DNA from: Deltaproteobacteria bacterium
GTDB taxonomy: Bacteria; Desulfobacterota; Binatia; Binatales; Binataceae
Reading direction: 5' to 3'
Assembly (NCBI GenBank): GCA_021801125.1
Contig: JAJYYI010000023.1
Coordinates: 28,109 to 92,108, forward strand
Length of the DNA stretch: 64,000 bases
Below, one piece after another: positions 1 through 64,000 of this stretch. The translations under genes were made by a program, and so were the position numbers. Position 1 is the first letter of the stretch. Each line of letters begins with the position of its first letter. The notes under the pieces were generated by a model. That model worked only from the letters and a program-made list of their open reading frames with translations. It did not search any database and was not told the DNA's origin.

Positions 1-521
1 GATCTGACGTGACGTCGATCGGTCTCGAGACGGGAAATGATGACCTGATCTCTGGTCTGCGAGGCGTCGTACGGTACGGCCAAGCCGAGAGGTTGCGCGA
101 ACTGCTGGGCGCCGCCGGCAACTTCAGTGACGCCGCTCGACGCCGCCGGTTCATTCGGTGCCGTCACAGGATTGACGAAAGTGATCAGCGCAAGCCAACT
201 CGCTAACGCCGTGGCCATGGAAGCGGATGTCACCGCTATCGGCCAGTCCCAGTTCAACGCCGCGAGCTGGCGGCGCAGACGGCGATAGAGCGGCTCGTGC
301 AGCAGCGCCACGCGCTTCAGAACATTCTCGGTGAAGCCGTCCAAGCAGGGTTCGCAAACGCTGGCGCGAAGCGTTTCGCCGAGGTCGCAGATCTCGCTCA
401 ACAACACTTCGCAGCGCGTGCAGGTGGAGAGGTGGCGAGCAACAAACGTTACTTGGTGGGGGTCAAGCTCGCCGTCGCGAAAAGGGCCCAGTAACTCGGT
501 AACCTCGGTGCAATCAACCAT
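1..521 (-). CDS. anti-sigma factor with zf-HC2 domain, C-terminus cut by window edge
   Basis: The reading frame opens at ATG 521 and stays open to base 1, giving about 173 codons with no stop, so the C-terminus lies outside the window. The N-terminus holds a zinc-binding anti-sigma motif (H-x3-C-x2-C in RHLSTCTRCE, about residues 33-42) with further Cys residues at about 50-70. A hydrophobic segment near residues 100-118 (TSASMATALASWLALITF) is a likely single membrane span, followed by an Ala/Pro-rich, presumably periplasmic, stretch. It starts 21 bases after the stop of the ECF sigma factor on the same strand, the usual sigma/anti-sigma arrangement. Inference: it holds that sigma factor inactive at the membrane until a signal is received. 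The signal cannot be read from the sequence. Confidence 0.8.
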   Translation of the reverse strand, partial: MVDCTEVTELLGPFRDGELDPHQVTFVARHLSTCTRCEVLLSEICDLGETLRASVCEPCLDGFTENVLKRVALLHEPLYRRLRRQLAALNWDWPIAVTSASMATALASWLALITFVNPVTAPNEPAASSGVTEVAGGAQQFAQPLGLAVPYDASQTRDQVIISRLETDRRHVR

Positions 522-542
522 CACGTTTCACTCCCACGCGTG

Positions 543-1121
543 CTACCGTTGGCGAAAATCCTTTAACTGTTCGCGCAACCGCATGCGCGCATAATGCAAA
601 CGGCTCATCACCGTACCGCGCGGGCAGCCCAAGGTCTCGCTAATCTCCTCATACGAGAGCCCTTCCACTTCTCTTAAAAGTATCACTGCGCGATGCTCAG
701 GCGTCAACTCGTCCAGCGCCATCCGCAACCGCGTCCTCAACTCACCGCCAAAGGCCGTACTGAATGCAGTGTCGCCACTTCCTGCCAACCGTCGTAGTTC
801 GTTTTCGGCTTCCTCGCCGCGCAACACAACGTGTCGACTCTGCCGGCGGCGGAAGTCGATGGCCAAATTGGCCACGATTCGATACAGCCAAGTTGAAAAG
901 CTCGAGCGGAACTCGAACTGATGAAGATTCTGATAAGCTCGTACGAATGCTTCTTGCGCCAGTTCCGCGGCGTCATCCGGGTTTCGCGTGAGCGCCAAAG
1001 CAACCCCGGCCAGACGCCGCTGATATTGCTTCACAAGAACCGCAAAGGCCTGATGGTCGCCGTTCTTGGCCCGCCGGATCAGCTCCTGCTCGTCGGCCGC
1101 GTATCTGTTTTCTCCAGTCAA
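543..1121 (-). CDS. ECF-type RNA polymerase sigma factor (RpoE-like)
   Basis: This 192-residue protein has the two domains of group 4 sigma factors. Region 2 lies at about residues 26-95, with DDAAELAQEAFVRAYQNL and the core-binding and -10-binding segment through STWLYRIVANLAID. Region 4 lies at about 140-185, with the helix-turn-helix LSYEEISETLGCPRGTVMSR. There is no sigma region 1 or 3, and the length is typical of ECF factors. The adjacent downstream gene encodes a zinc-containing anti-sigma factor, so the pair is probably one transcription unit and self-regulated. The regulon is unknown. polA lies just upstream on the same strand, with about 26 bases between its stop and this start. Confidence 0.93.
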   Translation of the reverse strand: MTGENRYAADEQELIRRAKNGDHQAFAVLVKQYQRRLAGVALALTRNPDDAAELAQEAFVRAYQNLHQFEFRSSFSTWLYRIVANLAIDFRRRQSRHVVLRGEEAENELRRLAGSGDTAFSTAFGGELRTRLRMALDELTPEHRAVILLREVEGLSYEEISETLGCPRGTVMSRLHYARMRLREQLKDFRQR

Positions 1122-1147
1122 TTAGACTGTCGGTGGAAGGAGTAAAT

Positions 1148-3778
1148 TCATTCGAGGTCCAAGGCTACGAGATCGGCCCAATTGGGCCCGTGTCTAAGTT
1201 CGACGCGCAGCGGAACCTTCAAAGCGGCTGCCCCCTCCATTGCCTCCTTGAGCAATCGTGCAACCGGCTCGAGATCGTTTATCCCGACCTCGAGCAGTAG
1301 CTCGTCATGAACTTGGACCAGAAGGCGGGCCGAATACCGGCCGGCGCGCAGCCTCGACTCAAGCCGCACCATCGCCAACTTGATCAACTCCGCAGCAGTG
1401 CCCTGCACAGGAGTATTGAGGGCGGCACGTTCGGCCTGAGCACGCACCTCGGGCGCACGTGAATTAAGCTCGTGCAGGTAGCGCCGACGCCCATGCATCG
1501 TGGTCACAAATCCGGTCTCACGCGCCTGCGAGAGCGTGGCTTCCAGATAACGCTTGACACCGCTGAGACGCTCAAAATAGCGTTCTATGTACGCGGCCGC
1601 GAGCTTGCGTTCGATGCCAAGCTCGCGCGCCAAGCGCTGTGGTCCCATCCCGTAGATTAGACCGAAGTTGATCATCTTGGCGATCCGGCGCGCGTTCGAA
1701 TCCACCGCCTCGGGCGCGACTCCCAATAGCTCGGTGGCCGTGCGAACGTGGATGTCTTCTTCTCGCCGAAAAGCCTCGATTAACGTCTCGTCGCCGGAAA
1801 GATGCGCCAGAACGCGAAGCTCAATCTGCGAGTAGTCCGCGGACAGCAATGCGTTACCCGGCCCGGCCACGAAGGCACGGCGAATACGTCGTCCGTCTTC
1901 GCTTCGCAGAGGAATATTCTGCAAATTGGGTTCGCTCGAGCTTAGGCGACCCGTCGCGGTCAGCGCCTGATGGAACGTTGTGTGAAGACGCCCGGTTTTC
2001 GAGTCAACCAGCGCCGGAAGAGAATCCACATACGAGGACTTAAGCTTGGCGAGCCCCCGATAGCGAAGCACACGCGCAGGCAATGGATGATACTCGGCGA
2101 GCTTCCCGAGCGTCTCTGAATCGGTGGTAAGTCCGCTCTTGGTTTTCTTGATCCCTTTGACGGGAAGCTTGAGCTCCTCGAACAGCAACTGGCGCAATTG
2201 AATCGGAGAATTGAGATTGAAAGGCCGGCCCGCCAACCGATGGCATTCGCTCTCCAAATCGGCAAGCTCACGTCCGAACTCGGCGGATATGCGACCCAGC
2301 GCCTCGCTGTCGACCTTGATTCCCGCCTCTTCCATCTCGGCCAGCACCGATGTAAGAGGCATCTCGATCTCGGTGAACAGCTCGATCAGGTTTGCGCCCT
2401 GCATGCGCGCGCGCAAAACCGGCATCAGCATCGCCACCATCTCCGGCTCGCTGGCGCCGGCGAGATCCGCCGCCCTGGCGGCACCGGAAAGCTCCTCGGT
2501 TCGTCCTTTGGCCAAATGCTCCTGGCAAAGCATCGCTAGAGTCGGCTCCGATCGCTCGGCATTGATCAAAAACCCCGCGAGCATCGTGTCGAAGTCGACT
2601 CCTGCAAGCTTAATTCCGTGCGCGCCAAGACGTCTTTGATGTACCTTCGCGTCATGACACGCCTTCGGCAAACGCCCGTCTTCAAGCAGAGGCGCCGCTT
2701 TGGCAAAAGACGCCGAGGTGAGCACGCAGTCCGCCCCGTTCTCGCCCTCCGCCCTGAGCTTCAATAGCTCGCCGTCAACCATCTTGTCCGTTAAATGGAC
2801 GAACAAACGGCCAGCTTTAGTCATTTGCTCGAGCGAGTGCTCGAGCGCGGGGCTCGGCGTCGGTTTATCAGGCTGCTTTGACGCAGCCCCGCTCAGGGTC
2901 AGGTCGCGCAACAGGGAATGAAACTCCAATTCCTGGGCAAGCGTTGTGAGTTGCTCGCGATCGATCTTGTCCAACCCGCCAAAACTGAGGTCCCGCGGTT
3001 CCACGGTGACCGGCGCGTCGGCGTCGATCCGGACCAGCTTGCGCGCGAGTTCTAAGTTTGCACGGTTTTCCGCGATCAACACCGCAAGCCTTTTTCCGCC
3101 TGCGAAATCGCTCGCCTCGAGTTCGTGCAGATGTTTGAGCAGATTGCCGAGGCTGCCGAATTTTTGGATCAGCGCGACGGCAGTTTTCCGCCCGATGCCA
3201 GGCACTCCCTTTACGTTATCGACCGCGTCCCCGGTCAGCGCCATCACGTCGATCAGGTCTCGGGGCTCAACGCCATACTGCTCGCGAATTTCGCGCGCCG
3301 TCACGCGCCGATCACGCATGGTGTCCCATAAACTGATGTGTGGACCGACCAACTGCATAAAATCCTTGTCGGCGGTCACGATGATCACATCGAAGCCGTC
3401 GCGTACGGCCCGCGCCGCCAAGGTTCCCAGAACGTCGTCTGCCTCGTAGCCGTCGAGCAGCAAGGGCTTAATCCCCATTCCCTCAACGAGACGGTATATA
3501 AACGGAATTTGCGTCAGTAGCGGCGGCGGAGTCGCAGGCCGGTTGGCTTTATATTCGGCAAATAGATCGTCGCGAAACGTTTTTTTCGGCGAATCAAAGG
3601 CAATACCCAGATGCGACGGCTGCTCCTGTTTAAGCAACTTGAGGAGCATCCGCGTAAAACCATAGATTGCATTGGTCGCTTGCCCACGAGACGTGCTGAG
3701 CGGCGGCAAGGCAAAAAAAGCGCGAAAGACGTAACCGGACCCGTCGATGAGGTAGAGCGTAGGACGGCGCTCAGACAT
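1148..3778 (-). CDS. polA: DNA polymerase I
   Basis: At 876 residues this is a family A DNA polymerase for Okazaki-fragment processing and repair synthesis. The N-terminal 5' nuclease (about 1-300) has LYLIDGSGYVFRAFFAL, EADDVLGTLA, VTADKDFMQLV and the helix-hairpin-helix VKGVPGIGRKTA. The C-terminal polymerase shows motif A (LLSADYSQIELRVLAHLSGD), motif B (RRIAKMINFGLIYGM) and motif C (LLVQVHDELLLEV). The middle segment (about 310-480) looks like the 3'-5' exonuclease fold, but I see no DxE metal-binding motif at its start, so proofreading is probably lost, as in Taq-type enzymes. The ATG start follows a weak Shine-Dalgarno. The gene points the same way as the sigma factor gene downstream. 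Confidence 0.97.
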   Translation of the reverse strand: MSERRPTLYLIDGSGYVFRAFFALPPLSTSRGQATNAIYGFTRMLLKLLKQEQPSHLGIAFDSPKKTFRDDLFAEYKANRPATPPPLLTQIPFIYRLVEGMGIKPLLLDGYEADDVLGTLAARAVRDGFDVIIVTADKDFMQLVGPHISLWDTMRDRRVTAREIREQYGVEPRDLIDVMALTGDAVDNVKGVPGIGRKTAVALIQKFGSLGNLLKHLHELEASDFAGGKRLAVLIAENRANLELARKLVRIDADAPVTVEPRDLSFGGLDKIDREQLTTLAQELEFHSLLRDLTLSGAASKQPDKPTPSPALEHSLEQMTKAGRLFVHLTDKMVDGELLKLRAEGENGADCVLTSASFAKAAPLLEDGRLPKACHDAKVHQRRLGAHGIKLAGVDFDTMLAGFLINAERSEPTLAMLCQEHLAKGRTEELSGAARAADLAGASEPEMVAMLMPVLRARMQGANLIELFTEIEMPLTSVLAEMEEAGIKVDSEALGRISAEFGRELADLESECHRLAGRPFNLNSPIQLRQLLFEELKLPVKGIKKTKSGLTTDSETLGKLAEYHPLPARVLRYRGLAKLKSSYVDSLPALVDSKTGRLHTTFHQALTATGRLSSSEPNLQNIPLRSEDGRRIRRAFVAGPGNALLSADYSQIELRVLAHLSGDETLIEAFRREEDIHVRTATELLGVAPEAVDSNARRIAKMINFGLIYGMGPQRLARELGIERKLAAAYIERYFERLSGVKRYLEATLSQARETGFVTTMHGRRRYLHELNSRAPEVRAQAERAALNTPVQGTAAELIKLAMVRLESRLRAGRYSARLLVQVHDELLLEVGINDLEPVARLLKEAMEGAAALKVPLRVELRHGPNWADLVALDLE

Positions 3779-4178
3779 GCACCCACGTTAACAGAGCGTC
3801 GCGACACCCCGCTAGGGCCGTTATCTGATGGTCATCGGCGCATTCGCGCCTTCGCCCCAGCAATTACTTTCTCTGAACCGCCAGGCGCTCAGCCGCGACC
3901 TCGCGGAGCGATGCGACTTCGCGCCACGCGCTGGTGCACCGATGCCTTTCGGCGCTGAGCCCGCCTAAAAGGCGGGAGAATGCAGCTCGGTCGCTGGGTT
4001 CACTTCGGATTCGGACACAAGTGGCGAAGGAAGGTCTCCCCGGCTCGCAATGAAATGACGCGCAAAGCGGCCGGGCAAGCGGTGGAGCGTTATGGTTCTT
4101 CGCATTCCACCGCTGGACAGCCTGCTCATCCGGCCGCTGGTCCGCGTGAAAAAGATCTCAGTGGGTTTGCGAAGCAGG
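3779..4178. other. intergenic, no gene recognised
   Basis: This 400-base gap lies between polA and the fmdB-like gene, both on the minus strand. It has open frames on both strands that read as low-complexity Arg/Pro/Ser shadow peptides. A 7-bp GC-rich stem with a 3-base loop (CCCGCCT-AAA-AGGCGGG) sits at 3960-3976. It has no T-run on either strand, so I do not call it a terminator. Confidence 0.4.
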
Positions 4179-4505
4179 CTATGACGGAGCCGCGTTTCCA
4201 CCCGTGGCGGGCGTCTTATCCGTCGACTTCGTCGCTGACTCGCCGACCGTGGAGGGAGTCTTGGGCAGGTCGGCTGCGCTGGTGCTCTTGGTGTCGACCG
4301 TTGAACTCGAGTCTCCCTGCCTTGACCCGTTGCGGCCGTAGTCGGTGACATACCAACCGCTGCCCTTGAGGACGAAGGAGGTGCGCGAAATGACCCGTCT
4401 TACCGCGCTGCCGCACTTCGGGCAGCTCTTGATTGGCTTATCCGTAATGCGCTGGCTATGCTCGAAAGTGCCACACTGATTACACTGATACTCGTAGATC
4501 GGCAT
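4179..4505 (-). CDS. FmdB-family zinc ribbon protein
   Basis: The protein has 108 residues. The first 45 match the FmdB/CxxC-CxxC-SSSS zinc ribbon: [16 protein letters not shown], then [13 protein letters not shown], giving two CxxC pairs for one zinc. After the ribbon comes [12 protein letters not shown], a segment common in this family, then a Ser/Thr/Lys-rich disordered tail. FmdB proteins were named for a presumed role in regulating formamidase or amidase genes, but their molecular function is unsettled and no amidase gene is near. The ATG at 4505 gives the canonical MPIYEY start. Confidence 0.85.
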
Positions 4506-4761
4506 AAGAGTTCACCCGGCGACTATAATAACCACTTTTTCTGGGCCCTCAACGCGAGAAGCTCCTCGAAGGTTGCTTTTTTCCGTCGCCTTCTGGGCCT
4601 TTCAATCATAGCAAATGCCGGTCGCCTGCCTAACGCCATTCCTCTAGTTCCGAAGTTCTGTTCGCGATACGAACCTTCCGTCGACAAACCGCTCGCGCCG
4701 CCTCTTCGTGTTTCAACTGCGGAGCAATCATTTTTAGCCAAAGCAGACGTAAGAAGGCTAT

Positions 4762-5151
4762 TTACGTTCGCAACGAGCTTATCGAGGCGCGAAGTTTCGA
4801 GGCAAGTTCATTGGGATGGGCCGTCATAACTTCCACCATTTTATGTCGCCCTCTTGCGCCGTGAGCGAGACGCACGGATGACGCCGGTACACCGGCCGCC
4901 TTCGCGATCAGCCGGAGCAACTCGTCGTTCGCGCGGCCCTCGTGCGCCCGCGATTTAAGCGCGACTACAAGCTCGACCTCGTCGACGCGCAGCACTGCTT
5001 GCCGGCGAGCCGCAGGTCGGGCGGTCAACGCCACCATCAGGCGGTCGGTCTTAATACCGAGCCAGGCAGGCGGCGGCTTGGCGCTGAGCGTCACGGCAAA
5101 GTCAGGCGCCGCTGGGGCCGCGATCAACGGCCGTGGTTTTCTCCACGCCAC
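4762..5151 (-). CDS. DUF167 (YggU) family protein
   Basis: The frame codes for 129 residues. The second half carries the DUF167 signature: LKSRAHEGRANDELLRLIAK, then GVPASSVRLAHGARGRHKMV, matching the family pattern of a small alpha/beta protein of about 75-100 residues. The function of YggU proteins is not established. The GTG at 5151 adds a Pro/Ala-rich N-terminus; an internal ATG (at MVALTARPAARR) would give a protein closer to family length, so the start is uncertain. In many bacteria yggU follows yggT, but no yggT is visible in the 190 bases upstream. Confidence 0.75.
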   Translation of the reverse strand: MAWRKPRPLIAAPAAPDFAVTLSAKPPPAWLGIKTDRLMVALTARPAARRQAVLRVDEVELVVALKSRAHEGRANDELLRLIAKAAGVPASSVRLAHGARGRHKMVEVMTAHPNELASKLRASISSLRT

Positions 5152-5340
5152 TAGGGTTCAAGGCAGGGCGGCGTTCCGGCAAGCACGACGCTGCGGCAGC
5201 GTGCGGGGCAAGTAATTTTGGCACCGTGTAGCTTCTCGCCGGACCAGAGCGTTGCAAAGCGGAACCGATGGACCAATCTGGCAAAATGGGAGTGCTGAAC
5301 AGAAACCTCAGCTACTGTGAAAAAATAAAAGGCCGCGACT

Positions 5341-5901
5341 TCAGGAGCGCATTAACTCGGCCTCGTCAGCCGCTAAACTCGAGTACACCTCGTTCTCGAT
5401 TTCTCTATAGCGGGCCAGTGCCTGATCGGCGCGGCTCTCGTCGCCGTGCTGGGCGGCAATTTCTCGCATCTTTTGCTCCACCCATGCGAGATGCCATTGT
5501 TCGTCTTGGCTCACCGCTTTGAGCACCTCCCTGGTTTCCGGATCGACGTCCGGCAGCGCCATGTGCTCCGTGTAGCGGCTCTGCGCCCGCTCTTCCACGA
5601 CCACCGTGAGCGCAAGAAGCTCGATAACCCCCTTAGGCAAACCCAAGCGCGCTCCCAAACGCCGCTGATAACCGTCACTCACGCTTATCGGCGTGCCGCC
5701 GAGGTCCACAATGTGCTTGGTCCAAAGCCACGCATGGCGCACCTCGTCTGCCAGGTGACGTGCCAACTTTATTTGGGAATCGGCATCTTTAAGGTGGCCA
5801 ATAAGATTAAAGAGCAGACGCGCACCATGAAGCTCCGCGTCACGGTAAAAGCTGAAGATCAGTATCTGCTTTTCCTTCGTGGATACGGAATTGAGGTTCA
5901 T
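5341..5901 (-). CDS. ferritin-like domain protein (possible di-iron protein)
   Basis: Counting from ATG 5901 the protein has 186 residues. This start is preferred over an upstream codon at 5961 because AGGAG lies about 8 bases before it. The sequence is almost all helical and has carboxylate/His pairs typical of a four-helix ferritin-like bundle: DAELHGARLL, DEVRHAWLWTKH, VVEERAQSRY and DEQWHLAWVEQ. The two ExxH-type motifs plus further Glu residues would bind two irons. Family members include MiaE-like and rubrerythrin-like proteins; I cannot assign a substrate. It stands alone between the DUF167 gene and the divergent dprA. Confidence 0.75.
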   Translation of the reverse strand: MNLNSVSTKEKQILIFSFYRDAELHGARLLFNLIGHLKDADSQIKLARHLADEVRHAWLWTKHIVDLGGTPISVSDGYQRRLGARLGLPKGVIELLALTVVVEERAQSRYTEHMALPDVDPETREVLKAVSQDEQWHLAWVEQKMREIAAQHGDESRADQALARYREIENEVYSSLAADEAELMRS

Positions 5902-5961
5902 CAATGATCTCCTAAATTGTATACGCGAGTAAGAAAGGCTGCGCGCGCGCACCTTGGGCAT

Positions 5962-6267
5962 GTGAAAGCGCGCCCTTCTCTGTTACGCGGCCCGGCCACG
6001 CAGGCCTCTCATAAGTTCCTCTGGCCGCCTCATATTAGTTCATCGGCGCGTAGTGACCAAGACGTCGAGGCGGCCCCGGGCCACTGAAATAACCGTTGGC
6101 AGGGTCGACCGAGGCACACCGCACGCTGCCGTGTCAGGCTCAGAGACATGGCTTGCCAGGCCATGAACTGCTCTATACCCTAGCTTAGCGACGGAAAGAA
6201 TCGCAAACGAGATGACGCTGCGAGTGCTTGCGCGAAATGCCTTGCCGTCCGGTGCGAGGTAAAAGAC
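5962..6267. other. divergent intergenic region before dprA
   Basis: About 300 bases separate the minus-strand ferritin-like gene from the plus-strand dprA. I see no convincing gene, strong sigma-70 promoter or structured RNA here. A Shine-Dalgarno GAGGT lies just before the dprA ATG. Confidence 0.35.
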
Positions 6268-7413
6268 ATGGCGCATCACCCGGACACATATTGGCTTGCG
6301 CTGCGCCGGGTGCGCGGATTGGGTCCTCGCACATGTCGCTTGTTGCTGGAACGCTTCGGATCGGCGGAACGGATTTTCGCCGCGGACGAGAGCGAGCTGA
6401 CCGACGCTGGCATACCCATCAACGCCGCTCGCAATCTGCGCAGCTTCAACCAATTCGAGGCGCTAGAAAAGACGCTGTGCGAACTCGAGCGTTTGGGGGT
6501 GCGCCTGCTTAGATGGAGCGACGCGGAATTCCCGGAAAATCTGCGCCACATAGCCGATCCACCGCCCTACTTTTTCTTGCGCGGTGATATCGAGGCATTG
6601 GCGCCCGCCAGCGTGGCCATTGTCGGCGCGCGAACCGCAAGCGACGCCGGCTTGCGTATGGCGCACCGGCTAAGTCTGGAGCTTGCGGCCAAAGGCATTA
6701 TAGTTGTTAGCGGCTTAGCGCGTGGAATCGACGGCGAGGCCCATCGTGGCGCGTTGGAAGGCGCAGGACGCACGGTCGCCGTGATGGCCTGCGGAATAGA
6801 CGTGATCTACCCACCCGAGCATCGCAAGCTCGCCGACGCGATCCTCGCCGGTCGTGGTGCCCTGATTACGGAGCTGCCTCTCGGCACGCCGCCGATCGCG
6901 GAGAACTTTCCCGCACGCAATAGAATTCTCTCAGGCCTGAGCTTGGGCGTCGTGGTTGTAGAAGCCGCCGAGCGCAGCGGCTCTCTGATCACGGCGCGCC
7001 TTGCGCTGGAACAGGACCGTCAGGTCTTCGCGGTTCCCGGCAGCCCTCTCAATGGCAAGACCCGCGGCAGCAATCGCCTTATTAAGGACGGGGCAAGATT
7101 GGTTGAGTGTGTGGAAGACGTGCTCGAAGAATTAGGGCCCCAGCTCAAGGCGCTCAACATCACCGGCACGCGCTCGTCGTCCAATATGGAGAAGGATGCA
7201 CAGGTCGTTAGGGCAGCGACTTTCACGCCGGAAACTGACGAGATTAAGGCCGTCGTGGAGTCTTTAAAGAGCGAACAAAAGCTTCATATAGACTCGATTA
7301 TCGAACAGTCCGGCTTAAGCGCGCCAATTGTGCTTAGAATTTTGCTCGAACTCGAACTCAAAGGGGTGGTTTCCCAGCATCCGGGAAAGCTATTCGCACT
7401 TGCCACGCAATAA
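6268..7413 (+). CDS. dprA: DNA processing protein DprA (Smf)
   Basis: The 381-residue protein has an N-terminal helix-hairpin-helix/SAM-like region (VRGLGPRTCRLLLERFGS), a Rossmann-like DprA core from about residue 100 (VAIVGARTASDAGLRMA, then VVSGLARGIDGEAHRGAL and AERSGSLITARLALEQDR), and a C-terminal winged helix from about 315. DprA binds incoming single-stranded DNA during natural transformation and loads RecA; many non-competent bacteria also keep it. The start ATG follows GAGGT by 7 bases. topA follows 74 bases downstream on the same strand, a very common pairing that supports both calls. Confidence 0.96.
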   Translation: MAHHPDTYWLALRRVRGLGPRTCRLLLERFGSAERIFAADESELTDAGIPINAARNLRSFNQFEALEKTLCELERLGVRLLRWSDAEFPENLRHIADPPPYFFLRGDIEALAPASVAIVGARTASDAGLRMAHRLSLELAAKGIIVVSGLARGIDGEAHRGALEGAGRTVAVMACGIDVIYPPEHRKLADAILAGRGALITELPLGTPPIAENFPARNRILSGLSLGVVVVEAAERSGSLITARLALEQDRQVFAVPGSPLNGKTRGSNRLIKDGARLVECVEDVLEELGPQLKALNITGTRSSSNMEKDAQVVRAATFTPETDEIKAVVESLKSEQKLHIDSIIEQSGLSAPIVLRILLELELKGVVSQHPGKLFALATQ

Positions 7414-7487
7414 AGCATACTGCTGGAAAGCCCGGCTGTTGCCCGCAAGGAGCTTTCGCCCGTAAACCGGAGGTCAGGCGCTAACCG

Positions 7488-9821
7488 GTGGCTAAAAATC
7501 TCATAATCGTCGAGTCGCCAGCCAAAGCAAAAACGCTCAAACGTTTCCTGGGTTCGAACTTTCAGGTTGCTCCTTCGGTAGGTCATGTGATGGACCTGCC
7601 AAAGAGTCAGCTAGGCGTGGATATCGATCACGACTTCAAGCCCGAGTATCACGTCATACCTGGCAAGGCCAAGGTGATCACGGACATCAAGAAGGCCGCT
7701 TCCGGCAAAGAGCGCGTCTATTTGGCAACTGACCCTGACCGGGAGGGTGAGGCGATCGCCTGGCATATCGCGGAAAAGTTAGATCTCCCTGCGGAGAAGC
7801 TGGGCCGTGTTCTCCTGCACGAGATTACCGCTGCGGCGGTAAAGGAAGCTGTGGCCAACCCAACCACGCTCAATCATCATCTCTACGAGGCGCAGCAGGC
7901 GCGCCGCGTGCTCGACCGTCTAGTCGGCTATCAGATAAGCCCGCTTTTATGGGAAAAGGTCAAGCGCGGACTCAGCGCCGGACGCGTGCAGTCGGTCGCC
8001 TTGCGCATCGTTGTCGAGCGCGAACGCGAACGCGAGGCGTTCCGTGCCGAGGAGTACTGGACTGTTGACGCAACGCTGGAGGCACAAGACCCGCCACTGT
8101 TCAAAGCCGGCCTATACAGTTTTCGCGGTCAGCGAATCGACAACAAGGATTACAAGCTCAGCCGCGACGTGGCCTATTCGGTCGTCGAGTCGTGCCGCGA
8201 CGCCGTCTTTCAGGTACAGAGCGTCGATAGCAAGGAGGTCCGGCGGAATCCGGCACCGCCATTTATCACTTCGCGGCTGCAACAAGAAGCTGCCCGCAAG
8301 CTGCGCTTCTCGCCGTCGCGCACCATGAAGATCGCGCAGCGCCTTTACGAAGGTGTCGGGTTAGGCGATGAGGGACCGACCGGCTTGATCACGTATATGC
8401 GCACTGACTCGCCGCGCGTGTCCGAGCAAGCCCTCGAATCGGTGCGGGAGTATATCGGGCAGCGCTACGGCGCGCGTTATCTGCCCGAGAAGCCCAATAT
8501 TTACCGTGCCGCTAAGTCGGCGCAGGAGGCTCACGAAGCAATCCGGCCGACGTCGGTTGCGCGCGACCCGGAATCGGTCGCTCCCTACCTCGAGCGCGAC
8601 GAGTTGGCGCTCTATACACTTATCTTCAACCGCTTCGTGGCAAGCCAGATGCGTCCGGCGGTCTACGATCGTACTGTGGCCGATATCGCGGCTGAGCAAG
8701 CGATCTTTCGCGCGACCGGCCAGGTGTTGAAGTTCGACGGGTTTGTGCGTGCCTATACCGAGGGTCAAGACGACGGCGAAAACGGCGCCGCCGCGAAAAA
8801 GTCCGACGCCGATGAGCGTTTGCCGGCACTTGCCCCAGGCGACACTTTAAAACTGCTCGAGCTTGCGCCGGAACAGCACTTCACCCAGCCGCCACCGCGG
8901 TTTACGCAGGCAACATTGATCAAGGAGCTTGAAGAAAAGGGAATCGGCAGGCCTTCCACCTACGCCAGCATCATGACGAGCATCCTCGACCGCTCTTACG
9001 TCGAAGAGGATGAAAGCAAGCGGCTGCATCCCACCACCTTGGGCAGGACCGTCAGCGATCTTCTCATTGGTTCGTTCCCGGATATTATCGAGACTTCGTT
9101 TACCGCTTCGCTCGAAGAAAAGCTCGACCAGGTCGAGGAAGGCCGGGAGAACTGGGTCGAGATTCTGCGTCGTTTCTACGGCCCATTCTCCAAGCGCCTG
9201 GGCGACGCGAAGAAAAAGATGCCCAACATCAAGCGCGCCGGCCTCAAGACCGACATCAAGTGCGAGGTCGACGGCGGCGAAATGGTGATCAAGTGGGGAC
9301 GCAACGGCGAGTTTCTCGCCTGCGCAAACTACCCCAAGTGCCGCAACACCAAACAGTTCGTCCGCGATGATCAGGGGAACGTCGTCGTGTCGCAAGAAGA
9401 AAAAGCGCCCGAGCTAAGCCAGGAGGTATGCGACAAGTGCGGCAAGCCCATGGTGCTAAGGCGCTCGCGGTTCGGCGCTTTTCTTGGTTGCAGCGGTTAT
9501 CCCGAATGTGACGGGATCAAAAAGCTGGGCTCAAAGCCGCTCGATATCGGCGTCAAGTGTCCTGAATGCGGCGAGGGCAATCTGCTTCAGCGCCGCAGCC
9601 GACGCCAGAAGCTTTTTTACGGATGCAGCCGTTACCCCGCCTGCAAATTCGCGAGTTGGGACAAGCCAGTCGCCCAGCGATGCCCGACGTGCGGCGCTGC
9701 GTACCTGGTCGAAAAGCCGCAGAAGGACGGCGCCTTGGTTATCGCTTGCGCGCAGCAGGGTTGCGGTTACAAGACGCGCGTCGAAGGCGCGCCAAGCGTT
9801 TCTGCCAACCCGGCTGTCTAG
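7488..9821 (+). CDS. topA: DNA topoisomerase I
   Basis: This 777-residue type IA topoisomerase relaxes negative supercoils. The TOPRIM domain begins at once (IIVESPAKAKT; metal-binding DPDREGEAIAWHI). The catalytic Tyr is in GLITYMRTDSPRV, at about residue 303. The C-terminus carries a series of zinc-ribbon repeats (CANYPKCRNT; CDKCGKP...GCSGYPEC; CPECGEG...GCSRYPAC; CPTCGAA...), from about 590 to 765. The start is GTG at 7488, giving the standard MAKNLIIVES N-terminus, with GGAGG 14 bases upstream. Confidence 0.97.
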   Translation: MAKNLIIVESPAKAKTLKRFLGSNFQVAPSVGHVMDLPKSQLGVDIDHDFKPEYHVIPGKAKVITDIKKAASGKERVYLATDPDREGEAIAWHIAEKLDLPAEKLGRVLLHEITAAAVKEAVANPTTLNHHLYEAQQARRVLDRLVGYQISPLLWEKVKRGLSAGRVQSVALRIVVEREREREAFRAEEYWTVDATLEAQDPPLFKAGLYSFRGQRIDNKDYKLSRDVAYSVVESCRDAVFQVQSVDSKEVRRNPAPPFITSRLQQEAARKLRFSPSRTMKIAQRLYEGVGLGDEGPTGLITYMRTDSPRVSEQALESVREYIGQRYGARYLPEKPNIYRAAKSAQEAHEAIRPTSVARDPESVAPYLERDELALYTLIFNRFVASQMRPAVYDRTVADIAAEQAIFRATGQVLKFDGFVRAYTEGQDDGENGAAAKKSDADERLPALAPGDTLKLLELAPEQHFTQPPPRFTQATLIKELEEKGIGRPSTYASIMTSILDRSYVEEDESKRLHPTTLGRTVSDLLIGSFPDIIETSFTASLEEKLDQVEEGRENWVEILRRFYGPFSKRLGDAKKKMPNIKRAGLKTDIKCEVDGGEMVIKWGRNGEFLACANYPKCRNTKQFVRDDQGNVVVSQEEKAPELSQEVCDKCGKPMVLRRSRFGAFLGCSGYPECDGIKKLGSKPLDIGVKCPECGEGNLLQRRSRRQKLFYGCSRYPACKFASWDKPVAQRCPTCGAAYLVEKPQKDGALVIACAQQGCGYKTRVEGAPSVSANPAV

Positions 9822-9887
9822 CTCGATACCCAACGAGCCCAACCCTTGATGATCGAGGAAAATTGCTCCTGAGTGCACAGTTGTGAG

Positions 9888-11228
9888 ATGGGTGAGAGTT
9901 CGGTCAACGTAATCGGCGCCGGTCTTGCCGGAAGCGAGGCCGCCTTCCAGCTTGCCCGCCGCGGCATCCGGGTCAGGCTGTTCGAGATGCGCCCGCAGCG
10001 CATGACCGAAGCCCATCGCAGCGGCCTTTTCGCCGAACTGGTGTGTTCGAACTCCCTGCGCAACGCTTCTACCGAAACCGCGGTTGGGGTGCTCAAAGAA
10101 GAGATGCGCCGGCTGGGGTCCTTGGTCATCTCGATCGCGGACCGGACCAGTGTACCCGCTGGCGCGGCCCTGGCCGTTGACCGTGAACTCTTCGCGGGTG
10201 AAATCACTCGCGTGCTGAGCAGCCATCCGATGGTAGAGGTAATCCAGGAGGAGGTCAGCACGCTGCCCGAGGGAATAACGATCGTCGCCACGGGACCGCT
10301 CACCAGCTGCGCATTGGCGGCCGAATTGTCCAAGGTCGCCGGTCCTCGCCGGCTCTACTTTTACGATGCGATAGCGCCGATCGTGACCGCCGAATCGATT
10401 GACATGAACGTCGCCTTTCGGGCTTCGCGTTACGGCAAAGGGAGCGACGACTACATCAACTGCCCGCTAACGACGGCGCAGTACGAGGCATTCGTCGACG
10501 CTCTTCTATCGGCGCAGACCGTGCCCTTCCATCCTTTCGAGCGGCCGGTTTATTTCGAGGGCTGTATGCCGATCGAGGAGCTTGCGCGCCGCGGCCGCAT
10601 GACGTTGGCGTTTGGACCGATGCGCCCGGTGGGTTTGGTCAACCCTCGCGGCCAATCAGCGCCGGCGGCAGTTGTTCAGTTGCGCCAGGACGATCGCGAG
10701 GGGCGGCTGTACAACATGGTAGGCTTTCAAACCAAGATGACGCACCCGGAACAGCGCCGCGTGCTGCGCATGATCCCAGGCCTCGAAAAAGTCGAATTCG
10801 TTCGCTTCGGTTCGCTCCATCGCAACACCTTCATCGACTCGCCGAACCTGCTCGAGCCAACCCTGTGCCTGCGCGCCCGTCGGGAGCTTTTCATCGCCGG
10901 GCAAATAATCGGAGTCGAGGGCTACGTTGAATCAGCCGCCAGCGGCTTGCTCGCGGGAGTTAACGCCGCGCGCCTGCTCCGCGGCCAGGAGATGGTCGCG
11001 CCGCCGTTCGAAACCGCGCTCGGCTCCCTTATCGCGTACGTTACCGACGCTGGCCGGCGCGATTTCCAACCAATGAACGCGAATCACGGCTTGATGCCCG
11101 AGCTTAAGCCGCGAGTTCGGGGCCGGCAGAAGAAACAGATGATGGGAATTCGCGCGCTGGCGACGCTAGACCGATGGATTGACGCCCACGGTCTTCAACC
11201 GGCCGATAGAGAGCGGCTGCGTGCCTGA
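9888..11228 (+). CDS. trmFO: FAD/folate-dependent tRNA U54 methyltransferase TrmFO
   Basis: TrmFO makes 5-methyluridine at position 54 of tRNA using methylenetetrahydrofolate and FADH2, replacing the SAM-dependent TrmA of enterobacteria. The N-terminus has the dinucleotide-binding motif [20 protein letters not shown], then [12 protein letters not shown] and [10 protein letters not shown] second conserved Cys lies in [15 protein letters not shown]. The C-terminus has [20 protein letters not shown], typical of the GidA/TrmFO superfamily. I prefer ATG 9888 to an upstream GTG at 9873. It follows topA by about 66 bases, a gene order (dprA-topA-trmFO) shared with Firmicutes and some deltaproteobacteria. 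Confidence 0.95.
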
Positions 11229-11372
11229 GCGGGGAGGCGCGCATCGAGGATCGCAGGCTTGCGCGCGCACGCTTGCGCGCGTAAAGCTGACAGCGGCGGC
11301 ACTAGCGATCGGCTCGCGTGAAGCCAGGCGGCGTGGCTCTGCCACTCTGATACGGTCCAGGTGCGTGCAAAA

Positions 11373-12299
11373 ATGAAACTCGGCGCGCTCGATGTCGGAA
11401 CCAATACCGTCTTGATGCTGGTCGTGGACTGCGCCGACGGCGGTCAGCCGAAGACGCTTGCCGAACTCACGCGCATCACGCGCCTCGGACGCGGCGTGGA
11501 CCGCACGGGTCATCTCGACCCCGGCTCCGCCGCGCGCACGCTGGAGGCGATTACTGAATTCGCCGCCCGAGCACGTGAACTCGGCGCGGAGCGGATCGTA
11601 ACCGCGGCGACGAGCGCCTTGCGCGACGCTCACGACGGCGCGGCGTTCATCGCGCGAGTCAAAGACGAGGCGGGAATCGAGTTGGAGATCATCTCGGGCG
11701 AAGTCGAAGCGCAGCTTTCATACCTTGCCTCGGTGCGCGGGCTGAACCTGGACCTCTCAACGGATCTGCTGATTATCGACATCGGAGGCGGCTCGACCGA
11801 GCTCATCGCGGCCAGCGCTGGAACCCCGCTTAAGCTCGTGAGCCTCGAGATAGGTTCCGTGAGACTCACCGAGCGCTTCATCAGGCACGATCCGCCTTCG
11901 GCCGATGAAAACCGCGAGATGGAGCGCGCGGTCGACGAGATGTTGGGTTCCCTCGACTGGCAGTTTCGCCCCACTCTTGCGGTCGGAATCGCGGGAACCG
12001 TGACCACGTTGGGTGCGATCGCGCTCAACCTTGAGCACTACGATCACGCGGCAGTCCATGGGGCGCAACTGGAGCGCTGTCGCGTTTTGGAGGTGCTGGA
12101 GCGGCTGCGCGCGCTGAATCTCGAACAGCGAAAAGCCTTGCCAGCTATGTTGCCGGAGCGGGCGGATGTAATCATCGCGGGCGTTACGATCCTCGACCGC
12201 CTCTTGGCTCACTTCGCCGTTGAGCGCCTCGTCGTCAGCGATCAAGGAGTCCGCTGGGGGTTGATCTGGCGTGAGCTAGAGCGCTCGCGTTCGTCCTGA
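11373..12299 (+). CDS. Ppx/GppA phosphatase family protein
   Basis: Counting from ATG 11373 the protein has 308 residues. It belongs to the ASKHA-fold exopolyphosphatase/guanosine pentaphosphate phosphatase family: LGALDVGTNTVLMLVVD (phosphate 1), ITAATSALRDA-like segment, SGEVEAQLSYLASV, and IIDIGGGSTELI (phosphate 2), then GIAGTVTTLGAIAL (adenosine/phosphate motif). It is a short single-domain form without the C-terminal HD-like domain of E. coli Ppx (about 500 residues). The substrate, polyphosphate or pppGpp, cannot be told from sequence alone. Confidence 0.9.
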   Translation: MKLGALDVGTNTVLMLVVDCADGGQPKTLAELTRITRLGRGVDRTGHLDPGSAARTLEAITEFAARARELGAERIVTAATSALRDAHDGAAFIARVKDEAGIELEIISGEVEAQLSYLASVRGLNLDLSTDLLIIDIGGGSTELIAASAGTPLKLVSLEIGSVRLTERFIRHDPPSADENREMERAVDEMLGSLDWQFRPTLAVGIAGTVTTLGAIALNLEHYDHAAVHGAQLERCRVLEVLERLRALNLEQRKALPAMLPERADVIIAGVTILDRLLAHFAVERLVVSDQGVRWGLIWRELERSRSS

Positions 12300-12408
12300 C
12301 GCCGCCTCTCGCCAGAGGCTGGACGCCCCGTTACGCGGCAAAAAGCGCGCAGGCGCGCGACGTCTGGGTCCGCTAATCCGCTTCCTAAAAAGAGAAGAGT
12401 CGACCGCG

Positions 12409-13905
12409 ATGGCCTCGACCAAAAACCCGAAATCGGTCGGGTTGACGCGCGATGAACGCCGGCCTATCGCGCTCGAGATAACGCTGGTCATTCTCGCGAT
12501 CGTATGGGGTGGCATCCTTCGTTTTGAACGGCTTGCCGCACGGGAAATGTCGGCTGACGAGGCCGCCTCGTGGGCGAGTGCGGCGGCGCCGAGCGTGAGA
12601 CTGGTGATTAGCCTGGGGACCCGACTCAACCCCGGCAAACTGCCGCTACACGATCTCGCTCTGCACGGCTGGATCGCGCTTTTCGGCGACGGCCTCTTCG
12701 CAATGCGCGCGCTCTCAGCGCTTTGCGGAGTAATCGCGATCCCCTTGGTCTACCTGGTCGCCAGGGAGCTTTGCCGAAACGGCCAAGGCGCGCGCAGCGA
12801 GGCCGCATTGGAGCATGCAGCCCTGGTGCCCGGCTTGGCCGCGCTGCTGTTTGCACTCAATCTCGTCGCGATCAAGTATTCGCGCGAAGCGCGAATGTAC
12901 CCGCTTCTCCTAACGGCAGAGCTAATCCAGGTCGTCCTATTCCTTCGCGCACTGCGCGTCCCTGGATTGGTGCTCTGGTGGTCGCTGGCATTTCTGACCG
13001 CGTTTTCGCTCGCCACCAACTTCAGCGCCGGATTTTTAGTTGCCGCGGAAGCGGTCTATCTATTGCTTCGTTCCTGGTTCGGCGAAAAGACGCCCGTTGC
13101 TCGCGAACCTCGACTGCGATACGTAGCGTTGTCGCTCGCCGCCGGTTTGCTTGTGTTACTGCCACTGGCCTGGGCAGCGTTCGGCACTGTGATCTACGCG
13201 GCTCGCACCGGCACCTGGGAATGGATCAAGAGGCCCGCGTTCTGGGAACCTCTATCTTTCTTCAACAAAGCCACAGGCACGTTTGCCTTTCCGATGCTCG
13301 CTTTTGTCGCCGCGCTCGGCGCGCTCGTGGCTGAACGATGGCGGCGAACCGAGGTTCAATTTCTGTTGATATGGATGTGGGCGCCGGTGTTGGTCATGTT
13401 CGCCTTCTCACTGACGTTAAGGCCGGTCTTTGTGGAGCGTTACGCGCTTTCGAGCTTCGTCCCGTTCTTTATTCTGGCCGCCCTGGGCATCGCGGCGATC
13501 AAGTCAGGCTCGACAAGGTTCCTGACAGCGGTATTATGCGTCGCGCTGTCGTTGGGACACGTCTACACTTACGGCCGTAAGCCCCATGAAGCTCAATGGC
13601 GCGAAGCAACAGTTTTGGCTCTCTCCTCTGCCCAGCCGGCCGCAAAGATCGCTGTCGCTCCCGCGTACGCGGTAAACGTCGCACGCTACTACGGGTCCGC
13701 CCGCGATAATTTCCACGCGATTGCGGATACGCGTCTCACGCCGGTCCCCTCTGAGAAGGACGCAGAGCGTGCGGATTTCGGCGCTACTGCCGTCCTGATT
13801 CTCGGCGAGCAGGGTATATCGGCTTCGGAGCGCGCGCGCTTGAGCACACTTTTCCCACACGTGTTGAGCCGCCTTCGCGGCGTCGAGGTACGCCTACGGC
13901 AATAG
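12409..13905 (+). CDS. GT39-like membrane glycosyltransferase
   Basis: This 498-residue polytopic membrane protein has about ten hydrophobic segments. After the first span comes an acidic pair in the first external loop (REMSADEAASWASA), as expected for the GT-C fold (PMT/ArnT-like) where an Asp/Glu near the N-terminus is catalytic, followed by GKLPLHDLALHGWIALFG. Such enzymes transfer sugars from polyprenyl-phosphate donors to lipid or protein on the outer face of the inner membrane. Donor and acceptor cannot be predicted. A second GT39 gene lies at 50.2 kb but shares no obvious close identity. Confidence 0.8.
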   Translation: MASTKNPKSVGLTRDERRPIALEITLVILAIVWGGILRFERLAAREMSADEAASWASAAAPSVRLVISLGTRLNPGKLPLHDLALHGWIALFGDGLFAMRALSALCGVIAIPLVYLVARELCRNGQGARSEAALEHAALVPGLAALLFALNLVAIKYSREARMYPLLLTAELIQVVLFLRALRVPGLVLWWSLAFLTAFSLATNFSAGFLVAAEAVYLLLRSWFGEKTPVAREPRLRYVALSLAAGLLVLLPLAWAAFGTVIYAARTGTWEWIKRPAFWEPLSFFNKATGTFAFPMLAFVAALGALVAERWRRTEVQFLLIWMWAPVLVMFAFSLTLRPVFVERYALSSFVPFFILAALGIAAIKSGSTRFLTAVLCVALSLGHVYTYGRKPHEAQWREATVLALSSAQPAAKIAVAPAYAVNVARYYGSARDNFHAIADTRLTPVPSEKDAERADFGATAVLILGEQGISASERARLSTLFPHVLSRLRGVEVRLRQ

Positions 13906-13988
13906 GCAAATCCGATCCGCCTAGGTTTTCTGCCGCCGGTCGCCCTGCGGAATTAGACTTCCAGAGCGAGACAGCGCCGGCTTGGGCC

Positions 13989-14375
13989 TCAAGCGCGGAG
14001 TCTGATTTTCGGTACGCGCCGGCGCGCACCGAAAAGCCGCGTGCGCAGCCCCAGGTTTTTCGGCTCGCGCCCAGCCGCACGAATTTGCTCCACGCATGCG
14101 CCGACTTCGTCACGCAGCCGCTCGAGGTCAATTCCCTCGCGCTGAGACCCCATGTCTTCCAGCGCAAATAGCGCCTGGGAGAGCAGATTGATCGGTCCCT
14201 GACGCAAGCCGCGCGCAAACCGCAGATGGAGCGCCGCAGCGATTCGATTCAGCGCAAGAAGCGTCTCCTTCGATTGTGCGTCGAATTCGCCCGCGGCCTG
14301 CTCGAAGCGCTCGCTCGCCGCGAAGTAATCACCGCGGTTGAAAAGCTCGATCGCTTCTTTGAGATGCGGATTCAT
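13989..14375 (-). CDS. DUF309 family protein
   Basis: This helical protein has 128 residues from ATG 14375. The N-terminus (NPHLKEAIELFNRGDYFAAS, then ERFEQAAGEF) matches the DUF309 pattern, in which a short amphipathic helical pair precedes LLALNRIAAALHLRFARG. The function of the family is unknown. Three more ATG/GTG options exist upstream, but the MNPHLKEA start fits the domain edge. It sits between a convergent GT39 gene and thyX, from which it is separated by about 85 bases. Confidence 0.7.
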   Translation of the reverse strand: MNPHLKEAIELFNRGDYFAASERFEQAAGEFDAQSKETLLALNRIAAALHLRFARGLRQGPINLLSQALFALEDMGSQREGIDLERLRDEVGACVEQIRAAGREPKNLGLRTRLFGARRRVPKIRLRA

Positions 14376-14459
14376 AGCGCTCTGCTGAGGCAAGGGCAAC
14401 GTCCACCGGACGCCTCACGCCCGCAGCCACCGAGCCCGAGGACTAGGCTGGACTCAAGG

Positions 14460-15269
14460 CTAGAGCTGCTCCTGCTCTTCAACCGCTCGGTACTCCTCGT
14501 CACTCAATGCGCGCGCCTTGGTCGAACCGTATCGGTCGTAAAGCTCGAAGAGACTCGATTTGTGCGGGCGCACCTTGCCGAGCGGGCATTTGCTCCAGTC
14601 CTCCAGCGATTCATCGCAATAGCCCATCCGGTTCTCTCCACACTTGGGCTGCAGCGAAAGGGCGAGTTCCGGCAACACGCGCTTTATTTCGCGGCGCATC
14701 GCCGCCGCCATCTTGCGGATCTCCCATTGCGCGCGCACGCACAACCGGACGTCGCAGATATGAAGCATCTCGGCGAAATTGACCATCAGATGAAAATTCG
14801 TTGGAGCAGCGTTGGGCAGCACGAAGCGTGCGTCCTCGGCGGGAAGCCCGGCCTCCAACGCTTTTGCATAAAGCTCCGAGCATCGGGCCATGAACTGCTC
14901 GAAGTCCCCCTCGAGCCCGGCGCGCCGCCAGGAGTCAGGCATCACGAAGGCGAGCCGTTGCCGATTAAATCTGACGTAGCGCTGGCTTTGCTGCTCGAAG
15001 CTGATGCCCACGCGATGGCGCACTAACTGATGGGACAACGAGCGCGAGACGTTCGCTATCGCGAACCAGAAAACCACCTGCTCAAGCGGCGAGGTATGGC
15101 CCGTCTTGAGCCTTTCGGTAATGAACTCGCGAATTTTTTTCTGTTCGACCTTTCCGCTGTTAATCTTGTTCCAGATTTGTATCGGCGTGTCGGACGAGTA
15201 ACAGGTGCGAAAAGCTGCGTACAGCTTTTCCAAAGGCGCGCTCGCGTAATCGACGAGTTTTACTTCCAT
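14460..15269 (-). CDS. thyX: flavin-dependent thymidylate synthase ThyX
   Basis: The 269-residue enzyme makes dTMP from dUMP with FAD, NADPH and methylenetetrahydrofolate. The ThyX signature is at about residues 84-98: RHRVGISFEQQSQRY, with RHR followed by eight residues and Ser, the longer form of the RHR-x7-8-S motif. NAAPTNFHLMVNFAEMLHIC is typical of the C-terminal half. A Cys-rich tail (LQPKCGENRMGYCDE ... KCPLG) is also seen in many relatives. No thyA is in the window. It stands before DUF309 on the minus strand and is divergent from pyrD. Confidence 0.96.
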   Translation of the reverse strand: MEVKLVDYASAPLEKLYAAFRTCYSSDTPIQIWNKINSGKVEQKKIREFITERLKTGHTSPLEQVVFWFAIANVSRSLSHQLVRHRVGISFEQQSQRYVRFNRQRLAFVMPDSWRRAGLEGDFEQFMARCSELYAKALEAGLPAEDARFVLPNAAPTNFHLMVNFAEMLHICDVRLCVRAQWEIRKMAAAMRREIKRVLPELALSLQPKCGENRMGYCDESLEDWSKCPLGKVRPHKSSLFELYDRYGSTKARALSDEEYRAVEEQEQL

Positions 15270-15457
15270 CGCTGCCGGAAACCTTTAACCTATCATCTTG
15301 ATTGTAGCCGGCAAGCGCTCAGGCGGCCACGTTGGCGCGGCGCGCAAAGGCGATCACCGTCGCGCGCATCGCCGCATCATTTCGCGCCCAGGCGGGATAA
15401 CCCGTTCCTGGAGACCAGCGGCGCTTGAGGCCGGCCGATGCGGAGCATGAGTCTTCC

Positions 15458-16669
15458 ATGAGTCGCTGTGTAGACCAACTTTATCGGCGCGTGCTTCGTC
15501 CCCTGATGTTTCGGCTCGAACCCGAGAGCGCGCACGCGCTCGCGCTGGCGGCGTTGAGCTTGTTGCCGGCTCCTCGCGGCTCGGCCGACCCGCCCGAGCT
15601 TGCGCAAAGCGTCTGGGGGCTTGAGCTTCGCAACCCGATCGGCCTTGCCGCCGGCATGGACAAGGACGCCCGCGCGGTGAGCGGATGGGAGTGGCTCGGC
15701 TTTGGCTTCGTCGAGCTGGGCACGGTCACGCCGAGGCCCCAGGCCGGCAACGCGCGCCCGCGCCTATGGCGGCTCGTAGAGGAACAGGCGTTAATCAACC
15801 GATTAGGTTTCCCGAGCGCCGGGATGGAGGTCGTGGCGCGCCGCGTGGCGCGAATACGCGCACGCGGCGCGCGAATTCGCCTCGGGATCAGCCTGGGACC
15901 CAATAAGACGACGTCGAAAGAGGATGTACCGAGGGACTTTCAAACGTTAATCGCACGCATGGCGGCGCTCGCCGACTTCATTGTGGTCAACGTGAGTTCA
16001 CCCAACACACCCGGCTTGCGCGAGTTCCAGGCCGCGCAGGAGATGCGAAGCCTGCTAGCGACGATATTGGCGGCTCGGTCGGCGGCGCTGAGCGGAGGCT
16101 CGACGCCAACCATACCGGTATCTGGGCCGCCGGCAAGCTCGGTTCAGCCAACCGCGTCCGCGTCGTCGGCCGTGTCGGACGCGACACGTCTTGAGGCCCC
16201 AGCAGCCAGCACGCAACATCTTCCTGATCGCCCCATCTGTCCGCTGCTGGTCAAGCTTGCGCCGAACCTCGAGCAGGGCGCGCTTGAGCAAACGTGCGAC
16301 GTGCTCCTCGAACTGGGCGTCGACGGCGTTGTAGCATGCAATACGACCACGGCTCGCGACGCACTCCGCCGCGGCGACGTTCCCGAGGGCGGTCTCAGCG
16401 GACAGCCGCTTAAGCTGCGCGCGCGCGAAATGATTCGCGCGATCTATCGTCATAGCCAGGGGCGGCTGCCGATCGTCGGCGTGGGCGGCATCGGCAGCGT
16501 CGCTGACGCCTATGCGCATATTGCAGCCGGCGCAAGCCTGGTTGAGCTTTACACGGCGCTGGTCTTCGAAGGGCCAGCTTTGGTCGCGCGGATCAAAGGC
16601 GAGTTATGCGCCCTTTTGCGGCGCGACGGATTCAAATCGATCGCCGAAGTTGTGGGGTCGCAAGCGTAG
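15458..16669 (+). CDS. pyrD: dihydroorotate dehydrogenase (quinone), class 2, with low-complexity insert
   Basis: PyrD oxidises dihydroorotate to orotate with FMN and passes electrons to quinone at the membrane. From ATG 15458 the protein has 403 residues; class 2 enzymes are usually about 340-360. It has the N-terminal membrane-association helices, NPIGLAAGMDKDARAV, VTPRPQAGNARPRLWRL, NRLGFPSAGM, the class 2 catalytic Ser in VNVSSPNTPGLR, and a C-terminal GVGGIGSVADAYAHIAAGAS. The extra length comes from an Ala/Ser/Pro/Thr-rich insert at about residues 208-257 (bases 16079-16228), between the helix after the active-site loop and the strand CPLLVKLAPNL. An upstream TTG at 15425 is the alternative start. 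Confidence 0.93.
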   Translation: MSRCVDQLYRRVLRPLMFRLEPESAHALALAALSLLPAPRGSADPPELAQSVWGLELRNPIGLAAGMDKDARAVSGWEWLGFGFVELGTVTPRPQAGNARPRLWRLVEEQALINRLGFPSAGMEVVARRVARIRARGARIRLGISLGPNKTTSKEDVPRDFQTLIARMAALADFIVVNVSSPNTPGLREFQAAQEMRSLLATILAARSAALSGGSTPTIPVSGPPASSVQPTASASSAVSDATRLEAPAASTQHLPDRPICPLLVKLAPNLEQGALEQTCDVLLELGVDGVVACNTTTARDALRRGDVPEGGLSGQPLKLRAREMIRAIYRHSQGRLPIVGVGGIGSVADAYAHIAAGASLVELYTALVFEGPALVARIKGELCALLRRDGFKSIAEVVGSQA

Positions 16670-16780
16670 CGCGCCAAGCTTCGGAAGTCCCACGAGACGC
16701 AACGCAGTAACTTCGTTGGTGATACTTCATGCGCAGCGTGAGTCAGGGTACGCTCTACCCTCTATAATTCGAGGTGTCGT

Positions 16781-17671
16781 ATGGGTCAAAGAAAGGGCGG
16801 CCAGCGGCCAGGCAAATCCCCCGCCAAACGTGGTGGAGCAGACCGTGTCGCCGCCGACGTACTTGATCGCGCCGAGGCAACTGCCTTACGCGCAGCTAAG
16901 GCCGCCGGCCGAGTCCTGCTGGATCGGTTCGGACGGGCCGGCAAGGTGTCGCTTAAATCCACATCGATCGATCTCGTGAGCGAAGCCGATCTGGAGGCGC
17001 AGGCGGCTATACTGCGCCTCATCAAAAGCCGTTGTCCAGGCGATCACATTTTGTCCGAGGAGAGCGTCACCGGCGGCGAGATGCCGAGGCAAGGGCCGCT
17101 ATGGGTCGTCGACCCGCTGGACGGGACTACCAACTTCACGCACACCTACCCTCAGTTCTGCGTGTCGATCGCCTACTTGCGCGCGGGCCGTCCGATGGTC
17201 GGAGTCGTATACGACCCCTTAAGGAAGGAGCTTTTCCAGGCGCGGCGCGGCCAAGGAGCGTTGCTGAATGGCCAGCCGATTCGCGTGAGCAGGGTGCGCG
17301 CGCTGGAACAAGCGCTGTTGGCAACCGGCTTTCCTTATAACCGGCGCGAACATGCTGACTTTTTTCTTGCCTTCTGGAAGGCCTTCATGATGCGAACGCA
17401 CGGGACGCGCCGCGCTGGCGCGGCGGCGCTCGATCTCTCGTACGTCGCCTGCGGGCGGCTGGACGCCTTCTGGGAATTTGGCCTTAAGGCCTGGGACGTT
17501 GCGGCTGGCGCGCTGATCATCGAAGAGGCAGGGGGTCGAACCACCAATATGGATGGCAGCCGGCTCAAACTCGACGGGGGCAATATAGTGGCCAGCAACC
17601 ACCGACTGCATCGCTCGATGATTGCGGTGCTTCAACAGACCCTGCAAAGCGCCGGCGGGAAACCGGCCTAG
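16781..17671 (+). CDS. suhB: inositol monophosphatase family protein (SuhB-like)
   Basis: The 296-residue protein is a Mg-dependent, Li-sensitive-type phosphatase. Motifs: SEADLEAQAAILRLI, LSEESVTGG (metal-binding Glu), WVVDPLDGTTNFTHTYPQFC (family signature 1) and AWDVAAGALIIEEAGG (signature 2). About 40 basic, Gly/Ala-rich residues precede the domain. GAGGTG lies 5 bases before the ATG. A TATAAT at 16763-16768 is too close to the Shine-Dalgarno to be this gene's promoter. In bacteria SuhB dephosphorylates inositol phosphates and can act in rRNA antitermination; which role applies here is unknown. Confidence 0.92.
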   Translation: MGQRKGGQRPGKSPAKRGGADRVAADVLDRAEATALRAAKAAGRVLLDRFGRAGKVSLKSTSIDLVSEADLEAQAAILRLIKSRCPGDHILSEESVTGGEMPRQGPLWVVDPLDGTTNFTHTYPQFCVSIAYLRAGRPMVGVVYDPLRKELFQARRGQGALLNGQPIRVSRVRALEQALLATGFPYNRREHADFFLAFWKAFMMRTHGTRRAGAAALDLSYVACGRLDAFWEFGLKAWDVAAGALIIEEAGGRTTNMDGSRLKLDGGNIVASNHRLHRSMIAVLQQTLQSAGGKPA

Positions 17672-17763
17672 CGACGCGATTCGACGCACTGCGTCGGACA
17701 AGCGCGGTTATACCGTACGGTTCGCGTTTTAATGGTGTAATGAATGAAGTGGCGACAAGCCGC

Positions 17764-17790
17764 TTGTGCCTTCGCTGACCCTGGTATAAT
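17764..17790 (+). promoter_or_regulatory. probable promoter of tRNA-Arg
   Basis: A perfect extended -10 element, TGGTATAAT, ends at 17790, 21 bases before the mature tRNA 5' end. A weak -35 (TTGTGC) lies 15 bases further upstream. Extended -10 promoters tolerate a poor -35. Confidence 0.5.
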
Positions 17791-17811
17791 TCGGTTTCTG
17801 TCATCTATCAC

Positions 17812-17886
17812 GCCCCGGTAGTGAAAAGGACATCACGGAGGCCTCCGGAGCCTCAAGTCCGGGTTCGACTCCCGGCCGGGGCACCA
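17812..17886 (+). tRNA. tRNA-Arg, anticodon CCG
   Basis: A full cloverleaf can be drawn. Acceptor GCCCCGG (17812-17818) pairs with CCGGGGC (17876-17882). The D-arm is GTGA/TCAC. The anticodon stem is GAGGC/GCCTC with loop CTCCGGA, giving anticodon CCG (17845-17847), which reads Arg CGG. The variable loop is AAGT. The T-arm is CCGGG-TTCGACT-CCCGG. The discriminator base is A, and CCA is encoded in the DNA (17884-17886). All stems are fully Watson-Crick. The gene stands alone, downstream of the suhB gene. Confidence 0.95.
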
Positions 17887-18515
17887 CGCCTCAAATAGGT
17901 GCCCGAAAGCAGGCCGCTTTCTCGATCGGGCTGGAAGATGCCCGAACACGTGTGGCGGATTTCCAGCAAATCCGGCGGTGTCGTAAGAAAGCGCGTCGAG
18001 CGGTCCAAGTCCGCCGTGCTAGAGGCTCTACGGCCTCGTGGTATTTCAGCCCAACGCCCGCCTGGGAGACAAGCGGCCTGCTCGCGAGCGCGCGAATTTG
18101 ACTCGCCGTATCGCCCCGTTCAACGGTTCCATGCTGCGGCCTTGTTGCCTGACCAGAATATACTCGCGCCCGCAACCTGATGGCGCTGGTGATGCAAGCA
18201 ATCGCATCGTCAAGTCCTTCTCTCCGCGGATGCGCAATCCCATGTGGCAGCCTCGGCTCCATTCCCGGTGGCTCCGTCGCCCGTCACCGAACAGATGGCA
18301 AGAACTTTATCGGATGAGCAGGGACCTCGCAGGAATGAGCAGCAGGAAACCTTCATGGCAAACGAAACTGTCCGTCCAAGGCCTGGCAATCAAAGGCTGC
18401 GCGAGTCAAAGCCTGGCACCCCCTCCCGCAACCGCCCCGATGATGCTAGTGTCGTGTGCTATCGGGCCGATAGTTGTAATTCCCCGAGCTTTTAACAAAC
18501 AGTTTAAGAGGTGTC
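17887..18515. other. intergenic, no gene recognised (downstream of tRNA-Arg)
   Basis: These 629 bases between tRNA-Arg and the FKBP gene hold several overlapping short open frames on both strands, none with a recognisable domain or good Shine-Dalgarno. The sequence looks like degraded coding DNA. It may be a scar of an element once integrated at the tRNA, but no integrase is present. Confidence 0.4.
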
Positions 18516-18953
18516 ATGTCCCTCCATCATGTTTTCGTGTCCGCAATCTTTGTCACGCTCGCAGCAGTGCCGTTGGTTGCCCAGTCCTCCCAGGCCGCCA
18601 GCGAGGTTACTATGCCCAGCGGCCTGCGCATCATAGACACCAAGGTGGGAGCCGGACCGGTGCCGCAAGTCGGCCAGACCGTTACGGTCAATTACACGGG
18701 CTGGCTGTACGTCGACGGCAAGAAGGGCAAGAAATTCGACAGCTCGCTCGACCGGGGCGAGCCGTTTTCCTTCACTCTCGGCGAAGGACAGGTTATCAAG
18801 GGCTGGGACGAAGGCGTCGCTACGATGCATGTCGGCGGTAAGCGCACGCTGATCATTCCGCCGAACCTAGGCTATGGCGCGAGCGGCGCAGGTGGCGTCA
18901 TCCCGCCGAACGCCACGCTGATGTTCGACATCGATCTGCTCAGCGTGAAGTAG
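18516..18953 (+). CDS. FKBP-type peptidyl-prolyl cis-trans isomerase, exported
   Basis: The 145-residue protein has an N-terminal signal peptide (about 1-28; VFVSAIFVTLAAVPLVAQ, with cleavage probably near AASQ-like SQAAS) and one FKBP domain. FKBP residues are visible: VTVNYTGWLY, KKFDSSLDRGEPFSFTLG, VIKGWDEGVATM, LIIPPNLGYG and VIPPNATLMFDIDLLSV, including the Tyr, Phe, Asp, Trp and Ile that line the active site. It probably assists folding of periplasmic proteins. AGAGGT lies 4 bases before the ATG. Neighbours on both sides are non-coding. Confidence 0.95.
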   Translation: MSLHHVFVSAIFVTLAAVPLVAQSSQAASEVTMPSGLRIIDTKVGAGPVPQVGQTVTVNYTGWLYVDGKKGKKFDSSLDRGEPFSFTLGEGQVIKGWDEGVATMHVGGKRTLIIPPNLGYGASGAGGVIPPNATLMFDIDLLSVK

Positions 18954-20040
18954 CTACCACTCGCACGCCGGACGGATAGGAGCCTCCCGTCTCGCCCGCC
19001 ACCTATTGACCGATATCTCCAGCACCCGGACCAGCCGGGACGCCGCCATCACTTGACTGTCTCGGGCTATATCCGCGGGCTACGGGTGCCACTGCGCCTC
19101 AGCACAGCAATCTGACGAAACGGTTCTTACTCTCGTGGCGTATCACGGTTCTCATACGACGCGGGTCTTTTGCTTAGGGCGCATGCTTGGTGTCTTCAAT
19201 CAGAATTGAGAACCCCGCAGCGATTATAGCGCCACCCACCAAAGCCGCGGGTCGCCGGAGACCCACACTGCTACAGTGCCGATAGTACTAAACGCCAGCG
19301 AAATCCTTAGCAAATTCTTGGCAACTTTGGCCGCAAACCGAGGAAAAGCACGTGCACCCGAGGCAACCATCGTGACTCGAAGATGGCCGAAAGCCTTTGA
19401 ATCGCCTTGCGCTTTGATGCTGGTATTTGCCTTGCCTCAGAAGGCTACTATTGTCCGGGTTCGACTCGCGTCTTGGGCATAAGCTTCGCGCAGGCTCTCA
19501 TATTCGGTGAAGCGTCCAACTTGTGGGAAAGTTGAGCCTTTTTTAATGAACGCTATCGGGGAGGCCATCCGCCGCGCAATCGCCATAGCATTTGCAAAAT
19601 TTTATTGCAGAGCCGGTCGTGATCGGGCTGCCCCTCATGCTTGAACCTCACCGCAACAGGCGACGCTTGGACGTCGTTGCCAAGGGGGAGTTGCCCCTTG
19701 AGCGCGGCGACGACGGCGGTGTTATGGATCCGGGTGGGAATTTTGATCTGCACAGCCGCCGAGTTTCCAAAGACTAGAAGTATCCGGACGGCTATGGGTT
19801 TTTAAGCCTCCCCCATCTACGGAGAGTCAGCCTCGGGAAATTGAAACGAGCACTGGATGACGTCGGGGACACACTAGCACGAGGATGAGGACCTGTAGCA
19901 CTTGTCCGTATCGCGGGATTGCCGTGTCTCCACTTCGGCATGCGCAACAAGGATTTGGCGTGTTCACCCAAACGTTGCCCGCAGCTCCGGGACCGTACCG
20001 TCTTCCGCGCCAGCCTGCTGGATTTCGGCTGGAGGCCCTC
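18954..20040. other. long intergenic region, no gene recognised
   Basis: Nearly 1.1 kb lies between the FKBP gene and the decayed LssY_C gene. Short frames are present, for example 19276-19482 plus and 19553-19753 minus. The latter continues upstream in frame with hydrophobic/basic alternation but resembles nothing I know. At 19453-19467 there is an exact 15-base copy of the tRNA-Arg T-arm segment (GTCCGGGTTCGACTC). The region may be a remnant of lost genes. Confidence 0.4.
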
Positions 20041-21279
20041 GTGATAGCGTTCATCACTGCCTGCGATTTGGGCGGATGTTTCGGCTTCACCCCACCCAAC
20101 GGCGAGGAGCCGCCGTTCGCGCGCAACGTGGTGGGTGCGGAAAAAAGACCACATTTGCGTCTCCCTCGCGGTGCTGAACAGTGAGGAAGAGAAGCAATTT
20201 TTCGGCGTTCCCCTAGCTCGCAGTGGAATTCAGGCGGTGTGGCTCAAAATCGAAAACCGCAATCCGTTTCCGCTGTGGCTGATACCGCGTGCGACCGACC
20301 CGGAATATTTTTCCGCGCTGGAGACCTCCTATCTGCAGCATAAGCCGTTCGCTGCGCGGTCCAACAAGGAGATGGACCACTTTTTCCACGAGCCCGCCAT
20401 CGCCCGTCTGATTTTGCCGCACGAGACCAATAGCGGCTTCATTTTCACGAACCTCAGCGAAGGCGCCAAGTACGTCAACATCCAGTTATGGCACGCCGGG
20501 GCCTAATCGACATCGGCTTTTTTCTCGAATTGCCCAACGGGCAGTTCGATTATGAGGTAACGAATTTCGACAGTTTATATACGCCGACCCAAGGCAAGGC
20601 GGTGAGTCTTGACCAGTTGCGCAGGTTCCTCGCGGATTTACCATGTTGCGCGAGCAGCGCCAAAGGAGACGGAAAAGGCGACCCGCTCAATTTCGTGCTG
20701 ATCGGCTCGCAAAGTGAGGTTTTCGTCGCACTCGTGCAGCAGAACTGGAATCCCACCCTCGCCCTGGCGACTAGCTCGCTGAACCGAACGGTGAAATCGT
20801 TCCTATCCGAGTAGCGGTGCAGCTATTCGCCGGTGAGTTCGCTGTACCTTTTCGGGCGGCCCCAGGATATCGCCCTGCAGAAGGCTCGCGGCACCATTCA
20901 TCAGCGCAATCACATGCGGCTTTGGCTAAGCCCGTACACCTATCAGGGGCGCGATGTCTGGATCGGCCAGATCAGCCGGGACATCGGCGTTCGCTTCACC
21001 CTGGCCTCGCCGTTTTTGACCACGCACAAGATCGATCCGGACGTGGATGAAGCTCGCGACTATCTGGTCGAGGATCTCGCCGCCGCCAGCGCGATTGAGG
21101 CGCTCGCCTGCGTCCGCGGAGCAGGCGTCTCAACCATCGAGCATCCCGCGCACAATCTGACCGGCGATCCGTATTACACGGACGGGCTTCGCGCAGTGAT
21201 CTTTCTCGCCAGCGAGCCGGTGCCGATCGAGCATATCGACTACATCAAATGGGAAGGGTTGCCTCTCGACAAGGATTAG
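20041..21279 (+). pseudogene. LssY C-terminal-domain protein, frameshifted and interrupted by a stop
   Basis: Joined across frames, this region codes for an LssY_C-like protein: FFGVPLARSGIQAVWLKIEN, DPEYFSALETSY, DQLRRFLADLPCC, then SSLYLFGRPQDIALQKAR, RNHMRLWLSPYTYQGRDVWI, GQISRDIGVRF and THKIDPDVDEARDYLVEDLA. A GTG at 20041 with GGAGG five bases upstream would start a short lipoprotein-like leader. Three lesions break it: a shift in an A6 run (20141-20146), a compensating shift in a G4 run (20498-20501), and an in-frame TAG at 20812-20814 where relatives have an ordinary residue before the SPVS-LYLFGRP block. The first two could be assembly errors; the TAG is a plain substitution. Family function is unknown. 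Confidence 0.65.
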
Positions 21280-21406
21280 CCGAGTACGCTCATTGCTCTA
21301 ATCCTTCAGCGGGGGCCTTTGCGGGTATGTCCGCTTGCGGCCTCGCAAAGGTCGCGCCTGCGCGCGCTAGGCTCCGAGCGGCGGAAAAGGCCCGCGTTGG
21401 TCCGAG

Positions 21407-22615
21407 CTACTTGGCGGGCGGTGCGTACGGGCGGCAGATCAGCACCCTATCGCGCTCGAGGCGCTCGATCTCTGAGGCCGGGTAGCCCAACTCGCGCAGA
21501 ATGCCCGCGTTATCCTCACCGAGCGAAGGCGCCAGGCGGCGAATCTTCGCCGGCGTGCGATCGAAGATCGCCGCCGGACGCGGCTGGCGTATGCGGCCGA
21601 GCGCCGGGCTCTCATGTTCCTCGAAGATGCGGTTTTCGCGAACCTGCGCATCCGTAAGCACCTCACTGCGGCTTAGTATCGGGGCCGCGGGAACATCGTT
21701 GGCGAGCAGCCTCGGCAGTATCTCCTCGCCGCGCCACTTCTCCAGTTCGGCTATCGTGATCGCGCGCCGCTCGGCGCCATTTATCGAGCGGCCATACGCC
21801 GTCTTGAAGCGAGGATCGTCGATCAGGTCCTCGCGATTGAGCGCCCGGCAAAGACCGGCCCATTCGGAGTCCGACAGCGCCGCGACGGTGATATAGCGGT
21901 CCTGCGTAGCGAAGACCAGATCGGGTGCGGGCTCGAACTCGGCGGGGTCCCGCTCGCGGCCGACAAAGGTCAGCGTCGGCATCGCCTCCGGCCAAATATA
22001 AGAAATGGTCGCGTCGAGCATCGCGATCCGAACATGTTGTCCCTGTCCAGTCCGCTCCCGCGCGAAAAGCGCCGCCGAGATCGCCTGAGCCGTCGTCAGC
22101 GCGGTGGTGTAATCGGCGATGATCGTTCGCACCATCTTGGGGCGTCCGGTGTCGCGGTCGCGCTGAATCTCGGCCAAACCGGATAACGCCTGAATCACCG
22201 GATCGTAGGCACGCTTACCGGCGTAAGGGCCGCTCTCGCCATAGCCGCTGATCGAAACGTAAACGATGTCGGGCCGGATCGACCGCACGGCCTTCTCGCC
22301 AAGGCCCAAACGCTCCGCGGTCCCGGAGCGAAAATTGTGCACCAGCACCGCCGATGTCGCGACGAGTTTGCGCACTATCTCGAGGCCTTCAGGCTTTTTC
22401 AGATCGACCGCCAAGGAGCGCTTGTTGCGGTTGCAGGAGACGAACGACGCCGACACGCCGGCGCGGCCGTCGCCCAACTGCCGCATCAGCTCCCCATTCG
22501 GCGGTTCAACTTTGATCACCTCTGCACCCTGGTCGGCCAGCATCATTGACGCCACCGGCCCGGCGACCATCGTGGCGAGGTCCAGGACCCGCACGCCGTC
22601 GAACGCTCCAGCCAT
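21407..22615 (-). CDS. CaiB/BaiF family CoA transferase
   Basis: The 402-residue protein is a class III CoA transferase, which moves CoA between carboxylic acids. Family features: DGVRVLDLATMVAGPVASMMLADQGAEVIKVEPP at the N-terminus, NRNKRSLAVDLKKPEG, the catalytic Asp region SISGYGESGPYAGKRAYDPV (Asp of YDP), and a linker domain in the C-terminal half. It starts 27 bases after the GST stop on the same strand, so the two genes are probably co-transcribed. The substrate is unknown; the divergent SDR and HCCA-like isomerase suggest a CoA-thioester or aromatic-acid pathway. Confidence 0.93.
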   Translation of the reverse strand: MAGAFDGVRVLDLATMVAGPVASMMLADQGAEVIKVEPPNGELMRQLGDGRAGVSASFVSCNRNKRSLAVDLKKPEGLEIVRKLVATSAVLVHNFRSGTAERLGLGEKAVRSIRPDIVYVSISGYGESGPYAGKRAYDPVIQALSGLAEIQRDRDTGRPKMVRTIIADYTTALTTAQAISAALFARERTGQGQHVRIAMLDATISYIWPEAMPTLTFVGRERDPAEFEPAPDLVFATQDRYITVAALSDSEWAGLCRALNREDLIDDPRFKTAYGRSINGAERRAITIAELEKWRGEEILPRLLANDVPAAPILSRSEVLTDAQVRENRIFEEHESPALGRIRQPRPAAIFDRTPAKIRRLAPSLGEDNAGILRELGYPASEIERLERDRVLICRPYAPPAK

Positions 22616-22642
22616 CTCGCTGACCTCTCGCGTCGCCGTCGC

Positions 22643-23278
22643 CTACTCAGCGTTGTTTCGTTCGCGCGCAGCCTGGTACGCGGGCCGGCGCGCGACTCGC
22701 TCGCGATAGCGTGCCGCGTCCACCGGCAGGGTATGCCCGAGCGACACCGCCCAATCCAAGCAGGTCATCAACAAAATGTCTGCCGCGCTCACGCGATCGC
22801 CGAACAGATAAGGGCCCCTCTCGTCGATGCGCGGCGCCATCGCCTCGATATTCGCCTGGAAGTACCGCTTGGCGGCCTCCACCGCAGCCGGCGCCTCGCC
22901 GTAAATGTGGCTTAGCCCTTCATGGCGGCGGGCGACATACAGCGAGGCCGCGTCGATCTCGGACATGACGAAGTAGCACCATTCGTTGAGCGCCGCCCGG
23001 CCCTTGGCATCATCGGGAGCGTACACCTTGTCGGGGTTAGCGAAAGCCTCGCTGAGGTACTGAATAATCGCCGCGCTCTCCGTCAGCACGAACGACCCAT
23101 GGCGAAGCACCGGGACCTTGCGTCGCGGGTTGAGGCGGATGAACTCGGCGCTTTGCGTCATCGGCGTGCGCGGGCGGATGAGAAAAAACTCGTACTCAAG
23201 TCCAAGCTCCAGCATCATCCAATGCACCCGCATCGTGCGGCTCGTGCCCGCTCCCCATACCGTCAAATCATGCGCCAT
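22643..23278 (-). CDS. glutathione S-transferase family protein
   Basis: The 211-residue protein has an N-terminal thioredoxin-like GST domain (about 1-80). The glutathione gamma-Glu site is in FVLTESAAIIQYLSEAF, the cis-Pro in KVPVLRHG, and a Ser/Thr-rich loop in GAGTSRTMRVHWMMLELG. The helical C-terminal domain has YLFGDRVSAADILLMTCLDW, with the conserved N-capping box Asp. It probably conjugates or isomerises an electrophile. It leads the minus-strand pair with the CoA transferase and is divergent from the TetR gene. Confidence 0.92.
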   Translation of the reverse strand: MAHDLTVWGAGTSRTMRVHWMMLELGLEYEFFLIRPRTPMTQSAEFIRLNPRRKVPVLRHGSFVLTESAAIIQYLSEAFANPDKVYAPDDAKGRAALNEWCYFVMSEIDAASLYVARRHEGLSHIYGEAPAAVEAAKRYFQANIEAMAPRIDERGPYLFGDRVSAADILLMTCLDWAVSLGHTLPVDAARYRERVARRPAYQAARERNNAE

Positions 23279-23633
23279 AACCGTCGCTCCTCCGATCCAC
23301 GCTTGTCTCGCAACGCTCCAGCCTCGAACTCAAGGCCCCGGCCCGCGCCGCTCGAATTGTAGGATACTAGAATTTATCCGGAATCGCTCGGCGTCTAAGC
23401 CCGCGCTATTATCAGCCCGCAAGGCCGCCATTCTTCCCGTGTCGCCGGCCGCGCGGCGGGATTACCTGAAACCGGCTCGCCGCCCAGTCGCCGTTACAGC
23501 CGCCCTGCGCTTTGCGGCGCCGTCCCAGAACCTATTGATGACGCTCGTCATCGTTGATACATTAATGACGAACGTAATCAAAAGAGTCAAGCGTATCGGG
23601 ACGAGCGCAGAGAAAGGAATCGGCAGGGCTGCC
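23279..23633. other. divergent control region between GST and TetR genes
   Basis: This 355-base region separates the GST start from the TetR start. The part near 23535-23578 holds a likely TetR promoter with two related palindromes. The rest has no gene I can support. A long plus-strand open frame runs through it from 23118 but overlaps the GST coding region and reads as low-complexity sequence. Confidence 0.5.
23535..23578 (+). promoter_or_regulatory. probable TetR promoter with two operator palindromes
   Basis: TTGATG (23535-23540) and TACATT (23558-23563) are spaced by 17 bases and resemble -35/-10 elements. Two related palindromes overlap them: ATGACG-CT-CGTCAT (23538-23551, perfect) and ATGACG-AA-CGTAAT (23565-23578, one mismatch), with centres 27 bp apart. 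This placement would let TetR block its own transcription and possibly that of the divergent GST gene. Confidence 0.5.
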
Positions 23634-24356
23634 ATGCGTGTTTCAAGGCAACAGGCCGCGCAAAATCGCCGGAACATACTAACGACGGCCTCTCGTCTAT
23701 TTCGCGAGCGAGGAATCGGCGCCACCGGCGTCGACGCGATCACCGAGGAAGCCGGTTTGACGCACGGAGCGATCTACAGCCGGTTCGGCTCCAAGGAGGA
23801 GATCGCGGCGCAGGCGATCGGCGACGCGCTCGAGAGTTCGGCAAAGCTTTGGCGGCGCATGATCGAGCGCGAGGGACGCGACCAAGCGTTTTCGTTGATC
23901 GTGGACGCCTACCTCTCACCCGCGCATCGCGACCGTCCCGGCCAAGGATGCGTCGTCGCCGCTCTCGGCGGCGAGCTTGCGCGCCAGTCGGCCGCAGTGC
24001 GCCAAGCGTTCACGAATCAATTGAAGGAAGCCCTGGGCGTGCTGGCCGGCGCGATACCGCGCCGCGCTTCTTCGCGGGTCTATGACGACGCTATCGCGGC
24101 GTTTGTTGCGATGGCCGGGGCCTTAATTATCGCGCGCGCAGTGGGCGATGAAAGATTCTCCACGCGAATTTTGAACGCGACGGCCGCAAGAGTGCGCGTT
24201 CTCGCGTCAGGACGCGCGTCCCCAACGCGGACGCGCCGGAAGGCCCGGTCCGGCACGGCGGGCTCGCCGCCGCGAAGAGGCCGATCGGTCGCAACCGGAG
24301 CGGATCGAGCAGCGGCGGGACGCGGGGCGATCAAGGACAAGGAGGAGGATCAGTGA
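23634..24356 (+). CDS. TetR/AcrR family transcriptional regulator
   Basis: From ATG 23634 the protein has 240 residues. The N-terminal TetR helix-turn-helix is clear: RRNILTTASRLFRERGIGAT, GVDAITEEAGLTHGAIYSRF and GSKEEIAAQAI. The C-terminal ligand domain is helical (GQGCVVAALGGELARQ). The last about 50 residues are Arg/Ala/Gly-rich and likely disordered, longer than usual. In-frame starts at 23538 and 23565 lie inside the promoter/operator and are less likely. The stop overlaps the GTG start of the SDR gene by four bases, so TetR, SDR and isomerase form one operon. Confidence 0.9.
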   Translation: MRVSRQQAAQNRRNILTTASRLFRERGIGATGVDAITEEAGLTHGAIYSRFGSKEEIAAQAIGDALESSAKLWRRMIEREGRDQAFSLIVDAYLSPAHRDRPGQGCVVAALGGELARQSAAVRQAFTNQLKEALGVLAGAIPRRASSRVYDDAIAAFVAMAGALIIARAVGDERFSTRILNATAARVRVLASGRASPTRTRRKARSGTAGSPPRRGRSVATGADRAAAGRGAIKDKEEDQ

Positions 24357-25096
24357 ACAGCCGCAACGCCAGCGTGGCGGTGATCGGCGCGGGGGATTAT
24401 ATCGGCGCCGCCGTGGCAAAAAGATTCGCCGCCGAGGGTTTCACGATTTTCGCCGGACGGCGCAACGGCGACAAGCTCGCGCCTTTGGTCGCGGATATCG
24501 AGGGCGCGGGCGGCCGGATCTTCGCGCGCTCGCTCGACGCGCGCAAGGAAGATGAAATCGCCGCTTTTCTGCAGGACGCGGACCACCTAGCGCCCCTGGA
24601 GGTCTGCGTCTATAACGTCGGAGGCAACGTCAATTATCCGCTGCTGGAGACGACCGAACGCGTATTCCGCAAGGTTTGGGAGATGAGCTGTTACGGCGGG
24701 TTCCTGGCGGGCCGCGAGGCGGCGCGTCTGATGCTCGGGCGCGGCCGCGGGTGCATCTTTTTCACCGGCGCGACGGCGAGTCTGCGCGGCGGCGTCGGAT
24801 ACGCCGCGTTCGCCAGCGCCAAGTTCGGCCTGCGCGCCGTCGCGCAAAGCGCGGCGCGGGAGCTGGGACCGAAGAACATACACGTCGCTCATTTAATCAT
24901 CGACGCGGGAGTGGACACGGCTTGGGTGCGCGACATGATAAGGCAACGCGAGGGGGAAGCGGGGCTGCGCAATCTTGAGCCCGACCGCCTCATGAAGCCC
25001 GCGTCGGTGGCGGAAGCCTACTGGCAGCTTTATCGGCAGCCGCGCGACGCCTGGACTTTCGAACAGGAGATTCGTCCTTACGGGGAGAAATGGTGA
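24353..25096 (+). CDS. SDR family oxidoreductase lacking the catalytic Tyr
   Basis: The 247-residue protein has a Rossmann fold with a variant glycine motif (VIGAGDYIGAAVAKRF), a conserved Asp (SLDARKEDE) and an N-x-G-like segment (VYNVGGNVNY). Where short-chain dehydrogenases have Y-x3-K it has F-ASA-K (Phe153, Lys157), with a Tyr three residues earlier at 150. The sequence around it (SAKFGLRAVAQSAARELGP, then HVAHLIIDAGVDTAWV) resembles a known SDR subgroup, but its catalysis must differ or be absent. The GTG start overlaps the TetR stop. The isomerase gene starts 4 bases after its stop. Confidence 0.88.
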   Translation: MNSRNASVAVIGAGDYIGAAVAKRFAAEGFTIFAGRRNGDKLAPLVADIEGAGGRIFARSLDARKEDEIAAFLQDADHLAPLEVCVYNVGGNVNYPLLETTERVFRKVWEMSCYGGFLAGREAARLMLGRGRGCIFFTGATASLRGGVGYAAFASAKFGLRAVAQSAARELGPKNIHVAHLIIDAGVDTAWVRDMIRQREGEAGLRNLEPDRLMKPASVAEAYWQLYRQPRDAWTFEQEIRPYGEKW

Positions 25097-25100
25097 AGTT

Positions 25101-25706
25101 ATGGCTAGGGTGGAATTTCATTTCGATTTCGGCAGCCCCAATTCGTACCTCGCCCATCTAGTGATTCCCGCGATCGAGCAGCGCACCGGCGCCAAGTTCG
25201 AGTATGTACCGATTCTGCTCGGCGGGGTCTTCAAGCTTACGAACAATCGTTCGCCGATCGAGGCGTTCGGCGGGGTCAAAAACAAGCTCGAATACGAACG
25301 GCTGGAGATTAGCCGCTTTATCCGGAAACACGGGATCACCCAGTTCAAGCTCAATCCGCATTTTCCGGTGAACACGCTGGCGCTGATGCGGGGCGCGATT
25401 GCCGCACAATCGTTGGGCGTGTTCGAGCGCTACGTCGAGGAGATGTTCCGGCATATGTGGGCCGACCCGAAGAAGATGGACGACCCCCAGGTGCTGCGCG
25501 CGGCGCTCGATGAATCGCGCATGCCCGCCGAACGAATCATCGAGCTGGCTCAAAGCCCAGCGGTCAAGGAACAGTTGCTGCAAAACACGCAGCGGACGGT
25601 CGAGCGCGGAACCTTCGGCGCACCCACTTTCTTTGTCGGGGAAGAGATTTTCTTCGGCAAGGATCGGCTGCGCGACGTCGAGGAATTCCTTCTCGGAACC
25701 CGATAA
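25101..25706 (+). CDS. DsbA-fold 2-hydroxychromene-2-carboxylate isomerase-like protein
   Basis: The 201-residue protein has a thioredoxin fold with a long helical insertion, like HCCA isomerase and kappa-class GST. The N-terminal motif FHFDFGSPNSYLAHL has Ser in place of the DsbA CxxC, as in glutathione-dependent HCCA isomerases. The C-terminal GTFGAPTFFVGEEIFFGKDR has the conserved cis-Pro and last strand. HCCA isomerase acts in naphthalene breakdown, but many homologues have other or unknown substrates. It is the last gene of the TetR operon. Confidence 0.88.
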   Translation: MARVEFHFDFGSPNSYLAHLVIPAIEQRTGAKFEYVPILLGGVFKLTNNRSPIEAFGGVKNKLEYERLEISRFIRKHGITQFKLNPHFPVNTLALMRGAIAAQSLGVFERYVEEMFRHMWADPKKMDDPQVLRAALDESRMPAERIIELAQSPAVKEQLLQNTQRTVERGTFGAPTFFVGEEIFFGKDRLRDVEEFLLGTR

Positions 25707-25835
25707 TGAAGGCTCGCGACCTCGCGGCCGCGCTACGCTGCTTGCCGATTTCCGACGCGTCCGACGAGTTGTGAGAACCAAGACCAAATGGGGCGGGTCG
25801 GCGAGCTCGACTGCGGCTTTGTTCCGTGGACGATT

Positions 25836-27212
25836 TCAGCGCAAATGATGCTTGGTCAGGATGCGCCTGACTGTCTTCCGGTCCACGCCCGCCGCGCGCG
25901 CTGCCTGCGAAATATTTCCGCCTTTACTGCGCAGGAGCTCGAGGATATAGGCGGACTCGAGCTCGCTCATCCATCGCGCCTTCGCATCCTTGAGCGTAAG
26001 GCCGCCCCTGGCGAGCGTCGGCACGGTGTCGACCGTGGCTTCACGCTCCCTGATATGGCGCGGCAGGTCCGCCAACGTGATGACGTCTTTATCGGCGAGC
26101 GCGCAGGCGCGTTCGATCACGTTTTGCAATTCCCGCACATTGCCGGGCCAGGAATAGGCTTCGAGCGCTTCCAGCACGCCGGGCTCGAAGCCGCGCATCT
26201 TGCGCTCGCTGTTCTGCCCGTGTTTGCGCAGAAAAGCATGAGCCAGCAGCGCGACGTCGCCGGCGCGTTCGCGCAGCGGCGGCAGCGCGATATCCACGAC
26301 GTTCAAGCGGTAGTAAAGCTCCTGACGAAAGCGACCCTTCGAGCAGAGCACGTCAAGGTTGCGGTTCGTGGCGGAAACGACGCGGGCGTCGACCTCGATC
26401 GACCGGGTGCCGCCGACGCGGCGAATCTCTCGCTGCTGCAAGACGCGCAAGAGCTTTGCTTGCAGGTTCAGTGAAAGCTCGCCGATTTCGTCCAGGAACA
26501 GCGTGCCGCGATGAGCCATCTCGATAAGGCCCATCTTGGAGCCGGTCGCGCCTGTAAACGCTCCCTTCTCGTAGCCGAAAAGCTCCGACTCCAGCAGGTT
26601 TTCCGGCAGCGCGGCACAATCGACCGCTACAAAAGGCTGCGCGGCGCGCGCGCTGTTGGCGTGGACCGCGCGCGCGATCAACTCCTTGCCGGTTCCTGAT
26701 TCCCCCAAAATGAGGATGTTTGCCTCCGAACGCGCCGCCTTTCTCACCAACTCCATCACCTGCTGCAGAGCCGGGCTGCGGCCGATGATGTTTTCGAAGC
26801 CGTAGGTGTCTCGCAGTTGCTCTTTGAGATGCAGGTTCTCCAGGGCAAGGCGATGTTGGTTGAGCGCGCGGCTGACGACGAGCTTAAGCTGATCGACGGA
26901 AAACGGCTTGGCCAGGTAGTCGAAGGCGCCGCCCTTGACTGCGACCACGGCGGACTCGATCGTAGCGAAAGCCGTGATCACGACGACCGGACAGTTCGCG
27001 TCGATCGCGCGGGCGCGATGAAGCAACTCAAGCCCGTGCATCTTAGGCATTTTCAGATCGGTCAGAAGCAGCGAAGGCCGCTCGGTCTCAAGAAGACGCA
27101 GCGCCTCTTCCGGATTCGTTGTGGCCAGGCACTCGTAACCGGCGTTGGTAAGAATGCGCCGACAGTTCTCTAAGAGGTCGGCTTCATCGTCGACGATTAA
27201 AACCCGTTCCAC
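25836..27212 (-). CDS. sigma-54-dependent response regulator (NtrC family)
   Basis: The 458-residue protein has three domains. The receiver (about 1-120) has the acidic pair VDDE and phospho-acceptor Asp52 in LLLTDLKMPKMHG, plus Lys in YLAKPFS. The AAA+ domain (about 140-375) has Walker A GESGTGKE, the sigma-54 contact loop GAFTGA in YEKGAFTGATGS, Walker B GTLFLDEIGEL and the arginine-finger region PLRERAGDVALLAHAF. The Fis-type helix-turn-helix at the end reads NISQAARAAGVDRKTVRRIL. No sensor kinase is adjacent. It lies downstream of the ba3 oxidase genes with a gap of about 200 bases. Confidence 0.96.
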   Translation of the reverse strand: MERVLIVDDEADLLENCRRILTNAGYECLATTNPEEALRLLETERPSLLLTDLKMPKMHGLELLHRARAIDANCPVVVITAFATIESAVVAVKGGAFDYLAKPFSVDQLKLVVSRALNQHRLALENLHLKEQLRDTYGFENIIGRSPALQQVMELVRKAARSEANILILGESGTGKELIARAVHANSARAAQPFVAVDCAALPENLLESELFGYEKGAFTGATGSKMGLIEMAHRGTLFLDEIGELSLNLQAKLLRVLQQREIRRVGGTRSIEVDARVVSATNRNLDVLCSKGRFRQELYYRLNVVDIALPPLRERAGDVALLAHAFLRKHGQNSERKMRGFEPGVLEALEAYSWPGNVRELQNVIERACALADKDVITLADLPRHIREREATVDTVPTLARGGLTLKDAKARWMSELESAYILELLRSKGGNISQAARAAGVDRKTVRRILTKHHLR

Positions 27213-27415
27213 GGTTATCTCGCAGGTAGAAAGCTAGGGTTTGATAACGGTGTGCGACAAACCGGCGTGCAGCCCCACCACAGTTTGAGACACGCGAATG
27301 AGCGGCGCCGCGGGGTGAGAAAACGTCCCCGAAGCGGTCCTTTCGCTCAAGCCACGCATACGCGCCTGACATCGAACGGAAACGACGAATCGCCGGTGCA
27401 TCAATGTGATCCACC

Positions 27416-29083
27416 CTAGAAGGCCTGAAACGGCTGCGCCACCAAGCGCGGCGGTAGATGGCTCACCAAAAAAGGTCCATACACGACGGCGATTAGCACG
27501 AACGAAAAGGCGACCCAATAGCTTAGGCGATCCATCGTCACCTGCCATCCGCGCGATTGCGGCGGTTGGATCGTTTCCGTAAACGGAATATCACGAACCT
27601 CTTTGCGCCGGCCGAACAATACCGTCATGAACAAGACTAAAAAGAACAACGCCGCGCCGATAAACATCAGCGTGCCTCCCACTCCCACGAGCATGCCGGC
27701 AATTCTCCACCCCGCCGGCTCTTGGTAAGGCACCAAAGAGATAGCCGTTCGCCGCGGCATCCCCGCCAGACCGCCGGAGATGAGGCCGCGAGCAAGCAGC
27801 AGGACGCCGATGAAGTAGCACCAAGCCTGGAACACTCCCAGGCGCCGGCCCCAAAGTTCCTTTTGCTCCAAAAAGGGCACAAGCCAGTAAGCGATCCCCA
27901 TGTAGGACAACGCCACCGCGGTGCCGACCGTCAGATGGAAATGGCCGGGAACGAAGGCCGTGTTATGAATCGTGAGATTCATGTTGTAGCTGGCGTTCAT
28001 TAGTCCGGTGATCCCGCCCAACATAAACGCCAGCATCGCCAATACCTGCGCGGATACCGACGGATTTCCCCACGGAAGCTTGAAGATCCAACTCAACAGC
28101 CCTTTGCCGCCGCGGCGTCGCCCTCCGATTTCGAGAGCATACATAACCGAAAAAGCGGTCAGAAGACTGGGCATGAAGACGGTGAACGTGAGCACCGCAA
28201 CCGCGAACTTGAGCCCTCGCGAGACGCCCGGGTCAACGAACTGGTGATGGAAGCCGATCGGGATGATGCACAGGAACATCAAGAACACCAACCGCACTAC
28301 CGCATCGCTGAACAGCGCGCCGTCCACCTGCTTGGGCACCATCGCGTACCACGAGATGTAGACGGGCAGCAGCCAGAAATAGACGATCGGATGGCCTGTC
28401 AGCCAGAACAATGTGCGGCTTAAAAGCGGCGCCGCGCCTGAGAGCCATCCCAACGACCACGGCAACAGCAACAGTACCACTTCCACGGCGATGCCGAGCG
28501 ACGAAATGTCCCAGAAGATGTAAGTGACAACTGAAATGTAGGCGAGCAAGGGGATGCGCTCCCCAGGATGCTCCCGGCGCCACGCCGATAGCATCGCAAA
28601 CAGATTCGCCGAGGTGAGCCACGTGCTGATTACTATCAGTGCGAGCCCTAGATAAAAGCTCCAGTGCGCCATCAACGGAGGATAGAATGTGTAGAGCACG
28701 CTGGCCTTGCCCGCGAACATGGCATACGCGGCGAGCACCGCGCCGATGACCAAAGCCGCAAAACCGGCGCGCAACAGGAAATCGTTGCACGGCCGGTTGA
28801 GCCCGCGCGCCATGGTCAACTGCACAAACCCGTTGGCGAAGCTGAAGGTTAGAACGACCGCGTTGAACACCCCGTGAACCGTCAGACCCTGGTAGTAGGT
28901 CCGCATGCCCGGGTAGTACTTGAAGATATCGACGTGCGCGTAGTTCAACGCCTGCGCAAGACCGTTGGCAACGCCAACCGCGAGAGCGAAGAAGCCGACG
29001 TAAATGGTCCAGGCGATTATCCGCCGCTGCGCGCTCGGCAGATCGAACGGTCGATTAGCCCCGTACACGACCGGAGTACTCAT
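27416..29083 (-). CDS. ba3-type cytochrome c oxidase subunit I
   Basis: The 555-residue membrane protein is a heme-copper oxidase of the B family. Heme and CuB ligands are visible: His70 in LTVHGVFNAV (low-spin heme), WLTGHPIVYFWLLPVY (CuB His with the Tyr of the His-Tyr crosslink one turn on), GFHHQFVDP (two CuB His), and HNTAFVPGHFHLTVG (heme His pair). It reduces O2 to water with proton pumping. Its start overlaps the subunit II stop (ATGA), and subunits IIa and II lie upstream, as in Thermus-type ba3 oxidases. Confidence 0.95.
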   Translation of the reverse strand: MSTPVVYGANRPFDLPSAQRRIIAWTIYVGFFALAVGVANGLAQALNYAHVDIFKYYPGMRTYYQGLTVHGVFNAVVLTFSFANGFVQLTMARGLNRPCNDFLLRAGFAALVIGAVLAAYAMFAGKASVLYTFYPPLMAHWSFYLGLALIVISTWLTSANLFAMLSAWRREHPGERIPLLAYISVVTYIFWDISSLGIAVEVVLLLLPWSLGWLSGAAPLLSRTLFWLTGHPIVYFWLLPVYISWYAMVPKQVDGALFSDAVVRLVFLMFLCIIPIGFHHQFVDPGVSRGLKFAVAVLTFTVFMPSLLTAFSVMYALEIGGRRRGGKGLLSWIFKLPWGNPSVSAQVLAMLAFMLGGITGLMNASYNMNLTIHNTAFVPGHFHLTVGTAVALSYMGIAYWLVPFLEQKELWGRRLGVFQAWCYFIGVLLLARGLISGGLAGMPRRTAISLVPYQEPAGWRIAGMLVGVGGTLMFIGAALFFLVLFMTVLFGRRKEVRDIPFTETIQPPQSRGWQVTMDRLSYWVAFSFVLIAVVYGPFLVSHLPPRLVAQPFQAF

Positions 29084-29562
29084 TTCACAACCACCTTGCC
29101 GACCATCGTGTGATGCAGCATTCCGCAGTACTCATGGCAGAGAAGCAGGTAAGTGCCCGGTTTTTCGAAGCGGTAGGTCTCCAGCGAGACGTGCCCCGGT
29201 ATGACCATCATGTTGACCGTCGTGCCAGGGATGAAGAATCCGTGGGTTACGTCCACTGACGTCACCTTGAAGGTCAACTCCGAGCCCGCCGGTATATCCA
29301 TCTCGGCGGGCATAAAAGACCACGCCTGCGCCATGATCGCCGCCTCGTATTTGCCAGGCGATACTTGCTTCACGCCCGGTGTATTGAACGGCGGGGTCTT
29401 GAGCACCGCTACCGCGAGATTTTCTCCGGGCCCCGGGCTGATGACCTCACCGTGCCCGGGTAGGTTTATCTTGAGCACCAGCGCGCCATAGGCCAGCGCC
29501 CCGAGGAACAGGACTAAGATCGCGGCCGCAACCGAAGCGAAAATCTTTTCGTAGACTTCCAT
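29080..29562 (-). CDS. ba3-type cytochrome c oxidase subunit II
   Basis: The 160-residue protein has one N-terminal transmembrane helix (about 8-30) and a cupredoxin domain holding the binuclear CuA centre. Ligands: His107 (DVTHGFF), Cys142 and Cys146 (LLCHEYCGML), His150 and Met153 (HHTMVG). It accepts electrons from cytochrome c and passes them to subunit I. It is shorter than A-family subunit II, which fits the ba3 type with a single helix. Its stop overlaps the subunit I start; subunit IIa ends 17 bases upstream. Confidence 0.95.
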   Translation of the reverse strand: MEVYEKIFASVAAAILVLFLGALAYGALVLKINLPGHGEVISPGPGENLAVAVLKTPPFNTPGVKQVSPGKYEAAIMAQAWSFMPAEMDIPAGSELTFKVTSVDVTHGFFIPGTTVNMMVIPGHVSLETYRFEKPGTYLLLCHEYCGMLHHTMVGKVVVK

Positions 29563-29578
29563 CGCGCGATCGTCTCGC

Positions 29579-29737
29579 TCACTGTCCGAGCAGCCTCCAG
29601 TACATAACGCCCCACATACCGGAAAGAATAGCCAGATAGATGGTCATCACGAAAAGCGTGCCGACAGGAGCCGGCGGGTCCTCGGTAAAACCCCCGGATT
29701 CTCCTTCGGCGGGACTCAAGCTCTCTTTTTCAGCCAT
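29579..29737 (-). CDS. cytochrome c oxidase subunit IIa, small
   Basis: This 52-residue protein starts at ATG 29737, five bases after AAGGAG. After an acidic N-terminus comes one hydrophobic helix (about 26-48; VGTLFVMTIYLAILSGM then WGVMYWRLL). Size, membrane span and position directly before subunit II match the CoxIIa protein of ba3 oxidases, which supplies the second helix missing from subunit II. Order IIa-II-I on the minus strand supports a single operon. Confidence 0.85.
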   Translation of the reverse strand: MAEKESLSPAEGESGGFTEDPPAPVGTLFVMTIYLAILSGMWGVMYWRLLGQ

Positions 29738-30356
29738 TTGCGCTCCTTAGAGACGGCAAAGAGGCCGGCCGTACCGATCGACGAAAAAGTCCCGTTTCAG
29801 TTGGCCGGTCAGCAGACTCGCAATTTGACGCGAGCCGTAGCCCAAAACTGGCGCTGATTAGTGGACGGTGTCAGGTTGCCGAAAACCGCTCTTGCTGCCA
29901 GTCACTGATCCGCGATTCCTGCTCAGGCTCACCGTCCTCCATACTATCAACGCGCAAAACGATGATTTCTGAGCGAACCAAGCCGCGGCAACGTCCCTTT
30001 CGCCTGCCGGCCTGTCCGCTTTTTGAACACGTCAGCCGAGGAAGCATTTTCCGGACCGTTTTCCGGGGCCAGGTAAGTCACACGGTGCGAGACAATCTTA
30101 GGGGGGGATGGGACATTCAGGGGACATTCTGGGGCATCAGTTCCCCGGTCCGGTACTAAAAATCGCTGCTCGCCACCCCAGCCCCGCGCACAGCGGCTTG
30201 CTCGGCGCGTGCCAGAATTCCGTGGCGGTCGGTCCAGGATAATTATAGTGAGCTACACTGCTAAAAACCCTCAACGGACAGCGATAAGCAATAATCACTA
30301 GCCAGGGAGCCTATGCCACGCAACCCGGCGAATCGCCGGCTTCCTGGCGGTCCGGT
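29738..30356. other. intergenic upstream of the oxidase operon
   Basis: This 619-base region between the copper ATPase stop and the CoxIIa start (both minus strand) must hold the oxidase promoter, but I could not place one with confidence. It contains three 11-base tandem units around GGGACATTC at 30110-30142 and some Gly/Arg-rich spurious frames. No gene seen. Confidence 0.4.
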
Positions 30357-32825
30357 CTACAGCTCAACCCGGCGCAAACGTAGGGCATTGCTTACTACTG
30401 ACACCGAGCTTAAGCTCATTGCTGCACTGGCGATAATCGGACTTAGGAGCAGACCGACAAACGGATACAGCACGCCGGCCGCGATAGGCACGCCAAGGAC
30501 GTTGTAAACGAATGCAAAGAACAAGTTTTGCCGAATATTCCGCATCGTGGCTCGGCTTAGGCGACGCGCCTTCGCCAAGGCCCGCAAATCGCCCTTAACC
30601 AGGGTCATACCAGCACTTTCTATAGCCACGTCGGTGCCGGTACCCATCGCGATGCCGACGTTGGCCTGGGCCAACGCGGGTGCGTCGTTGATTCCGTCGC
30701 CGGCCATCGCCACGATCCGCCCTTGGGCCTGCAGCCGCTTGACCACCGAGGCCTTCTGGGCTGGAAGCACCTCTGCTTCTACCTCCGTGATGCCGAGCGC
30801 GGCGGCAACGGCTTGTGCGGTTATTCGGTTGTCCCCGGTCAGCATCACGACCGTCACTCCGTCCTCGCGCAACAGGCGCACGGCCTGCGCCGCCCGCGCC
30901 TTGATAGGGTCAGCGACGCTGAGCAGACCGGCCAGCCGTCGGTCTAGCGCCACTAACATAACCGTCTGTCCCTGGCGCCGGCGAACCTCGCTTTGCTCGA
31001 CTAGCTGGGCGACGTCGACACCGAGCTCTTGCATCAGGTCGCGGCTACCCAACGCGACCTCCTGTTCGCCGACGCGGGCGATCACGCCCTTGCCGGGCAG
31101 CGCGCGAAAGTCTCGCGTTTGCACCACTTCAAGGCCTCGTTCGCCGGCGCCGGCAAGTATCGCGGCCGCCAACGGATGCTCGCTGCCGCGCTCGACGCTG
31201 GCGCCCATGCGCAGCACTTCGTTCTCGGTGAATCCAGGCTGAGCAACCACCGCGGCCAATCGCGGCTTGCCCTCGGTGACAGTGCCTGTCTTGTCGACCA
31301 GCAGAGTGTCGACTTTCTCGAAAGTTTCGAGCGCCTCGGCATTTTTAATCAGCACGCCTTCGACCGCGCCGCGCCCAACTCCGACCATGATCGACATTGG
31401 CGTTGCCAGGCCCAGCGCGCACGGGCAGGCAATGATCAGGACCGACACCGCGGCGGTCAAGGCGTAGGCCAGTCGCGGCTCGGGTCCGACAGTGCTCCAG
31501 GCGACGAACGCGATCGCGGAGGTGAGCAAGACGGCCGGGATAAAATAAGAGGCCACCAAATCAGCCAAGCGCTGGATGGGGGCGCGGGTGCGTTGAGCGG
31601 CAACGACCATCCGCACGATCTGCGCAAGGAAGGTTTCACTCCCCACTTTCTCGGCGCGCATGACCAAGGTTCCGCTGCCGTTGACAGCTCCGGCAATCAC
31701 GCGCTCGCCGGGTCTCTTCTCGACCGGGATTGGCTCCCCGGTGATCATTGCCTCGTCAACCGCGCTCGCTCCTTCCAGCACCACGCCGTCGACCGGCACC
31801 TTTTCGCCGGGCCTCACGCGCAAGCGGTCGCCGACCTTGACACTCTCGAGCGCCACGTCTTCCTCGCGGCCGTCGTCACGAATGATGCGCGCGGTCTTCG
31901 GCGCCAACCCGAGCAGGGCCCGGATTGCGCTGCCGGTGCGGCTTCGGGCGCGCAACTCGAGCACCTGACCGAGCAGGACCAGCACGGTGATGATTGCGGC
32001 GGCCTCGAAATAAACCGGAACTGATGCGCGGGCGCCTTGTAGCGAAGCCGGAAAGGCCCCGGGTATCACCGTCGCCACTACGCTGTACGCGTAAGCAACG
32101 CCGACCCCCAGAGCGATTAAGGTGAACATGTTGAGACTGCGATTTAGGATGGAGTTCCATCCCCGCTCGAAAAAGGGCCATCCGCACCACAGCACCACCG
32201 GCGTGGCCAAAATGAACTGCACCCAAGTGATCAGCCTGACGCCGAGCGCGTGTTCCAGCGGTTGGCCCGGGATTAAATCAGCCATCTCCAGAACGAAAAC
32301 CGGTACGGCGAGCGCGACGCCTACCCAAAAGCGGCGGGTCATGTCGCGAAGCTCTTCGTTAGGCTGCTCTTGCGCGCTTATCACGCGCGCTTCCAGCGCC
32401 ATGCCGCAGATCGGGCATGCCCCTGGCTGATCGCGCACCACCTCCGGATGCATCGGGCAGAAGTACTCGGTCGTCTGCTGCGGCAGTTCGATGCCGATCG
32501 GCTCGACCGCCATTCCGCATAAAGGGCAGGCCGCCGGCGTGCTTTGCTTGACCTCGGGATGCATCGGGCAGGTGTACCCGAGCGCCTGCGGCCGCGCGGC
32601 GGCCATTTGGGGTGAGGGCTGCGCTGCAGCGAGATGCGCCTCGCCGTTTCGGCGAGCGCCGAGGTACTTGGCGGGCTCGGACCTGAAGCGCTCGCGGCAA
32701 CGCGGGCAGCAAAAATAAAAGCGCGTGCCCTCATAGTCGTCAGTGATAGCCTCGGGACGAATCCTGACCGTCATGCCGCAGACGGGGTCCTTTGCGGCAG
32801 GGCCGGCTTCGGTATGGACGCTCAT
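30357..32825 (-). CDS. copper-translocating P1B-type ATPase
   Basis: The 822-residue protein has unusual N-terminal metal-binding modules in place of HMA domains: a YHS domain ([30 protein letters not shown]) and two heavy-metal-binding motifs (YTCPMHPEV...CPLCGMAV and YFCPMHPEV...CPICGMAL). The P-type core follows with the CPC motif in the sixth helix ([12 protein letters not shown]), [11 protein letters not shown], the phosphorylated Asp in [12 protein letters not shown], the His-Pro motif ([11 protein letters not shown]) and [12 protein letters not shown] with [16 protein letters not shown] plus these modules indicates Cu(I) export. It probably supports copper supply or tolerance for the CuA/CuB oxidase genes just downstream. 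Confidence 0.95.
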
Positions 32826-33035
32826 GCCTCGCGGTTCTCCCTATCGTACTGCGCCCGGGCAGCCAAGTCGGCCCGCTCCGGCGTCCGCCGGACATCGCGC
32901 CTCCCGTGCGGCTCGCGGGTAGCCCGACGTTCTAGCCCGGCGCCATCGACTTCGGTTGCGCAGCGCCAGTAAATTACCGAAAAATTCGTCCCTCGCCTCA
33001 AGCAATCCGAGCGCGTCCGCCTCGGCCGAGCATTT

Positions 33036-33896
33036 CTATAGGCGGCTGAGAACCTCGTCACCGATTTTGTCCAGTGCGCGCGTAAGCCCCTCGCGGTCAT
33101 AGGCAGGCGGCGCGATCACGAGCCGCGCTACGCCTACGTCCTGGCACTGTTTGACCGTGTCCAGCGACGCACGTCCCATGCAGCTAAGCTCGATTTTCGC
33201 CGGATCACGACCCGCTCTGACAGCCTCTTCGCTCGCCATGCGGAACAGGTCGCGCAACGCCTCGGGCTCGGCGCGCGCCGGGAAAAAGCCGTCGCCAAGG
33301 CGCCCGGCACGGCGCGCGGCGGCGGGAGAATGGCCGCCGATATGAATCGGCACGCCAGCGGGCTGAACTGGGCGCGGCGAGCTGAAGAGCGGACCAAAGC
33401 TGAAATGTTTGCCGTGGAAGCTGGCCGGTGCCCCGCCCCACACGGCGCGCAAGGCCACGATAGCCTCATCGGTGCGCGCCCCTCGGCGGTGAAAGTCGAT
33501 TCCTAAGGCGTCGAACTCCTCTTTCAGCCACCCGCTGCCGACGCCCAGTATAAAGCGGCCCCGCGACAGCACGTCGAGCGTCGCAGCTTCCTTAGCCACG
33601 TAGAGCGGATGACGCTGGGGCAAAATGACTATTCCCGTCGCGAGCTTTATCCGCGTCGTGTGCGCCGCCATCCAGGTCAGCGAGATGAACGGATCGGGAA
33701 TCGGCAGGTCGCCGCCGCCGGGCATCTTGCCCGACTTCGAATAGGGATACGCCGAGGCGTAATCCTGCGGTACCACCACGTGCTCCACCGCCCATAGCGA
33801 TTCAAAGCCCACACGCTCGGCACTTTGCGCCAGGTGGGTCGAAAGCTCGGGATCAGCAAACGGGCCGCTATTGGAAAACATGATGCCAAGTTTCAT
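33036..33896 (-). CDS. LLM-class F420-dependent oxidoreductase (TIGR03619-like)
   Basis: The 286-residue protein is a luciferase-like monooxygenase-fold enzyme. Typical features: MKLGIMFSNSGPFADP, FESLWAVEHVVVPQDY (with the F420/flavin-side H), KLATGIVILPQRHPLYVAKEAATLD, GVGSGWLKEEFDALG and the late GDGFFPARAE. It matches the probable F420-dependent group rather than FMN luciferases, though cofactor use cannot be proved from sequence. It is on the minus strand, divergent from a second LLM enzyme at 34.4 kb. Confidence 0.9.
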   Translation of the reverse strand: MKLGIMFSNSGPFADPELSTHLAQSAERVGFESLWAVEHVVVPQDYASAYPYSKSGKMPGGGDLPIPDPFISLTWMAAHTTRIKLATGIVILPQRHPLYVAKEAATLDVLSRGRFILGVGSGWLKEEFDALGIDFHRRGARTDEAIVALRAVWGGAPASFHGKHFSFGPLFSSPRPVQPAGVPIHIGGHSPAAARRAGRLGDGFFPARAEPEALRDLFRMASEEAVRAGRDPAKIELSCMGRASLDTVKQCQDVGVARLVIAPPAYDREGLTRALDKIGDEVLSRL

Positions 33897-34373
33897 CTGC
33901 CCCGCCTCAATGCCTTTTATCAGATTCCTATTCTAGCCTGCCGCGCAGGCAAGCATAAGAAGAGCGATTGTCGCGCCTTAGGCTTTTCGGAAGAGCGATA
34001 CGCACTTACGGTTACGGCTCAAGCACCTGATTCTAATCGACGCGCTAAACGCCCGGCGCGCTATGAGCGGCTGCGCAAAAAGAACCAAGCGGCGTCGGCG
34101 GACCGGCCACGATTCGCCATGGCGCTGCTCGTAGGCTTTAATTCCTCAAAGCCGAAAAGCTAAACTTAGCCGACGGTTTTGCCCACAAGCTCCGGCAGAT
34201 GACGGGGCTCAGCGCAACGCCCGCCGCCGCTGATTTTTTGGCTCGTTGCACGCGGTACAATGGCCGGCAGGTGAAGGCCACATATATTGAAGCGCAGGGG
34301 TTGCCAGCGGATTCGCCCAGCAGGCGTTTCCTTGACCGATCGCCCCGAGCGCATACGTAAACAGAGGTGAGCT
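33897..34373. other. divergent intergenic region between two LLM genes
   Basis: This region of 477 bases separates divergent starts at 33896 and 34374. A short 6-bp stem (GCCTGC-CGC-GCAGGC, 33936-33950) is present but has no T-run. No gene or clear promoter is supported. Confidence 0.35.
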
Positions 34374-35249
34374 ATGGAAATAGGCAAACTAGGAGCATGG
34401 TTTTTTCTCGATGCCATGAATGCTCAGGAGACCGCGGATTTCGCCCGCACCGTCGAGCGCCTCGGTTACAGCACGCTGTGGATTCCGGAGGCGGTCGGCC
34501 GCGAGCCTTTCGCTCACGCGGGCTATCTGTTGAGCAAGACCGACCGGCTGGTGATCGCTACCGGAATCGCGAATATCTGGGCGCGCGACGCGATGACGAT
34601 GGCGGCCGGTGCGCGAACGCTGGCTGAGCTTTCCGGCGGCCGCTTCGCCCTCGGTATCGGTGTCAGCCACGAACCGCTAGTCGGGCGTCTGCGAGGCCAC
34701 GATTACAAGAAGCCCTACAGCTACATGCGCGAGTACGTCTCCAAGATGAAGGGCGCGCTTTACAAGGCGGTCGCTCCCAAGGAAGAGCCGCCGCTGTTGC
34801 TCGCCGCGTTGCATCCCAAGATGCTGCAGCTTGCCGCCACCGAAGCCACCGGCACGCATACTTACTTCGTTCCGCCGGAGCATACGGCCAAGGCCCGCGC
34901 CGCCATCGGTCCCAAACCGTGGATCTGCGCCGCACAGGCCGTCATCCTTGAGACCGACGCTCAGGTGGCGCGCCGCGTGGCCCGCGAGTACATGAAAACC
35001 TACGTTCCGCGACTGCCGAACTACACCCGCAACCTGCAAAATCTGGGCTACCCCGACAGCGACTTCGCTAACGGGTGCAGCGACCGGCTAGTGGACGATA
35101 TCGTGGCTTGGGGAACCGCCGACAAGATTCGCGAGCGTATTGAGGCTCACCTCAGAGCCGGCGCCACGCAGGTTTGCGTCCTGCCGCTACGAGCCGACGG
35201 CAAGCCGACACCCGACGTCCGCGTGCTGGAAGCTTTGGCCGGCCGTTAG
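34374..35249 (+). CDS. LLM-class F420-dependent oxidoreductase (TIGR03620-like)
   Basis: The 291-residue protein has the LLM fold: GKLGAWFFLDAMNAQE, YSTLWIPEAVGREPFAHAGY, LVIATGIANIWARDAMTMAA, GRFALGIGVSHEPLVGRLRG and PLLLAALHPKMLQLA. The short, compact form with GIGVSHEPLV resembles the TIGR03620 group of predicted F420 enzymes. GAGGTGAGCT precedes the ATG. It is divergent from the other LLM gene. Substrates are unknown. A perfect 34-bp palindrome follows the stop by 16 bases. Confidence 0.9.
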   Translation: MEIGKLGAWFFLDAMNAQETADFARTVERLGYSTLWIPEAVGREPFAHAGYLLSKTDRLVIATGIANIWARDAMTMAAGARTLAELSGGRFALGIGVSHEPLVGRLRGHDYKKPYSYMREYVSKMKGALYKAVAPKEEPPLLLAALHPKMLQLAATEATGTHTYFVPPEHTAKARAAIGPKPWICAAQAVILETDAQVARRVAREYMKTYVPRLPNYTRNLQNLGYPDSDFANGCSDRLVDDIVAWGTADKIRERIEAHLRAGATQVCVLPLRADGKPTPDVRVLEALAGR

Positions 35250-35264
35250 ATCCGGTTCAAGCGC

Positions 35265-35298
35265 GCTAGTGCCGTTCCAAGCTTGGAACGGCACTAGC
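35265..35298. repeat. perfect 34-bp palindrome
   Basis: The sequence GCTAGTGCCGTTCCAAG is followed directly by its reverse complement, with no loop, ending just after the LLM stop. No T-run follows on either strand, so it does not look like a standard terminator. A HindIII-type AAGCTT is at the centre. Confidence 0.85.
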
Positions 35299-35390
35299 CA
35301 CGCAATCCCTCATACCCGCCTTGTCAAGAGAACGACCGCGTCAAGCTGCCACGGCTTTCGCGGCCAAGTTGTCCGGCCGGCGCTAAGAGT

Positions 35391-35747
35391 TTACTCCTCG
35401 GAGAGGCCCCACTTTCGTTTGTTGGCGGCGACCTGTTCCGGCGTGGGCCTCGGCTCTTGCTGGAAGGTCTTTACCTTGAATTGATCCATGTCGTCCATAA
35501 TCTTGCGGTTTAGCTGGACGTCGTCCTGGAACAAGCTCGGCACGGCGGGTTCCTCGAAAATCGCTTGCCATGGACATTCAGGCTCGCAGGCGCCGCAATC
35601 GATGCATTCGTCCGGATGGATATACAACTGATTGGGGAAGGTCTCTTTGTCCTCTCCGACGTACTCGTAGATGCAGTCCACGGGACAGACGCTGACGCAT
35701 CCGGTATCCACACAATCACGGCAAAGCCGCGTAATGACCCAAGGCAT
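35391..35747 (-). CDS. ferredoxin family protein (7Fe-type)
   Basis: From ATG 35747 the protein has 118 residues. It has the Cys pattern of 7Fe or 2[4Fe-4S] ferredoxins: [16 protein letters not shown] near the N-terminus (a spaced C-x2-C-x4-C-x3-CP) and [13 protein letters not shown] (C-x2-C-x2-C-x3-CP) at about 48-60. The C-terminal extension resembles ferredoxins of Azotobacter FdI or mycobacterial FdxA type. It may feed electrons to an oxygenase or reductase, but no partner is adjacent. Upstream ATG options give an N-terminus not matching the family. Confidence 0.9.
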
Positions 35748-36252
35748 AAGGCGTTTTGGTTCCTTTCTTCGAGTGCAGCAATGCAACCCTAAGGCTAGCC
35801 GGTTATGTCGGCGCTGAAAAGTGCGCCCAACGCATAGCCCGGCCGCCTGCTCGATTACGACGCTGAGCCGGTTTAGGCGCTGAGAGGCGCCGGGGCTCTA
35901 TCCTGGATCGAATATACAACAGCGCCTTAGTCGCGTAACCTTCCTCACTGCGGCGTTCCCGGCGCGGTCTCTACGGATCCTTCTGGGGCGCGAGTTTACC
36001 TGACATGAATCTAAGCGCAGCCCGCTGCAACGTTGACTTATGAAGTCCCGGCTTGCCCGGCTATAATTCAGTTGGCGGCGCCATCGTCCGCACGCCGGCA
36101 ACACCACGAGCCGTCCGCGCGATCTCGGCCGCGCGAGCCCTCGGCCCTGGTTGTGGGCAATTGGCCGATGGCCGGCGAGCGATAGGCAGGGGCGGTCGAA
36201 CGAGCGCGACGTTGTCAGCGCATTATCACTGGCATCAAAGGAGCGAACCTAG
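35748..36252. other. intergenic before fumC
   Basis: About 500 bases lie between the divergent ferredoxin and fumC genes. A TATAAT at 36062-36067 may be a -10 for fumC, about 185 bases upstream of its ATG, but no good -35 lies 16-18 bases before it (TTGACT is 23 bases away). No gene is seen. Confidence 0.4.
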
Positions 36253-37683
36253 ATGAGCAACGCGAAGAGTAAATCTCCGTCAAACAAGGGCACTCGGACC
36301 GAGACCGACAGCATGGGACCGATCGAAGTTCCGGCCGATCGTTACTGGGGAGCGCAAACGGCGCGCTCGTTGGTCCATTTCTCGATCGGAGAAGATCGCA
36401 TACCGCGCGAGGTCATCCATGCCTTCGGCATCATCAAGAAGGCAGCCGCCGAAGTGAATCGCGACTTGGGGTTGCTCGACGCCGAGAAGGCTCAGCTAAT
36501 CGCGACGTGCGCCGAAGAGGTGGCCGCCGGCAAGCTCGACGAAGAGTTTCCGCTGCGAGTATGGCAAACCGGTAGCGGCACCCAGACCAATATGAACGCC
36601 AACGAGGTGATCGCTAATCGGGCCAGCGAGATGGCGGGTGCGCCGCTTGGCAGCAAGCGTCCGATTCATCCCAATGATCACGTGAACATGTCGCAGTCTT
36701 CCAACGACACGTTTCCCGCAGCGATGCATATAGCGGCGGCCGAGCAATTCCATCATCGTCTGATTCCCGCCGTCACCTACTTGCGCCAGGAGCTTGACGC
36801 CAAGGCAGCGGCCTTCGCCGAGATCGTCAAGATCGGGCGCACTCATCTTATGGACGCCGTGCCGCTCACTCTGGGCCAGGAGTTCTCCGGTTACGTCGCG
36901 CAACTTGATCACGACCTCGCGCAGCTCAGAGCCGTTCTGCCCGCGCTCTACGAGCTGGCGCTGGGCGGCACCGCCGTCGGCACCGGCCTTAACACCCATC
37001 CCCGCTTCGCGCAGGCCGTCGCCGACCGCATCGCCGAGCTTACCGGCCTGCCCTTCGTCTCCGCGCCGAACAAGTTCGCCGCTCTGGCGGGCCATGAGGC
37101 GCTCGCGGCGGCCAGCGGCGCGCTCAAAACACTGGCTTGCTCGCTGATGAAAATCGCCAATGATATCCGCTGGCTCGGCTCGGGACCACGCTGCGGGCTC
37201 GGCGAGCTGATTCTGCCGGCTAACGAGCCCGGGTCGTCGATAATGCCCGGCAAGGTGAATCCGACTCAGTCCGAGGCGATGACGATGGCCTGCGTGCAGG
37301 TGATGGGCAACGATACGGCGGTCGGCATCGCCGCGTCGCAGGGTAATTTTGAACTCAACGTTTTCAAACCGGTGATTATCCGTAATGTCCTGCACTCCGG
37401 CGGACTGTTGGCTGACGCTTGCCGCTCGTTCACCGACCATTGCGTGGTGGGAATCGAAGCCAATCGCGAGCGTATCGACCACTTCGTCAACAACTCGCTG
37501 ATGCTCGTGACGGCGCTAAATCCACGCATCGGTTACGACAACGCGGCGAAAGTCGCCAAAAAGGCGTACGCGGAGAACAAGACTCTGCGCCAAGCATGCG
37601 TCGAATTGGGCTTTTTGCGCGGCGAGGAGTTCGACCGTTTAGTCCGCCCGGAGAAAATGATCGGCCCCGAAGAGGGGAGCTAG
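36253..37683 (+). CDS. fumC: class II fumarate hydratase
   Basis: The 476-residue enzyme hydrates fumarate to malate in the TCA cycle and is oxygen-stable, unlike Fe-S fumarases. Motifs: the N-terminal [91 protein letters not shown] and the fumarase/aspartase signature [22 protein letters not shown] lies 8-10 bases before the ATG. It is convergent with sdhB, so consecutive TCA steps lie side by side but are not one operon. Confidence 0.97.
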
Positions 37684-37976
37684 CCTGCCATCCGTGCGCG
37701 ACGGTGTCGAGGCGACCCCAGCCTACTCGGATTACACGGATATCCTTTGTGAGGTCCGGTCCGACCCTGAACGCTGGGGTACACCGGCCCTCAGCGAGCG
37801 CGTAGGAGCATCGCACCGACTATTCCCGGCGCAAGCGTTCTCGCCTGCCCTGGGAAAGGTGAACGGCGCGCGATCCGTTCCCGCGCGGGGGAGCTATTCG
37901 AAAAGACGTGGTAACCTGGCCACAGAGCGGGCGAACCGGACCGACATTGCGCCGTGAGCCGCGGTTGGTCGTGACG

Positions 37977-38756
37977 CTAGCGCTTAGCCGCGGTGGTGGC
38001 TTTGCCGCGAAAGCCCGAGAAGATCTTGCCCAGCACCATCGTCACCGGGTCGTAGTGTTCGTCAACCACGCGCTCCTTGAGCGGAATGATAGCGTTGTCG
38101 GTGATTTTGATCTCCTCCGGGCAAACCCTGGTGCAGCACTTAGTAATGTTGCAATAACCAATCCCGTGCCGGTCCTTGAGGTCGGGGAGGCGGTTTTGCG
38201 TATCCAGCGGATGCATCTCAAGGTTCGCCACGTTGACGAAGTTGCGCGGACCAGCGAATTGATCCATCAAGCGATGGTTGCGCAGCACGTGGCAAACGTC
38301 CTGGCATAGGAAGCACTCGATGCACTTGCGAAATTCCTGAATGCGCTCGACGTCAGCCTGAGCCATCCGCCAAGAGCCGTCGGCCGCATCGGCCGGACGT
38401 GGAGTGAAGCGCTTGACGGTTTTCTTGACGCGGAAGTTCCACGAGACATCGGTCACCAAGTCCTTGAGCAAGGGAAAGGTATGCAGGGGTTGAATCGTGA
38501 CGACCTCACTCAGCGGCAGATCGGTGAGCCGGGTCATGCACATCAAGCGAGGAAACCCGTTGATCTCGGCGGAGCACGATCCGCACTTGCCGGCCTTGCA
38601 GTTCCATCGCACCGCCAGGTCGTTGGCCTGGCGGGCCTGGATCTGATGCACCGCGTCAAGCACCACCATACCTTCCGAGATTTCCGCCTGGTAATCCCGG
38701 AACTCACCGCCCTTGGCGTCGCCACGCCAGATTCGGAACGTTGCGGAAGAGCTCAC
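37977..38756 (-). CDS. sdhB: succinate dehydrogenase iron-sulfur subunit
   Basis: The 259-residue protein carries an N-terminal 2Fe-2S ferredoxin domain (CKAGKCGSCSAEINGF, then LMC) and C-terminal clusters in CIECFLCQDVC and CNITKCCTRVCPEEI. It passes electrons from the flavoprotein to the membrane anchor. The start ATG overlaps the sdhA stop (ATGA), showing tight translational coupling. It is the last gene of the sdhC-sdhA-sdhB operon. Confidence 0.95.
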   Translation of the reverse strand: MSSSATFRIWRGDAKGGEFRDYQAEISEGMVVLDAVHQIQARQANDLAVRWNCKAGKCGSCSAEINGFPRLMCMTRLTDLPLSEVVTIQPLHTFPLLKDLVTDVSWNFRVKKTVKRFTPRPADAADGSWRMAQADVERIQEFRKCIECFLCQDVCHVLRNHRLMDQFAGPRNFVNVANLEMHPLDTQNRLPDLKDRHGIGYCNITKCCTRVCPEEIKITDNAIIPLKERVVDEHYDPVTMVLGKIFSGFRGKATTAAKR

Positions 38757-40573
38757 TTCATCGCCTCGATAATCTGCCTGAGTTCAGCGGGCATCTCTCG
38801 AATCGGCTCCATGCGCACCTCGGCCGACCCGTCGCGTCCAGGCCGCGTCACCATGTTGACCTTGCCGAAGCGTTCGTCGCGCTCCGGGTAGTCAACGCGG
38901 AAATGAGCGCCGCGGCTTTCCTTGCGTTCGAGCGCACAGCGGCATATAGCCTCCGCCGTAACCAGCAGGTTGCGCAGGTCAATTGCAGTGTGCCAGCCCG
39001 GGTTATACATGCGGTTGCCGTCAACCTCGACGCGCTGGGCCCGCTCTTTCAGTTTTCGGATTTTTTCCAGCGCCTGGTGCATCTCGTCCTCGGTGCGGAC
39101 GATCCCGACGAGTTCCTGCATACTTTCCTGAAGCTCGCGCTGCACGGCGTACGGCGACTCTCCCGTCCCGCCGCTTGCGTGCTCGAACGGGGCGAGCGCG
39201 CGGCGCGTGATGTCTTCCACTTGCTGCGGGTCGATGCGCCCGGCCGGATTTTGCTTGGCGAACTTAGCGGCGTGCTCACCCGCCCTCTGGCCGAAAACCA
39301 GCAAGTCCGACAGTGAGTTGCCGCCCAAGCGATTGGCGCCGTGAAGGCCCGCGGCACTTTCCCCAGCGGCGAACAGGCCACGCACGGTCGACATTTGCGT
39401 GTCGGCGTCGACCCTCACTCCGCCCATCGCGTAATGAGTCGTCGGACCCACCTCCATCGGTTCTTTCGTGATGTCAAGATCGGCAAGCTTCTTGAACTGG
39501 TGGTACATGCTGGGCAGCTTGCGCTTAATATGCTCCGCAGCGTTCGGGATCCTTTCCTTGATCCAGGCGATATCGAGAAAGACGCCGCCGTGCGGACTGC
39601 CGCGGCCCTCGCGAATTTCGCGCACGATGCAGCGGGCCACGTGATCGCGGGTGAGCAATTCGGGCGGGCGCCGAGCGTTCTTGTCGCCCTGGGTGTAGCG
39701 CCACCCTTCCTCTTCGTTGTCCGCCGTCTGGTTGCGGTAAAGCGGTGGGATATCGTCGAACATGAAGCGCTTGCCGAGCTTGTTGCGCAGCACTCCGCCT
39801 TCGCCGCGCACGCCCTCCGTGACCAGGATGCCCGCCACGCTCGGCGGCCAAACCATTCCCGTCGGATGAAACTGCACGAACTCCATGTCGATGAGTTCGG
39901 CGCCGGCGCGATAGGCAAGCCCGATCCCATCGGCCGTGGATTCCCAACTATTGCTCGTGACCTTGTAAACGCGGCCTATCCCGCCAGTGGCGAGTACCAG
40001 CGCTTTGCACTTGAACAGGTGAAACGCGCCCCTTTCGCGGTCGTAACCCAACGCGCCGACGACGCGGTCGCCGTCGCGCAGGAGGTCCACGACGGTAAAC
40101 TCCATGAAGACGTCGACCTTGTCGTAGATCACTCGGTCTTGGAGGGTGCGAATCATTTCAAGACCGGTGCGGTCGCCGACATGGGCTAGGCGAGGATATC
40201 GATGGCCGCCGAAGTTGCGCTGCAGAATTCGTCCGTCCGGCGTGCGGTCAAATACGGCGCCCCAGGCCTCCAGCTCCTTGACCCTAGCGGGCGCCTCCTT
40301 GGCGTGAAGTTCGGCCATGCGCCAATTATTCACGTAAGCGCCACCGCGCATGGTGTCCGCGAAGTGGACCTGCCAGTTGTCCCGCTCGTCGACATTGCCT
40401 ATCGCCGCGGCCACCCCGCCTTCCGCCATCACGGTGTGCGCCTTGCCGAGCAACGACTTGCATACGATCCCCACCGAGACGCCTGCCGCCGCAGCTTCAA
40501 CTGCGGCACGCAGTCCGGCCCCGCCAGCACCGATTACGAGAACGTCGTGCTGATGCTCGTCATACTCGGCCAT
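38753..40573 (-). CDS. sdhA: succinate dehydrogenase flavoprotein subunit
   Basis: Counting from ATG 40573 the protein has 606 residues. It holds FAD: VLVIGAGGAGLRAAVEAA, covalent-FAD His in GKAHTVMAEGGVAAAI, HRYPRLAHVGDRTG, MEFVQFHPTGMV with DLMEF-like active-site residues, and GLFAAGESAAGLHGANRLGG. The ATG shares its A with the TAA stop of sdhC, so starts at 40591 are not needed. Gene order C-A-B matches the mycobacterial Sdh1 operon rather than the CDAB order of E. coli. Confidence 0.95.
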   Translation of the reverse strand: MAEYDEHQHDVLVIGAGGAGLRAAVEAAAAGVSVGIVCKSLLGKAHTVMAEGGVAAAIGNVDERDNWQVHFADTMRGGAYVNNWRMAELHAKEAPARVKELEAWGAVFDRTPDGRILQRNFGGHRYPRLAHVGDRTGLEMIRTLQDRVIYDKVDVFMEFTVVDLLRDGDRVVGALGYDRERGAFHLFKCKALVLATGGIGRVYKVTSNSWESTADGIGLAYRAGAELIDMEFVQFHPTGMVWPPSVAGILVTEGVRGEGGVLRNKLGKRFMFDDIPPLYRNQTADNEEEGWRYTQGDKNARRPPELLTRDHVARCIVREIREGRGSPHGGVFLDIAWIKERIPNAAEHIKRKLPSMYHQFKKLADLDITKEPMEVGPTTHYAMGGVRVDADTQMSTVRGLFAAGESAAGLHGANRLGGNSLSDLLVFGQRAGEHAAKFAKQNPAGRIDPQQVEDITRRALAPFEHASGGTGESPYAVQRELQESMQELVGIVRTEDEMHQALEKIRKLKERAQRVEVDGNRMYNPGWHTAIDLRNLLVTAEAICRCALERKESRGAHFRVDYPERDERFGKVNMVTRPGRDGSAEVRMEPIREMPAELRQIIEAMK

Positions 40574-41376
40574 TAGAACACTATTCTCCAATCGCTAATC
40601 ACGCCCATCGCGCACAAGCGCACGTATAGGTCGCTGAAGCCCACCCACGCGAGGCTACACCAGAACCATGCCATATGGCGCCGATTAAGCATGCTCGAGC
40701 AGGAGTACAGTTTGCTCTGCAGCGGGCATAAAGAAGGCTGGTTGAGCCTGCCGCCGCAAAGATGACGCAACGAATGGCACCCGAAGGTGTAACCACCAAC
40801 CAAAAAGACATCTAAAGCGATAACCAGGGTTCCGACACCGATACCGAAATGCTCGTGACCAGAGGCGTCGGTAAACCAGAAGGCGTGCCACACGTCGGTC
40901 AGCAGCGCCAGAACCAACAGCACCGCGAGGTACATGAAATAACGGTGAATATTCTGGAGCAGCAGGGGGAAGTAGTTCTCGCCCCAGTAGCTCTGGCGCG
41001 GTTCGCCCACTGCGCAGGCCGGCGGATCTGCCCAAAACGCCTTATAGTAAGCGCCCCGATTGTAGTAACAGGTCAGGCGAAATCCGGCGGGAATCCAAAG
41101 AATGAAAAGCGCGGGCGTGAAGACCAGCCAACTCGGATACCACCATGGCCGCGTGGCGCCAAACCATGCCTGCGGCGAACCCCATAGCTCCGGCGAGTAG
41201 AAGGGGGACAAATACCCGTCATAGCGATAATTCGCACCCTGAAGCGCCGCCCACGTCGTGTAGATTACAAAGGCAACCAAACCGATCACCACCGCCGCCG
41301 GCGATGCCCACCATGCGTCGCGGCGCGACGTCTGGCCGAACCGATCCTGTTGCGTTATCGCTACTGCTTGCGCCAC
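40573..41376 (-). CDS. sdhC: succinate dehydrogenase membrane anchor, Sdh1-type with Rieske-like motif
   Basis: The 267-residue membrane protein has about five hydrophobic segments and resembles the single anchor of mycobacterial Sdh1, not the two small heme-b anchors of E. coli. Sequence shared with that family: FRLTCYYNRGAYYKAFWADP (Cys103), PPACAVGEP (Cys121), NIHRYFMYLAVLL, FGCHSLRHLCGG (Cys200, His201, His205, Cys207) and HMAWFWCSLAWVGFSDLYV near the end. Mycobacterial Sdh1 has a membrane-embedded Rieske 2Fe-2S cluster in this subunit; the paired Cys/His here could bind one. It leads the sdhC-A-B operon. Confidence 0.87.
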   Translation of the reverse strand: MAQAVAITQQDRFGQTSRRDAWWASPAAVVIGLVAFVIYTTWAALQGANYRYDGYLSPFYSPELWGSPQAWFGATRPWWYPSWLVFTPALFILWIPAGFRLTCYYNRGAYYKAFWADPPACAVGEPRQSYWGENYFPLLLQNIHRYFMYLAVLLVLALLTDVWHAFWFTDASGHEHFGIGVGTLVIALDVFLVGGYTFGCHSLRHLCGGRLNQPSLCPLQSKLYSCSSMLNRRHMAWFWCSLAWVGFSDLYVRLCAMGVISDWRIVF

Positions 41377-41707
41377 AGCCCTTCCCCGGAGTGTTAGGTA
41401 AGCTTGAACGTAACTCCCGCACGCTTCAGCTGGATTTTGGGCCGTTACGCTCGCGCAATTTTACCACAAAAGCCTTCCGGATAGCCTTCCAACAAAGATG
41501 AAAAATGCTGCAGCACTGAATGAAGTATACTAAAGGTGAAAACGTTGTTCCGCGAAAGGTCCGCTCTGATGCTCGGGCGGTGACATGCCAAGACTGGACG
41601 CAGGCTAGCGCGACGCGGGTGGAGCACCGGCATCGCGCTCCAAACGCGCGGCCTGTGCGGGCGCCGCGGTTGTACGGCTAGTGCGAGCTGGCCTAAGATT
41701 TAGTTGC
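41377..41707. other. divergent intergenic region between sdhC and miaB
   Basis: These 331 bases separate the sdhC and miaB starts. A TATACT lies near 41526-41531 (in GAAGTATACTAAAGG) and might be a -10 element, but its -35 is unclear. No gene recognised. Confidence 0.35.
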
Positions 41708-43108
41708 ATGAAGGGTTCCCAATCAGCCGACATTTCCCTAGCGCCGGCGGTGTATGTCGAGACCTACGGCTGCCAAATGAACGTCGCGGACTCGCAGCTC
41801 GTGATGGGAATCTTGCGTCGCGCCGGCTATCAACGCGTCGAGCAACCTGACCAAGCCGACGTAATCTTGTTGAACACCTGCGCGATTCGCGAGCACGCCG
41901 AGGAACGCGTGCTCGGCCGACTTTCGGATTTGGCCCGACTGCGAAACCGGCGACCCGAGCTTAAGCTCGGCTTACTCGGATGCATGGCGCAGCATGACCG
42001 CCAGACGCTGCTTCAAAAGGCGCCCTACCTCGACCTCGTCGCCGGTCCCGACACTTACGCCCGGTTACCGCAAATGCTCCGGCAAGCGAATTTCGATCCG
42101 ATCGTGGACGTGCGGCTTAACCGTGACGAAACCTATGCCGGCGTCGTCCCGGAGCATGAACCCAACGCCGTGCGCGCCTACGTCACCGTTATGCGCGGGT
42201 GCGACGAGTTCTGCGCCTTCTGCGTCGTTCCATACGTGCGCGGGCGCGAGCGCAGCGCTGCTCCCGACGCCGTCATCGACGAGGTCCAAGCGCTGGCGCG
42301 CCGTGGCGTGAAAGAAATCGTGCTACTCGGCCAAACCGTCAACGCCTACCGCCACGGGGAAACCGGCTTCGCCGAGTTGCTCAGGATGGTCTGCGCGGTA
42401 GACGGAATCGAACGGGTTCGTTTCACTTCGCCTCATCCGCGCTTCATGAGTTCCGCCGTGATTGACGCAATCGCGTCCGAACCCAAGGTACAACCGTATC
42501 TGCATCTGCCGGTCCAGTCGGGTTCGGACCGCGTGCTGCAGACGATGGCGCGCGGCTATCGAGTCGGTGAATACCGCGCGTTGGTTGAGCGCCTGCGCGC
42601 GGCGATTCCGGAGCTGGCTCTTTCCACCGACATTATCGTCGGCTTTCATGGCGAGAACGACGATGACTTCGAAGCGACGCTCGAACTTTTGCGTGAGGTG
42701 AGCTTCGACTCCGCTTTCATCTTCAAGTATTCGCTGCGTGAAAACACCAAGGCCTACAGGCTCGGCGACACCGTAAGCGAGACCGAGAAGGGAGAGCGGC
42801 TGGCGACAGCGATCGCGCTTCAGGAGAGAATCTCGCTGCTGTGCAACCAGCGGCTCGTCGGACGCGACTTTCCGGTCCTGATCGAAGGCGAGGCTCGCCG
42901 CGGTAACGGGATGCTTAGCGGCAAGACGCCGCAATTTAAGACCGCTGTTTTCCCTGCCTCTGATGGGCTAGGTCCTGGTGATACCGTTTTGGTGCGCGTC
43001 GAGTCAGTAACCTCGCACTCGCTGCGCGGCGCGCCCGCTAAGGCTCCGCTTCAGGCGGGATCTGCGCCCGAGGTGAGGCGGCCTACTGGCGAGATGCCGA
43101 CAGTTTGA
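41708..43108 (+). CDS. miaB: tRNA-2-methylthio-N6-isopentenyladenosine synthase MiaB
   Basis: From ATG 41708 the protein has 466 residues; MiaB methylthiolates i6A37 of tRNA. The N-terminal UPF0004 domain has three Cys for a second 4Fe-4S cluster (YGCQMN, NTCAIREHAEER, LGCMAQ). The radical SAM domain has C-x3-C-x2-C in RGCDEFCAFCVVPYVRGRE. Later motifs include LHLPVQSGSDRVLQTMARGY and STDIIVGFHGENDDDFEATL. A TRAM domain is at the C-terminus. No other gene of the miaA pathway is near. Confidence 0.96.
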   Translation: MKGSQSADISLAPAVYVETYGCQMNVADSQLVMGILRRAGYQRVEQPDQADVILLNTCAIREHAEERVLGRLSDLARLRNRRPELKLGLLGCMAQHDRQTLLQKAPYLDLVAGPDTYARLPQMLRQANFDPIVDVRLNRDETYAGVVPEHEPNAVRAYVTVMRGCDEFCAFCVVPYVRGRERSAAPDAVIDEVQALARRGVKEIVLLGQTVNAYRHGETGFAELLRMVCAVDGIERVRFTSPHPRFMSSAVIDAIASEPKVQPYLHLPVQSGSDRVLQTMARGYRVGEYRALVERLRAAIPELALSTDIIVGFHGENDDDFEATLELLREVSFDSAFIFKYSLRENTKAYRLGDTVSETEKGERLATAIALQERISLLCNQRLVGRDFPVLIEGEARRGNGMLSGKTPQFKTAVFPASDGLGPGDTVLVRVESVTSHSLRGAPAKAPLQAGSAPEVRRPTGEMPTV

Positions 43109-43592
43109 GCTTGCCCTGACGGCACACCGCGGAACTTGACGCGCAGTTGCTGAATTTGAAGGGCTTTAGCTGCGCCCGAGGCGAGTGGTCGCAACGGGTC
43201 ACGAGCAGAACACACTGACCGCCCACAATAACAGTCCAGGGCTTCCTATACGTTGCGCGAGTATGCTTTTCTGATTATGACGTTTCAGCGCTGAAGCTTA
43301 GGTGATCACGATGGCGCCTGCGTGCTCGGGAAGCGGGCTCCATCCTCGTCGACTTCATAATCGACCCATCACCGTGAGCATGACTATCGTCTTCGCAAGC
43401 CTCGTTCAACAAAGAGCATCGCGCCTCGCCTCGATGGTCACCAGGGCGGTGAAGAACTGGCGCTTAAGCGACGCTGGGCGCCCGCGTGCCAGTTAGCGCC
43501 GCAACCTGCCGGCTGCGGCGCAAGAGCCGTCAGCGGCGATTGGCGCGCGAGACGAACGCGCTCAAGCTGAAAAGACGGGACGGAGTAACGAG
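43109..43592. other. intergenic after miaB, no gene recognised
   Basis: This 484-base gap lies between miaB and the first Rieske gene. It contains short spurious frames (for example 43302-43496 plus, Ser/Arg-rich). No promoter stands out. The GGAGT before the ATG at 43593 is a weak Shine-Dalgarno. Confidence 0.35.
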
Positions 43593-44609
43593 ATGCAGTA
43601 CGGCGGGTGGTTTCAGATAGCTTTCGAGCGTGACCTCACGGCAGAACTGACAACGATTCCGGTTGGCTCGCTAAAGCTCCTGTGCGTGCGGCGACCTTCA
43701 GGCGTGGAAGTTTACGACGCGGTGTGCCCGCATCGAGGGGCTGACCTCAGCGTCAACGGTCGACTCGTCGAACAAAGCGTAGTGTGTGGATACCACGGCT
43801 ATCGAATCACATTGGGGCGCGGCGGCAATGAGCGTTTTTGCGTGCGCCGATATCATTCCATTACTGTCGGCGGCCTGGTTTTCGCGCTGATCGGAAGGGA
43901 TGATCCCGGCGAGCTTCCTGCTTTCCTCAAGGCTTTAGCAACCAGCCACGAGATCGTCCCCGGCTGGGAGAAAACTATCCGTGTGGCGCCTGAGTTGGTG
44001 ATCGAGAATGCGTTCGACGCCGCGCACTTCAAGCCGATCCACGACGTTAAGGAAGTTCGCGCGCAACCACCCGTGATGGAGCGAGGTGTTTTTACGGTCG
44101 ACGCGACGCTCAGGGTGGGACCTTCGGCGTGGCAGGGCGGCGCCAGCGACGACTCGACGTTTATCGACGTTCCGTTGCTGGCGCGCGCGTTCAGTCCGAA
44201 CCTGACGATCACCACCATCGCGATGGGCGGCGACCATCCTCACCATGTGATCGCCGGCGCCGTGCCACAGCCCGACGGAACGTGCAAGGTCCGGCTGTCG
44301 ATCGCGATGCCGCGGCCGGCTGACGGCTCCGCGCCCAACCAAGAGGTCGCTCAACTGATCTTGCAATACGAAAGCATGGGGCTCGAGCAGGACCGGCCGG
44401 TTTGGGAGAACCTGACGGTTGACGCAACCACCAACTACGTACCCGAAGACGCAACGATCCTGGCCTATAGGAAATTCTGTGATCAGTTCCGTTTCGACAG
44501 GGCCGCGCGCCTAGGCGACGACAAGGTCGCACATGATTACCGCCGCAAATCTCGAGCGGCGGACGCCGAGCGCGCAGGGGCGGACGAAAACCCTAGTGCG
44601 AGGAACTAA
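43593..44609 (+). CDS. Rieske 2Fe-2S oxygenase, KshA-like
   Basis: The 338-residue protein has an N-terminal Rieske domain (CPHRGADLSV then VVCGYHGY; C-x-H ... C-x2-H) and a C-terminal catalytic domain with a D-x2-H-x4-H iron site in ENAFDAAHFKPIHDVKE. This resembles single-component-oxygenase subunits such as 3-ketosteroid 9-alpha-hydroxylase KshA. Substrate unknown. The next gene, a second Rieske protein, starts 6 bases after its stop, so the two are co-transcribed. No reductase or separate ferredoxin gene is adjacent. Confidence 0.88.
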   Translation: MQYGGWFQIAFERDLTAELTTIPVGSLKLLCVRRPSGVEVYDAVCPHRGADLSVNGRLVEQSVVCGYHGYRITLGRGGNERFCVRRYHSITVGGLVFALIGRDDPGELPAFLKALATSHEIVPGWEKTIRVAPELVIENAFDAAHFKPIHDVKEVRAQPPVMERGVFTVDATLRVGPSAWQGGASDDSTFIDVPLLARAFSPNLTITTIAMGGDHPHHVIAGAVPQPDGTCKVRLSIAMPRPADGSAPNQEVAQLILQYESMGLEQDRPVWENLTVDATTNYVPEDATILAYRKFCDQFRFDRAARLGDDKVAHDYRRKSRAADAERAGADENPSARN

Positions 44610-44615
44610 GCGCTC

Positions 44616-45734
44616 ATGCGATTCAACGAGCTTACGGCGGATCATATGGACTTGCGACGCGTTGGCATCAACCCGGAGTTCTGGTACCCGCTGGCGCGCT
44701 CCCAGGATCTAAGGCCTGGCAAAATTCGCGGCGTTCGCTTCGCGGGTGAGCCGGTCGCGCTGATACGCACCCACGCGGGCGCGGTCTTCGCGCTAGAGGA
44801 TCGCTGCGCTCATCGGCAGGTGCCTCTGCACATGGGCGTGCTTTCAGGCGATACGGTGCGTTGTGCGTATCATGGCTGGTCCTACGACATGAGCGGTAAG
44901 CTGACTCGCGTGCCGTACCTTTGCGACGAGTCGACGCCCCCTTGCCGCGGTGTGCGCAGCTTCCCGTGCCGGGAAGCGTACGGCCACATCTTTGTCTTCC
45001 CTGGCGAGCCCTCAAAAGCGTCCCAGGTCTCCATCCCAAGCATTCCGCAATGGGGCTCCTCGGAGTTCCTGGCGATGCGCTTCAGGCGCAAGCTCAACTG
45101 CCATTACAGCTTCATGCATGAAAACCTGATGGACATGAACCATCAGTTTTTACACCGCAAGCTGATGGGATTCGTCGAGCCCGTGCTGCTCGATTGGCAG
45201 CAGGGCGAGGACTGGATCGAAGCTCGCTACAAGTTTCGCAACAAAAAGGACGTAAAGCCACATCGAGGTTCGTCCTTCATGTTGGCCGGCGGTGGGCGCG
45301 ACGAGGGCTCGGCGAATCATGATTTCGAGTTGATGGTCGTGCGCACGGAATATCCCTATCAAAGGCTCGAAGTGTTTCCAGCGAGGTCCGCTAAGGCGGC
45401 CGTCAGTTTGTGGGCCGCGTACGTGCCGGTCGATCGCGAGCAGCACGTGAACCATAGTTTCGGCATCTTGATGGTGCGAAAACCGCCCATCTCGGCCCTG
45501 GCTTACGTGATGTGGCCGGCGATGCGCCTGTTCACCGAACTGGTCTTTCGCCAGGATAAGATGATCGTTGAGGCGGAGCAAAAGGCCTACGACGCGCAGG
45601 GCGGGGACCTGAACCAGGAAGTGTTTCCGGTTATCCTAAGCCTGCGTCAGATTCTACGTCGCTGCGGCGTTGCCGCGCGCGCGGAGCGCGAGCCGGTTTT
45701 ATCCGAGACGGTTTCGCACCTCACGACGCACTAA
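44616..45734 (+). CDS. Rieske 2Fe-2S aromatic ring-hydroxylating oxygenase
   Basis: The 372-residue protein has a Rieske domain (DRCAHRQVPLHMG then VRCAYHGWSYDMSGKL) and the mononuclear iron site HENLMDMNHQFLHRKLMG (D-x2-H-x3-H). It resembles phenoxybenzoate or vanillate-type single-subunit oxygenases. It is the second gene of a tandem Rieske pair. The products may act in sequence or form a hetero-complex; the sequence does not decide this. Confidence 0.88.
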   Translation: MRFNELTADHMDLRRVGINPEFWYPLARSQDLRPGKIRGVRFAGEPVALIRTHAGAVFALEDRCAHRQVPLHMGVLSGDTVRCAYHGWSYDMSGKLTRVPYLCDESTPPCRGVRSFPCREAYGHIFVFPGEPSKASQVSIPSIPQWGSSEFLAMRFRRKLNCHYSFMHENLMDMNHQFLHRKLMGFVEPVLLDWQQGEDWIEARYKFRNKKDVKPHRGSSFMLAGGGRDEGSANHDFELMVVRTEYPYQRLEVFPARSAKAAVSLWAAYVPVDREQHVNHSFGILMVRKPPISALAYVMWPAMRLFTELVFRQDKMIVEAEQKAYDAQGGDLNQEVFPVILSLRQILRRCGVAARAEREPVLSETVSHLTTH

Positions 45735-45882
45735 ACCTAATCGCGTGCGCGCTTTCCTGATAAGCATCCCGCGCGCGTTTTTGCGTCGCGTCTAGCTGCC
45801 CAGCCGAATCCGAGCGTCCCTTCGAAAGGGCGGCTCTGGTGCGCCTCGGTGTGGAGGGCTTCGGCGCGCGTTTTCCTTCGGT

Positions 45883-45903
45883 CTTATCTTGCGATAAGGT
45901 TTT
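45883..45903 (+). terminator. possible weak terminator before ilvD
   Basis: A 6-bp stem CTTATC-TTGC-GATAAG is followed by GTTTT. The stem is AT-rich and short, so termination strength is doubtful. It could also act in the ilvD leader. Confidence 0.25.
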
Positions 45904-45980
45904 AACGTGCCGCCGGGGGTGCGGCCCGCGCTCGAGCGCGGCAAACTCGCGTTTTTTCAGCGGAGGTCAGGGCGCAAGCG

Positions 45981-47654
45981 ATGTCGTACAACTTGCGAAG
46001 CAAGATAATCACGCAAGGTCTGGAACGGGCACCTAACCGCTCGATGCTGCGGGCGGTGGGTTTCAGGGACCAAGATTTCGACAAACCGCTGGTCGGTCTC
46101 GCCAACGGCTACAGCAACATCACTCCTTGCAACCTCGGGCTCCGCTTGCTTGCGGGCCGGGCTGAAGAGGCGATCAAGCGGGGCGGAGCGATGCCGCAGG
46201 AGTTCGGCACGATCACCGTCAGCGACGGCATCTCGATGGGCACGGTCGGGATGAAGTACTCGCTCGTTTCGCGCGAGGTGATCGCTGATTCCATTGAGAC
46301 CGTGTGCAACGCGCAGGCGGTGGACGGACTGGTGGCGATCGGCGGTTGCGACAAGAACATGCCGGGGGCATTGATCGCGATCGCCCGGCTCAACATACCG
46401 GCGATCTTCGTCTACGGCGGAACCATCAAACCCGGACATTACAAGGGCCGAGACGTCAATCTCGTCACGGTGTTCGAGGCCGTGGGCGAGCGCACCGCGG
46501 GAAAAATCGACGACGCCGAGCTGCTCGAAATCGAACGTCACGCCTGCCCCGGTGCCGGCTCGTGCGGCGGTATGTACACCGCAAACACGATGTCCTCGGC
46601 GATCGAGGCGATGGGGATGAGCCTGCCGGGATCTTCGACGATGGCGGCCGTGGACGCGGAAAAAGCCGATAGCGCAGCGCGGTCGGCCGAGGTGGTGCTT
46701 GAAGCAATCCGCAACGGGCTGACGCCGGACCGGATCATAACACGCAAGGCCTTCGAGAACGCGATCTCGGTCGTTATGGCGGTGGGCGGCTCAACTAACG
46801 CCGTGCTGCATCTGCTGGCAATAGCCCACGCGGCAAAGGTCGAGCTTTCCCTGGATGATTTCGAGAGAATTCGCGAGCGCGTCCCGGTCCTATGCGACCT
46901 CAAGCCGTCCGGACGCTATCTCACCGTTGATTTCCATCGGGCGGGCGGCGTTCCTCGGGTAATGAAAATGCTGCTCGAGCGGGGTTTGCTGCACAGCGAT
47001 GCGCTCACTATCACCGGGCGGACGGTTGCCGAAAACCTAACCAAGGAGCCCTCCGAGCCTCCCCCTGACCAGGACGTGCTGCACAGCTTCGACGACCCAG
47101 TCTACCCAACCGGGCACCTGGCAATTCTGCGCGGAAACCTTGCCGAAGAAGGCGCCGTGGCCAAGTTGTCCGGCGTGAAAAACCCGGTCATAACCGGCCC
47201 GGCACGCGTCTTCAACGACGAGGAATCGTGCCTGCACGCGATTCTCAATGGCGGCATCAAGTCCGGCGACGTCGTCGTCATTCGCTACGAAGGACCCAAG
47301 GGAGGTCCGGGGATGCGCGAGATGCTGTCGCCGACCTCGGCCCTTGTGGGCACGGGCTTGGCCGCCTCGGTGGGCCTAATAACCGACGGACGCTTTTCGG
47401 GCGGAAGTCACGGGCTGGTCGTCGGCCATGTGGCGCCGGAAGCGCAGGTCGGCGGAACGATCGCGCTGGTTCAGGACGGCGATTCCATAACGATTGACGG
47501 GCGTGAACGCCGGCTGCAGCTCAACGTCCCGGCGGCGCAGTTGGAGCAGCGCCGCAAGCGCTGGCAACCGCCGGCGCCGCGCTACACCAGCGGCGTCTTG
47601 GCGAAGTACGCGCGCTTGGTGTCGTCGGCCGCCCTGGGTGCCGTGACGGATTAA
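45981..47654 (+). CDS. ilvD: dihydroxy-acid dehydratase
   Basis: The 557-residue enzyme dehydrates 2,3-dihydroxy-3-methylbutanoate/pentanoate in branched-chain amino acid synthesis. Iron-sulfur Cys residues are visible: [23 protein letters not shown], and [20 protein letters not shown]. The active-site Ser is in [20 protein letters not shown] near the C-terminus. GGAGG lies about 15 bases upstream of the ATG. No other ilv or leu gene is in the window, so it appears to be solitary. Confidence 0.97.
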
Positions 47655-47791
47655 CCCTCAGGCGCGCCCCCGTCGCCATCAGCGCCAAACCTGCGTACGC
47701 CGGCCCGCGCCGCTTGGCGAGGGAGCTGCCTCACAGCGCGGTCTATGGTCGCCCGCGGTCGGTCACCCGAGGCGGCGGGCGCTTCTAGTCC

Positions 47792-49879
47792 TCAACGTTC
47801 CAGTTCAGCGGCCAGCCCTTCGATAGTAGTTTGCGGAGGGGAACAGGCTCGACGGCGACATAGGTAGGCGGTCAACTGACCGTTGACTTGCGCCTTCCCG
47901 ACCGCCTGCTCCGGCATAAAGCGCTGCGCGCTCGAGCCAGGGTCGGCCAGGAAAATCGCTCGGTTCGGCAGGTAGCGCTTTCCGATCCATCCAAGCCATC
48001 GCGCAAGCTCACCGTCTTCGCGCTCGCCGATCAGGACGATTTCATCGCTGCCCTCTACGTACAGGTCGGCGGCTTCCAACATATGAGAGAGCGCCATCGG
48101 CTGCTCGTGCATGGCCGATCCGGCTAAAGCAAGGATTCGTTCCGCTTCTTTCAGCAAGCGCTCTTCACCAAGGTACGCATGGAGTCGTAGCAACGCGAGG
48201 CACATGCGGCTGTTGCCCGAGGGCGTGGAGCCGTCGAACAGCGGCTTGGAGCGGGTGATAAGTGCTTCGTGATCGTCACTGGTGAAGAAAAAGCCGCCGT
48301 TTTCCTTATCGGCAAAATGGTCCAGCACTACCCGCGTCAACGCCTGCGCTTGCGAAAGGTATTCCGCGGAGAGGGTCGCCTCGTACATATCGATAAGGGA
48401 GTGAATGACGCAGGCGTAGTCTTCGAGATAGCCGTTGTGCTGCGCCACGCCGTCTTTGAATGAGCGCTTAAGCCGGCTTCCATCCCAAAGCCTGGTCATG
48501 ACGAAATTGAGCGCCCGTTCGGCCGCGGTGAGATAACGCATCTCGCCCAGTGCGCGATACCCCTCGGCGAGCGCGCTTATCATCAACCCGTTCCAGGCGG
48601 CCAGGCTTTTTTCATCCCGCGCTGGCTTGATTCTGGTCTCGCGTGCGGCAAAGAGCTTGCGCTTTATCTCGTCGATGGTTGCGGCCATTTTGCGCTCGTC
48701 GAGCCCGAAGAGCTTGGCCGCGTCCGCGACGTCAATCGTGAGATGCAAGATGTTGCGCCCATCGAAGTTGCCCTCTTCGGTGACATCGAAATATCGCACC
48801 GCGATGCGGGCGAGATCCTCGCCAAGGACCGCCTGCAACTGAGCCGGTGTCCAAAGGAAGAAGACGCCTTCCTCGCCCTCGCTGTCGGCGTCTTGAGTTG
48901 AAAAGAAGCCACCCTCGGGATTGGTCATCTCGCGCAGCACATAGTCGAAGATCCCTCGTGCCACCTCCGCGAAGCTGCTTTCGTTGAGCGCACGCGCGGC
49001 GTCGAGATAGAGACTTGCGAGCAGCGCATTGTCATAGAGCATCTTCTCGAAGTGCGGCACCAGCCAAGCGCTGTCCACGCTGTAGCGATGAAAGCCGCCC
49101 CCGAGGTGGTCGTGAATCCCGCCCTTGGCCATCTTCGACAACGTATGGCGTACCATATCGCCGTAAGCAGATTCCTTGGTGCTGCGGTGGGCACGCAGGA
49201 AAAGCGACAATATGAAAGGGTTGGGAAATTTGGGCGCTTGGCCGATTCCGCCGTTGACCGGATCGTAATACCTTGAAATCGTGGCGGTCGCGCGCTCAAT
49301 CGTCGCGGCAGACAGCTCCATCTCAGTTCCCCGAAAGCCGGAGAGCCCGTCGAGCGCGCGGGTCAACTGCTCCACGTTCTGCGCGATCTCATGCCGACGC
49401 TCATGATAAGTTTGCGCGACGGCGCGCAGGACGCGCCTAAAGCTGGGCAAGCCGTGCCGGTCTTCCGGAGGAAAATACGTTCCACCGAAAAAGGGCTTCG
49501 CGTCGGGGGTAAGAAACATTGTCAGCGGCCAGCCCCCGCGTCCCGAAAGCAACTGCACCGCGTCCATGTAGATCTGGTCCAGGTCGGGACGCTCTTCGCG
49601 GTCCACCTTAATCGGAACGAAAAGCTCGTTCATCAACTGAGCCGTCTCCTCGTCGTCGAAGGATTCACGCTCCATTACGTGGCACCAATGGCATGCGGAA
49701 TAGCCGATGGAGAGCAGAATGGGCTTATTTTCCGCCTGGGCGCGCTCGAGCGCCTCGCGTCCCCATGGATACCAGTCCACTGGATTGTAGGCGTGCTGGC
49801 GAAGGTACGGACTCTGTTGAGTGATCAGGCGGTTTGGTTTGCGCGGCGGCTGCGAACGCTCCGTTTTGTTTTCGCTCAA
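47792..49879 (-). CDS. DUF255 thioredoxin-domain protein (YyaL/SPATA20-like)
   Basis: The protein has about 695 residues when started at TTG 49879; this start is chosen because GGAGG lies 11 bases upstream, while an in-frame upstream codon at 49951 has none. The N-terminal thioredoxin-like part has [36 protein letters not shown] (CxxC), and [10 protein letters not shown]. The rest is a six-hairpin glycosidase-like helical domain ([37 protein letters not shown]). Biochemical role is unknown. Confidence 0.9.
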
Positions 49880-50184
49880 CGTGATTAATGCCTCCGTGTA
49901 AATTCGGGACTGCCTTGCGCGGCCGGAGGGAGTTATTGGCCGCAGCCGCAAGGATGCCGGGTCGGACGCTTTAGCGACGACCTTTAGCCGAACCTAACAC
50001 ATCGGCGGACGGAGTGTCACCCTCGGCTTTTGGCCACGCTCGCGGGCATGCAGCCCGCGGATCGCGCACCCGAGACGCGCCGACCGCGAATACCTTGGTT
50101 TGGTCACGGATTGCCCGTCAAGCGGCCCTTGCGCGCAAAGCTCGATGGCGATTTCGACGATCTGGTGCACTAAAATAGTCCGCG
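49880..50184. other. divergent intergenic region before the second GT39 gene
   Basis: Roughly 300 bases lie between divergent starts. It contains a Shine-Dalgarno for the DUF255 gene at about 49891-49895. I see no clear promoter, RNA or gene. Confidence 0.35.
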
Positions 50185-51969
50185 ATGAAGCTGACCGAGC
50201 CCGCGTTTCAGAGCAGTTCGCCTAATCTGGCCGCGCGCAGTGAAAGCGCTTGCTCGAACCTTTTTGGCGAGCGTTTTCGCCTGCTGGCCACGATGGTCCT
50301 CCTGCTTGCCGCCGTGATGTTCTTTTGGCGCCTCGGCGGCCGCTCGTTGTGGGCTTCCGAGGGGCGGTGGGCCGAGGTCTCGCGCGAGATGACCGTTACC
50401 GGGAACTATTTCTGGCCCACGATAAACGGACGAGTCTACTACGACAAACCATTGCTTTCATATTGGCTCGTCGTTGGGGCGAGCAAGCTCATGGGCGGGA
50501 TTGACGAAGCCGCAGTGCGTATTCCGTCTGCCGTCGCCGGGCTGATCGCCGTCGGGCTAACGCTATTCATCGCGCGCCGGCTCTACGGTGGAGAGATCGC
50601 GATTTCGGCGGCGGTGGTCCTGCTTTCAAGCTTCAGTTTCGTTTTCTTTTCGCGCCATGCGTCGGCCGACATGGAGACCGTCGCGGGCGAACTTGCCGCC
50701 CTTGCCCTGTTTCTCGAAAATCGCGCGCGCCCGACGCTTAGATGGCTGGTGCCATTTTGGCTGATGATGGCACTGACGTCGCTCACCAAGGGCCTTTTAG
50801 GTTTCGCCTTGCCCCTGCTGATAGCCGCAAGCTATGCCTGTCTGGCCGACGGTTGGCAAGACCTGATTAGCGAGCTTACCACTGCTCCGCTGATCAAAGC
50901 CCCGCTCGTCCTGATCAAGCGCAACCGCTGGCTTTTCAATCGCAAAACCCTCGCGGCCTTACCCATCGCCGCCGCCTTTTACCTGCTGCCGTTTATCGCG
51001 TCTTACATACATACGGGCTCGAATCTCGGCCTTTATATGGTGTTTCGGGAAAATATCCTGCGCTTCGTTCGTCCGTTTGATCACCGCGGACCGCTTTTGC
51101 TGTACATTCCGGTGATCTTCGCGCTGCTCGCGCCATGGTCGGCTTTTCTGCCCGGCGCCTTGCTCTCGGTTCACCAATTAGTTAAGCGGCCTGACCCGAC
51201 GGCGCCGCGCTCCAGTGACCGGTTCACACTCACATTCTTCTGGGTCACCTTCATTTTCTTCACTGCCTCGGGTTCGCGACGCAGCTACTATCTGTTGCCC
51301 ATTCTGCCGGCCGGCGCGCTGCTCGTGGCGCGGGCGCTCAGCGCGCAGTCGCGGGCGCTATCATCACTGGCCCGCCGGATGCTCGACGCCGGATTCTACG
51401 TAGTCGTCGGCGCGACAATCCTTGGCGCTGTCGCGCTGGTACCACCGTCGCTGCTGCCCGGCAACTTGAGCAGGCTGCCCTCGTTGCCGCATCCCTACGC
51501 CTTCGCCGCGATGTGGCTCATCGCTGCGGCCGGGGTGATCTACGCGCTGATAAAGCCAGGCGTGCGCTTAAGGTTAGCCGCAACCTTCGTCAGCGCGTAT
51601 CTCTCCTTGTTCTACTTATTCATTATCGCAATGCCTGCAGTGGAACCTTACCGCGGCGAGAGAATCTTTGCGCGCGCAGTCGTCGCCCGTCTTAACGGCG
51701 CGCATGATGCGCTGGCGATGTACAAAATATGGGGGCCGGGGCTGGCCTTCTATCTGGGTTCTCCGAGGTCTATTCCGGATTTTGAAGAACCTGCGGCGCT
51801 AAGCTCATACCTTGCTCACGGCGGCGCGCGGTGGGTAATCACTCGCGCGCAAGATCTCGACGCGATACCCCAGCCCTTCACGATCGTGGAACGCGAGCCT
51901 ACCTTCCCATGGGAGCCGAAAAAGCGCACGCAGAGTAAATACCTCCTGCTCCGTATCGGCCGCGACTGA
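50185..51969 (+). CDS. GT39-like glycosyltransferase (ArnT-type)
   Basis: The 594-residue polytopic protein has about 11-12 hydrophobic segments. The first loop has LWASEGRWAEVSREMTVTG, typical of ArnT/PMT GT-C enzymes with the catalytic acidic residue pair, and GRVYYDKPLLSYWLVV. ArnT enzymes transfer aminoarabinose or other sugars from undecaprenyl phosphate to lipid A; here the donor and acceptor are unknown. It lies where recF often follows dnaN, but on the opposite strand. Confidence 0.85.
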   Translation: MKLTEPAFQSSSPNLAARSESACSNLFGERFRLLATMVLLLAAVMFFWRLGGRSLWASEGRWAEVSREMTVTGNYFWPTINGRVYYDKPLLSYWLVVGASKLMGGIDEAAVRIPSAVAGLIAVGLTLFIARRLYGGEIAISAAVVLLSSFSFVFFSRHASADMETVAGELAALALFLENRARPTLRWLVPFWLMMALTSLTKGLLGFALPLLIAASYACLADGWQDLISELTTAPLIKAPLVLIKRNRWLFNRKTLAALPIAAAFYLLPFIASYIHTGSNLGLYMVFRENILRFVRPFDHRGPLLLYIPVIFALLAPWSAFLPGALLSVHQLVKRPDPTAPRSSDRFTLTFFWVTFIFFTASGSRRSYYLLPILPAGALLVARALSAQSRALSSLARRMLDAGFYVVVGATILGAVALVPPSLLPGNLSRLPSLPHPYAFAAMWLIAAAGVIYALIKPGVRLRLAATFVSAYLSLFYLFIIAMPAVEPYRGERIFARAVVARLNGAHDALAMYKIWGPGLAFYLGSPRSIPDFEEPAALSSYLAHGGARWVITRAQDLDAIPQPFTIVEREPTFPWEPKKRTQSKYLLLRIGRD

Positions 51970-51985
51970 CGCTTGCCCTACGCGC

Positions 51986-52013
51986 CGCCCGCCTAGGGCG
52001 ATTTAACTTTTTT
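51986..52013. terminator. possible terminator between the GT39 and dnaN genes
   Basis: A 5-bp GC stem (CGCCC-GCCTA-GGGCG) is followed by ATTTAACTTTTTT on the plus strand. The distance to the T-run is longer than usual, so this is tentative. Confidence 0.3.
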
Positions 52014-52102
52014 GTCAGCTCACGTATCCCGTCATCGCCGTGCGCTTGAATAGATTCCAGCCGAAATTTACCACGCCCAAATCTGGATTTGGCGCGTGTG
52101 CG

Positions 52103-53233
52103 TCACAGCCGCATCGGCATCACGACGTATAAATAGCCGGAGTCGCTGTCGACCGTGATACGTCCCGGGCTCACCTCGTCGGTTAGCCCGAGCGTCACCG
52201 AGCCGTCTTCCGGCACCACCGCCAGCATCTGCAACAGGTAGCTCGAGTTAAAGCCGACGGAGAACTCCTCGCCTGAGAACTTGACCTCGATAACGTCACT
52301 CGCTTCGCCAAGGCCTGGGGTGATTGACGATACGGTGAGTTCCGAGTTGGCTAGGTGAAGCTTCACTCCGTGAAACCGTTCGTTTGAGAAAATCGCCGCG
52401 CGCTTCACGGCAGCCTGTAGAAGGTCGCGGCTGACGCTTACCGTGTAGCGCGACTCCGCCGGAATAGCCGTGCGATAGTCGGGAAACTCGCCCTCCACCA
52501 GGCGCATCGAAAGCTGCGCCGAACCGCAGCTAATCCACGCTAGCCGCGACTCCAAGGTCAGCTCCACCTCTTCTTGCGAACCGAACGCAAGAAGCTTCTC
52601 GATCTGACTTACACCCTTGCGGGGCAGAATAGAGCCGCGTTCAACACTAAAGCCCGGCGCCTCGCGCTCAATCATCGCCAGCCTGTGGCCGTCGGTGGTC
52701 ACAAAGCGCGCAACCCCTGGGGACGACGACTCGACGAGGACGCCGTTGAGCGCGTAGCGGCTCTCGTCCTGGCTTGCGCTGAACAGCACGCGTTCGATCA
52801 TCTGGCGCAAAACCTGCGGTCCAAGTTTAAGCCGCGCGCGCTGCGCCTCAGCTTGCTGCCCTGAAAGCTCGACCGCCGGCATCGCCGGAAAGCTGCGCGG
52901 ATCCAGGCTCATCATCTTGAACACCGCTCGGCCGCATCGCACCTCGAGCTGCTCGCTATCCAACGCGCGCAGCGTGAGGCTGTCGCTCTCGGTCTCCTGG
53001 ACAATCTCCCAGAGCTTGCGCGCCGGCGCCGTCATTATTCCGCTCTTGCCTATCTGTGCGGGAAGTTCGGCGCGAACGCCCACCTCAAGGTCGGTCGCGG
53101 CGAGCTTGAGGCAGCTATCGTCGGCTTCCATCAACACGCTGCCGAGTATCGGCATCGTGCTGGGCTTTTCGACCACCCCCTGAACTAATGCCAGACCGTT
53201 GCGCAACGAGGATCGTTCTATCGAAAATTCCAT
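52103..53233 (-). CDS. dnaN: DNA polymerase III beta subunit (sliding clamp)
   Basis: The 376-residue protein has three clamp domains of about 125 residues. Visible motifs include the N-terminal MEFSIERSSLRNGLALVQGVVEKP, then RYALNGVLVE and ATDGHRLA-like VTTDGHRLAMIER (domain 2 hinge), SVGFNSSYLLQML and the conserved C-terminal VVMPMRL. It tethers the replicase to DNA. AAGGCGAA precedes the ATG. It follows dnaA on the same strand across about 250 bases that probably contain oriC. recF, the common next gene, is not present. Confidence 0.97.
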   Translation of the reverse strand: MEFSIERSSLRNGLALVQGVVEKPSTMPILGSVLMEADDSCLKLAATDLEVGVRAELPAQIGKSGIMTAPARKLWEIVQETESDSLTLRALDSEQLEVRCGRAVFKMMSLDPRSFPAMPAVELSGQQAEAQRARLKLGPQVLRQMIERVLFSASQDESRYALNGVLVESSSPGVARFVTTDGHRLAMIEREAPGFSVERGSILPRKGVSQIEKLLAFGSQEEVELTLESRLAWISCGSAQLSMRLVEGEFPDYRTAIPAESRYTVSVSRDLLQAAVKRAAIFSNERFHGVKLHLANSELTVSSITPGLGEASDVIEVKFSGEEFSVGFNSSYLLQMLAVVPEDGSVTLGLTDEVSPGRITVDSDSGYLYVVMPMRL

Positions 53234-53480
53234 TTCGCCTTTCGTCCCATTCTTACTACTTCATTTTTAGATATATCTCTTAGGAAAAGTAGAACTAGTA
53301 GACTATGTGCACATGTTGAAACGAGGGAAAGTTCGCGGTGGGACCTGGATTTTTGTCTGTGAATAATTCATGGGAGAACTCTCTTTCGTGTCCACATTTC
53401 GCGAAACTGCGGCGCGCGCTGTGGATGATTGTGAACATAAAGCGCAACCATTCGCAGCTTTTCCACACGATTTTCACCAG
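53234..53480. other. probable chromosomal origin (oriC) between dnaA and dnaN
   Basis: This spacer has one perfect DnaA box (TGTGAATAA, 53358-53366) and near matches TGTGGATGA (53420-53428) and TTTTCCACA (53459-53467), each with one mismatch. An AT-rich stretch (about 53250-53310) lies next to dnaN. On the minus strand, a box-like ATGTGCACA (53306-53314 in palindromic ATGTGCACAT) is followed by CTACTAGTTCTACTT, which resembles the trinucleotide repeats (DnaA-trios) that guide strand opening in Bacillus. The boxes, trio-like repeats and AT-rich DNA are in the order of a basal unwinding system. Confidence 0.65.
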
Positions 53481-54854
53481 CTATGCGCCGCGGGGTTTAA
53501 GCTGGCGCTCGATTTTCTCGATCGTCTGCCGGAAGGCAGGGTCATCGCTGACCCGCTTCGAGATTAGGTTGTAGGCGTGAATTACGGTTGAGTGGTCGCG
53601 GCCGAAGTGCTCACCGATTGCCGGGAATGAGCACTCGGTCAGCTTGCGGCATAGGTACATGGCCACCTGGCGGCCCAGCGCGATCGGCTGCGTGCGCTTT
53701 TTCGAGCGCAGGTCGCTGAGCTTGATATGAAGCAGGTCCGCGGTGGCGCGCTCTATTGACTCAATATCCGGCTTTACCAGCTTCTCAGATATCAGGTCGC
53801 GCAGCGCCTGGCGCGCAAAATCGAGCGTGATCGTGCAACCGCGCAACGACGCCAGAGCGACGAGGCGGGTTAGCGAGCCTTCGAGCTCGCGCACGTTTGA
53901 CGACACACTCTGGGCGACATATAGCGCAACGTCAGGAGTCAACGTTATGTTCTCGTGCGCCGCCTTCTTATGCAGGATAGCGACGCGCGTCTCGAGATCC
54001 GGCGGAGCAATGTCCGCAATCAGGCCCGACTCGAAGCGGTTGCGCAGTCGTTCCTCGAGGTCCGGAATGTCCCGCGGAACCTTGTCCGAGGTTAACACGA
54101 TTTGATGGCGTTCAGCGTGGAGCGAGTTAAACGTATGAAAGAACTCCTCCTGCGTGCGTTCGCGGCCGGCCAAAAATTGCACGTCGTCTAGAATGAGCGC
54201 GTCGATTTTTCGAAAGCGCTCCTTGAATTCCGCCATGCGATCGCGACGCAAAGAGCTAATTAGCTCGTTCATGAAGATTTCAGCCGACAGGTAGATCACC
54301 CTGAGCTTGCGCTCGCGGCCGGATAGCAGGTGGTGGCCGATCGCGTTTGCCAGATGCGTTTTGCCCAGACCGACGCCGCCGTAGATGAACAGCGGGTTGT
54401 ACTTTTCACCGGGCTGGTTGGCTACCGCCTTGGCCGCGGCGTGAGCGAACTGGTTCCCCGAACCGACCACGAACTCGGCAAACGTATAGCGCGAATTGAG
54501 CGTTATGCCGCGCTCCAGGCGTGGCGGCTGCGGGCCACGCGCCCGGTTCGGCGAATAGTCGTCATAGAGTTCTTGCTGCGGCGAAGGCCTCTTGAGGTGG
54601 TTTGAAGCGGACTTGCCATCCTGCAGGGTCAGTGCCAATTCGAGTTTCTCGCCAGCCTCAAGCGACAGGGACTCGCGCACGGCGTCGAGATAGCGCTCTT
54701 CGATCCACTGGCGAAAAAACCGATTCGGGGCTGCAAGCGTTACCCGCTTGCCTTCCATGCTTACGAAACGCAGCGGCGCAATCCAGGTTTGAAAGCAGGC
54801 TCCTCCTAGCGAGCCTCGCAGGCGGTCAGAGGTTTTTTCCCACAGTGCTTCCAT
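53481..54854 (-). CDS. dnaA: chromosomal replication initiator DnaA
   Basis: The 457-residue protein has the N-terminal domain (about 1-85), a linker, the AAA+ domain from about 115 with Walker [16 protein letters not shown] and Walker [21 protein letters not shown], and domain IV with the DnaA-box helix-turn-helix [25 protein letters not shown] lies before the ATG. DnaA boxes occur on both sides of the gene. Order dnaA-dnaN is standard for bacteria. Confidence 0.97.
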
Positions 54855-55407
54855 GCGTTACTCCTGCTAAACACGAGTCGGGGCCTGCGGCGGCCAAAGC
54901 TGGCGACGGCAACGCGCAAGTTACGCACAGCCTTATCCACAGTTGTGAATAAGCCCCTTTTCCGTTGCTCCGAAAGGCTCGTAGCCATTTCGAGGAGCAT
55001 CTCTATTAACTTGTTGTTGATTGGGGTGTTTCGGGCTCTGGCTTTTGGTTTACTCGTCGGCGCTAAGCCAGCTGCACCCCGCACGGTTACACTCGCCGCA
55101 ATCGATCGCTTCGAAGCCCGTGACGAACCGAAATCGGTGATTCTGCGGCGCGCTGAAAATTGATAGACCGTTTTCCAGCGCCGGACAAGGTGGCATTTTA
55201 AACTTTTTGTAACTGGCTGATTTTGCAAAGAAATCTCGCGTCAGCGACAACCGCGTTACAGGACTGCGACGACATGGGGAGAAAAATCGGGCGGATTTTG
55301 GCTGTGAGAGGGGTTCTTGCTGCGAGCGCTTTTTGCGCTTCTACGCTGCTTCGATTATGCTTTTGAAGTTCCTAGCGACGGGTTAACACGGACTGATTGG
55401 GTAGAAA
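54855..55407. other. upstream region of dnaA with DnaA-box cluster
   Basis: In 553 bases between divergent dnaA and hemL a cluster of DnaA boxes lies at 54921-54952: TTACGCACA (one mismatch), a perfect TTATCCACA (54933-54941) and perfect TGTGAATAA on the opposite strand (54944-54952), three bases apart. It may be part of a bipartite origin or autoregulate dnaA. No rpmH is seen in the upstream position where it often lies. Other open frames are unsupported. Confidence 0.5.
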
Positions 55408-56706
55408 ATGGGGAATTCTGTAAGCCGATCGCGGGGGCTTTTCTCTCGCGCCCTGGCGCATATTCCGGGTGGCGTAAACTCACCTGTGCGCGCTTGGCGC
55501 GCGGTAGGACAAGAACCGTTGTTCATCAGCCGAGCGGCCGGAGCGTACGTGTTTGACGCCGACGGTAATCGATTTATCGACTACGTCGGTTCGTACGGGC
55601 CGGCGATCCTGGGCCACGCGAACCCGGGGGTAGCCGTCGCGGTCGCCGAGCAGGCGGAAAAGGGCTTTAGTTATGGCGCGCCGACCGAGGAGGAGGTCTG
55701 TCTGGCCGAGGAACTCTCGGGCGCCATCTCATGTGCTGAGAAAGTACGCTTGGTCAGTTCCGGCACCGAAGCCGCAATGACCGCGTTGCGAATTGCCCGC
55801 GCAGCCACCGGCAGGCGAAAAGTGCTCAAATTCGACGGCTGCTATCACGGTCACAGCGACGCGCTTCTGGCCCGCGCGGGATCGGGCGCAATGACTTTCG
55901 GCCTTCCCGACAGCGCAGGGGTGCCGCCAGAGCTGGCGGCCAGCACGCTGGTTGCGCCGTACAACCGGCTCGACGCCGTCGAGCGCTGCCTTAACGCAAA
56001 CCAGGGAGACGTTGCAGCGATTATTGTTGAGCCGCTCGCCGCCAACATGGGCGTCGTAAAGCCGCAGCCGGGCTTTCTGGCCGGGCTTAGGGACCTAGCC
56101 GACGAGTTCGGCGCTCTACTCATCTGCGACGAGGTGATAAGCGGCTTCAGACTGCGCTACGGCGCCATATCGGATTTTTGGGGCGTTGGGCCCGACTTGA
56201 TTCTGCTGGGCAAAATAATTGGCGGCGGGATGCCGATAGGCGCAGTGGCCGGTCGCGCCGAGCTTATGGATCTGCTCGCTCCGAGTGGGCCGGTGTACCA
56301 GGCGGGCACCTTGTCGGGCAACCCGGTGTGCGTGCGAGCTGGTCTCGCGACGCTGGCGGCGCTGCGGGAGCCAGGGGTGTATGAACGCTTGGAGGAACTT
56401 GGCGCCCAGCTCGAAGCGGGCTTTCGCGAGGCGCTGGCTCAGAGTGGCGTAGCCGGTTGCATCAACCGCGCAGGCTCCCTCCTCACGTTTTTCTTGGGCG
56501 TTTCAGAAGTGAACGACGCCGGGGCCGCGCGCCAGGCCGACACGTCGATGTTTTCACGAGTTTTTTCGGCGATGCTTGACGCGGGCGTCTACCTGCCGCC
56601 ATCTCAATTCGAGGCGCTCTTCATCTCGCTAGCTCATAGCGAGGCCGACTTGGCGCATACGGTCGAGGCTCTGTCGGCTGCTCTGCGCGTCGCGGGCCGG
56701 AGGTAA
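55408..56706 (+). CDS. hemL: glutamate-1-semialdehyde 2,1-aminomutase
   Basis: The 432-residue PLP enzyme makes 5-aminolevulinate from glutamate-1-semialdehyde in the C5 heme pathway. Motifs: NSPVRAWRAVGQEPLFI, FIDYVGSYGPAILGHA, RLVSSGTEAAMTALRIAR, FDGCYHGHSDALLARAGSG, ICDEVISGFRLRYG and the PLP Lys in LLGKIIGGGMPIGAVAGR. The ATG at 55408 gives the usual SRSRGLFSRALAHIPGG start. It is followed by the F0 ATPase genes 29 bases downstream. Confidence 0.96.
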   Translation: MGNSVSRSRGLFSRALAHIPGGVNSPVRAWRAVGQEPLFISRAAGAYVFDADGNRFIDYVGSYGPAILGHANPGVAVAVAEQAEKGFSYGAPTEEEVCLAEELSGAISCAEKVRLVSSGTEAAMTALRIARAATGRRKVLKFDGCYHGHSDALLARAGSGAMTFGLPDSAGVPPELAASTLVAPYNRLDAVERCLNANQGDVAAIIVEPLAANMGVVKPQPGFLAGLRDLADEFGALLICDEVISGFRLRYGAISDFWGVGPDLILLGKIIGGGMPIGAVAGRAELMDLLAPSGPVYQAGTLSGNPVCVRAGLATLAALREPGVYERLEELGAQLEAGFREALAQSGVAGCINRAGSLLTFFLGVSEVNDAGAARQADTSMFSRVFSAMLDAGVYLPPSQFEALFISLAHSEADLAHTVEALSAALRVAGRR

Positions 56707-56735
56707 AAGCGCCAGGAAAGCGGGGCGGTGTTGCA

Positions 56736-56939
56736 ATGGCGTTGAGCCCCGTTAAAATGTTGCGTTACGCCTCGTTGGGAGTTGAGGCCACATCGCCCCC
56801 GATCGCGGGTGTTGTAGCCGGTTATTACCTCGACGACTATTTCGGGACGTACCCAAAGCTTACCCTCGTGCTTTTTTTCACCGGGGTAGTTCTGGGCTTT
56901 TATCGGCTCATTTCGGCCGCCGCCAAAATGCGCCGGTAG
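56736..56939 (+). CDS. AtpZ/AtpI-type small F0 accessory protein
   Basis: The 67-residue protein has two predicted membrane helices (about 18-30 and 42-60) with a Gly-rich first helix (IAGVVAGYYLDDYFGTYP) and a second (LTLVLFFTGVVLGFYRLI). This fits the AtpZ/AtpI family, small proteins found before ATP synthase F0 genes and thought to help c-ring assembly or Mg uptake. It is the first of four plus-strand ATPase genes here. Confidence 0.8.
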   Translation: MALSPVKMLRYASLGVEATSPPIAGVVAGYYLDDYFGTYPKLTLVLFFTGVVLGFYRLISAAAKMRR

Positions 56940-57077
56940 AAGTCGTGGCGCATTGCCGAATGCTAAAAGCTTTAGCCATGACGGTCCGAGGCTGTCAAAA
57001 GACGCCAGCGTTGGGCGCCGGGTGGCGCCGTGCGGAGGCTCGTGTTGTCAGCGGCAAGCGCTGAAGGGGTGCACGCC

Positions 57078-57470
57078 GTGTCCTTGATTCCGTCGATCTC
57101 AGCTATTCAACGCGCCACTTGGTATCTCTTGGCGCTATTTTGCCTGGCATTGCTAGCGTGGTCCCCGGCGGTTGCCTTGGGCTGCGCAGCGGGCGGAGTC
57201 GTCGCCGGCGCGAACCTAGTTGCATTGAGTTGGTTCACCCAATTATTGTTCCGTGCGGCCGTTCGCGGCGGAAAGGCGTCACCGTGGCTTGCGTTGGTGC
57301 CGCTGAAGCTGCTGCTGCTCGTGGCGGTGGCCTATGTGGCGGTGTGGCAACTGAGGCTTAATCCGGGCGGCTTTGCGCTCGGCGTTTCGATGCCCCTTTT
57401 CGCTACGCTCTTTGAAGTGGCACGTGCGCGCCTGCGCGGGTTCGGCTTGCCGACCGGCTCGCAGGCATAG
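57078..57470 (+). CDS. atpI: ATP synthase subunit I-like protein
   Basis: From GTG 57078 the protein has 130 residues, with AAGGGG about 10 bases upstream; a GTG at 57030 would add 16 residues. Four hydrophobic segments are visible (TWYLLALFCLALLAW, AVALGCAAGGVVAGANL, PLKLLLLVAVAYVAVWQL, FALGVSMPLFATLFEVA). Size, topology and location directly before atpB match the AtpI (ATP synthase I) family. Its exact start is uncertain. Confidence 0.75.
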   Translation: MSLIPSISAIQRATWYLLALFCLALLAWSPAVALGCAAGGVVAGANLVALSWFTQLLFRAAVRGGKASPWLALVPLKLLLLVAVAYVAVWQLRLNPGGFALGVSMPLFATLFEVARARLRGFGLPTGSQA

Positions 57471-57493
57471 ACCGCTTAGAACCTGGCAACACG

Positions 57494-58177
57494 ATGGTTA
57501 ACCTTTTGGAGATAATTGCTCAAGACAAGCTTCCTCCAGTCCTGGTCGGCACGTGGCTGGTGATGGGAATTCTGCTCGTTTTCGCCTTTTTGGCTAGGCG
57601 AGCCTTGCTTGCCGCAAACAACCGGCTTTTGCCCGATGACGGCCTGTCGCTCCGTTCACTTGCCGAGGTGATCGTTGAAGGACTTGATAAAGTCACCGGC
57701 GAGGTGCTCGAGAGTCACGACTATCGGGCGTTGGTGCCATACTTCGGGAGTCTTTTCCTGTTCATCCTGGTCAGCAATCTGACCGGCCTGATACCGGGTA
57801 TGGAGCCGCCCACCGCCTATTCGGACTTGACCTTTGCGTTGGGCGCCATAAGCTTCGTGTACTACCTTTATCATGGCCTGCGCGCGCGTGGCGTCGGCTA
57901 CCTGCGCAGTTTTCTCGGTCCGATGTTGGTGTTGTCGCCGCTGATGCTGCCGCTTGAGATCGCGGACAATCTTTTCCGTCCCTTCTCGCTTGGCGTTCGT
58001 CTTTACGCGAATATGTTCGCGGACCATCAAGTCTTGAGTATTTTTACGCAATTGACCAAACTTGTTATTCCGCTGGCCTTTTACGCCCTAGGGACGCTGG
58101 TGTGCCTTATTCAGGCCATGGTGTTCACGGTCTTATCGATGGGATACGTGAAGATCGCCCAGAGCGCCGACCATTAG
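57494..58177 (+). CDS. atpB: F-type ATP synthase subunit a
   Basis: The 227-residue membrane protein forms the proton half-channels against the c-ring. Key features: LESHDYRALVPYFGSLFLFI, NLTGLIPGMEPPTAYSDLTF, PLEIADNLFRPFSLGVRLYA with the essential Arg (second Arg of that segment), and the C-terminal LIQAMVFTVLSMGYV. The length is typical of short bacterial a subunits. It is in a tight cluster with atpI and atpE. Confidence 0.95.
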   Translation: MVNLLEIIAQDKLPPVLVGTWLVMGILLVFAFLARRALLAANNRLLPDDGLSLRSLAEVIVEGLDKVTGEVLESHDYRALVPYFGSLFLFILVSNLTGLIPGMEPPTAYSDLTFALGAISFVYYLYHGLRARGVGYLRSFLGPMLVLSPLMLPLEIADNLFRPFSLGVRLYANMFADHQVLSIFTQLTKLVIPLAFYALGTLVCLIQAMVFTVLSMGYVKIAQSADH

Positions 58178-58280
58178 GCTGCGGAAGGACGGTGCCGGAC
58201 CGAACGGCTTGGCGACAACCCAGAGTGTAAGCGATAACGCGACGAATTTTAGTGTTAGTTACGCGGGAGGAAAAAAGCGA

Positions 58281-58619
58281 ATGATTAGGCGACTGGCGTG
58301 GATGGGAGCGCTGTTCAGCGCAGCCGTTGGACTGTTGCTGATAGCGCCGCTGGCCGCGATGGCACAAGCTCAATCGGCACCCGGGCTCCCTCTGAAAGCA
58401 GGACTGATCGCGTTGGCGGCCAACATCGGCGTCGGCATCGCGGCGATGGGCTGCGGTTTGGGTCAGGGGCGTTTGGTGGCCTCTGCGATGGAATCGATAG
58501 GACGAAATCCCAATAGTGCCGGCACTTTGTTCACACCGATGATCATTGGCCTTGCCTTCATCGAGTCGCTGACGCTCTATGCGTTGGTGATCGCGTTCTT
58601 GCTGATGGGCCGGATGTAA
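58281..58619 (+). CDS. atpE: F-type ATP synthase subunit c, with signal peptide
   Basis: From ATG 58281 the protein has 112 residues: an N-terminal signal-like segment (about 1-30, ending near AMAQA) and a two-helix c subunit. The ion-binding Glu95 is in GLAFIESLTLYALVIAFLL. Helix 1 has GIAAMGCGLGQG, and the polar loop is MESIGRNPNSAG. Gln62, Glu95, Ser96 and Tyr100 match residues that bind Na+ in Ilyobacter-type rings, but the Thr is replaced, so the coupling ion is uncertain. TTG at 58209 is an alternative, less likely start. Confidence 0.92.
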   Translation: MIRRLAWMGALFSAAVGLLLIAPLAAMAQAQSAPGLPLKAGLIALAANIGVGIAAMGCGLGQGRLVASAMESIGRNPNSAGTLFTPMIIGLAFIESLTLYALVIAFLLMGRM

Positions 58620-58875
58620 GTCCGGCGCGCCCGTGGCGCGAAAGCGCGCTTCCGGAATCAGAGCTGCCCTCGAGCGCTAGCCCGGGAAGGAAACGCCTCG
58701 GCGCGGCTTTTGGTCTCATTTAAGGCCGCGCCGCGGGCTGCGGGCAATAGCGCTAGCGCCGATAACCGGCGCCGGCAGCCGAATCGTCAAGTCAGTTCCG
58801 AAGGAAGCTCCGCCGGCTGCTCCGGTAAACAGGCCGGCGCGCCTCGGTTGCCACATGAGCGGGCCAGCCACGACC

Positions 58876-59646
58876 CTAGGGCATCCGCTTGGCTGGCCCA
58901 AGGACCTCGAAGCGCGCGCGCCGGCGGCCCCGCCGCAAAAGCACGTACATCGCGCCGGCGCCACCGTCCGTCGGTCGCGCGGTAACGAAAGCCAGCACTT
59001 GGGCTGAGAGCTGGCCGTGAGAAAGCCAGTAGGTCACCGCGTGCTTGATCACCGGCTCCCCGCCGGGGGAACGCAGTCCTCGCCCGCTCACGACCAATAC
59101 CGACTGGCGGCCGTTGCGCACCGAACGGGTGATGAACTCTGCTAGCGCCTCCTTGGCGACCGCGCGCGTCATTCCGTGAAGGTCGATGTGCGCTTGAACC
59201 GCGAACTCTCCGCGCCTGAGCTTATTCATGATGCGTGGATCGAGGCCAGCACGCCTTCCCTCGACGTACTCTTCGGTTTGAGTCACGTCAAAAGCTCCGC
59301 CACCGGCTACCAGTTGGCATAACTCGGTGAGGACGTCCGCGTCCTCGTCTACGGCGGCGGGTCGAGAAATGACGGGTTCACGGGGGTGGCGATAACGCTC
59401 CGGATTATCGAGCGGGCGAACGCCGTTCATCGCTTGGCGAAACAGTGCCTCGGTGTCGCATTCGGTCTCGCTTGCCTGGGGCGCTTTAGGGGACGGGACG
59501 AGCGGCGGCCGCGCGCTTGCTCGGCCGGCCGGCGATACTTTGAGCAAGCTCTTCAGGCCTTGGAACGGTGAGGCGAAAATCTTTTCCGGCGGCGTCTGGG
59601 GCTTTTCTTTTCCCTCGCGCCGGCGGCGCAGCCGCTTGCTCGCCAT
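58876..59646 (-). CDS. Smr domain protein
   Basis: The 256-residue protein has a Lys/Arg-rich, probably disordered N-terminus and a C-terminal Smr domain from about 160: IDLHGMTRAVAKEALAEFI, VLVVSGRGLRSPGGEPVIKH and LAFVTARPTDGGAGAMYVLL. Smr domains have nuclease activity or bind nucleic acid; the stand-alone bacterial form (YdaL/SmrA-like) may act on RNA or on DNA joints. A second Smr domain ends the MutS2 protein 3 kb away. It is convergent with atpE. Confidence 0.9.
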   Translation of the reverse strand: MASKRLRRRREGKEKPQTPPEKIFASPFQGLKSLLKVSPAGRASARPPLVPSPKAPQASETECDTEALFRQAMNGVRPLDNPERYRHPREPVISRPAAVDEDADVLTELCQLVAGGGAFDVTQTEEYVEGRRAGLDPRIMNKLRRGEFAVQAHIDLHGMTRAVAKEALAEFITRSVRNGRQSVLVVSGRGLRSPGGEPVIKHAVTYWLSHGQLSAQVLAFVTARPTDGGAGAMYVLLRRGRRRARFEVLGPAKRMP

Positions 59647-59869
59647 GGCCGAAACTCCCGGCTTAACTGGGAACGCCCGCCTTGCAACATCGAAGCGGGC
59701 ACCCTATAGGTTTAGGCACGGTGAGCCATACAGGCAAACCGCTTCGAGCAGTTGCAGGTTAGATCAAATATAGCGCGGCGTCGAGCGTCGGCAGCTACAG
59801 GGTTCCGTATCGCGTCACGCGTGCTCCGCCGCGCGTCTTGCCAGGTGCTTCAACCACGATAAGCGAGTC

Positions 59870-62266
59870 ATGCGACGACTATTTTGGATCGCCGGTACTT
59901 CAGCGATCGTTGTTCTGCTTCTTGTAGCCGTTCTGGTCGGCCTTGCCGCCCTCAACCTCAATCGAATCATCGAGGCTAATCGTTCTTACCTCGTCAAAGT
60001 GGCGAGTGAAGCGGTAGGCCGACCCGTATCGGTCCGCTCGATCAGAGTAACGCTTGGTTGGGGCGTGGGCCTCAGGCTCGAAGACGTCGCGGTCGCGGAT
60101 GACCCGGCTTTTGGCTCAAAGGAGCCTTTTTTTCAGGCCGCGAGGGTGAGCGGGCGAGTCGACCTGTTGCCGCTATTGTTCGGGCGAATCGAGGTCGCGC
60201 GTTTGGGCTTTCGGACGGCAAGGATTCGGGTCATACGCGATGCTCAAGGGCGCTTTAACTTTGCGACCTTGGGCAACGCCGCCGCGAAGGGCGCCCCAAC
60301 GCCGACGACCGGCCTACCCTCCTACGCTGGTTCTTTGCGGCCGGTCGCTTTGTGGTCACAGGCCGGGCCCTCCGGACCGGGCCGCGTCACCAGCGTGGAA
60401 GTCGACGGTCTGCGCCTGTCCGACGGTGAGGTGAATTACAGCGACGCCTTGACCGGCATGCAACTAACGCTGCGCAAGGTGGACCTAACCCTAACCCCGA
60501 TCGACCCTTTACGACCTGGTAACTTGGCAATGCGCCTGGCGCTTTTCGGCAATGAACAGAATTTCACGGTCTACGGACGTATCGGCCCGTTGGCTCGGGC
60601 TGGACAGATCGATTTTGTTACGGCGCCGCTTGCGCTTGGCGTGACCGCGGGACCGCTGGTTCCGGACGAGCTAAGACGCGTCGGCGGTTCGGCGCAACAG
60701 GTGCTGTCCGCTCTATCGATACCTGATTCCATATCGCTTAAGGGCAGCGTGGCCGGCTCGATAGGCGCACCGAGCATCAGCCTTGAGAGCGACCTGACCA
60801 AAGCCCGGGTGCTGTACGGCGATTTTTTTTCCAAACCTGTTGGCACGCCGCTTAAGCTTCAACTGCGCGGAGGAAAATCTACGGACGGATTCGCGCTGTC
60901 CGACTTCGATCTTAGACTGGCCAACCTCCATGCAACCGGACGCGATTTCTCTTTGTCGCCAGGGCGACTTGCCGGGGACTTCCGGGTCGAACGCTTCGAT
61001 TTGAGCCGCTGCAGCCCGCTCTTCCCACCGCTCAAGAACTATTCCGTTTCCGGCTTTGCCGAGGGTCGTGCCAGGGCCGAGGTGCAAGTGGACAAGCTCT
61101 TGGTCACCGGCGCACTTAAACTGGAGCAAGCTGCGGCGACGCCGCGCAGCGGGCTTTTGGCGAGATTGAGCAACGTCAACGCGGAGGTGGATTTCACTGG
61201 CACCGGAGCCACCCTTAAATCAGCCGAATTCAATGTGGGCAAAGCGCGCTTAACCCTTCGAGGACAAGCGGACTCTTTCGTTCCGTTGCACGCGGTCTAC
61301 ACGCTCTCCAGTCCTCGAATCAACGCGGCGGACGTAATCGTGGGCTTCGCTCCACCGCAAAACTATCAGGCGCGCGCTGTCGCTGCCGCCGGGGAGCTTA
61401 CGGTCAAGCCACAATCCGGAGTTGCCGTGACGACCCTGCTTACCTCGGGCGAGGGTAGGGTGAACGACGTTTCCTACCGCGATCTCAAGGTCCAGGCGTC
61501 CTATCAACCACCGGTGTTGCGGGTGCAATCGCTAACCGCGACTGCATACAGCGGCGGCGTTGACGCATCCGGGTTTATTAAGCTTGACGATCACTGCTTT
61601 GAGGCGAACGGGAGGGCCGCGGGTATCGACCTGGCGCAACTACCCGCGCCGCGCTCCGGCCTGGGCGGCGGTCTGCGCGGCCGGCTCAACGGACAGGTCG
61701 CGGTCTCGGGGCGCGGCGACGATTTGCAGCGCATCACACCGACGCTCAAAGGCGCGGGCCGCTTCGAGGTGACCAATGGTGCGGTGCCGGGAATCAATCC
61801 GGCGGCTGCGCTGCTTCAAGGGTTGAGCGCGACACCCGGGCTGGGGGGTCTTTTCTCGCAGGGCTTGGTCGCGCGATATCCACGGGTATTCCGGAGCCCC
61901 GATATGTTGTTTCAGAGCGCGAGCGCGAACTTTAAAATCAACGGTCCGCAGATCTCAACGCAGGATCTCAAAGTGGTGGCCCCCGACTACGTCATTGGCG
62001 GGGGCGGATGGGTCAGTCTCGATCAGCGGCTCGACATCAAGGCGGACGTAGTGCTTTCCGTGCCGTTCAGCCGCGATCTGATGCAGCAAAACCAGCTCAT
62101 ATCGGTGCTCGCCGACCCCGTAAGCCAAATTCACGTGCCCTTGGTCATGGCGGGCACTTTTTCCAAAATCAGTATCAGGCCCGATACCCCCTCGGTGCTG
62201 AGGCAGATTCGGCCCGGCGCGGTCGAGGATCTCGGCAAAAAGCTCTTTCGCAACCTGTTCAAATGA
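59870..62266 (+). CDS. AsmA family protein
   Basis: The 798-residue protein has one N-terminal membrane helix (about 5-30) and then a large beta-rich periplasmic part. AsmA/TamB/YhdP-type features include the repeated short beta strands with V-x-D-L pattern, RPVSVRSIRVTLGWGVGLRL, and the DUF3971/AsmA-2-like C-terminus (VVLSVPFSRDLMQQNQLISV, VMAGTFSKISIRPDTPS). AsmA-type proteins are linked to lipid transport and outer-membrane biogenesis. The family assignment is firm, the exact subtype is not. Confidence 0.8.
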   Translation: MRRLFWIAGTSAIVVLLLVAVLVGLAALNLNRIIEANRSYLVKVASEAVGRPVSVRSIRVTLGWGVGLRLEDVAVADDPAFGSKEPFFQAARVSGRVDLLPLLFGRIEVARLGFRTARIRVIRDAQGRFNFATLGNAAAKGAPTPTTGLPSYAGSLRPVALWSQAGPSGPGRVTSVEVDGLRLSDGEVNYSDALTGMQLTLRKVDLTLTPIDPLRPGNLAMRLALFGNEQNFTVYGRIGPLARAGQIDFVTAPLALGVTAGPLVPDELRRVGGSAQQVLSALSIPDSISLKGSVAGSIGAPSISLESDLTKARVLYGDFFSKPVGTPLKLQLRGGKSTDGFALSDFDLRLANLHATGRDFSLSPGRLAGDFRVERFDLSRCSPLFPPLKNYSVSGFAEGRARAEVQVDKLLVTGALKLEQAAATPRSGLLARLSNVNAEVDFTGTGATLKSAEFNVGKARLTLRGQADSFVPLHAVYTLSSPRINAADVIVGFAPPQNYQARAVAAAGELTVKPQSGVAVTTLLTSGEGRVNDVSYRDLKVQASYQPPVLRVQSLTATAYSGGVDASGFIKLDDHCFEANGRAAGIDLAQLPAPRSGLGGGLRGRLNGQVAVSGRGDDLQRITPTLKGAGRFEVTNGAVPGINPAAALLQGLSATPGLGGLFSQGLVARYPRVFRSPDMLFQSASANFKINGPQISTQDLKVVAPDYVIGGGGWVSLDQRLDIKADVVLSVPFSRDLMQQNQLISVLADPVSQIHVPLVMAGTFSKISIRPDTPSVLRQIRPGAVEDLGKKLFRNLFK

Positions 62267-62366
62267 GCCCAGTTGGGGCCGAAAGCGCTCTTTTGAAACT
62301 CGGCCTTCTCAAACTAGCGGGTGGCGCGTGGTGCGCCTGGCCGGTCAGCCCGCGACTGTTCGCAGA

Positions 62367-64000
62367 TCAACGAGCAAGGCGCACGGCGGTGATGGCGGGG
62401 CCGCCTGCGTACGGCTCTGTCTCACTGAAGCTCGCGCAGTATGGGGAGGATTTGAGGTAGTCGTGGACCGCCTTGCGCAGCGCGCCGGTGCCGTGACCGT
62501 GAATGATTCGCACCTCATGTTGCGGCGCGCTTAGGTAGGCCTGGTCCAGGAATTGCTCGAGCTTGCGCAGTGCTTCGCCAACACGCATCCCGGTTAGGTT
62601 CAGCTCGAAGTCGTCGCTGGGTGCAAGTTCGACGCTGACCTTCGCGGTTTGCGGCTCGGTTGGCCTGCGCGTGGCCGGACGCAGCCGTTCGGGCGCGACC
62701 TCGATACGCATACCGGCGCGGCTTAGGACCGCACGCCCAGGCTCGAGGCTTATAAGCTCGCCGCGAATGTTTGTGTCTTGAAGCTCGACCGGGTCGCCAA
62801 CCTTGAGTTGGGCCGGAGGTGCGGTTGTCGCGGCGCGGCCGGCGGTGAGTTGCCCGAGTTCTTTGCGGGTCTGGGCGGCGAAAGCGGTGACCTCGGCGCG
62901 GCGCTTTCGACCGGCCTTTAGCTCTGCCAGGAGGTCGGTTGCCTGCCGATTAAGTTCGGCCAGCAACTCCTCGGCGCGCGCGTGCAAGCGCCCGCGCTCC
63001 TGGTCAAGTCGCGCGCGGCTCTGCTCGGTTTCGTCCAGCATTTCCCGCCGCCGGCGTTGCGCCTCGGCTTCGCGCTGTTCCAGTTCGCCGGCTCGCGCGG
63101 CAAGTTGGCGCCGCTCCTCTTCGAGCCGGCGCAAGGCTTGGTCAAGGAGCGCGTTTTGCGCGGGCAGGACGGCGAGCGCGCCTTGAATTATCTCCGCCGG
63201 CAGTCCGAGGCGGCGGGCGACCTCGATGCCGTAGCTCGGGCCGATCGTGTGCGGTCTGAGCTGGTAGCGCGCTATCAACCGGTCGGTGTCGAAGTCCACC
63301 GCCGCCAGCTCAATGTCGTCGCGGCCTTGAGCGTACAATTTGACGCTCATTGAATGAGTGGCGATCGCAATCAGGCATCGGAAGGCGCGCAGGTATTCGA
63401 TAAGGCCGATCGTCAGGGCGCCGCCTTCGGCGGGATCGGTTCCGGCGCCGGGCTCGTCGAGAATAATCAGCGCGGGCACGTCCAATGCGCTCAAAAGCTC
63501 CCGCAGGTTCATGATATGGGCCGAAAAGGTCGATAGGCTCGCCTCGAGCGATTGCTGGTCGCCTATATCCGCGAAGATGGTTTGGAACACTGGCAAACGC
63601 GTAGTCGGCTCCGCCGGAATCAGGAGCCCCGCCTGCGCCATTGCGCACAAAAGCCCCACGGTTTTGAGCGCCGCGGTCTTGCCGCCGGTATTGGGTCCGG
63701 AGATGACGATGGCGCGCTGTCCCTCACTGACGGCGACGTCTATCGGCACCACTTCGTGACCGCCGATTAGCAGGATCGGATGGCGCGCGCCGCGAAGCTC
63801 AAGGCCCCACTCGACGATTTGCGGCTCGCTGCATCGATAAAGCTCGGCGAAGACCGCGCGCGCGTTGAGCGCGTCAAAGCTCACCAGCGTGCGGAAACTC
63901 ATTTCAAGCTCGGCGCGGTAGGTGCGTACAAGCCCGGTCAGTTCGGCGAGAATACGGCGCTCCTCGGCTTCGACCTCTCGCTCGAGCATCATCAGGCGGT
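62367..64000 (-). CDS. mutS2: MutS2 family protein, N-terminus cut by window edge
   Basis: The frame is open to base 64000. The visible 544 residues contain the C-terminal part of the core domain, the MutS ATPase (Walker A ISGPNTGGKTAALKTVGL; ADIGDQQSLEASLSTFSAHI; Walker B with LIILDEPGAGTDPAEGGAL), a long coiled coil (about 310-420 of the visible part), and a C-terminal Smr domain (FELNLTGMRVGEALRKLEQF; VRIIHGHGTGALRKAVHDYL). MutS2 suppresses recombination and in some bacteria rescues collided ribosomes. The missing N-terminus is beyond the window. Confidence 0.95.
   Translation of the reverse strand, partial: RLMMLEREVEAEERRILAELTGLVRTYRAELEMSFRTLVSFDALNARAVFAELYRCSEPQIVEWGLELRGARHPILLIGGHEVVPIDVAVSEGQRAIVISGPNTGGKTAALKTVGLLCAMAQAGLLIPAEPTTRLPVFQTIFADIGDQQSLEASLSTFSAHIMNLRELLSALDVPALIILDEPGAGTDPAEGGALTIGLIEYLRAFRCLIAIATHSMSVKLYAQGRDDIELAAVDFDTDRLIARYQLRPHTIGPSYGIEVARRLGLPAEIIQGALAVLPAQNALLDQALRRLEEERRQLAARAGELEQREAEAQRRRREMLDETEQSRARLDQERGRLHARAEELLAELNRQATDLLAELKAGRKRRAEVTAFAAQTRKELGQLTAGRAATTAPPAQLKVGDPVELQDTNIRGELISLEPGRAVLSRAGMRIEVAPERLRPATRRPTEPQTAKVSVELAPSDDFELNLTGMRVGEALRKLEQFLDQAYLSAPQHEVRIIHGHGTGALRKAVHDYLKSSPYCASFSETEPYAGGPAITAVRLAR

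Follow-up and report, generated by a model that had tools for sequence, protein, structure and literature searches.

Paired palindromic operators before a TetR gene of Binatota: a very probable self-repressing switch with a possible electrophile signal

Introduction

In the tetR/tetA system of Tn10 a TetR repressor acts at two tandem palindromic operators within a short divergent promoter region. The locus presented here has in common with it a TetR-fold repressor and two putative operators between the repressor gene and its probable target genes, so that the arrangement appears, by analogy, to be already known in kind, although Tn10 has other operator sequences, another spacing, another class of ligand and other target genes. 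NemR of E. coli (nemRA-gloA) shares with our regulator the fold, a cysteine at position 106 and a link to electrophile-handling enzymes, and two of the homologous loci (L053 and L070) carry a divergent gene of the Old Yellow Enzyme family, much as nemA follows nemR; one difference lies in Lys175 of NemR, which is replaced by Arg168 here. In a NemR-based sensor, Cys106 was required for the response and Lys175 was dispensable, according to extracts of that report (PMC8748444).

Other thiol-linked regulators offer further comparisons. AltR of Pantoea ananatis, according to extracts of its report (PMC13178969), is a TetR protein that represses its own gene through an inverted repeat in the promoter and requires a conserved Cys100 for its response. 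It resembles our putative autorepressor in this self-control, in the inverted repeat and, by description, in the one essential cysteine, and is unlike it in its operator (CAATCTAC-N6-GTAGATTG), its thiosulfinate ligand and its target genes. DitR of Stenotrophomonas, again from extracts (PMC9342713), is a thiol-responsive TetR repressor with several boxes across one promoter, one of them between -35 and -10, a layout comparable to the one seen here, although DitR has cysteines 92 and 127 and an MFS-transporter operon as its target. At the level of enzymes, the isoGHIJ/styGHIJ glutathione epoxide pathways show the same combination of glutathione S-transferase (GST), SDR and family III CoA-transferase (extracts of PMC10057887), while our locus has an isomerase-like gene of DsbA fold where those have a second GST. 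Binatota are a little-studied phylum, called yet-uncultured in the title of PMC8262859, and two matching operators, a single-cysteine repressor and a short promoter make an experimentally easy handle on regulation in this group.

Gene content of the locus

The window is the whole stretch of 64,000 nucleotides that was analysed, and its relevant features are the following, with positions counted within it.

21407..22615, minus strand: CaiB-type (family III) CoA-transferase, divergent
22643..23278, minus strand: GST family protein, divergent
23535..23554, no strand: putative operator 1, core ATGACGctCGTCAT at 23538-23551; the left flank TTG lengthens the half-site
23535..23563, plus strand: candidate forward promoter P1, TTGATG (23535-23540)-17-TACATT (23558-23563), which would place operator 1 on the -35 box and operator 2 on the start
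23562..23581, no strand: putative operator 2, core ATGACGaaCGTAAT at 23565-23578; the right flank CAA mirrors the TTG of operator 1
23586..23591, no strand: GTCAAG element, 7 bp 3' of operator 2; read on the complementary strand, as CTTGAC, it looks like a leftward -35 box
23634..24356, plus strand: TetR-family regulator, 240 aa, with Cys106 as sole cysteine
24353..25096, plus strand: SDR-family dehydrogenase with a GTG start
25101..25706, plus strand: DsbA-fold protein, 2-hydroxychromene-2-carboxylate isomerase-like (58% identity to a Bradyrhizobium protein so annotated)

The two operators thus lie between divergently read genes, in the 355 bp gap between the GST gene and tetR. Since the SDR start and the tetR stop share 4 bp and the isomerase-like gene begins four bases past the SDR gene, tetR-SDR-isomerase looks like one operon, and the GST and CaiB-type CoA-transferase genes form a leftward pair. 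The tetR frame stays open further upstream, with in-frame ATGs inside both operators (23538 and 23565), and the MRVS start at 23634 was chosen because it is common to the aligned orthologs. Neither nemA nor gloA was found among the cluster genes scanned (GST, CaiB, SDR and isomerase-like).

Among 11 Binatota relatives, an SDR gene follows tetR in ten and the isomerase gene is present in nine. GST and CaiB are both divergent in four and CaiB alone in one, several of the contigs ending early; the divergent gene is an enoyl-CoA hydratase in G024 and a molybdopterin oxidoreductase in G089. Relatives have additional SDR genes; at the G023 locus there are also genes for an acyl-CoA dehydrogenase, a glyoxalase-fold protein and a molybdopterin oxidoreductase. 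At six related loci (L028 to L032 and L034) an extra SDR gene stands directly divergent from tetR; a remnant of it was sought in the GST-tetR gap of the window, where a 10-residue match (E 0.42) was all that appeared.

A Bradyrhizobium plasmid carries homologs of the isomerase (58%), the CoA-transferase (51%), the GST (45%) and the SDR (74%) together. On conjugative Bradyrhizobium plasmids (L037 and L039) the genes for the isomerase, a GST-type protein and an SDR, and in L037 also that for the CoA-transferase, are accompanied by acyl-CoA dehydrogenase and thiolase genes, and a gene annotated as a helix-turn-helix protein adjoins the isomerase. We also compared the enzymes with a cluster of the Gordonia plasmid pGCWB2, which we take to be the styrene glutathione pathway. 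The CoA-transferases are 44% identical over 387 residues, the window GST matches one Gordonia GST weakly (25% identity over 209 positions) with no match listed to the other, and the two SDRs gave no blastp match at E 1e-4. With the SDR unmatched and the GST weakly matched, membership in the isoprene/styrene glutathione pathways was rejected, and the way the window set works may at best be analogous to an epoxide-glutathione pathway.

The two operators and their conservation in Binatota

Both palindromes are where the sequence-only reading had put them, with the sequences it gave. Operator 1 is a perfect 16-bp palindrome (GATGACGCTCGTCATC) and operator 2 has a single mismatch to the consensus of operator 1. 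The distance of 27 bp between them, earlier given as how far apart they lie, holds from start to start, whereas the gap is 13 bp. Operator 2 ends 55 bp before the tetR start, and operator 1 lies about 257 bp from the GST start (23278).

Twelve orthologs of the TetR protein were gathered (51-66% identity), 11 of them from the 96 genomes searched, source genome included, plus G101; four weak matches (32-36% identity) were excluded. One ortholog, G011, has 43 bp of upstream sequence only and was left out of the site counts, leaving 11 testable. The region upstream of orthologous TetR genes had been named beforehand as the place where absence of the palindromes would count against the proposal. 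Both operators are kept in eight of the 11 by eye, counting a weak operator 2 in G023 and a 26-bp spacing in G089, and one in the other three: G010 has operator 2 with a poor operator 1, and G060 and G080 have operator 1 with a poor operator 2. The pair is also present in 27 of 78 homologs at large (see below), and on this check the proposal came through. GTCAAG is kept in 11/11. When 10 Binatota sequences (the window and nine others, without G060 and G080) are aligned on GTCAAG, the 62 columns running from just before operator 1 to GTCAAG average 1.27 bits each, and the flanking stretches of 10 columns 0.19 and 0.42 bits; we estimate that sampling alone would give about 0.2 bits with ten sequences. 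G001 (L010/L043) also shows, some 22 bp further upstream than operator 1, a third and weaker operator unit that seems to have arisen by tandem duplication.

The sites, their conservation, the divergent gene order and an invariant cysteine (see below) are the starting points of the reading that we prefer, and to which, taken whole, we give a probability of roughly three in four. The palindromes would be binding sites of the TetR encoded 55 bp downstream, and one TetR dimer per site would cover a compact bidirectional promoter and so repress the rightward tetR-SDR-isomerase operon and, probably, the leftward GST-CaiB pair. An epoxide, an enone, an aldehyde or some such reactive electrophile is the likely signal and would modify Cys106; the modified TetR would leave the DNA, and the glutathione- and CoA-linked enzyme set so induced might conjugate, oxidise, activate and deconjugate the compound. 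As judged from sequence, this is very probably a self-repressing switch, ordinary in kind.

The TetR protein and its possible signal

The regulator has a TetR_N helix-turn-helix at its N-terminus (PF00440, 53.2 bits against a cut-off of 24), and its predicted structure is a normal all-helical TetR fold of 10 helices (mean pLDDT 81.7). Among the 50 Foldseek neighbours listed, the best PDB match is 2fd5 (TMt 0.84), followed by PA2196 and then by NemR. The only cysteine, Cys106, aligns with Cys106 of NemR and is invariant in 80/80 sequences (the window and 79 homologs, one of the 80 loci having been dropped as too short). The C-terminal domain has three such invariant residues, Cys106 among them. 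Cys106 is the sole cysteine in 38 of the 80, about half of the homologs having further ones. Since the homologs were found through peptide patterns in the DNA-binding domain, this residue was not selected for by the search. The position of Lys175 of NemR is an arginine in all 80.

An invariant Cys106 fits an electrophile inducer, and sensing through it is plausible from the alignment. A cysteine at the same position also occurs in other TetR proteins, for example 2fd5 and 3qbm, so Cys106 may line the pocket rather than sense thiol-reactive compounds. It is conceivable, at somewhat below even odds, that TetR binds the sites and answers a non-covalent ligand such as an acyl-CoA or an aromatic pathway intermediate, with Cys106 in a structural role. 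The 50 structural neighbours listed include the fatty-acid regulators FadR (also with stearoyl-CoA) and FasR and the resorcinol-binding RolR, and the Binatota cluster or its surroundings contain genes for CoA-transferase, acyl-CoA dehydrogenase and enoyl-CoA hydratase, as would suit such a ligand. What speaks for the electrophile instead is the invariance of the cysteine in every sequence aligned, together with the carbonyl- and enone-handling enzymes that adjoin tetR in several other groups, though thiolase and MaoC-like genes occur there too (L057 and L064). The earlier suggestion of an electrophilic or aromatic ligand is to this extent narrowed: its electrophilic half is favoured circumstantially, by Cys106 and the neighbouring enzymes, and its aromatic half gained no support. 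If the electrophile reading is true, a repressor with a single cysteine could become a simple biosensor.

Promoter placement and the divergent genes

A scan for sigma-70 consensus boxes requiring 9 of 12 positions found no promoter over 23250-23700. The best forward candidate in the window is P1, TTGATG-17-TACATT, which matches 8 of 12 and whose -35 is partly palindrome flank. By a home-made score, applied to 25 sequences (10 of 12 from Binatota, without G060 and G080, and 15 of 21 from proteobacteria), the same position is best in 6/10 Binatota sequences, window included, whereas in 14 of the 15 selected proteobacterial sequences operator 2 falls within the spacer of the best forward candidate, the clearest being TTGAAT-17-TATAAT. 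The earlier proposal that the operators overlap the -35 and -10/start regions of a sigma-70 promoter is less secure than the sites themselves: it agrees with the best-scoring forward candidate of the window, but this matches 8 of 12, and in the proteobacterial homologs another position scores best.

In the leftward direction the best window candidates are TTGACT-18-ATTAAT and TTGACT-17-CATTAA, neither with a convincing -10. GTCAA(G) stands 6-7 bp 3' of operator 2 irrespective of operator spacing (25/27 paired homologs). Its complement, CTTGAC, in itself a good -35 sequence, was considered as a leftward -35 box, a role that would suit the divergent layout and the fixed distance, and was set aside as most of the 25 sequences offer no good -10 at 16-19 bp. 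Alternative candidate roles for GTCAAG are the start region of the rightward transcript or an extra contact.

The control of tetR-SDR-isomerase by TetR is well supported by the sequence comparisons. That TetR regulates its own operon, as first proposed, gains strong support from the sites found before orthologous and homologous tetR genes in two phyla, and the protein is almost surely an autorepressor. The GST-CaiB pair had been added with a "perhaps": the nearest upstream ORF is on the opposite strand in 27/27 loci, but the GST start is some 257 bp away and a leftward promoter is uncertain. The orientation was taken from the nearer of the two best-scored upstream ORFs, called by codon composition; the call is doubtful for L047, L053, L054 and L073, L047 having been confirmed by gene-content comparison, and these 27 loci are a different set from the 27 paired loci described below, with 21 in common. 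As the nearest called upstream ORF is on the opposite strand in all of these loci, control of GST-CaiB by TetR is likely.

The operators might, alternatively, serve the rightward tetR operon only, GST-CaiB having a promoter of its own within the 257 bp and no TetR regulation. We regard this as rather unlikely, even though the long distance in the window and the lack of a convincing leftward -10 box agree with it, because of the opposite-strand neighbours just mentioned, the fixed place of CTTGAC, and the much shorter distances elsewhere, operator 1 lying about 128 bp from the GST start in G001 and about 43 bp from the start of a divergent SDR gene in G023.

Paired operators beyond Binatota

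To go beyond the phylum, an alignment-based search with peptide patterns in the DNA-binding domain was used, a search with the single protein having given none; 80 homologs were kept of 436 found, 78 of them with enough upstream DNA (6 from Binatota). A pair was counted where the spacing was 24-29 bp and the score reached 18 of 24; by this rule it occurs before tetR in 27 of the 78 homologs (4 Binatota) against 0/1950 shuffles, which preserve base composition only. The spacing is exactly 27 bp in 15 of the 27, and GTCAA follows operator 2 by 6-7 bp in 25, where about 1% would be expected. Homologs of tetR in Rhizobium, Bradyrhizobium, Hyphomicrobium, Acetobacteraceae and Sphingomonas have the whole module in front of them, with two sites, a gap between these and, after 6-7 bp, GTCAA. 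Both sites are perfect at seven Rhizobium-type loci, in one case at a 28-bp spacing. At the threshold used, 51 of the 78 homologs show no pair, including all those from Paenibacillus and Actinoplanes.

The neighbours of the module change from group to group, from an aldo/keto reductase in Rhizobium, to an SDR and a zinc alcohol dehydrogenase in Bradyrhizobium, and an SDR with an NADH:flavin oxidoreductase of the Old Yellow Enzyme family in Sphingomonas. Elsewhere tetR is accompanied by genes for an alpha/beta hydrolase, an Old Yellow Enzyme-family reductase and a GST-like protein together, or by thiolase, ketopantoate-reductase-like, MaoC-like and MatE genes, this survey including L057, L064 and L069, which are outside the 27 paired loci. 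As the module precedes tetR homologs with differing neighbours, the sites follow the regulator rather than the enzymes. It is very improbable, then, that another regulator binds the palindromes or that they form a structural part of the promoter. Such a view can appeal to TetR binding being deduced here from sequence, but the motif goes with this tetR subfamily in two phyla despite different neighbours, and its exact form is found nowhere else in the 3.5-Mb genome.

In our preferred reading, of a TetR switch acting through these sites, the module predicts the operator of the homologous TetR proteins of Rhizobium, Bradyrhizobium and Sphingomonas, for which a literature search found no paper. 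Among the results listed for the operator sequence with TetR, judged by title and first lines of the abstract, there was likewise no paper that looked related, a text search of this type missing sequences that are spaced or shown in figures, and the paired operators are, as far as found, undescribed in this regulator group. We suggest, quite tentatively, that they may mark an undescribed and widespread class of TetR electrophile switches, with one invariant sensing cysteine and a portable module (operator, 10-14 bp, operator, 6-7 bp, GTCAA), one site of which would sit in the spacer of two face-to-face promoters, and that in Binatota a glutathione- and CoA-linked pathway for consuming epoxides or enones might have been captured by this module.

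Distribution of the sites across genomes

The operator pair is genuine and beyond chance. Operators 1 and 2 are the only sites of the window with at most one mismatch; with at most two there are 7 matches against a shuffled mean of 2.18, a number attained in 2/100 shuffles. In 300 windows simulated with an order-1 Markov model there were on average 0.15 sites with at most one mismatch, an exact site appeared in one window, and paired sites (at most one mismatch, within 60 bp) in none. Simulations, shuffles and above all the conservation, which refutes it, leave chance palindromes with practically no probability.

Throughout the 3.5-Mb assembly of 150 contigs the exact pattern ATGACGNNCGTNATC (one degenerate base) occurs at this locus only, and one-mismatch forms account for 27 further rows (some 25 places), all rows amounting to 30 against 8 for a backwards control pattern. 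Four of the roughly 25 places were inspected (C68, C3, C29 and C59) and all fall within ORFs. A relaxed pair pattern, strict enough to overlook most orthologs, hits 2 places in 148 genomes of the class, the window and the G040 ortholog, both before this tetR. A local switch is preferred over a wider regulon, although sites elsewhere in the genome may belong to one, given that one-mismatch sites are commoner than the reversed control and that four of the 25 or so places were inspected.

In proteobacteria the exact 14-mer occurs in 12 of the 14 genomes searched, with 1 to 6 sites each and 36 in total. Eighteen loci of these 36 sites, corresponding to 16 distinct places, were inspected and comprise 6 tetR pairs (in L132 a spurious antisense ORF overlies the pair), 9 single sites within ORFs and one between ORFs (L136). 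In five more distant homologs (L086, L092, L098, L110 and L113) a single variant palindrome of the type ATGATGNNCATCAT is found upstream of tetR, which suggests a wider operator code for this TetR branch.
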